From: a virus
Virus record (IMG/VR): IMGVR_UViG_3300020469_000290
Coordinates: 1-22,520 of that record
Direction: 5' to 3' (one strand)
Length of the DNA: 22,520 bases
The notes under the pieces were generated by a model. It had not been told where the DNA came from. It saw only the letters and a list, made by a program, of their open reading frames with translations, and made no database searches. Positions 1 through 22,520 of this stretch are shown one piece after another. The stretch's first letter is position 1, and each line of letters starts with the position of its first letter. The position numbers and the translations under genes were made by a program.

Positions 1-122
1 GGAACCAAGCGCCCAGAGTCCTTGGAACAGCGTGGGACACAAAGCTACTGCTGTTAACATGGGATCTACAGGCTCCTACTGCAATTAAAACAGAAGTTGT
101 TAAGAAGAAGACAAGACTGTAA
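1..122 (+). CDS. C-terminal end of an unidentified rightward gene (partial)
   Basis: An open frame enters from the left edge and codes for about 39 residues before a TAA at 120-122. That stop shares its last A with the ATG of the next gene, as in the tightly coupled pairs elsewhere in the window. The visible tail ends in a basic stretch, VVKKKTRL. Too little is present to assign a family. Its position ahead of small late-type genes suggests the end of a virion or lysis-region gene, but that is inference only. Confidence 0.55.
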   Translation, partial: NQAPRVLGTAWDTKLLLLTWDLQAPTAIKTEVVKKKTRL

Positions 123-352
123 TGGAAGCTATACCTCCTTTTCCTAACAGTGTTAATGCACAAGAATCTATAGTACCTGACAAGGTAAAAGAAATGTATT
201 CTATAAAGCAGAAAACTTTTGCAGTTAAGGGTGCTGTACAGGCTATAACTTATCTTGAACAATTTTACTACGAGTACAAGAATGGTCAAATAATGGTAAC
301 TATTTTAAAAGTTTATAATCAAGATAAATATTCAGTAGATATTAAAGCATGA
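122..352 (+). CDS. Hypothetical 76-residue protein
   Basis: I do not recognise this protein. It is soluble-looking and mixed in charge, begins MEAIPPFPNS and has a Tyr/Phe-rich middle (EQFYYEYKNG). The start overlaps the stop of the preceding gene (TAATG), and the stop overlaps the start of the next (349-352), so translation is probably coupled. No membrane segment or known motif is visible. It lies in the rightward block that ends at 1605, which probably belongs to the distal late region. Confidence 0.7.
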   Translation: MEAIPPFPNSVNAQESIVPDKVKEMYSIKQKTFAVKGAVQAITYLEQFYYEYKNGQIMVTILKVYNQDKYSVDIKA

Positions 353-600
353 CTATGATGATTTTTGTCCTCATTATATTAGAAAGAGGGCAGGTTACAG
401 GAGAAGAGTTTTATTTTAGAGAACTAACTTCTTGTTTAGAATACTCTGCTGCACTAAATAGTCAATCAGTAGCAGATAACAATGGACTGCTAGGTAACAA
501 TAATTATTTTAAAACGTACTGTAGAGTACGTCAGATCAATGTAAATGATGCAGGTAGTAAAATACTATTTAGAGATCCAGCAAAAAAGAAAGAGGAATGA
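349..600 (+). CDS. Small protein with hydrophobic N-terminus and two cysteines
   Basis: The 83-residue product starts with a short hydrophobic run (MTMMIFVLIILERGQ). It continues with a polar body carrying two cysteines, in ELTSCLEYS and KTYCRVRQ, spaced like a possible disulfide pair, and ends in a basic-acidic tail. The overall look (short hydrophobic start, an aromatic YFREL segment, paired Cys, many Asn) recalls small unknown proteins common in marine phages, by memory rather than by alignment. The hydrophobic stretch of about 9 residues is short for a signal peptide or membrane anchor. The start overlaps the upstream stop in an ATGA arrangement. Function unknown. Confidence 0.65.
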   Translation: MTMMIFVLIILERGQVTGEEFYFRELTSCLEYSAALNSQSVADNNGLLGNNNYFKTYCRVRQINVNDAGSKILFRDPAKKKEE

Positions 601-601
601 T

Positions 602-784
602 ATGGCTGCTAAGAAAAAATCTACGGTAAACAAAGCTGGTAATTATACCAAGCCTACAATGCGTAAGAACCTATTCAACAAGATTAAAGCAGGAACAAAG
701 GGCGGTAAGGCTGGTCAGTGGTCGGCGCGTAAAGCCCAGATGCTTGCAAAGCAGTATAAAGCTGCTGGAGGCGGTTACAAGTAA
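602..784 (+). CDS. Lysine-rich small protein with an ARKAQMLAKQYK-type motif
   Basis: This 60-residue, very basic protein has many Lys, few acidic residues and a Gly-rich end (AAGGGYK). The segment WSARKAQMLAKQYKAAGGGY is a short motif I recognise as recurrent in small basic proteins of phages and large DNA viruses. I chose ATG 602, directly after the upstream stop at 600, rather than an in-frame ATG at 545 that would add a 19-residue tail lying inside the preceding gene. The stop shares bases with the next start (784). It is first in a run of four basic genes. A DNA-associated or capsid-packed role is plausible but unproven. Confidence 0.7.
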   Translation: MAAKKKSTVNKAGNYTKPTMRKNLFNKIKAGTKGGKAGQWSARKAQMLAKQYKAAGGGYK

Positions 785-1083
785 TGGCTGATCCTAAGAA
801 AGGTACAGGTAAAAAACCTAAAGGTTCTGGACGTAGACTCTACACAGACGAAAACCCTAAAGATACTGTGAGCATAAAGTTTGCTACAGTACAAGACGCT
901 AGAGATACTGCTCGTAAAGTAAAAGGTATTAGTAAACCTTACGCCCGTAAGATTCAAATATTAACTGTTATGGAACAAAGGGCTAAGGTAGCAGGTAAAT
1001 CTAAACAAGCAGAGATTGCTAAGAAAGCTAAAGAAACTCTCAGGAGGAAGCATGGCGCTGAAAAAAAGTCAAAAAAGTCTTAA
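784..1083 (+). CDS. Basic protein resembling the DUF5872-type phage family
   Basis: The product has 99 residues and is strongly basic. The N-terminal half, with KKGTGKKPKGSGRRLYTDEN followed by DTVSIKF, matches a conserved phage block that I associate with DUF5872; the name is from memory and should be checked. The C-terminal half is helical and Lys/Ala-rich and ends in KKSKKS. Start and stop overlap the neighbours (TAATG at 784; 32 bases shared with the next gene), which fits translational coupling. Function unknown; the charge suggests nucleic-acid binding. Confidence 0.72.
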   Translation: MADPKKGTGKKPKGSGRRLYTDENPKDTVSIKFATVQDARDTARKVKGISKPYARKIQILTVMEQRAKVAGKSKQAEIAKKAKETLRRKHGAEKKSKKS

Positions 1084-1297
1084 GGCTTGGACAAAGCAGA
1101 AGTGGCGCACTAAGTCTGGTAAGAAGTCCAGTGAAACAGGTGAGCGTTACCTGCCTGAGAAAGCTATAAAAGCTTTGTCATCTAAGGAATATGCAGCAAC
1201 TACTAAGAAGAAGCGTGAAGATACCGCTAAAGGTAAGCAGCATAGTAAACAGCCTAAGAAGATTGCGAAGAAGACAAGGAGCTACAGGAAGAAATGA
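1052..1297 (+). CDS. Basic 81-residue protein, unknown phage family
   Basis: I chose ATG 1052 because a strong ribosome site, AGGAGG, lies at 1041-1046, five bases upstream. The in-frame ATG at 1016 has no such site. The protein begins MALKKSQKSLKAWTKQKW, carries a conserved-looking GERYLPEKAIKALSSKEYAA block at about residues 30-49 and ends in Lys/Arg clusters. It resembles a small phage family often seen beside the two preceding genes, possibly DUF6321; that label is uncertain. The start lies inside the previous gene in another frame. No enzymatic motif is visible. Confidence 0.75.
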   Translation: MALKKSQKSLKAWTKQKWRTKSGKKSSETGERYLPEKAIKALSSKEYAATTKKKREDTAKGKQHSKQPKKIAKKTRSYRKK

Positions 1298-1605
1298 GAG
1301 AAGATTATAAAAAAGGCGGCAAATCTAAAAGAGATCCTAGACTAGCAAGGGCAGGTGTAGCTGGTTTTAATAAACCAAAAAGAACTCCTAAGCACCCTAC
1401 TAAATCTCATGTTGTAGTAGCTAAAGATGGAGATAAAATTAAAACCATACGCTTTGGACAACAGGGTGTGCGAGGTGCCGGGAAAAATCCTACATCTAAA
1501 AAAGATAAAGCACGTAAAAAATCATATTATGCTAGGCACAACGCTCAAGATTCTAACCCTTCAAAGCTTTCAGCCCGATACTGGTCGCACAAAGTTAAGT
1601 GGTAG
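1294..1605 (+). CDS. Basic protein resembling DUF5754 phage family
   Basis: This 103-residue protein has a highly characteristic central block, HPTKSHVVVAKDGDKIKTIR followed by FGQQGVRGAG, and a C-terminal KLSARYWSHKVKW. I recognise this as a phage family with no assigned function (DUF5754, by memory). It is rich in Lys and Arg. The start overlaps the previous stop by four bases. It is the last rightward gene before the convergent leftward unit, and only one base separates the two stop codons. No clear terminator lies between the units, so overlapping antisense transcription is possible. Confidence 0.78.
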   Translation: MREDYKKGGKSKRDPRLARAGVAGFNKPKRTPKHPTKSHVVVAKDGDKIKTIRFGQQGVRGAGKNPTSKKDKARKKSYYARHNAQDSNPSKLSARYWSHKVKW

Positions 1606-1606
1606 T

Positions 1607-1816
1607 TTAATTTAATACCTCTAGTTCTTCCTGTATATCATCGTGCAAGTTTTTAAATTTAGGATCAGTCTTAGCCAGCACTCTTGATATATAGGCCATG
1701 TCGTGACTACTAAATATTTTATTTAAGTCCTTGTCAGGCACCCTAGAATACTCTGTCATAAGAACGCCTTTTGAATTTATAAAAACTTTAAATGATATAA
1801 TATTACCCTCACTCAT
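1607..1816 (-). CDS. Hypothetical 69-residue protein, last gene of the leftward unit
   Basis: I do not recognise this small soluble protein. It starts MSEGNIISFKVFINSKG and ends in an acidic helix (DDIQEELEVLN). Its start overlaps the nrdB stop by four bases, so it is probably translated by coupling to nrdB. It is the most distal gene of the 16-kb leftward unit. No motif identifies a function. Confidence 0.68.
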   Translation of the reverse strand: MSEGNIISFKVFINSKGVLMTEYSRVPDKDLNKIFSSHDMAYISRVLAKTDPKFKNLHDDIQEELEVLN

Positions 1817-2775
1817 GCGAACTTCACTTTTTCTACGTTGCCGCGTAGCCCCGCCTTCATATAAGTAGTTGCACGACCTTCAAAAAAGTTTTGATGCTCT
1901 ACACCCAGCACATCATCCAGCCAATTTAAAGGATTATCTTTAACATTGTAGTTAGGTTTTAGTCCTAGTTGTAGTAAACGTCTATCCGCAATGTACCTAA
2001 TGTACTTACGCATCTCTTTCTTTGTAAGACCTACAATATCACCCTGCTCAAACACAAGATCCAAGAACCTATCCTCTAGGTCAACCATCTCACGACATGC
2101 CTGATAGATTTCAGCTTTAAAGTCATCAGTCCATATGTCAATGTTTTCTTGAATAAACTCTCTAAACAGCTTGGTCATTGCTTCAACGTGCAGTGACTCA
2201 TCACGTATACTATATGTAATAATCTGTCCCATGCCTTTCATCTTACCAAAGCGAGGGAAGTTAAGAAGGATGATGAAGCTGGAGAATAACTGTAGACCTT
2301 CAGTAAAGGCAGAGTAAATAGCTAATGCTTTTGCAATAGATCGTTTATCGCCCTTAGTGACCCGTACAGAGTCCACATACTCATGCTTATCTGCCATAGC
2401 CTCATACTCTGAGAACGCCTTATACTCAACCTCTGGCATTCCTACGGTGTCTAAGAGCAAGCTGTAGGCGTGTTGGTGTATGGACTCCATGTTGTTAAAG
2501 GCACCCATCATCATACGAGCTTCAGGCTTCTTAAATATCTTCATGTACCTATCAACGTAACCAGAGCTAACGTCAACATCAGACTGAGTGAACAGTCGGA
2601 ATATTTGAGTTAGTAGATTTTTTTCAGATTCGCCAAGATCTTGCCAATCTTTTACATCATTGTGCAATGGTACATCTTCAGGAAACCAGTGCATCTGATT
2701 CTGCTGTGAGTAGTAGTCAAACATCCAAGGGTTGTCAAAAGGCTTGTAGTAGTCTCTTGTGTCTAATAGGCTCAT
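1813..2775 (-). CDS. nrdB: Class I ribonucleotide reductase, beta (radical-generating) subunit
   Basis: The protein (320 residues) is the small subunit that makes the tyrosyl radical used by NrdA to reduce ribonucleoside diphosphates. The di-iron ligand set is complete: D66, E97, H100, E159, E193 and H196. The radical tyrosine is present at Y104, in the ESIHQHAY segment, seven residues after E97 as in E. coli NrdB. W30, in the MHWFPED block, matches the conserved radical-transfer Trp region. The C-terminal tail (from about 295) would dock into NrdA. It is separated from nrdA by six small genes, instead of being adjacent, and overlaps both neighbours by four bases. Confidence 0.97.
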   Translation of the reverse strand: MSLLDTRDYYKPFDNPWMFDYYSQQNQMHWFPEDVPLHNDVKDWQDLGESEKNLLTQIFRLFTQSDVDVSSGYVDRYMKIFKKPEARMMMGAFNNMESIHQHAYSLLLDTVGMPEVEYKAFSEYEAMADKHEYVDSVRVTKGDKRSIAKALAIYSAFTEGLQLFSSFIILLNFPRFGKMKGMGQIITYSIRDESLHVEAMTKLFREFIQENIDIWTDDFKAEIYQACREMVDLEDRFLDLVFEQGDIVGLTKKEMRKYIRYIADRRLLQLGLKPNYNVKDNPLNWLDDVLGVEHQNFFEGRATTYMKAGLRGNVEKVKFA

Positions 2776-3113
2776 AGTTGTGAAATCCTTTCATCTGTTA
2801 TTACGGGGTCTGGAACGTCCCCTTCTTTAATAAAAATACCATTGCTGTTCATGTGGCCTTTACGATCTTTTATATCTAAGTAGGCTACACGTAAGCACTG
2901 ATCTAGGTCTGTGTCGTTCATTACTGCTAATGTGTTTAACACAACAAGACAGTCGCCTATATCATCAGAGACATCACGCTGTTTAGCTATGTTGTCTCCT
3001 AGCTCCCCAATCTCAGACACAAGTTTAGCAAACTGAGCTAAGGGTGTCGAGTTATTAATAATTCCTTTTTCGTAACTCCAAAGAGTTACTAAATCTACCA
3101 TTGTTTTATTCAT
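2772..3113 (-). CDS. mazG: MazG-like nucleotide pyrophosphohydrolase
   Basis: This 113-residue protein has the compact all-alpha MazG-type metal site. E34 and E37 (SEIGEL) form the first acidic pair, and D51 and D54 (DDIGD) form the second, with Asp in place of the more usual Glu at the first of these. MazG family members hydrolyse (d)NTPs, and in phages they are proposed to alter the nucleotide or alarmone pool. The length fits single-domain phage versions. It sits directly upstream of nrdB with a four-base overlap, which fits a nucleotide-supply operon. Substrate cannot be deduced. Confidence 0.85.
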   Translation of the reverse strand: MNKTMVDLVTLWSYEKGIINNSTPLAQFAKLVSEIGELGDNIAKQRDVSDDIGDCLVVLNTLAVMNDTDLDQCLRVAYLDIKDRKGHMNSNGIFIKEGDVPDPVITDERISQL

Positions 3114-3802
3114 TGTTTCTCCACTGGAAATGCATTTAAGTTTGCAGCTACTGTGCGACGTTCTCCTTCGCCTTTAAATGGATATACCATATGCTGTAGC
3201 CACGAAGGAAAGAAATATATTTTACCTACTTCTGGTTTAAACACCACTGCTTGTGTAGGCTTTAGTCTTTCTTTGTCATTCACTGCGCTTTGACCATAAA
3301 CAAACTCTAAAAAGCCATCAACACAACCTGAAGCGTTGTAGTAACTAAACTCTCCCATGTGTGGTGCATTTAGTTTTTTTATTTGTTCTGGTACTTTTGT
3401 CCATGTTGTGCAGCTAATACCCATTATAGTCTTAGTGCCATGATCATGTATAGGATTGTAGTCACCTGCGTAACTGTGAACAGACCATAGTTCGTCTATG
3501 TCTATGTGTCTGTCTCCGTCTAGGTTCTGACCTGTATGTTGAAAGAACTGACCAACGTAATGTACTGCCATACTCTGTAAGTAGGCTCTAACGTCCTCTA
3601 AGTCCTTATGTGTATGATCTATTCGTAGCTGCTCTCCTTGCTGTATCTGACCTACAAGAGTGTCAGCAGCGGTTAGCCTGTCCTCTTGTAGCAGTAGATC
3701 ATCTAAGAAAACATTTAAAGTATCTACATGCTCCAGAGGAAAATCTATTTCCATCATAAACACAGAAGGTAGAGGAAGCATTTTGTATTGTACTTCACTC
3801 AT
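3110..3802 (-). CDS. 2-oxoglutarate/Fe(II)-dependent oxygenase
   Basis: The 230-residue protein carries a double-stranded beta-helix metal site. The iron-binding N-terminal signature is in NPIHDHGTKT (H119, D120, H121), the distal histidine is in SWLQHMVYPF (H204), and an arginine pair follows at 215-216 (GERRT) to bind 2-oxoglutarate. This matches the putative 2OG-Fe(II) oxygenase family (Pfam 2OG-FeII_Oxy_5) common in marine phages. The substrate is unknown; nucleic acid, nucleotide or protein are all possible. I chose ATG 3802, preceded by GAGAG at suitable spacing, over an in-frame GTG at 3811 that lacks one. It overlaps both neighbours. Confidence 0.9.
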   Translation of the reverse strand: MSEVQYKMLPLPSVFMMEIDFPLEHVDTLNVFLDDLLLQEDRLTAADTLVGQIQQGEQLRIDHTHKDLEDVRAYLQSMAVHYVGQFFQHTGQNLDGDRHIDIDELWSVHSYAGDYNPIHDHGTKTIMGISCTTWTKVPEQIKKLNAPHMGEFSYYNASGCVDGFLEFVYGQSAVNDKERLKPTQAVVFKPEVGKIYFFPSWLQHMVYPFKGEGERRTVAANLNAFPVEKQ

Positions 3803-4010
3803 TAAACGCACTCTCTAGAAAAGAAGTTTCTAATACAACTAATTTATCTTCTGCTCCAGCTATCTTACCTACTAACTCATCCATAGTCTCAAGCATTGTA
3901 TGCTCTCCTACGGCTGCTGGATTTTCAAGATAGTTTTTAAGTTCTGAACCAGCCCACATAATCTGAGCTTTGTACATACTCTTTAGTGCTTTTATTCTGT
4001 GGTCTTCCAT
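3795..4010 (-). CDS. Hypothetical 71-residue helical protein
   Basis: The protein starts MEDHRIKALKSMYKAQIMWA and appears to be two helices with an acidic C-terminal half. I do not recognise a family. It overlaps the start of the oxygenase gene (8 bases) and the end of the preceding gene (19 bases), so it is expressed as part of the nrd cluster. No catalytic or metal-binding motif is visible. Confidence 0.68.
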   Translation of the reverse strand: MEDHRIKALKSMYKAQIMWAGSELKNYLENPAAVGEHTMLETMDELVGKIAGAEDKLVVLETSFLESAFNE

Positions 4011-4237
4011 TGCTCTTTTAACTCCTCCATGTTTTTAGTGAGCCAATCTGCATAACTAAGTTTGTCTTCTTTATTGTAGTCACTTGCATACTCAGCCCAT
4101 TTCTTAATAGAGAAGTTTTTAAAACTATTATCTTCTAAAGCTTTTTCAGCGTAGTAAGATTTAAAATCTTTGCAGTCAACAAGTTTGTTTTCTTCCCATA
4201 TATAATATTTACAATCTTCAAAAGAATCTTTAGACAT
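3992..4237 (-). CDS. Hypothetical 81-residue acidic protein
   Basis: This protein is rich in Lys, Glu, Asp and aromatic residues (KYYIWEEN, KSYYAEK, KKWAEYASDY). The ATG is preceded by a GGGGAAG ribosome site a few bases upstream. It has two cysteines (near 9 and 22) but no recognisable domain. It overlaps the lipoprotein gene upstream by eight bases. Function unknown. Confidence 0.68.
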   Translation of the reverse strand: MSKDSFEDCKYYIWEENKLVDCKDFKSYYAEKALEDNSFKNFSIKKWAEYASDYNKEDKLSYADWLTKNMEELKEQWKTTE

Positions 4238-4412
4238 ACTTCCCCTTACTAACGCATTGACAAATCAAATGAGGCCCATACTGCCTACATATTTTAATGT
4301 CTTTATCTATACACTTAACATTCTCAGGTTTGTAGTAGTCCCATTTGCTACGTTGTGTACCGTCAGTAGCACACCCCGCAAGCAACAATAAAGTAAATAA
4401 AAGTCTAATCAA
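4230..4412 (-). CDS. Small cysteine-rich lipoprotein
   Basis: The product (60 residues) is a predicted lipoprotein: a short positive start (MIR), a hydrophobic run of Leu/Thr/Phe, then a lipobox LLAGC with the modified cysteine at C14. The mature part is about 46 residues with four more cysteines (34, 42, 51, 53). The start codon is TTG, supported by GGAG seven bases upstream. Lipid attachment implies transfer through the host inner membrane. It sits in a nucleotide-metabolism cluster rather than near lysis genes, which makes a spanin role less obvious; superinfection exclusion or membrane anchoring of a partner are alternatives. Not recognised beyond the signal. Confidence 0.75.
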   Translation of the reverse strand: MIRLLFTLLLLAGCATDGTQRSKWDYYKPENVKCIDKDIKICRQYGPHLICQCVSKGKYV

Positions 4413-4629
4413 AATCTTTCTCCGTAAGTATAGGTTTGTCGAGGGACAGTAGCATCTTTTCTAAGTCTTCTTTAATTTCGTCAACACTCTCACCAAAGGG
4501 GGCTACTGGGTTTTCAGTATAAAGACTAGGCTCGCCTTTATGATAGTAAACTTCATGTATAGCTAAATTATTTTCATCTTCCTTAAAGAGCCTATAATTC
4601 CATGTTGCGTCAACTTCTTCATCCTTCAC
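4405..4629 (-). CDS. Hypothetical 74-residue protein, conserved WNYRLFKED type
   Basis: This small acidic protein contains WNYRLFKEDENNLAIHEVYY followed by PVAPFGESVDEIKEDLEKML. I recognise this pattern from small uncharacterised proteins in marine phages and some bacteria (from memory; no name assigned). The start is GTG within the end of nrdA, eleven bases before the nrdA stop ends, with a GGGGAG site about ten bases upstream inside nrdA. It probably depends on nrdA translation. Function unknown. Confidence 0.72.
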   Translation of the reverse strand: MKDEEVDATWNYRLFKEDENNLAIHEVYYHKGEPSLYTENPVAPFGESVDEIKEDLEKMLLSLDKPILTEKDFD

Positions 4630-6508
4630 AGCTTAAGCACTCCCCATCTTCTAAGTTAATTCGTGGTATTTTGATGTTAACATTCTCTGTATTTCTAGCT
4701 GCATTAGAGCGTAGGTAATACATAGATTTGAGTTTGTTAGCTCCTGCCCAATGTACGCTATTAATATACTCCAGATACTCATCGTGCACCTCCTGTTCCG
4801 CTGTAGCTGGTGGTGGAATAAAAAATAAGTTTACTGACTGAGATTGACACACATACTTCTGTCGTTGGTAAGCGTGTTCAATAATCCAAATCTGATTTAG
4901 TTCAGGTGCAGTTTTGAATACTTCTTTTTCTTCTTGAGAAAGTGCCTCCAAGCTTGCAACCGAGCCTTCAGCAGCAGCAATCTCTTTCCACGTTTCATCT
5001 GTATTGATTCCTTTTTCATCTAGTAGCTTCTCCAAGTACTTGTTCTTTACTTTGTATGAACCAGTTAAAGTCTTGTGCGTAAATACGTTAGCCCTCGTAG
5101 GCTCAATACTAGGACTCGTTCCACCACATATAATACTACTGCTGGCATTAGGAGCAATAGCAAGCAGATGTGAGTTACGAACACCATCGCCGACCATATC
5201 AGGAGCTTCGCCCCTAGATCCAGCAAGTTGTACACTTGCCTCAGTAGCTCTTTCCTTGATGTGTTTAAAGGCTCTATTGTTAAAGCTGGAAGCGTACATT
5301 CCCTCAAAAGGGAGTCCATTACGTTGAAGATAAGAATGAAAGCCCATCGCACCAAGGCCAATCGCCCGTTCTCTATATGCACTATAAGCGGCTTTTGCAT
5401 AGCCTGTATTATCTTTGTCCACTTCAATTTCAAAGTCCTCCAAACTATCTATTTTACAGTTGTGTATATTACCATCAACAGCTAAAGCATTATCAATAAA
5501 ATGTTCTAGTGTGTTATCCAGCATAGTAACCAGATCACTGATGAACATATCCTCATCTTTCCAATCATCAAAGTATTCTAAGTTAACACTAGACAGGCAG
5601 CATACTGCTGTTCTTTCTTCGCTCGTAGGCAGCGTTATCTCAGAACATAAATTACTTTGTATTACTTTCAGCCCTAGTTCTTTCTGTTTCTTAGGGAGAA
5701 GATCGTTACACCTGTCTAGATTAACAATGTAAGGTTCACCTGTCTCTGCTCTGGTGTGTATTAGCTGCCACCACAAGTCCCGCGCTGGGACTGTCTTAAT
5801 AGCTTGCTTTGACTTAGGATCTATGAGCCTCCAAGGAAGGTCATGTTGGACAGAATATAAGAACTCATCATTAATAGTAACGCCATTATGAAGATTAAGA
5901 CATTTGCGATTAAGATCACCACCAGTAGTTTTTCGCATAGCAACGAACTCTTCAATTTCTGGATGGCTAATATCCATGTACGCAGCATAAGATCCTCTCC
6001 TAGTTTTCCCTTGATTGAAAGCAAGCATTTGACTATCTACAACATGCATAAATGGGATGCTACCAGTAGACTCACTACCGTGAGCAGTAGATACCCCATT
6101 ACTCCTAACATCACCCCAATATCCACCGATGCCTCCACCTGAACTTGCAAGCCATATGTTCTCATCATAATGATCAGATAAACCACGCCTTGAGTCAGGA
6201 ACATAATTAAGAAAACAAGAGATAGCTTGACCACGGCCAAGTCCCCCGTTGCTAAGGATAGGAGTGCTAAACATGAACCAATTAGAACTTGCGTAATTAT
6301 AAAGTCGCTGTGCAAGATTGAAGTCAGTATGTTCTTGATAAGTAGCGCCATATACAGCGGCCCTTGCAAAAGCTTCTTGAGCGTGTGTTTCATATTTTGA
6401 AAAATACCTGTCTTTTAAAGTTTCTAAAGAAAACTCATTAAGTAGTTCTTCTTTATCGTAGTCAATTTCTATCCCTAAATAATTCGTCTTCCCAATTTTT
6501 AATGTCAT
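4619..6508 (-). CDS. nrdA: Class I ribonucleotide reductase, alpha (catalytic) subunit
   Basis: NrdA reduces ribonucleotides to deoxyribonucleotides using the NrdB radical. All key residues are visible (numbered from ATG 6508, 629 residues): C98 (AISCFLNY) and a partner at C303/304 (AVCCLSS), catalytic N286, C288 and E290 (SNLCSEI), radical-relay Y597-Y598 (SMYYLRS), and the C-terminal redox pair C624 and C627 (GECLSCEG). The N-terminus begins about where the barrel-proximal region starts, so the roughly 90-residue ATP-cone regulatory domain of many class I enzymes is missing. That predicts weak or no inhibition by dATP. ATG 6508 has AGGA eight bases upstream; the in-frame ATG 6517 has it at zero spacing. 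Confidence 0.97.
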   Translation of the reverse strand: MTLKIGKTNYLGIEIDYDKEELLNEFSLETLKDRYFSKYETHAQEAFARAAVYGATYQEHTDFNLAQRLYNYASSNWFMFSTPILSNGGLGRGQAISCFLNYVPDSRRGLSDHYDENIWLASSGGGIGGYWGDVRSNGVSTAHGSESTGSIPFMHVVDSQMLAFNQGKTRRGSYAAYMDISHPEIEEFVAMRKTTGGDLNRKCLNLHNGVTINDEFLYSVQHDLPWRLIDPKSKQAIKTVPARDLWWQLIHTRAETGEPYIVNLDRCNDLLPKKQKELGLKVIQSNLCSEITLPTSEERTAVCCLSSVNLEYFDDWKDEDMFISDLVTMLDNTLEHFIDNALAVDGNIHNCKIDSLEDFEIEVDKDNTGYAKAAYSAYRERAIGLGAMGFHSYLQRNGLPFEGMYASSFNNRAFKHIKERATEASVQLAGSRGEAPDMVGDGVRNSHLLAIAPNASSSIICGGTSPSIEPTRANVFTHKTLTGSYKVKNKYLEKLLDEKGINTDETWKEIAAAEGSVASLEALSQEEKEVFKTAPELNQIWIIEHAYQRQKYVCQSQSVNLFFIPPPATAEQEVHDEYLEYINSVHWAGANKLKSMYYLRSNAARNTENVNIKIPRINLEDGECLSCEG

Positions 6509-6626
6509 CAACGTCATCCTTTTCTTTTAACTCTGATTGCCTGTGTCCTTTAGTGCGCGATTTGTTTTTTGCTTTTTTACGTTTATTAAATTTTTCAAGG
6601 CGCTCTGCTTTCCTATCCCAAGACAT
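6462..6626 (-). CDS. 54-residue charged protein overlapping the start of nrdA
   Basis: This short frame begins at ATG 6626 (MSWDRKAERLEKFNKRKKAK), continues through a basic half into an acidic C-terminus (IKNWEDELFRDRN), and stops at 6462. A good ribosome site (GGAGA) lies seven bases upstream, inside the end of the DUF3310 gene, and the ATG overlaps that gene's stop region by 14 bases. The far end overlaps the nrdA start by 47 bases in another frame. The start signal, charge-segregated composition and snug fit between the two genes support a real gene. Function unknown; it could couple translation into nrdA. Confidence 0.72.
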   Translation of the reverse strand: MSWDRKAERLEKFNKRKKAKNKSRTKGHRQSELKEKDDVDDIKNWEDELFRDRN

Positions 6627-6990
6627 CCTGATTCTCCATCAGAAAAGCCATGAGCTTCTCTTCATACCAACGGGCCTTTCGTAAGTCTTCAATAGGCTTA
6701 GTCTTATAACGAAACCTCCAGCGATACTTCAAAGAGTTACCACGAAGATAACCTACAAACTCATCAGGTGTAAGCATAGCTTCAATAGCTTCTATGCACT
6801 CTATATGTCCATTATTATAATGCGCTGGGTGATCTACCATAGTGTTTATTAAATTAGAATACGATTTACCCAAACGATTATCAGGTATGTTTTCACCGTA
6901 TACAGGGTGATCATTAGGCCCATCCCAATCTTCTGTATCTTTCCTATTTAAGTTACTCCACTCTTCTGGTGTTGCATCGTCAATACTCAT
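6613..6990 (-). CDS. DUF3310 (SaV-like) family protein, possible nucleotide kinase
   Basis: The C-terminal two-thirds (about residues 51-117) fits DUF3310: it opens with VDHPAHYNNGHIECIEAIEA, continues with LRGNSLKYRWRFRYKTKPIE and ends with DLRKARWYEEKL. The N-terminal 50 residues are acidic and poorly structured-looking. This domain is found in many phage proteins, and I recall it being linked to the T7 gp1.7 nucleotide kinase, but the biochemical role here is unproven. It overlaps the endonuclease I gene by four bases. Placement beside ribonucleotide reductase fits a nucleotide-metabolism task. Confidence 0.85.
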   Translation of the reverse strand: MSIDDATPEEWSNLNRKDTEDWDGPNDHPVYGENIPDNRLGKSYSNLINTMVDHPAHYNNGHIECIEAIEAMLTPDEFVGYLRGNSLKYRWRFRYKTKPIEDLRKARWYEEKLMAFLMENQDVLG

Positions 6991-7508
6991 TCCATCTCCA
7001 AGTTAAGTTTACTATTTCTATTTTTAAAATCTTCAGACTCTTTAGCTTTCACATCAATCCACGCATCAGGGATACTGTCTTCACTAAACCATCTAAAGCC
7101 ATTCTTCCACGCCCACTCAGCGTGAGATCTTTTAGTTCCATCTTTTCTTCGTTTAGCTCCCGGCATAGGGGCCGAAGGATTTGCAAATAAGAATACAAGC
7201 TCAGTGTTTTTAGGTAAGTGTTTTTTAATCCATACATATTTATTGTACTCTGCAAAGTCCCAAAACCTACCCTTAGACTCAAGTAGTATTTTTTTATTTC
7301 CTATTTTACGAACAAAGTCAGGCTCGTATTTATGCTCTATTACATATTCTACATAGTCTACATGATGCTCCCAATCTTTTAATATTGATTCGTGCAGCAC
7401 TGCTTCCCATATAGAATCATACTTATGATTGTTAGGAGCTACAATTTTCTTAGGGCGGGGTACTCTTGCTTTACGCTTACCGCTTCTTACTCTTTTTTTT
7501 GTGGTCAT
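6987..7508 (-). CDS. T7 endonuclease I-type Holliday junction resolvase
   Basis: The protein (173 residues) matches phage endonuclease I, a dimeric PD-(D/E)XK nuclease that cuts branched DNA during recombination and packaging. The catalytic set is visible: E35 (SIWEAVL), D64 (YEPDFV), E77 and K79 (LLESKGR), corresponding to Glu20, Asp55, Glu65 and Lys67 of the T7 enzyme. A basic N-terminal tail of about 25 residues (KKRVRSGKRKARVPRPKK) and a C-terminal extension beyond 130 make it somewhat longer than T7 gp3. It overlaps the upstream gene by four bases. Confidence 0.93.
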   Translation of the reverse strand: MTTKKRVRSGKRKARVPRPKKIVAPNNHKYDSIWEAVLHESILKDWEHHVDYVEYVIEHKYEPDFVRKIGNKKILLESKGRFWDFAEYNKYVWIKKHLPKNTELVFLFANPSAPMPGAKRRKDGTKRSHAEWAWKNGFRWFSEDSIPDAWIDVKAKESEDFKNRNSKLNLEME

Positions 7509-7783
7509 TTCTTAGCTAAATTTTCTAAGTCTGTCATGGTTATACTTGTCAGTTCTACTCCTTGAGATACTAATTTCTTTAAACTTTTTACAGTCCATTT
7601 AGGACTATAAAAACTTAAACGTATAGATTTATCAGCAAAAAAATAATTGGCATCAGGCAAGAAAGATCTTAAATTTTTAAGATTTACTTTAGAATGTTCT
7701 TCTTCTGATATAAGAGTCTTGAGCCAATCTAAAAGCAATAGGTCTGCGTGCTTGTTTATCTTTTTCATTGTCTTTGAATTCAT
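7505..7783 (-). CDS. Hypothetical 92-residue protein
   Basis: I chose ATG 7783 because AAGGA lies six bases upstream. A TTG at 7819 would extend the frame by 12 residues without a good ribosome site. The protein begins MNSKTMKKINKHADLLLLDW and is basic with mixed helix and strand. I do not recognise a family. It is placed between the RecB-like exonuclease and endonuclease I, so a DNA-processing link is possible by context only. Confidence 0.7.
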   Translation of the reverse strand: MNSKTMKKINKHADLLLLDWLKTLISEEEHSKVNLKNLRSFLPDANYFFADKSIRLSFYSPKWTVKSLKKLVSQGVELTSITMTDLENLAKK

Positions 7784-7825
7784 GTAGTATCCTTGGTAAA
7801 AGACCCAATATAATATCAAAAGATA

Positions 7826-8587
7826 TTACTTTTGTCTAGCAGAATCGTAATTTTTTACAAGCTTCCAATATGAAAGTATACTATTAAACATATCCCTGTG
7901 CTTAGAATGTGTATCTTCATCCCATTTGTAGCAAGAAATGTATCCCGTGTCTTGTCTGTCAACAAATATAGATACTCTTTCTGCTTTATCTACAAAGCCG
8001 CATCCTTGGGCGTAAGCTGATAACTGCATTCCGTACTCATCGTAGGCTAACTTAGAGGGTTCTTTATTGTGTATGTTATCTTTAGTCTTAAAGTCTATAA
8101 AGATTCCTTCCTTAGAATGTAAATCTATTTTACCTCCGTACCCTAGCTCAGCACAGAAAGACCCTTCTGCTATCCACTCTTGGTTAGGGTAGTTAGCGTC
8201 TAAGTATTCTTTTATAACATCGTAAGGGGCGCTGCGCTCGTTGTGTGTAAATCCTTTTTCTATTAGGTCGTGTATTCTTGTTCCTTCTTTTGCGGCATTC
8301 AATCCTATTTCTTTAGAGTCTTGTATGCACCTGTACACAAAAGACTCTAAAGATTCTCCGTCGCCCCTTGGTACGGTCATAGAAGTTTTGAGGGCTTGAG
8401 TTAACTTCCAATGCTCCAACGAAGGCTTGGCTATTAAATTCATTACAGTAGTTACGGAAGGCACATAGTTATGTTTCTTAGCATCTCTAAGTGTAGTGTT
8501 CCTTTCTACTCCGTTGGCTCCCACAATAGTATATTTAGGATTACCCTCTTGATCGTACCAATGATTACCGTCACTAGAATAACTCAA
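7826..8587 (-). CDS. RecB/Cas4-type PD-(D/E)XK exonuclease
   Basis: The nuclease motifs appear in order (numbered from TTG 8587): H106 (GTRIHDLIEKG), D155 (YGGKIDLHS), D165 and K167 (IFIDFKTK), and Q188 with Y192 (MQLSAYAQG), the RecB-family QxxxY signature. Such phage exonucleases degrade host DNA for nucleotide salvage or process ends for recombination. No ATG occurs in frame until residue 49, which would remove part of the fold. TTG 8587 is preceded by AGAGGA six bases upstream, and another TTG lies at 8602. It overlaps the GIY-YIG gene upstream. Confidence 0.88.
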   Translation of the reverse strand: MSYSSDGNHWYDQEGNPKYTIVGANGVERNTTLRDAKKHNYVPSVTTVMNLIAKPSLEHWKLTQALKTSMTVPRGDGESLESFVYRCIQDSKEIGLNAAKEGTRIHDLIEKGFTHNERSAPYDVIKEYLDANYPNQEWIAEGSFCAELGYGGKIDLHSKEGIFIDFKTKDNIHNKEPSKLAYDEYGMQLSAYAQGCGFVDKAERVSIFVDRQDTGYISCYKWDEDTHSKHRDMFNSILSYWKLVKNYDSARQK

Positions 8588-9155
8588 GTTGTTTCCTCTC
8601 AAATAAAGAATCTAATTTATTAACAGCAAGATTAACATCACAAAAAAACCACTCGCCTCTACGTGCATAATGCTTTTGAAGAAGAGCATGTGCTTGTGAT
8701 TCAGCCTCTCTTCTATTGTGAGTATTATATACTTTTACTATTTCATAGTCCCTATAGGGCGATGATGTTTGATACTGCTTTAATCTATCCTGTGCGTCTA
8801 CAGCCATACCTACTTTGCACCAGCTAGGAAAAGCAGGGTTGCATATAACATATACTTGACCTTCTTTAGAAGCCTCGTAATTTTCTAAAGAGCTGAAAGC
8901 TGCATCAGTAAATCCTTTGTATCTTCCGGGTTTGTAAAGAGGATGTTTTTTAGATATATATTTACCGTCTACGTGCATATAAGAGTTTACTCTTTTCCTC
9001 AAGGTGGCTGCTCTTTCTCTAATATGACCACCAGTTTTAATACTACTACCGTCTTCAGGGTAATAATACCACCATTCTCCTTCTACAAACTTATATCTTT
9101 CAGGGTACTTTATATATTTACCCATAGGGTTTTCAGGAATATTAGTGCGTGTCAT
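8574..9155 (-). CDS. GIY-YIG family nuclease (T5orf172/MUG113-like)
   Basis: The C-terminal half (about residues 99-180) has the GIY-YIG pattern: VYVICNPAFPSWCKVGMA, then the arginine of DRLKQYQTSSP, the conserved glutamate in NRREAESQAHALL, and GEWFFCDV at the end. This matches the T5orf172-type branch. The N-terminal 95 residues are Tyr/Lys-rich with a KYISKKHPLYKPGRYKG block that may bind DNA. These proteins may be free-standing homing endonucleases or repair nucleases. It sits between polymerase and exonuclease, overlapping both by 14 and 14-29 bases, so it is integrated in the operon rather than interrupting a gene. Confidence 0.85.
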   Translation of the reverse strand: MTRTNIPENPMGKYIKYPERYKFVEGEWWYYYPEDGSSIKTGGHIRERAATLRKRVNSYMHVDGKYISKKHPLYKPGRYKGFTDAAFSSLENYEASKEGQVYVICNPAFPSWCKVGMAVDAQDRLKQYQTSSPYRDYEIVKVYNTHNRREAESQAHALLQKHYARRGEWFFCDVNLAVNKLDSLFERKQLELF

Positions 9156-10887
9156 ACCAGTTGTCTCCTATTTTGTATTCGCCATCCAAAGGACAAACTA
9201 AATTAAACGACAGGCCAGCATCCTTAATAGCTTTGACACCCATCTTACCTACTTCTTCTGCAACATCTGCTGAGCTTTCTACTTGCCATTCGTCGTGGAC
9301 ATTAGCTACTACATGAGCATCTAAGTCTTTAGTATACTCTGTAAAAAGCATCAATGCTTTCTTCATTACAATGGCTCCAGCGCCTTGAAGTAAAGTATTT
9401 AGTGCTGCGTGTTGGCTCCGAACAATTAACTTGCGACCATCTAAGGCTTTGATATAGCCTTTTTTAGATGCTCGTCCCACTCTATCCTTAAGAGTTTTAA
9501 ATGCTGGGAGATTATCAAAGAATAATTTTCTAAGTCTCGCACCAACATCTCTGCCTCCCCCAACCACTGTTCCAAGCTTGGGATCTCCCGCTCCGTAGAG
9601 TAGCGCGTAGATGAAAGTTTTTCCCTGACTTCTTGATTCAAGTCCCGCAATTCTTTGGTTATGAGTGTGGATGTCTCCGTTAATGATTTCATTTGTGTAT
9701 TCCTCATCGTCTAAATAATGCGCTAACATTCTAAGCTCTAATCCAGAAGCGTCTATACCCACTAGCTTTTTACCTGAAGGTACAGTCCAGCAAGTCCGAC
9801 ACTCTTTCCCGTACTCTGAATTACTACTTACAATCTGTGCGGTGTTAGGAGATCTGTGAGTCATCCTTCCAGTAACCGCACCGTTGTGGTTCACATACCC
9901 ATGAATCCTATCATCTTCCTCTACCTCTTCCAGCCAAGAAGTTACCATACCTAATCGCTTTTGCAGCATTAAGTATCTAGCAATCAACTGTGCTTGAGGT
10001 ATATTTTTAATCTTTTTAAGAGTAGTTTCATCTATTACTGGCTGACCTGTAGGCGTAAACTTTTTAGGCTTCCACCCAAACTCCTGCAAATACTGTCCTA
10101 TCTGTTGTCTTGAGCCTAAGTTAAAGTCTGTGCGTATAACTCTTTTTATTTTCTTATGCTCACAGATCTGAGCGTATTCATCGTCATCAAGACGCACACG
10201 CTTTTTAAGTTCTCTACAACTAGCAAATCTAGAGACTGCACCATTAGCATTGTGTGCTATTCTTAAAGTGAACACCTCTGCTCTAGGCTTAAACTCTTTA
10301 CGAACTTCAGCCATGACAGAACTCAACTCATCTTCAAGCTCAGCTTGTAGTATTGTTGTAGCTTTCATGTCCAGCAGGAAACCATGCTTCCGCTGGTTGT
10401 CTACTAATGCAGCAACCTTGTGTTCTATCTCAACTGATTGAGCAGAGAAGCCTTTGCTTTCCTGTTTAAGATGTTGAAACACTTTAGCGTTAACAAGAAC
10501 ATCATTGATGCAATACTTCATCATCTCTTCAGTGTATTCGGTAAACTCTTTAAAGTCTCCTTTAGGATGTCCAAGCCTGTAACCCCAACCAGCAAGGGCG
10601 TGACCGCCTTCTCTAGTAGGATTAAAAAGCCTAGATAATACTAGCGTATCTATTAGTGTTGCCGTTTCTGCTAAGTCTACATTAAAAAACTTTTTAATCA
10701 TCGGCACATCAAAGCCTACGATATTGTGGCCTATAAGTTTGGTAGCTTTAGTTAGTAAACTAACGCCAGCATCAAGCTCATCAGGCTTAAAAGAATATAT
10801 CTTTTCTTTCTCAATATCATAAGCTACGATACACCAGACTTTTGTAGCTTCTACAGCATCTGTTTCTATATCAAATACTAATTCCAT
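9142..10887 (-). CDS. Family A DNA polymerase, T7-like, with 3'-5' exonuclease
   Basis: This 581-residue replicative polymerase has a complete proofreading site (D6 and E8 in VFDIETD, D60 in NIVGFD, Y125 and D129 in YCIND). The polymerase motifs are also complete: motif A DASGLELR (D379, E384), motif B KTFIYALLYG (K423, Y427) and motif C HDE (531-533). Motif A is identical to T7 gp5. Y427 occupies the position of E. coli Pol I F762, the tyrosine variant seen in T7. It is about 120 residues shorter than T7 gp5 and shows no room for the thioredoxin-binding insertion in the thumb (inference). The start overlaps the helicase stop in TAATG. Confidence 0.97.
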   Translation of the reverse strand: MELVFDIETDAVEATKVWCIVAYDIEKEKIYSFKPDELDAGVSLLTKATKLIGHNIVGFDVPMIKKFFNVDLAETATLIDTLVLSRLFNPTREGGHALAGWGYRLGHPKGDFKEFTEYTEEMMKYCINDVLVNAKVFQHLKQESKGFSAQSVEIEHKVAALVDNQRKHGFLLDMKATTILQAELEDELSSVMAEVRKEFKPRAEVFTLRIAHNANGAVSRFASCRELKKRVRLDDDEYAQICEHKKIKRVIRTDFNLGSRQQIGQYLQEFGWKPKKFTPTGQPVIDETTLKKIKNIPQAQLIARYLMLQKRLGMVTSWLEEVEEDDRIHGYVNHNGAVTGRMTHRSPNTAQIVSSNSEYGKECRTCWTVPSGKKLVGIDASGLELRMLAHYLDDEEYTNEIINGDIHTHNQRIAGLESRSQGKTFIYALLYGAGDPKLGTVVGGGRDVGARLRKLFFDNLPAFKTLKDRVGRASKKGYIKALDGRKLIVRSQHAALNTLLQGAGAIVMKKALMLFTEYTKDLDAHVVANVHDEWQVESSADVAEEVGKMGVKAIKDAGLSFNLVCPLDGEYKIGDNWYDTH

Positions 10888-12530
10888 TAGAAAGGTATCC
10901 CGTCAGATTCATCGTGAAACTCATCAGACTCGTCATCAAACCGTTCACTTAACCTACCAGTTTCGTTATCGTAAACTAAATGAGAAGCCATACCAACGTC
11001 ACCAGTGTACCGTGATTTTAATACTCTAAGATGTGTGGTGTTGGCCTCTTCAGGATCGTCACTCTGCTGGTTGCGCTCTAAGGCAATAACACAATCGCTT
11101 AGCTGTGCAATAGATTGACTGCCACGAAGATGTGATAGCCCTACTGTAACGCCCTGCTCGTGTCCCTTGTTACCCTCTACTCTGCGTAGATGAGATACAA
11201 GAATCATACCTGCCCCTGTCTCCTCCACCATAGATCTTAGGCGAGTCATAATACTATCTATTGATCTCCTCTCATCACCGTCAATCATAGAAGATACTAG
11301 CATATGTAAGTGATCCACAATTACCCACTTACAGTCGCAGCCGATTGTCAGATAGCGTATCTTAGAAAAGATTTCTTCTATGTCGTGCTGCCCTAAGTGT
11401 GAGTAGATCCACAGTCTATCTTTAGATTCACCTGCAAATAAACTATTGTAGTGCGCTCGCCATTCGTCTTCAGGGAACTCTTCTCTAATCTGATTAATAT
11501 ACAGTTTAGTATTGGCCTCAATAGAAACAACTCCGTCCACTGTACGGTTCTTGTTTTCTTCAAGAGCCAGAATACCTACACGATCTTTTGTATTCTTAAT
11601 CAGCCAGTGTTCAATTTCTCTAGTGATAGAAGACTTACCAAGGCCCGTGCCTCCAGTAAGAGTAACCAACTCACCCTGCCTCATACCATAAAGCTTTTTA
11701 TTTAAGCCCTGCCAAGGATAGGGTACAGAAGCTACTGTAGGTCTATTGAAATACTCATCGCCCATATCAGAAACATTAACGATGCCAGAAGGCGTGTAGC
11801 TTTTAGCTGCCCACCAAGCAGTGACATAGGCTTTCTGCCTACGCTGCTTGAGCATATCATTCGCATCTTTAAACTCCTCTGGAAGGAAAAGTATTTTAGC
11901 TTTGCCGGGACGCAATACTCTAGCGACCTGCCGAGCAGCATCCTTACCTACTTTATCATTATCAAAGTTGATGACTACACAATCAAAGGATTCTAAGAAC
12001 TCTAAGTTTTCTTTAACATCTTTGACTGCACCGCCAGCCCCGTTCTTTACTGACACTACAGGCCACTTAGAACCTAGCAGTTCGTATGCTGCCATAGCAT
12101 CACATTCGCCCTCAACTAGGGTAACAAATTTACCTCCTGATTGAAAAGCTTGCTGACCAAATAACATTACTCCTTTCGTAGATCCGCGCCATGAAAAGTC
12201 TTTATCTTTACAGTAACGAATCTTAGTAGATACCATCTCATTAGAGATATAGTAGGGGTAGTAATGAGTATTAGGACTAGACTTCACACCATACTTTTTA
12301 GCGGTATCTAAAGAAATACCCCTGTCATCTAGTGCTTGGAAAGTTCCTTCGTCATTACCCATATTAGCATTCCGCTGGTAGGTTTTAATATCGGGGATAG
12401 ATCCTCCTTTATCGTAGTCTCGTAAATAAGTATTACAACTAAAACAATATCCGTGACCGTCTTGATCAACAGATACTGGATCACTGCCACCACATTTATC
12501 ACAGGGCAAATGATACTTAACAAAGGCCAT
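10887..12530 (-). CDS. Bifunctional DNA primase-helicase, T7 gp4-like
   Basis: The 547-residue protein has an N-terminal zinc-binding domain (C10, C13, C29, C32), a Toprim primase core (E140 in LVEGECDAM; D190 and D192 in INFDND) and a RecA-fold hexameric helicase. The helicase has Walker A GGTGLGKSS at 293-301, catalytic E324 in LALEENK, and Walker B WVIVDH ending at H407. I chose ATG 12530, with GGAG six to seven bases upstream; the longer frame to 12617 has no ribosome site and runs into a terminator. The C-terminus is strongly acidic and ends DESDGIPF, like the tip of bacterial SSB. Confidence 0.96.
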   Translation of the reverse strand: MAFVKYHLPCDKCGGSDPVSVDQDGHGYCFSCNTYLRDYDKGGSIPDIKTYQRNANMGNDEGTFQALDDRGISLDTAKKYGVKSSPNTHYYPYYISNEMVSTKIRYCKDKDFSWRGSTKGVMLFGQQAFQSGGKFVTLVEGECDAMAAYELLGSKWPVVSVKNGAGGAVKDVKENLEFLESFDCVVINFDNDKVGKDAARQVARVLRPGKAKILFLPEEFKDANDMLKQRRQKAYVTAWWAAKSYTPSGIVNVSDMGDEYFNRPTVASVPYPWQGLNKKLYGMRQGELVTLTGGTGLGKSSITREIEHWLIKNTKDRVGILALEENKNRTVDGVVSIEANTKLYINQIREEFPEDEWRAHYNSLFAGESKDRLWIYSHLGQHDIEEIFSKIRYLTIGCDCKWVIVDHLHMLVSSMIDGDERRSIDSIMTRLRSMVEETGAGMILVSHLRRVEGNKGHEQGVTVGLSHLRGSQSIAQLSDCVIALERNQQSDDPEEANTTHLRVLKSRYTGDVGMASHLVYDNETGRLSERFDDESDEFHDESDGIPF

Positions 12531-12542
12531 ATAGTTCTCCAG

Positions 12543-12566
12543 AAAAAGGGGGCCATATAGACCCCC
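12543..12566 (-). terminator. Rho-independent terminator or attenuator before the primase-helicase
   Basis: Read leftward, GGGGGTC pairs with GGCCCCC around the loop TATAT (stem 12560-12566 with 12548-12554, one T-G pair), followed at once by TTTTT (12547-12543). It lies in the 43-base gap between the small gene ending at 12574 and the helicase start at 12530. It would limit helicase-polymerase transcription relative to the ssDNA-binding protein gene. Confidence 0.85.
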
Positions 12567-12573
12567 GTAAATT

Positions 12574-12813
12574 TTATTCTGTTTCTTCAGCCGCCTCCTC
12601 GTCGGCCAGCATATCATCTGTCAGTTGTTCAAGCACTACTGCATTGAAACCTCTAGCAGCCATTTCTAATTTAGCTAAGGTCTTCCTAGCTTGCTGTATT
12701 TCTTTATCTGTTTCTATAATTAAAACAAAAGCACTCTTACCTTCATCTGTAAACTTATCTACAGCGTAGGTTCCATCTTCAGAAGTGTATGTCCAGCTTT
12801 GCTGCTCACTCAT
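12574..12813 (-). CDS. Small acidic protein, possibly DUF6447-like
   Basis: The 79-residue protein starts MSEQQSWTYTSEDGTYAVDK, with a short strand region, then a long helix (residues 33-70) and an acidic tail (DMLADEEAAEETE). The order of a short 'xxYxxDxxTDEGK' strand and a helical QQARKTLAKLEMAARGFN hairpin resembles small phage proteins I associate with DUF6447; this is tentative. It follows the ssDNA-binding protein gene with a four-base overlap, so the two are coupled and transcribed from the promoter at 13267-13294. Function unknown. Confidence 0.72.
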   Translation of the reverse strand: MSEQQSWTYTSEDGTYAVDKFTDEGKSAFVLIIETDKEIQQARKTLAKLEMAARGFNAVVLEQLTDDMLADEEAAEETE

Positions 12814-13235
12814 AGTTCAGCTTCCTCCTCACCTTCAATTTCAAACTCATCGGCTTCGCCGTTGTCGTACTGCACAAGATCTAGGATTTGCATCTTAACA
12901 AAGTCCAGACCCTTAAAGGTCTTGCCATTCCAGACAGACTCCCATTCTTTGTACTGTACTTTAACGCGAGAACCGTTACCCACAGAAACATCAACAGTTT
13001 GCTTCATCCTGTCCATAAGAACAGGCGCTCTGCGAATCATACCATTAGGCCCATTTACCTTTCGTTTGATTATGATTGCGGGGCCTTCGTCCATCTGCTT
13101 CACCGTGAAACCACGATCTTCAAAGTCAGATGCAGTCTCATTGTCCACAACTAAATTGACTGAGTACACAGGGTCAAAGGTTGTGTTGGGTGTCGTAACA
13201 GCAGCCCAATAAGCTGTGCCTTCTAATACTGCCAT
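12810..13235 (-). CDS. Single-stranded DNA-binding protein, T7 gp2.5/DUF2815-like
   Basis: The product (141 residues) has the all-beta OB-fold pattern of phage ssDNA-binding proteins. An AYWAAVTTPNTTFDPVYSVN strand pair comes first, then KQMDEGPAIIIKRKV, then a VKVQYKEWESVWNGKTFKGL block rich in aromatics. The C-terminus is acidic (ADEFEIEGEEEAEL), as expected for a tail that contacts replication partners, but it lacks the terminal phenylalanine of T7 gp2.5. It is the first gene behind its own promoter and has GGAG eight bases before its ATG. It probably coats ssDNA for the polymerase and primase-helicase encoded downstream. Confidence 0.85.
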   Translation of the reverse strand: MAVLEGTAYWAAVTTPNTTFDPVYSVNLVVDNETASDFEDRGFTVKQMDEGPAIIIKRKVNGPNGMIRRAPVLMDRMKQTVDVSVGNGSRVKVQYKEWESVWNGKTFKGLDFVKMQILDLVQYDNGEADEFEIEGEEEAEL

Positions 13236-13266
13236 AAAAATATCTCCAATAAATTATCGTCAAACA

Positions 13267-13294
13267 AGTATACAGATTTAGGAATATCTGTCAA
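13267..13294 (-). promoter_or_regulatory. Sigma-70-type promoter for the ssDNA-binding protein gene
   Basis: Read leftward, TTGACA (13294-13289), a 16-base spacer and TATACT (13272-13267) form a near-consensus promoter. The predicted start is near 13260, 25 bases before the ATG at 13235. The TGA inside the -35 box is the stop codon of the gene ending at 13291. Confidence 0.85.
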
Positions 13295-13587
13295 GCGTAA
13301 TCGCTTTCCCAATTAGCTTTTCTTTTCTTCCTGCCCTCCGCACGGGCTTTTGCACTGGCCTCCTGTCGTGCAGCATACCAATAAGTAGACTTAAGTTCCT
13401 CCTTTAATTGTCTGATAGTTAAGGTTTTTTTCCTGCCTCCAGCAAGAGGTTTTAGTGTTGCTTTCTTGCTGCCTACAGTTATTTCACAGATTCTCCAGCC
13501 ATCTAGAAACATCCAAGTAACAAAGCAATCGCTACGTTTAGGGTTTAAAAATAAACCTTTCATCTTCAACATAGTTGTAATATTCAT
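13291..13587 (-). CDS. Hypothetical 98-residue basic protein
   Basis: The protein starts MNITTMLKMKGLFLNPKRSD, has a central strand-rich part (WRICEITVGSKKATLKPL) and a basic helical C-terminal half (QEASAKARAEGRKKRKANW). I do not recognise a family. It overlaps the preceding gene in TAATG at 13587. Its TGA stop forms part of the next promoter. The basic tail could bind nucleic acid; nothing more can be said. Confidence 0.68.
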   Translation of the reverse strand: MNITTMLKMKGLFLNPKRSDCFVTWMFLDGWRICEITVGSKKATLKPLAGGRKKTLTIRQLKEELKSTYWYAARQEASAKARAEGRKKRKANWESDYA

Positions 13588-13814
13588 TACCAGTTCGCCA
13601 GTTCGTCAAGATACTCTGAAAACAATGACGCTAGTACATCATCCTTTAATCTCCAATCACCCGCTTCGTGGCAACGATCTTGTACGAAAGCAAAGAATTT
13701 TTCTTTCACTCTTGGATTCACAGGCGGTGCAGTAGATATTCTTAACGCAAACAACTGGGCGTACCAATCATCTAAGTCAGACATAAACTCTGCTTGTGGA
13801 TCTATTGCACTCAT
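13587..13814 (-). CDS. Hypothetical 75-residue acidic protein
   Basis: This acidic, aromatic-rich protein begins MSAIDPQAEFMSDLDDWYAQ and ends in SEYLDELANW. It looks helical and soluble. There is no recognisable motif. It shares an A with the start of the next gene (TAATG) and overlaps the previous stop by four bases, so it belongs to the run of small coupled genes between the HTH gene and the ssDNA-binding protein gene. Confidence 0.66.
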   Translation of the reverse strand: MSAIDPQAEFMSDLDDWYAQLFALRISTAPPVNPRVKEKFFAFVQDRCHEAGDWRLKDDVLASLFSEYLDELANW

Positions 13815-13993
13815 ATCATCTCCTTTGCTATTGTATTTAAATAGTTTTCTATAAAATTAATTACAAAATCTTCGCCGTGTTCCAAGCATAATTGAAGTGC
13901 TTCATCACGAACTAGATCAGTACAATCAGTTTCACATAGATATACTTGTGAGTATTTTAGTATGTGATTAGACACATCAATTATATTTTTCAT
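13811..13993 (-). CDS. Hypothetical 60-residue acidic protein
   Basis: The protein starts MKNIIDVSNHILKYSQVYLC. It has three cysteines (residues 20, 24 and 36), an acidic middle (TDLVRDEALQ) and appears helical. It overlaps both neighbours by four bases. I do not recognise it, and no function can be assigned. Confidence 0.63.
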   Translation of the reverse strand: MKNIIDVSNHILKYSQVYLCETDCTDLVRDEALQLCLEHGEDFVINFIENYLNTIAKEMI

Positions 13994-14127
13994 CTAGCTT
14001 TAACTCCAAGTAGTCTTTTGTTGGCACACTTTCCACATAAAGTTTTGATCCAAAAATACACCATTTCTAAAGGCGGGGCAAGCTTCTTACACTCAGCGCA
14101 TCTAATTAAGTTTTCTCTATGCTCCAC
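13990..14127 (-). CDS. Small zinc-ribbon protein
   Basis: The product has two CxxC pairs, C10-C13 (CAECKK) and C31-C34 (CGKCAN), spaced 17 residues apart, the typical layout of a zinc ribbon. I chose GTG 14127, which has AAGGGAAG upstream and overlaps the HTH gene by 11 bases, giving 45 residues. An in-frame ATG at 14181 has no ribosome site and would overlap the HTH gene by 65 bases. Such small zinc proteins often bind nucleic acid or RNA polymerase; here the role is unknown. Confidence 0.65.
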   Translation of the reverse strand: MEHRENLIRCAECKKLAPPLEMVYFWIKTLCGKCANKRLLGVKAR

Positions 14128-14326
14128 GTAATGCTTCCCTTCTATATCTATAGGCTGTAGATAAAGCAATATTAACTTCATCTGCTATCTGGTTTGCACT
14201 CTTCCCTAACCGTGTTAATTTAAATATGTTTTGCTTTTGAACGTCAGTCAGCCCAGTATATTTTTCAGTCTTTTGATTACTAATGAAATCATCTTGAGCG
14301 CGGATAGCTTTGATAAACATTGTCAT
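14117..14326 (-). CDS. Small helix-turn-helix DNA-binding protein
   Basis: Residues about 26-66 of this 69-residue protein (LTDVQKQNIFKLTRLGKSAN, then QIADEVNIALSTAYRYRREA) form a homeodomain-like helix-turn-helix, with GKSANQIADEVNI as the first helix and turn, and STAYRYRRE as the recognition helix. It resembles the resolvase/HTH_23 type. A free-standing protein of this size could regulate transcription. The inverted repeat at 18221-18248 is a candidate target, but nothing in the sequence ties the two together. AGGA lies about nine bases before the ATG. Confidence 0.75.
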   Translation of the reverse strand: MTMFIKAIRAQDDFISNQKTEKYTGLTDVQKQNIFKLTRLGKSANQIADEVNIALSTAYRYRREALRGA

Positions 14327-14389
14327 TTCTAAATCCTAAAGTAATTTAAAGGTGAGCAGTTTATCCACTTACTCAGGTGGCAAGGGAAA

Positions 14390-15352
14390 CTATGCAGCTT
14401 TTGCGAAAGGGAAAGAACTAATTACTTTCTGTACCCGCTCAGACTTTTTAACTTGAGCAACTGGAAAGTCTACAGAGTTCTTACGGCTACCGCGATGGTG
14501 GCTAGACCAATCAGTCAATGTATTGTACAAAGCCCAATGGTTCTGGCCCATGTTGCGGCGGTAATGTGTTAAGTATTTATCCCACATATAAACTAAGCTG
14601 CTGTTGTTGTAGGCCGTAGGCATATTCATAATATCATATGCTCGCTCACCTTCAGCAACTTTACCTATTGCAAACTTAGAACCCGCAGCTTCTGCGATAT
14701 GAATAAAAGCATTTGTATCATCAAGCTCTTCATTCGCCCACTTAGCCCATATCTCATTCTGCTTATCCAGCATCCCGATAATACCGTTCAACTGTCTAGC
14801 GCCATGATCTACATTAAGTTTCTGAGTGTGTCGCGCTTTGTAGATTGTAGCAGCTCCAGTAATAAATACTTGGTGATTAGTACAAGCTGACTGATGCGCT
14901 CCAGCACTGGCTTGGTAGGGCCACACTGAGTTAAAAGAATTGATGTGTAGCATAGTCATTTGTGCCGTGTCACCATCGGGAGTTTGTATCTCATGGTTGG
15001 GCAGCAAGTGCCTAACAAAACATACTGAGCCGTTGTCGCCTACTTGAATGTTTTCTTTAATGCCATCAAGATTTAACTCACTACGCTCTAGTACATTGCG
15101 AGCGGTATCAATCATTTCTTTGTGGGATACAGGCTTGTATCGCTCACCGTGGATTGCTAAAGCATCCCCAGTATCTTCACGATAGTAAACTCTTTTATTA
15201 TTTAAAGAGTGGATACCCCCAAACTTGTCAGAGTTTTTAGCTTTATATAACACTGGCGAAGAAGCCACTTCAAAATCAGCACCGCCGTACCCGTCATTTC
15301 TTAGGGTGTCGAGGGCTGATCTGTTGCCGAACATTGATACTACTGTATTCAT
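14390..15352 (-). CDS. DUF932 family phage protein
   Basis: This 320-residue protein fits DUF932 (phage/plasmid-like protein family). Recognisable parts are an early YREDTGDALAIHGERYKPVS segment, a central block with INSFNSVWPYQASAGAHQSA followed by CTNHQVF, and a C-terminal NMGQNHWALYNTLTDWSSHH. Biochemistry is unknown; members occur in phages and plasmids near replication or recombination genes. It has its own promoter (15510-15538) and a structured leader, with GGAG five bases before the ATG, so it may be made in large amounts early. A 63-base gap without a clear terminator separates it from the HTH gene. Confidence 0.87.
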   Translation of the reverse strand: MNTVVSMFGNRSALDTLRNDGYGGADFEVASSPVLYKAKNSDKFGGIHSLNNKRVYYREDTGDALAIHGERYKPVSHKEMIDTARNVLERSELNLDGIKENIQVGDNGSVCFVRHLLPNHEIQTPDGDTAQMTMLHINSFNSVWPYQASAGAHQSACTNHQVFITGAATIYKARHTQKLNVDHGARQLNGIIGMLDKQNEIWAKWANEELDDTNAFIHIAEAAGSKFAIGKVAEGERAYDIMNMPTAYNNSSLVYMWDKYLTHYRRNMGQNHWALYNTLTDWSSHHRGSRKNSVDFPVAQVKKSERVQKVISSFPFAKAA

Positions 15353-15506
15353 ACGAACTCCACAGTTACAAAATAATAAGTTACCAACTTCTTACTGTCG
15401 CTCTTTAAGGTTCCCGAAGGAGGCGACGGGTCATGCTTCACGGTGCATCCAACCGACCTACCTGTTTTTAAGAAGGTCGTAAGACCTTCCTTCTTTAAAA
15501 CAGGTA
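15353..15506 (-). promoter_or_regulatory. Structured 5' leader of the DUF932 mRNA
   Basis: From a predicted start near 15503 the leader runs about 150 nt to the ATG at 15352. Read leftward it holds three elements. The first is the hairpin at 15459-15506. The second is a GGTC...GACC helix (15455-15458 with 15429-15432) that closes a GCAT/ATGC-type inner helix (15445-15448 with 15433-15436). The third is a GTCGC/GCGAC helix (15423-15427 with 15397-15401) enclosing TCC-TTCG-GGA (15412-15421), a UUCG tetraloop. No ORF or T-run is seen. A cis-acting RNA element is inferred. Confidence 0.6.
15459..15506 (-). repeat. Two-register hairpin at the 5' end of the DUF932 leader
   Basis: The outer arms TACCTGTTTT (15459-15468) and AAAACAGGTA (15497-15506) pair perfectly. 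Inside, AAGAAGG can pair with CCTTCTT (15470-15476 with 15489-15495), or GAAGGTC can pair with GACCTTC (15472-15478 with 15483-15489) around GTAA. These two options exclude each other. The core repeats at 17598-17648 with compensating changes. There is no following T-run on either strand, so it is not a simple terminator. Confidence 0.75.
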
Positions 15507-15509
15507 AGG

Positions 15510-15538
15510 ATTATAAAGTATTTTAGATACCTCGTCAA
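15510..15538 (-). promoter_or_regulatory. Sigma-70-type promoter for the DUF932 gene
   Basis: Read leftward, TTGACG (15538-15533), a 17-base spacer and a perfect TATAAT (15515-15510) are present. The predicted start is near 15503, within the first bases of the hairpin. The TGA of the -35 box is the stop codon of the GP88-type gene (15535-15537). Confidence 0.87.
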
Positions 15539-16344
15539 GCCGCTGCTCTAATTGTTATAGGATCTGCAAAGAAATTAAACTTACCAAGCTCACCTAATCT
15601 AGTTTTCTTTTGTGATCCTTTGCGCTTCAGCGATCCTACCGCACCGTCAGTATCTAAAAACCTTAAGTCGGTATCATCAAAGCTTGATAGTTTTATTTTA
15701 CTACCTCGCACAATTATACTATTCGGTATTGTAAACTCCCCTTTGGCCTCCTTAGTATTAAAAGATATAACTGTATTCAAGCCCAGCTTCACAGCCTTAA
15801 TAAAATTATTAATACACTTTGTATTGTTGAAGGATGCTGAGTAAGTTAAGTGATAGTTAGATAGTTTATTCTTTTTAACTCTGGTTAAGATCTTAGTGTA
15901 ATCATAAAACTGCACGTTAGGCAGCGACACAATCAAATCAGACCAATCCACATCACTAGTACCATTGAGACGAATGCAATAGTTATTTGTTTCGTTCTTA
16001 AGTATCTCAGTTCTAAGACGATCTTTAAAGCCATCGGGATCTTTAAGATATTGCACCGTCCTTCTAGTCATAGCTAACTGTGATTGATTCATTGCAAGCC
16101 GCCCAGAAGTTTTACCTAAACACTCATCTTCACACCCAGCAGTAGTAGCATAAGCACATAAAGTCTTAGTAGCTACAGCATTTGAGGGTTGCAAATACAA
16201 TATACCTGTGGTATAATCTTTTAATTTAAAGCCTTTTAAGACCTTAGTAGAGCTATTAAAACCTAACAAAGGATATTTATAATTATATATATAATCTTTG
16301 TAGGGCTTAATAGTCTTCAAAGCTGTTGAAGTTATTAGATCCAT
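15535..16344 (-). CDS. GP88 family phage protein
   Basis: This 269-residue protein fits the GP88 family (Pfam PF17338, from memory). A cysteine cluster (C63, C71, C75 in the TLCAYATTAGCEDECLGKTS region) is followed by GRLAMNQSQLAMTRR, then IRLNGTSDVDW (residues 124-134), QFYDYTK (145-151) and HLTYSASFN (165-173). The alternating strand motifs suggest a TIM-barrel-like fold, and the cysteines suggest a metal or Fe-S site, although the spacing CX7CX3C is not the standard radical-SAM CX3CX2C. Function is unknown. AGGAAG precedes the ATG. It is in the early part of the leftward unit and upstream of DUF932. Confidence 0.82.
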   Translation of the reverse strand: MDLITSTALKTIKPYKDYIYNYKYPLLGFNSSTKVLKGFKLKDYTTGILYLQPSNAVATKTLCAYATTAGCEDECLGKTSGRLAMNQSQLAMTRRTVQYLKDPDGFKDRLRTEILKNETNNYCIRLNGTSDVDWSDLIVSLPNVQFYDYTKILTRVKKNKLSNYHLTYSASFNNTKCINNFIKAVKLGLNTVISFNTKEAKGEFTIPNSIIVRGSKIKLSSFDDTDLRFLDTDGAVGSLKRKGSQKKTRLGELGKFNFFADPITIRAAA

Positions 16345-16351
16345 ATTCTTC

Positions 16352-16543
16352 CTACTTATTTACTTTCCTAAATTCTACCCTACGCTTAAGTTCTTCCTGA
16401 CATTTTGAAGCGGCTTCATTAAAGGTATAAGAAGAAGAACGATGGCAAAACTTAACTTTATTTGAGTATCTTAATCCCATTTCAGCGACTTGAGAGTCCG
16501 ACAAAGGCTCCAATATATCTTCAATTGACATTCTAGTAATCAT
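16352..16543 (-). CDS. Hypothetical 63-residue protein
   Basis: The protein starts MITRMSIEDILEPLSDSQVA and has a basic C-terminal half (CQEELKRRVEFRKVNK) with two cysteines (33 and 48). The ATG at 16543 has GGAG five bases upstream. I do not recognise a family. It lies between the small membrane protein gene and the GP88-type gene, with gaps of eight and seven bases. A host-takeover role is possible by position only. Confidence 0.67.
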   Translation of the reverse strand: MITRMSIEDILEPLSDSQVAEMGLRYSNKVKFCHRSSSYTFNEAASKCQEELKRRVEFRKVNK

Positions 16544-16551
16544 ACTTGCTC

Positions 16552-16770
16552 CTAAATTATTCTATCTTTCTTTAAACCATTGTAGACCATTGCTACAAAG
16601 CACCAACTAACTATTGCACCAAATAGTAGAAAACAAACTGCGAATACTAAAGTTAGACCCTCAAGAATAGTACCGCTCAACACCATAGATAGCAGTATAG
16701 CACCGCTATAAGTAGTAATTATAGCTGCTACTGCCATCCACGAAAGTAAAACAATTACGCCTAGAATCAT
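16552..16770 (-). CDS. Small membrane protein with two hydrophobic segments
   Basis: The 72-residue product is almost wholly hydrophobic, with segments at about 2-30 and 36-62, and ends with a positive cluster (LKKDR) that should stay in the cytoplasm. The two segments are joined by a short SGTILEG loop, giving an inner-membrane hairpin. The ribosome site AGGAG follows directly after the terminator T-run at 16782-16786. The size and topology fit a phage inner-membrane protein such as a holin-like or exclusion protein. Its early position argues against lysis. Not recognised. Confidence 0.72.
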   Translation of the reverse strand: MILGVIVLLSWMAVAAIITTYSGAILLSMVLSGTILEGLTLVFAVCFLLFGAIVSWCFVAMVYNGLKKDRII

Positions 16771-16781
16771 ACAATTCTCCT

Positions 16782-16800
16782 AAAAAGCCCCCGAAGGGGC
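16782..16800 (-). terminator. UUCG-loop rho-independent terminator
   Basis: Read leftward, GCCCC-TTCG-GGGGC (16800-16787) is followed by TTTTT (16786-16782). It sits just after the gene ending at 16808 and before the membrane protein gene. It should make transcription drop between early genes. Confidence 0.88.
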
Positions 16801-16807
16801 AGTTAAT

Positions 16808-17104
16808 TTATTTAGCAAGATCTTCCATACGATAAGAAATTGCATCGTCAATAGCTTCTAAGATTTTTCTAGTAACCCTAGATTCTACATGATTTATTTG
16901 TTCTTCTACTATAAACCTCATTGCAGCAGCATAATCTTTTCTATCAATTCTATTATCTAAATTATATCTTAAATCAGATACTGCCTTGGCAAACTCCTGC
17001 AAAGTTTGAGTGCTATAACCAACATCAAGATAATTACTATATTGTGTGCTATACTCACGCTTTTCCGAACGACTTAGTTGTTCACCGTCTTTATTAAAAA
17101 TCAT
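16808..17104 (-). CDS. Hypothetical 98-residue helical protein
   Basis: The protein starts MIFNKDGEQLSRSEKREYST and appears mainly helical, with alternating Lys/Arg and Glu/Asp (DLRYNLDNRIDRKDYAAAMR) and a C-terminal amphipathic helix. I do not recognise a family. It is the second gene of the leftward unit, flanked by terminators on both sides and possibly served by the promoter at 17132-17161. Such an arrangement is typical of early genes with individually set expression. Confidence 0.68.
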   Translation of the reverse strand: MIFNKDGEQLSRSEKREYSTQYSNYLDVGYSTQTLQEFAKAVSDLRYNLDNRIDRKDYAAAMRFIVEEQINHVESRVTRKILEAIDDAISYRMEDLAK

Positions 17105-17115
17105 ATTTATTACCT

Positions 17116-17156
17116 AAAAAATTACAAAGGGATTGTAAAGCCCCCGAAGGGGCTTT
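17116..17156 (-). terminator. Tandem hairpin terminator after the first leftward gene
   Basis: Read leftward, AAAGCCCC-TTCG-GGGGCTTT (17156-17137) is followed by a second hairpin, TTACAA-TCCCT-TTGTAA (17138-17122), and then six Ts (17121-17116). The two stems share bases 17137-17138. The first has a perfect 8-bp stem and a UUCG loop but only a short T-run; the second supplies the long T-run. Confidence 0.8.
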
Positions 17157-17161
17157 GTCAA
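17132..17161 (-). promoter_or_regulatory. Possible promoter with the terminator hairpin as its spacer
   Basis: Read leftward, TTGACA (17161-17156), an 18-base spacer and TACAAT (17137-17132) match sigma-70 elements. The spacer is almost exactly the UUCG hairpin. The predicted start near 17125 lies about 20 bases before the ATG at 17104. The 18-base spacing makes this less certain than the other promoters. Confidence 0.5.
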
Positions 17162-17163
17162 GT

Positions 17164-17538
17164 TTAGATCATGCCAAGGTCAGCAGCAGTAGCAATTCGT
17201 GGAGCCGAGGAAGTCTTAAAGTTCTTTGAGACTTTGCCTTTGGCAGTGATCGGAGCTTCTTGATTCGGCTTGAGATCCTCAGTTTTAAGTACCTTAAGGT
17301 ACTTAGCAGCAGCCGAGTTCTTCGCAGTAATCTTTTTGACATTGAACAGCTTGTTGATGTCACCAGCCAAAGGCTCACCGTCATGCACTGATTTAATTAC
17401 AGCACCGAATCGGGCCTTGAGTTTATTAAACTCAAATCGCTTCAGATCATTCTCACCGATAAACTTATACGCCAAGGTCGCAGCAACTGCATAGATTGCT
17501 TTGTTGGTAGCGGGACGAGTCATATCAAAATTAGCCAT
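17164..17538 (-). CDS. Hypothetical 124-residue protein, first gene of the leftward unit
   Basis: The protein starts MANFDMTRPATNKAIYAVAA. An Ala/Lys-rich helical first half is followed by a basic, low-complexity C-terminal region (PITAKGKVSKNFKTSSAPR) and a hydrophobic end (ADLGMI). I do not recognise a family. It is the first gene behind the strong leftward promoter at 18202-18230 and its 650-nt leader, and it is followed by a tandem terminator, so it should be abundant and early. By position it could be a host-takeover or DNA-binding factor. Confidence 0.75.
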   Translation of the reverse strand: MANFDMTRPATNKAIYAVAATLAYKFIGENDLKRFEFNKLKARFGAVIKSVHDGEPLAGDINKLFNVKKITAKNSAAAKYLKVLKTEDLKPNQEAPITAKGKVSKNFKTSSAPRIATAADLGMI

Positions 17539-17552
17539 ATTAGTTTCCTAAT
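17539..17552 (-). promoter_or_regulatory. Hairpin enclosing the ribosome site of the first leftward gene
   Basis: Read leftward, ATTAG-GAAA-CTAAT directly abuts the ATG at 17538. The ribosome site AGGA (17549-17546) spans the end of the stem and the GAAA loop, a GNRA tetraloop. It could tune initiation. Confidence 0.5.
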
Positions 17553-17597
17553 CGTATTTTTCGGTGCCAAGCAGCATCGGCTCGGCGGTTTCTAAAC

Positions 17598-17648
17598 CTC
17601 TATATTTTCTTAAGAGGTCGTAAGACCTCCTCTTAAGAAAATATAGAG
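17598..17648 (-). repeat. Two-register hairpin, sibling of the one at 15459-15506
   Basis: A perfect 20-bp stem (17598-17617 with 17629-17648) closes an 11-base loop. Alternatively GAGGTC pairs with GACCTC (17614-17619 with 17624-17629) around GTAA. The core differs from its sibling by matched changes (GAGG with CCTC here, GAAGG with CCTTC there). Confidence 0.75.
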
Positions 17649-17998
17649 TTTATTAAATCTATAAAACCTAAGAGGTTTTATAGATTTAAGAGGTTAAAAG
17701 ACCCTTTGGGTCTTTTAGATTGGGAAGTCTTTAGCTCTTCTTAGGAAGAGCTAGATTGGCTTTGAGGTCGGTGGGCTATTTAGTTTTCAACTTGTTGAAA
17801 ACTATGAAGATCTTCTAAGTAATACATTACTTAGAAGACTCTAAAGCCTTTCAGTTTACTTTGTAAACTAGAAAGGCTTGGGAAGTCTCAGCCCCTTAAA
17901 GTCTCTAGAGACTTTAAAGATCTATTTAGTTTCTAAATAGATTGGGTTCCAGACTATAAAGATTTTAGAGATCTTCTTAGAGTTTCTTAGAGCTTTAG

Positions 17999-18057
17999 AG
18001 GGGTGGGCAGGTGGCCGTGGGGGGTACTGTATATATATACTAAATCATATACATTTT
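17999..18057. other. G-rich block next to an AT-rich block (possible origin element)
   Basis: On the + strand a G-rich stretch at 17999-18025 (runs of four, three and six Gs) is followed directly by an AT-rich stretch at 18026-18057 that includes TATATATATAC. The pair stands out from the surrounding hairpins and lies in the main intergenic control region. An unwinding element or G-quadruplex is possible; no repeated initiator-binding sites prove an origin. Confidence 0.35.
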
Positions 18058-18082
18058 AGGAAGATTTTGGATGTAAACCAGC

Positions 18083-18150
18083 TTAGCCGGGTCTTTAAAG
18101 TCCTACTAACCTCCATATGAGCCAAAAGTAGTTTAGCCGGATCTTCAAAG
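18083..18150. repeat. Two 18-bp direct repeats exactly 50 bp apart
   Basis: TTAGCCGGGTCTTTAAAG (18083-18100) and TTAGCCGGATCTTCAAAG (18133-18150) agree at 16 of 18 positions and start 50 bp apart. They lie in the predicted leader, 45-112 bases after the leftward transcription start. They could be protein-binding sites on DNA or RNA. Confidence 0.75.
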
Positions 18151-18201
18151 ACTTTAAAGAGGCTACCTAGATATAGGTATAGCCCCGGTGGGTCTATGGA
18201 T

Positions 18202-18230
18202 ATTATAGAGTTCAATTTAACATTTGTCAA
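18202..18230 (-). promoter_or_regulatory. Main leftward promoter, perfect sigma-70 consensus
   Basis: Read leftward, TTGACA (18230-18225), 17 bases and TATAAT (18207-18202) match the consensus at every position. The predicted start is near 18195. It should drive the whole leftward unit, beginning with the hairpin-array leader. Confidence 0.9.
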
Positions 18231-18248
18231 GAAAAAACTTGACAAATG
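18221..18248. repeat. 11-bp inverted repeat at the centre of the divergent promoter
   Basis: CATTTGTCAAG (18221-18231) and CTTGACAAATG (18238-18248) are exact reverse complements around six As. Each arm contains one -35 box. The dyad is a natural operator position, since one bound protein dimer would cover both -35 elements. Confidence 0.85.
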
Positions 18249-18267
18249 TGTAAACCACTTCTATAAT
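18239..18267 (+). promoter_or_regulatory. Main rightward promoter, perfect sigma-70 consensus
   Basis: TTGACA (18239-18244), 17 bases and TATAAT (18262-18267) match the consensus at every position. The usual seven-base distance puts the start at about 18274, the A of the terminase small subunit ATG, so the mRNA would be leaderless. Confidence 0.9.
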
Positions 18268-18273
18268 AAAAGA

Positions 18274-18657
18274 ATGAAAAAAGAATTGACAACAAAACAA
18301 CAAACTTTTCTAGATCATTTAGTTGATACAGGAGGTGATCCTAAGCAAGCAGCCGAACTAGCTGGCTACGCTCCTAATACTCATTGGCAAGTAACTAAAG
18401 CTTTAAAGAATGAGATAGTGGACTTAGCATCTAGTATTTTGGCTCAGTCTGCACCTAAAGCTGCTATGAAGCTTGTGCATGTGATGGAGTCTGATCAGCC
18501 TATGCCTCAAGTCAATCAAAGACTTCAGGCCGCACAGACTATTTTAGATAGAGTGGGACTAGGCAAGGCAGACAAATTAGATGTCAGCCATAAAGTTGAA
18601 GGAGGGATTTTTGTGCTACCTGCTAAAGAAGAGGTAGTAATTAATGTTGAAGCGTAG
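18274..18657 (+). CDS. Terminase small subunit-like protein
   Basis: The 127-residue protein has an N-terminal helix-turn-helix at about 5-47 (LTTKQQTFLDHLVDTGGDPK, then QAAELAGYAPNTHWQVTKAL), a helical middle (LAQSAPKAAMKLVHVM...LQAAQTILDRVGLGKAD) and a short C-terminal strand region ending in VINVEA. This is the usual layout of phage terminase small subunits, which recognise packaging sites and feed DNA to the large subunit. The large subunit is encoded two genes downstream. The frame could extend to ATG 18196, but that would place the promoter inside the gene, so ATG 18274 is preferred. It has no upstream ribosome site. Confidence 0.82.
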   Translation: MKKELTTKQQTFLDHLVDTGGDPKQAAELAGYAPNTHWQVTKALKNEIVDLASSILAQSAPKAAMKLVHVMESDQPMPQVNQRLQAAQTILDRVGLGKADKLDVSHKVEGGIFVLPAKEEVVINVEA

Positions 18658-18868
18658 GACAAGTTCTACAATTCCTTTTGGTTATGTTCTTTCTGAAGAT
18701 CCTTTGTTTCTAGAAGAGGTTCCAGAACAAATAAAAGTCTTAGACGAAATTAAGCCACTAATAAAAGAAAGGGCCTTGAGTTTGCGCGAAGGCGCTACTT
18801 GGATAGAACATAAAACAGGGCGTAGATTAAGTCACGCAGGTTTAAAAAAGATTGTAGAAAATGGATGA
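18644..18868 (+). CDS. 74-residue HTH-like protein, possible detached terminase N-terminal module
   Basis: The protein contains TIPFGYVLSEDPLFLEEVPE, then a helical region with SLREGATWIEHKTGRRLSHA leading to GLKKIVENG. I recall the same 'IPFGY...SEDP...KTGR..SH.GLKK' segment from the N-terminus of terminase large subunits in some marine phages, where it looks like the helix-turn-helix linker of serine recombinases. Here it is a separate gene, out of frame with the terminase and overlapping it by eight bases. It also overlaps the small subunit gene by 14 bases. A DNA-binding packaging accessory role is inferred. Confidence 0.7.
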   Translation: MLKRRTSSTIPFGYVLSEDPLFLEEVPEQIKVLDEIKPLIKERALSLREGATWIEHKTGRRLSHAGLKKIVENG

Positions 18869-20546
18869 TTGGGAAATAAACCCAGATGCTTACCAAAAAG
18901 ACTCTGATGGGAATTTTGTTTTAAAGAAAGACGGAACTCCTAAAAAAAGATCTGGCAGGGCTAAAGGATCTAAATCAAGAGGATATAATTACCACTCTAC
19001 TACGAAAAAGAAAATAGAAGCTCGTAGAGCTGTTAGGTTAAAAGAAAAAAGACTAGAAAAAACACGTTCTAAACTTAACGCTTACAAAACTTCTTTATCT
19101 GCTTCTAAAGAAACTTTAGCCAAGCTAGATAATTCTGAATCATCTACTAAAGGTAAAATAATTACAGAAGATAATGTAGTTGCTTTACCTAAAAAACTTA
19201 AAGAAGAAGCATTAGAAAATGTAATCTTTAGGCCAAACGAAGGGCCGCAGACAGATTTCTTGGCGGCAGGTGAAACAGACGTATTGTACGGTGGCGCAGC
19301 AGGGGGTGGTAAGTCCTATGCTATGCTCGTAGATCCCCTGAGATTCGCTCATAGGGCTGCTCATAGGGCGTTAATACTAAGACGCTCCATGCCTGAACTC
19401 AGGGAGTTAATAGATAAGTCTAGGGAGTTATATCCAAAGGCTTTTCCGGGTTGTAAGTTCAGAGAAGTTGAAAAGATTTGGACATTCCCATCAGGGTCTA
19501 AACTAGAGTTTGGATACCTTGAGCGAGATGCAGATGTGTACAGATACCAAGGTCAAGCATACTCTTGGATCGGCTTTGATGAGATTACACATCTTAATAC
19601 AGAATTTTCTTGGAACTATTTAGCATCACGTTTACGAACAACTGATCCTGAAATAGAACCATATATGCGCTGCACGGCGAACCCCGGAGGGGTCGGCGCG
19701 ACTTGGGTAAAGAAGAGATATGTGCTACCCAATGAGCCTAATGAAAGTTTTACAGGTGCTGATGGGTTGACACGCAAGTTCATACCTGCTAGACTAGAAG
19801 ATAATCCGTATCTTGCTCAAGATGGAAGATACGAACAAATGTTAAAAGCGTTGCCAGATATACAACGAAAACAATTACTAGAAGGTAATTGGGATATAAC
19901 AGAAGGCGCTGCTTTTACAGAGTTTGATGTAGAAGTGCATGTTATTCCTCCTTTTGAAATCCCAATAGGATGGGAAAGAATAAAAGGTATTGACTATGGG
20001 TATGCTTCTGAAAGTGCTTGTATTTGGGGTTGTGTTGATCCTACTGATGGCACCCTTATAATTTATAGAGAGTTATATCGCAAAGGTCTAACAGGCGTAG
20101 ATTTAGCTCAACTTATAACTAACATGGAATTGCAAGATCCTTTTTCTGTACAAGGCGTATTAGATACAGCAGCATGGAATAGAACAGGAACTACAGGCCC
20201 TACAGTTGGAGAAACACTTCAACGAGGAGGGCATAAGTTGCGAAGAGCAGACAAGAATAGAATTCAGGGTAAGATTCAAATACATGAATACTTACGAGTA
20301 CAACCAAGTGGCAGACCAAAGATACAAATATTTAGTAACTGTCCTAACTTGATACGTGAACTACAGAGTATACCATTAGATAAATCTAATCCTGAAGATG
20401 TTGATACACATGCACCTGATCACGCTTACGATGCGTTAAGGTACTTAATTATGTCAAGACCTAAAGTCAATGACATTTTTAATCAATTTAGACACATGAG
20501 AATGGAACAGGCTTACACGCCCGTAGATTCAGAATTTGGATATTAA
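18861..20546 (+). CDS. Terminase large subunit (packaging ATPase and nuclease)
   Basis: The protein (561 residues) has a basic, coiled-coil-like N-terminal region (about 25-120, rich in Lys/Arg/Glu). The ATPase domain follows, with Walker A GGAAGGGKS at 144-152 and Walker B WIGFDE (D240, E241). The C-terminal RNase H-like nuclease has D378 (KGIDYGYA), D435 (GVLDTAAW) and D520/D524 (APDHAYDALRY). It translocates and cuts DNA at the portal. The length is somewhat above typical because of the N-terminal extension. The start overlaps the preceding gene. The domain order and motifs are complete, so the enzyme is probably active. Confidence 0.96.
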   Translation: MDDWEINPDAYQKDSDGNFVLKKDGTPKKRSGRAKGSKSRGYNYHSTTKKKIEARRAVRLKEKRLEKTRSKLNAYKTSLSASKETLAKLDNSESSTKGKIITEDNVVALPKKLKEEALENVIFRPNEGPQTDFLAAGETDVLYGGAAGGGKSYAMLVDPLRFAHRAAHRALILRRSMPELRELIDKSRELYPKAFPGCKFREVEKIWTFPSGSKLEFGYLERDADVYRYQGQAYSWIGFDEITHLNTEFSWNYLASRLRTTDPEIEPYMRCTANPGGVGATWVKKRYVLPNEPNESFTGADGLTRKFIPARLEDNPYLAQDGRYEQMLKALPDIQRKQLLEGNWDITEGAAFTEFDVEVHVIPPFEIPIGWERIKGIDYGYASESACIWGCVDPTDGTLIIYRELYRKGLTGVDLAQLITNMELQDPFSVQGVLDTAAWNRTGTTGPTVGETLQRGGHKLRRADKNRIQGKIQIHEYLRVQPSGRPKIQIFSNCPNLIRELQSIPLDKSNPEDVDTHAPDHAYDALRYLIMSRPKVNDIFNQFRHMRMEQAYTPVDSEFGY

Positions 20547-20558
20547 AGGAGAACATAA

Positions 20559-21128
20559 ATGTCAAATCCAGTTGTAAAAATTAGAGATACAGGACGTAAC
20601 TCTTCACGTACAGGAGATGTACGAGAACTTGCTGATAATGTAATTACTTCAGCTACATCAACTACTACAGGTACGATTGCTGTAACTGCTGCTGCTACTT
20701 ACGACGTTAGCTTTACTCAACCTGCTGACACTTCAATTAAAAATCTTATTATGATTGCTAATGGTAACTTGGTTACTGCTGGTGCATCAGGTGATGATAT
20801 TGATTTTGATTTAGGAACAGCAGCAGGTGGTGGACAGATTATTAATGAAAAAGCGATTGCAGACGATGGTGGGAGTGCTGTTACTATTACAGCTAACACC
20901 CCTCTTTATATTATTGCTAATGGTGTACCAGCCGCAGCTAATGCTTTTTCTACGATGAGCGGTGGCCCAGCTACTTCAGAAGCTATGACGCTTTCAGCAT
21001 CATTGTATAGTTCTGCTGCACGTACATTGCACATACGCTTAAAGCCTCTTGCAAATGACTTGGCTACAGCAGCAACTACGGCTACGTTTATTATTGAGTT
21101 TCAGCATCTTGGCGTAACTCCTAGCTAA
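20559..21128 (+). CDS. Ser/Thr/Ala-rich probable virion protein
   Basis: The 189-residue protein has a charged start (MSNPVVKIRDTGRNSSRTGD) followed by a long strand-rich, Ala/Thr/Gly-rich body (ATSTTTGTIAVTAAATYDVS), with no cysteine and few charges. That composition is typical of beta-rich capsid decoration or head-fibre proteins. It lies between terminase and portal and has a strong AAGGAG ribosome site, which suggests high expression. I do not recognise a specific family. The alternative is a tail or adhesin-like protein, but the location favours the head. Confidence 0.7.
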   Translation: MSNPVVKIRDTGRNSSRTGDVRELADNVITSATSTTTGTIAVTAAATYDVSFTQPADTSIKNLIMIANGNLVTAGASGDDIDFDLGTAAGGGQIINEKAIADDGGSAVTITANTPLYIIANGVPAAANAFSTMSGGPATSEAMTLSASLYSSAARTLHIRLKPLANDLATAATTATFIIEFQHLGVTPS

Positions 21129-21130
21129 AC

Positions 21131-22520
21131 ATGGCTGAAACTAACTTAACATCTAACGAACTCTACTTTCAACAAGAAGAGGACGAGCAAGGAATAAACC
21201 TTACTCTTGAAGAAAACCTACAAAACAATCTTGTAGGTTTAATTCAAGATAGGTTCCTTTCTGCTGAAAACGCAAGAGACTTAGACGAGTCACGTTGGCT
21301 TACAGCCTACCATAACTATCGTGGATTATATGGCAAGAATGTAAGATTCCGTGAGTCTGAAAAGTCTAGAGTATTTGTAAAAATTACAAAAACTAAAGTA
21401 CTTGCTGCTTATGGTCAGCTTGTAGATGTTATATTTGGAGCTAATAAGTTTCCTATTGGTATCAGTGAAACTAAAGTACCTGAAGGTATTGCAGAACATG
21501 CACATTTAGATACACAGACTCCAGTACCGGGAATTGAAACTTCTATAGAAAATTCTGTAGAAGAAGTAGAGAATCCTTATGACGTAGGTTACGAAGGCGA
21601 TGGGCGTACACTCAAAGCTGGAGCAACCTATGGCACAGGGAAATTTGAACAACAAAGAGTAGAAGAACTAGCAGAAGACAATCTTAAAGAAGGTCTATCT
21701 CCTATTCCAGAAGCACTTGAAATTAGTCCAGCACAAAAGGCTGCTAGACGAATGGAAAAGCTTATACACGATCAGATTGAAGAATCTAATGGTGCTAGTG
21801 AAATAAGAAACTCTTTGTTTGAATCAGCGTTGTTTGGGACAGGTATTGTAAAAGGCCCATTCAACTTTAACAAAACTCTTAATCGTTGGAATACTGAGGA
21901 CGGAGAAAGGTCTTATAGCCCTGTATCTGTTAGAGTACCACGCATAGAGTTTGTAAGTATATGGGATTTCTTTCCTGATCCTAATGCAACGACAATGGCA
22001 GAGTGCGAGTACGTGTTTCATAGACATCGTATGAATCGTACTCAACTCAGAGGTCTTAGCAAACTACCATACTTCGACAAAGATGCGGTACGTGAATGTT
22101 TGCAAATGGGGCCTAACTATATTGAAAAAGATTACGAACAAGAATTAAAAGATGACAGCCGTAGCGATGACTATGGCGCGAGTCAGTTTGAAGTCTTAGA
22201 ATATTGGGGTGTCATGGATGCAGAGTATGCTCGTCAAGTCGGTATGGAAGTTGACGAAGGAGTAGATGATCTAGATGAAATCCAAATTAACGCATGGATT
22301 TGCAATGGTAAGATGCTTAGGGCAGTGGTTAACCCCTTCACGCCGTTTAGAGTTCCTTACCATGCTTTCACTTATGAGCGTAATCCCTATAGCTTTTTTG
22401 GGATTGGCGTAGCGGAAAATATGGACGATTCACAAAAGATTATGAACGGTCATGCTCGTATGGCTATTGATAATCTTGCACTGTCAGGCTCATTAGTATT
22501 TGATGTGGATGAGACTGCCC
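21131..22520 (+). CDS. Portal protein (partial, cut by the window end)
   Basis: The frame is open from ATG 21131 to the right edge (463 codons). It starts MAETNLTSNELYFQQEEDEQ. Recognisable portal features are the SIWDFFPDPNATTMAECEYV block (residues about 276-295), EYWGVMDAEYA and, near the edge, YERNPYSFFGIGVAENMDDS, followed by a helical QKIMNGHARMAIDN segment. These match the portal (head-tail connector) of podovirus-like marine phages. An acidic region at about 119-165 may be a surface insertion. The protein forms the ring through which terminase pumps DNA. The start is two bases after the preceding stop. Confidence 0.88.
   Translation, partial: MAETNLTSNELYFQQEEDEQGINLTLEENLQNNLVGLIQDRFLSAENARDLDESRWLTAYHNYRGLYGKNVRFRESEKSRVFVKITKTKVLAAYGQLVDVIFGANKFPIGISETKVPEGIAEHAHLDTQTPVPGIETSIENSVEEVENPYDVGYEGDGRTLKAGATYGTGKFEQQRVEELAEDNLKEGLSPIPEALEISPAQKAARRMEKLIHDQIEESNGASEIRNSLFESALFGTGIVKGPFNFNKTLNRWNTEDGERSYSPVSVRVPRIEFVSIWDFFPDPNATTMAECEYVFHRHRMNRTQLRGLSKLPYFDKDAVRECLQMGPNYIEKDYEQELKDDSRSDDYGASQFEVLEYWGVMDAEYARQVGMEVDEGVDDLDEIQINAWICNGKMLRAVVNPFTPFRVPYHAFTYERNPYSFFGIGVAENMDDSQKIMNGHARMAIDNLALSGSLVFDVDETA

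Follow-up and report, generated by a model that had tools for sequence, protein, structure and literature searches.

In a marine phage, the untranslated leader that precedes the first leftward gene holds an array of near-perfect hairpins, and this array evolves as DNA: its arms change as mirror images of each other, its loops flip to exact reverse complements, and its pairing is Watson-Crick with no clear preference for G-U. At a probability of roughly 0.6, we favor the reading that the divergent control region of the phage is a hotspot, exposed by transcription or replication, in which DNA copying makes and perfects hairpins. Taken by itself, the covariation among relatives would look like that of a conserved RNA. 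Because copying between hairpin arms also produces covariation, which may thus arise without RNA function, the marks of DNA copying make covariation insufficient as evidence for such a function.

Genomic setting and promoters

The window (the whole stretch of DNA analyzed, 22,520 nt or 22.5 kb) is part of one virus record, IMG/VR IMGVR_UViG_3300020469_000290. The predicted terminase large subunit shares 65-68% identity with those of Pelagibacter phages HTVC115P, HTVC103P, and HTVC104P and 43-49% with those of Puniceispirillum phage HMO-2011, Pelagibacter phage HTVC033P, and Roseobacter CRP phages, identities that place the virus, as judged from this protein, among the HMO-2011-type marine phages (group name from the literature). 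A transcriptome has been published for pelagiphages HTVC022P and HTVC027P, which belong to other phage groups. Genes for a T7-like DNA polymerase, a primase-helicase, a single-stranded DNA-binding protein, and endonuclease I are among those read leftward, terminase subunits come first among those read rightward, and the leader (17539-18195) sits where the two sets diverge (Table 1). Searches for tRNA and tmRNA genes found none in the window. In many relatives, the first gene read leftward starts with a shared xATxKQ-type motif, as judged by eye.

Table 1. Features of the leader and its surroundings, with positions in the window.
Feature	Positions	Strand	Remarks
Untranslated leader	17539-18195	-	gap from leftward promoter to first leftward gene; relatives' leaders ~600-1250 nt
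Leftward sigma-70-type promoter, TTGACA-17-TATAAT	18202-18230	-	heads the leader; consensus 12/12; kept in close relatives
Divergent rightward promoter for TerS, TTGACA-17-TATAAT	18239-18267	+	consensus 12/12; inverted repeat with leftward promoter
Conserved box CTRGTTNACA, here CTGGTTTACA	18072-18081	-	usually 64-66 nt before GGCC core; most of 50 non-redundant relatives
Conserved AT-rich element TGTATATGATTTAGTATATATA	18032-18053	-	~37 nt before GGCC core, family-wide
Conserved core GGCCACCTGCC, family form GGCCWCCTGCC	18006-18016	-	G- or C-run before it; from comparison of relatives
Hairpin 1, 10 bp, loop AAA	17920-17942	-	
Hairpin 2, 11-bp perfect palindrome	17896-17917	-	ortholog loops flip in relatives
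Hairpin 3, includes CTAGTTTACAAAGTAAACT	17847-17875	-	most conserved of the hairpins
Hairpin 4, 13 bp	17811-17838	-	ortholog loops flip in relatives
Hairpin 5, 11 bp	17781-17804	-	
Hairpin 6, 9 bp, loop CTAA	17732-17753	-	3/9 pairs compensated, 100% paired
Hairpin 7, 10 bp, loop AAA	17695-17717	-	loop TTT (inverted) in L028 and L030
Hairpin 8, 17 bp, loop CTT	17653-17689	-	loop AAG (inverted) in L013
Hairpin 9, 20 bp, inner GTCTTACGAC conserved	17598-17648	-	clusters of mirrored arm changes in relatives
First leftward gene, 124 aa	17164-17538	-	no Pfam or PHROG match
Terminase small subunit (TerS)	18274-18657	+	PHROG terminase small subunit matches
T7-type endonuclease I	6987-7508	-	PF05367, E 8e-11

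An earlier note on this DNA had described a leader that runs from a strong promoter to the first early gene, and the sequence supports an untranslated leader in this position well, with a promoter that matches the consensus at every position. A search of the leader for intrinsic terminators (a U-run after a stem, read leftward) found no such site, and a blastn comparison with annotated phages returned one match for the leader, which was irrelevant. The two divergent promoters together form a 31-nt inverted repeat (18201-18268; 77% complementary) centered on an A/T hexamer, and its central 12-bp perfect stem holds both -35 boxes. Only a short spacer, equally short in close relatives, separates the end of the rightward -10 hexamer (18267) from the TerS ATG (18274), and the terminase transcript is therefore probably leaderless.

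A dense hairpin array concentrated in the leader

Nine successive hairpins with stems of 9-20 bp and loops mostly of 2-4 nt lie within 17598-17942, as the earlier note had described, and the linkers between many of them are 0-8 nt. The leftward strand has a predicted folding energy of -228.8 kcal/mol, compared to -143.5 +/- 7.0 kcal/mol for 20 dinucleotide shuffles (z -12.1), and thus folds with far more than the expected stability; shuffled leaders hold ~0.1 such hairpins vs the nine observed. Counted without the inverted repeat of the promoters, perfect stems of 11 bp or more number 1.76 per kb in the leaders of relatives, vs 0.082 per kb in other noncoding DNA and 0.004 per kb in coding DNA of the same loci. 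Because this density is so much higher in leaders than elsewhere, the array is specific to the leader region and goes beyond mere drift of noncoding DNA. Two palindromes lie inside the first leftward gene (17286-17305 and 17417-17435; 10 bp and 9 bp), and the hairpin habit may reach into coding sequence.

Most of the sequences that we compared are metagenome contigs, in which inverted chimeras from assembly or whole-genome amplification might mimic flipped hairpins. We consider such an artefact very unlikely, however, as the stems of most flipped hairpins (9-17 bp) are below the usual assembly k-mers, the same hairpins recur across independent metagenomes, and stems of this kind are almost absent outside the leader.

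Other parts of the initial description fared unevenly. The proposal that the whole 650-nt leader is a hairpin array holds for 17598-17942 but not for the 5' half (17943-18195), which is a separate conserved module with no hairpin array. Boxes said to recur before the stems do not bear scrutiny, as the window leader has just two exact copies of CCCAATCTA, which, among relatives, only the close ones L012 and L016 share. CCCACC is indeed present three times here but is not conserved (0-2 copies in relatives), and the stems, which had been called unrelated in sequence, are only partly so, since several have the words AGTCT/AGACT and CTTTAAAG in common. The locus is not a CRISPR, as identical direct repeats are absent, and the window has no Rfam match at gathering scores; sub-threshold Rfam searches of the L078, L147, L100, and L093 leaders gave nothing credible, only miRNA-like chance matches.

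Tandem, variable stem-loops in a phage genome also recall the published TIGR arrays (PMC12045711), which are likewise built from non-identical units. We give next to no credence to a TIGR stem-loop guide array, or to another CRISPR-like guide locus, as the explanation. A Nop-domain (Tas) protein was absent from the window and from 15 related records in searches that detected the positive controls, the 0-8 nt linkers between many hairpins are too short for two 8-12 nt spacers with box C/D, and no conserved boxes were found. The array thus differs from TIGR loci in having no Tas protein, dual spacers, or box C/D motifs.

Mirrored arm changes and inverted loops

Several lines of evidence bear on how the hairpins change. 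First, when 14 close leaders are aligned, 93.5% of alignment cells pair and 37 of 110 pairs have changed on both sides, a number reached in none of 500 shuffles; the signal is lost when partners are slid. Paired positions are therefore conserved in relatives, which the earlier note had proposed as a mark of a functional fold. Transversions (for example, TA to AT) make up about a third of these both-side changes and cannot go via G-U. Interior G-U and A-C pairs are equally frequent (43:43 in 317 hairpins), in a test whose power is low, as the E. coli rRNA control gave 4:0 for stems of at least 8 bp and 8:6 for stems of at least 6 bp; pair types in orthologs gave 15:11, with the same low power and small rRNA control. 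Second, between the L032 and L035 leaders, which are 93% identical, the terminal hairpin shows five mirrored and no single changes over 29 bp. Third, loops are inverted to their exact reverse complements (AAG/CTT, AAGA/TCTT, AAA/TTT, GAA/TTC) between close relatives; L017 and L019 are 99.4% identical, yet differ by an AAGA/TCTT flip. Exact inversions of 3-6 nt loops number 14 pairwise cases, not all mutually independent, of five distinct kinds among 112 near pairs, whereas independent substitution would be expected to yield 0.035. Permuting loop pairs, a simpler test, was too weak (p = 0.07); this divergence-based expectation between near pairs took its place and is the only decisive test. In published work, template switching between the arms of inverted repeats leaves these two marks, homogenized arms and an inverted spacer (PMC8604942).

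It is possible, though on balance doubtful, that the leader is a structured RNA selected as such. Transcribed leftward from 18195, it might protect the early message, serve as a target of RNase III or of RNA polymerase (antitermination), or act as a stable noncoding RNA or a sponge, and DNA-level copying between arms might still help keep it perfect. The strong promoter upstream and the extreme folding z-score fit a role of this type. In addition, the clade keeps hairpin order and pairing, and arms have diverged less than linkers (0.23 vs 0.33), which makes it likely that the hairpins are under some selection, possibly as RNA. The leftward RNA also folds slightly better relative to shuffles than does the opposite strand (mean z -8.0 vs -7.2; 27 of 36 leaders), a small sense-strand excess that hints at some RNA-level constraint. 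By contrast, pairing shows no clear G-U preference in the low-power test, loops, which are usually what is recognized, flip freely, no Rfam family matches at gathering scores, and the leaders of many relatives and of HTVC103P, HTVC104P, and HTVC115P have no or few perfect hairpins.

A copying model and its precedents

In the copying model that we favor, a nascent strand in replication, or a strand bared by heavy leftward transcription (through an R-loop or negative supercoiling), would fold back on an inverted repeat and be copied from the opposite arm. A single event of this kind could create or lengthen a hairpin, repair its arms, or flip its loop, and the array would be continually written and perfected where the most strongly transcribed unit begins. 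We infer that transcription or replication exposes the region, with transcription of the leader predicted from its promoter; the array starts ~250 nt beyond a consensus promoter, which fits transcription-linked copying. RNA made from the array would necessarily be very structured and might persist because it is useful or harmless, and a function for it is possible. Cruciform resolution is an alternative route to the loop flips. Enzymes of the T7-type endonuclease I family cut four-way junctions, and the phage has an endonuclease I gene.

Template switching is known to create and maintain perfect hairpins (PMC8794818), and those hairpins resemble the array in that stems are perfect, changes to both arms cluster, whole loops are occasionally inverted, and G-U intermediates are not needed. 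They lie in rRNA and microRNA genes, however, where loop inversions are very rare, whereas the array is dense, occupies one phage region, and has inverted its loops repeatedly. Spacers between short perfect arms also invert among close relatives in yeast (PMC8604942) and at the palindrome-associated small inversions of chloroplast DNA (e.g., PMC2903610), but these cases are scattered single loci, whereas the phage case is an array beside an early promoter. Quasi-palindrome mutation in highly transcribed yeast DNA likewise makes inverted-repeat arms more identical, and these arm-perfecting mutations were observed only when transcription was high, with RNA-DNA hybrids involved (PMC3820800); that work used yeast reporters, whereas transcription of the phage leader is predicted from its promoter only.

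Covariation is usually taken as proof of functional RNA. Here, it is accompanied by loop inversions and by no clear G-U preference, in a clear natural case where DNA copying alone could yield it, which urges caution in calling noncoding RNAs from covariation in hairpin-rich phage DNA. The leaders also offer an abundant and fast-evolving natural system in which hairpin birth, perfection, and loss can be traced on a tree.

Turnover of hairpins beside a constant module

IMG/VR relatives were collected for the first leftward gene (11) and for TerS (66 loci), and dozens of IMG/VR contigs have homologous leaders, whose lengths in Table 1 run, where sequence suffices, from TerS to the first plausible leftward gene, an ORF of 70 aa or more. 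The hairpin half varies by lineage: the clade of the window retains about nine hairpins in the same order, the longest perfect stems reach 31 bp in L147, 26 bp in L100, and 20 bp in L093, and many relatives, together with the three HTVC isolates named above, have none or few. On the TerS tree, hairpin richness must have changed 10 or more times. A 28-bp perfect hairpin lies beyond the leader, outside the array, in L095 (~1400 nt downstream of the core) and in L153.

The promoter-proximal half is a conserved module of ~75 bp of DNA, in which TGTATATG..AGTATATATA is followed ~37 nt later by GGCCWCCTGCC, with a G- or C-run just before this core, and its spacing is fixed across relatives, unlike the hairpin half. 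Relatives' leaders show an array that appears dispensable and an upstream module that is constant. A DNA pattern for the core and AT-rich element matched 99 viral stretches. For the CTRGTTNACA box, a simple motif search with CTRGTTKACA gave no enrichment over the whole window, and support for this box is positional. The array thus adjoins a conserved, uncharacterized control module in a dominant marine phage group.

Such a module invites comparison with a replication start, at which an R-loop formed by the leader transcript at the AT-rich element and G/C-run would prime T7-like replication, with hairpins on the exposed strand serving primase or junction recognition. The fixed spacing of these elements beside a strong promoter is consistent with this idea, as are the T7-like polymerase, primase-helicase, single-stranded DNA-binding protein, and endonuclease I genes. 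We nevertheless judge it unlikely: GC skew in the window and in HTVC115P tracks the direction of transcription and genes and gives no independent origin signal, and the G-run is found in either orientation. To our knowledge, no origin has been mapped in the HMO-2011-type group. T4 provides a precedent, as its origins are described as using R-loops (PMC3016281).

Copying might also occur at a dedicated hairpin-writing site, where replication would begin or stall on an R-loop at the conserved module, fold-back copying would make new perfect palindromes, and these palindromes would serve the phage either as structured RNA in the leader or, at the replication start, as DNA hairpins. This version seems improbable to us; if true, the phage would have a site that generates structured RNA naturally, by mutation.

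The G/C-run before the GGCC core (18017-18032) swaps strand among relatives, reading CCCCCC here in the leftward sense and GGGGGAGGGG in L013, and looks as though the tract itself had inverted.

Follow-up and report, generated by a model that had tools for sequence, protein, structure and literature searches.

A conserved divergent pair of consensus sigma-70 promoters as a probable control hub between two gene blocks of an HMO-2011-type marine phage

Why do two perfect sigma-70 promoters stand back to back, in mirror image, between two gene blocks of a marine phage? The 22,520-nt stretch of viral DNA analysed here (the window) carries such a pair, which an earlier note had read as a possible switch between replication and virion genes. 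In a consensus match scan, the leftward and the rightward promoter both scored 12/12 to TTGACA-N17-TATAAT with 17-bp spacers, mirror-imaged about the common centre 18234.5 as the note had described, and within 12000-22520 these two are the only 12/12 sites.

18202..18230, (-) strand: leftward promoter; -35 TTGACA 18225-18230, 17-bp spacer, -10 TATAAT 18202-18207; 12/12; kept in relatives
18239..18267, (+) strand: rightward promoter; -35 TTGACA 18239-18244, 17-bp spacer, -10 TATAAT 18262-18267; 12/12; kept in relatives
18220..18249, no strand: inverted repeat; perfect 12-bp arms 18220-18231 / 18238-18249, AAAAAA centre, contains both -35 boxes; inter-arm distance differs in relatives

The -35 boxes are indeed 8 bp apart (18231-18238), the -10 boxes are 54 bp apart, and 79 bp lie between the predicted starts (~18195 leftward, ~18274 rightward). 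An 11-bp inverted repeat had been described around the -35 boxes; the repeat is there, with arms of 12 bp each, and it extends to 31 nt at 77% once mismatches are allowed. The claimed agreement of the two 17-base spacers at 10/17 positions was reproduced. By chance, a dinucleotide-shuffled window is expected to hold 0.017 exact promoters, and for an exact mirrored pair at any gap from 0 to 40 the expectation is ~6e-8 per window.

The window is identified as a fragment of an HMO-2011-type phage by its TerL, DNA polymerase and portal relatives, whose module order agrees with that of the group. Its TerL is 65-68% identical to those of the Pelagibacter phages HTVC115P, HTVC103P and HTVC104P and 44-49% identical to those of HMO-2011 and CRP phages and several roseophages; against HTVC115P, identity is 46% for the DNA polymerase and 58% for the gene occupying the portal position. 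HMO-2011-type phages form a marine virus group that is both dominant and widely distributed, and the window resembles them in its terminase, portal and DNA polymerase and in how the modules are laid out; promoters are not mentioned in the main text of the paper describing the group (PMC9038755). The two gene blocks between which the pair had been placed were correctly recognised, since the leftward genes include DNA polymerase A and relatives of the HTVC115P primase, single-strand binding protein and ribonucleotide reductase, and the rightward genes are TerS, TerL and the gene occupying the portal position. The genes nearest to the pair are:

18274..18657, (+) strand: terminase small subunit (TerS); first rightward gene, conserved; PHROG 2538 E 1.2e-6; Pfam Terminase_2 E 1e-4, under its cutoff
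17164..17538, (-) strand: first leftward gene; 124 aa; no family match; conserved in the close clade only

Two details were seen around the first leftward gene. A possible ribosome-binding AGGA at 17538-17560 lies within a small hairpin, TTAG-GAAA-CTAA, that ends at the ATG, and a leftward promoter at 17128-17161 (TTGACA-18-TACAAT) holds a terminator-like GCCCC...GGGGC hairpin in its spacer.

Is the pair a peculiarity of this window? Relatives were collected via TerS and are mutually non-independent; from 66 IMG/VR loci with a TerS relative, together with the window and three cultured phages, 52 distinct upstream regions were compared. Both promoters score at least 11/12 in 48 of the 52 regions, 46 of which have 17-bp spacers on both sides and two (HTVC115P and HTVC103P) a 16-bp leftward spacer. 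Under the script rule, the remaining four (L061, L063, L064 and HTVC033P) are without the pair, although in HTVC033P a divergent pair missed by the script is visible by eye. The L061-L064 lineage keeps TerS (63-64%) with no recognisable promoter pair upstream. Across the 52 regions the -35 gap ranges from 7 to 30 bp: 25 have a gap of 8, two a gap of 7, and most of the rest one of 11 to 30. Because this gap varies while both promoters are kept, conservation applies to the pair of promoters rather than to the dyad; of the features whose retention in related phages the note had proposed to check, the promoters stood and the fixed dyad did not. Among the matches listed by an exact-pair pattern scan of viral sequences, 37 distinct pairs directly precede a TerS relative and one further pair is non-adjacent; again among the matches listed, 44 of 120 loci carried TerS or TerL relatives. 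A scan of bacterial genomes with a gap of 6 bp, not the window's 8, returned 30 perfect mirrored pairs (L199-L228), mostly in Clostridia and their relatives.

We consider it likely that the locus is a conserved divergent hub of host sigma-70 promoters, separating an early/replication block on the left from a packaging/structure block on the right. Host RNA polymerase would read both promoters. The ATG of TerS lies 6 nt beyond the rightward -10 box and its A coincides with the predicted start at 18274; given that start, the TerS mRNA would be leaderless in this lineage. Leaderless TerS was rejected as a universal trait: the ATG stands 6-12 nt past the -10 box in 49/52 of the first set and 5-12 nt past it in just 11/37 of the wider set, among the matches listed.

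The earlier note had gone further, proposing that one dimeric repressor on the dyad blocks both promoters and that the polymerases exclude each other, which would make a single operator the switch between replication and virion genes. The perfect 12-bp arms spanning both -35 boxes and the 79 bp between starts are consistent with this, as are a gap of 7-8 bp in 27/52 regions and the arm extensions AATGT/AATCT, which tend to co-vary on both sides in the close clade. However, both promoters are kept at gaps from 7 to 30 bp, which speaks against one dimer acting on both. Steric exclusion is possible at 79 bp start to start, but since wider -35 gaps are common it is not a general requirement. The suggested repressor, the HTH protein encoded at 14117-14326, fared no better: among the loci fetched by then, only L007 has it (44%), and L008 and L013 cover its position without encoding it. 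Absent from most relatives, it was discarded as a general regulator, and its absence leaves the one-dimer reading unsupported. The arm core CTTGACAAA also recurs at 17161, in a leftward promoter that stands alone; it may therefore be an extended -35, and an extended promoter motif fits it better than a repressor half-site. A single dyad operator is thus quite improbable in our estimate, and the mirror layout is probably not the operator of a single dimer.

What, then, accounts for the symmetry? Within-phage mirror agreement of the spacers averages 9.75/17 compared with 8.0 when spacers are shuffled between phages (16 representatives; p = 5e-5). The effect was found for -35 gaps of at most 8 bp (10.7 vs 8.7 shuffled, p = 5e-5) and was smaller at wider gaps (8.6 vs 7.7 shuffled, p = 0.08). 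The resemblance could stem from local composition common to both spacers, from template switching between close arms or from a remnant of dyad function, and an inverted duplication may lie at the origin of the promoter mirror. We favour template switching as the source of the resemblance, as the adjacent hairpins bear its marks, namely near-perfect stems and flipped loops. The exact mirror layout is particular to the lineage and was probably maintained or improved by template switches during replication, from one of the nearby inverted arms to the other.

The 657 untranslated bases that the leftward promoter faces before the first leftward gene hold a hairpin array and, at the predicted start, a short hairpin of a different kind:

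18179..18197, (-) strand: hairpin AUAGACCC-ACC-GGGGCUAU; located where the leftward transcript is predicted to begin
17595..17980, (-) strand: hairpin array; stems of ~10-23 bp; within the untranslated leader (657 nt)

The 5' hairpin beats shuffles in 13 of 18 distinct versions, shows compensatory stem changes in distant relatives and frequently has an ACCG-type loop; it is absent from HTVC115P and HTVC103P. With its compensatory changes, it marks the predicted leftward start independently. The leftward RNA would accordingly begin with a protective 5' hairpin, followed by a long untranslated leader. That leader folds with a z of -14.9 against shuffles, its array folding alike in 18 close-clade sequences and being weaker or gone in many distant ones. 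Of 19 strong hairpins in the window as a whole, seven fall in 17540-18200; the array shows compensatory changes in close relatives and no G-U bias. Were the array selected as RNA, G-U should outnumber A-C where bases pair; in 70 distinct hairpins we counted 7 G-U and 14 A-C among 988 paired positions, of which 935 were Watson-Crick. A structured RNA selected in the leftward transcript was rejected, the wobble excess being absent on that strand, and we describe the array as palindromic DNA that would also fold as RNA. Leftward-favouring z-scores (20/25 loci) were likewise dismissed as strand evidence, because perfect palindromes add approximately equal energy to both strands and the baselines differ. 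No Rfam match in the leader reached the gathering score; all were sub-threshold.

Several loops of the array are flipped, for example CTAAGAAG to CTTCTTAG, on near-perfect stems. In leader alignment A1, loops are reverse-complemented between close relatives (L009 vs L011, L017 vs L018), with GTCTAAGAAGAC and GTCTTCTTAGAC. Such loop flips are a mark of template switching, and near-perfect stems with flipped loops have been described as its signature (PMC8794818). The sequence GGTCGTAAGACC tips two long hairpins, 17616-17627 and 15475-15486, in the leaders of different leftward genes; the tip GTCGTAAGAC of the 17616 copy is invariant across the leader alignment.

How might the hub be controlled? 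The region contains oriented copies of a GTNAACYAG box:

18250..18258, (+) strand: box 1 GTAAACCAC; within the rightward spacer; one mismatch to GTNAACYAG; in part of the relatives only
18073..18081, (+) strand: box 2 GTAAACCAG; most widely kept copy
17863..17871, (+) strand: box 3 GTAAACTAG; inside a hairpin
18005..18110, (+) strand: conserved core; G-rich stretch, TATATATACTAA, CATATACATTTT, box 2 and CGGGTCTTTAAAGTC iteron end; order similar in most listed relatives

All three boxes point rightward. Measured from TerS, they lie at about -24 (the copy with one mismatch), -201 and -411 in the window and at -27, -204 and -411 in HTVC115P. The 22.5-kb window has two exact boxes, both in the promoter region; HTVC115P has five, of which the three in the promoter region are identical (GTTAACTAG). 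That the box is largely confined to the region is indicated by a density at one mismatch of 4.37 vs 0.41 per kb, and three copies within 400 bp arose in 0/300 shuffles. The spacing of 177 bp between boxes 1 and 2, equal in the window and HTVC115P, was set aside as coincidence, as it differs elsewhere. In the wider TerS-linked set, box 1 occurs in 5/37 and an exact distal copy in 19/37, among the matches listed. Candidate control of the rightward promoter through the box is hence not universal, given the 5/37 for box 1 among those matches. Where box 1 is present, its position in the rightward spacer means that a protein bound there would hinder polymerase. The binder may be TerS, an initiator or a late-gene regulator.

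If the oriented boxes that precede terS were bound by TerS itself, the region would be a pac/cos-like packaging start and box 1 would confer autoregulation. Oriented boxes do lie within ~400 bp upstream of terS, even where TerS is only ~54% identical, and TerS is among the few likely sequence-specific DNA binders common to all compared phages. Yet L061, whose TerS is 64% identical to that of the window, has no exact box over the 12 kb scanned, and exact boxes are missing in many other relatives. A packaging start is accordingly an unlikely reading. We are equally doubtful of a replication origin, in which A+T-rich TATATATACTAA/CATATACATTTT stands beside the G-rich stretch and repeated boxes and the promoters supply transcripts, even though the element order is similar in most relatives and the hairpin array is close by. 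Strand skew as evidence on this point would be confounded by gene direction. The core at 18005-18110 could be an origin.

As for the divergent sigma-70 hub itself, it is probably controlled through the GTNAACYAG box. A phage protein on the box, which in this lineage overlaps the rightward spacer, would delay or tune late transcription and might link the box copies. A wider synthesis is offered tentatively and seems rather unlikely to us: a candidate box-binding phage protein would tie the regulation of the late promoter to replication or packaging, while template switching re-perfects the mirror pair and the palindromes. As part of that same doubtful synthesis, such an integrated control element would be a novelty among these dominant marine phages. 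In HTVC115P, a cultured system, the conserved pair and the repeated box are sites open to test, and the near-perfect, loop-flipping hairpins provide a natural case of template switching making palindromes.

Among known systems, lambda PR/PRM consists of back-to-back sigma-70 promoters, ~80 bp start to start, that separate gene programmes, and the predicted 79 bp of the phage pair matches this distance. In contrast to lambda, both promoters here are perfect consensus and their spacing is not fixed among relatives; a repressor gene controlled by the pair and a conserved operator geometry were not found in the relatives compared, the HTH candidate being unconserved and the gap ranging over 7-30 bp. 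The bidirectional promoters of Warman and Grainger have opposite-strand starts flanking or within one shared -10 (PMC12825309). Symmetry and divergent transcription are common to both cases, whereas the phage has two complete promoters side by side, whose -10 boxes (18202-18207 and 18262-18267) are separate, 54 bp from each other, and not a shared element. In pLS20, Pc and Pr overlap, with a known regulator and evidence for looping (PMC4207663), while the phage promoters do not overlap; what the two systems have in common is a divergent promoter pair with repeated motifs at a distance, and in pLS20 these motifs are operators.
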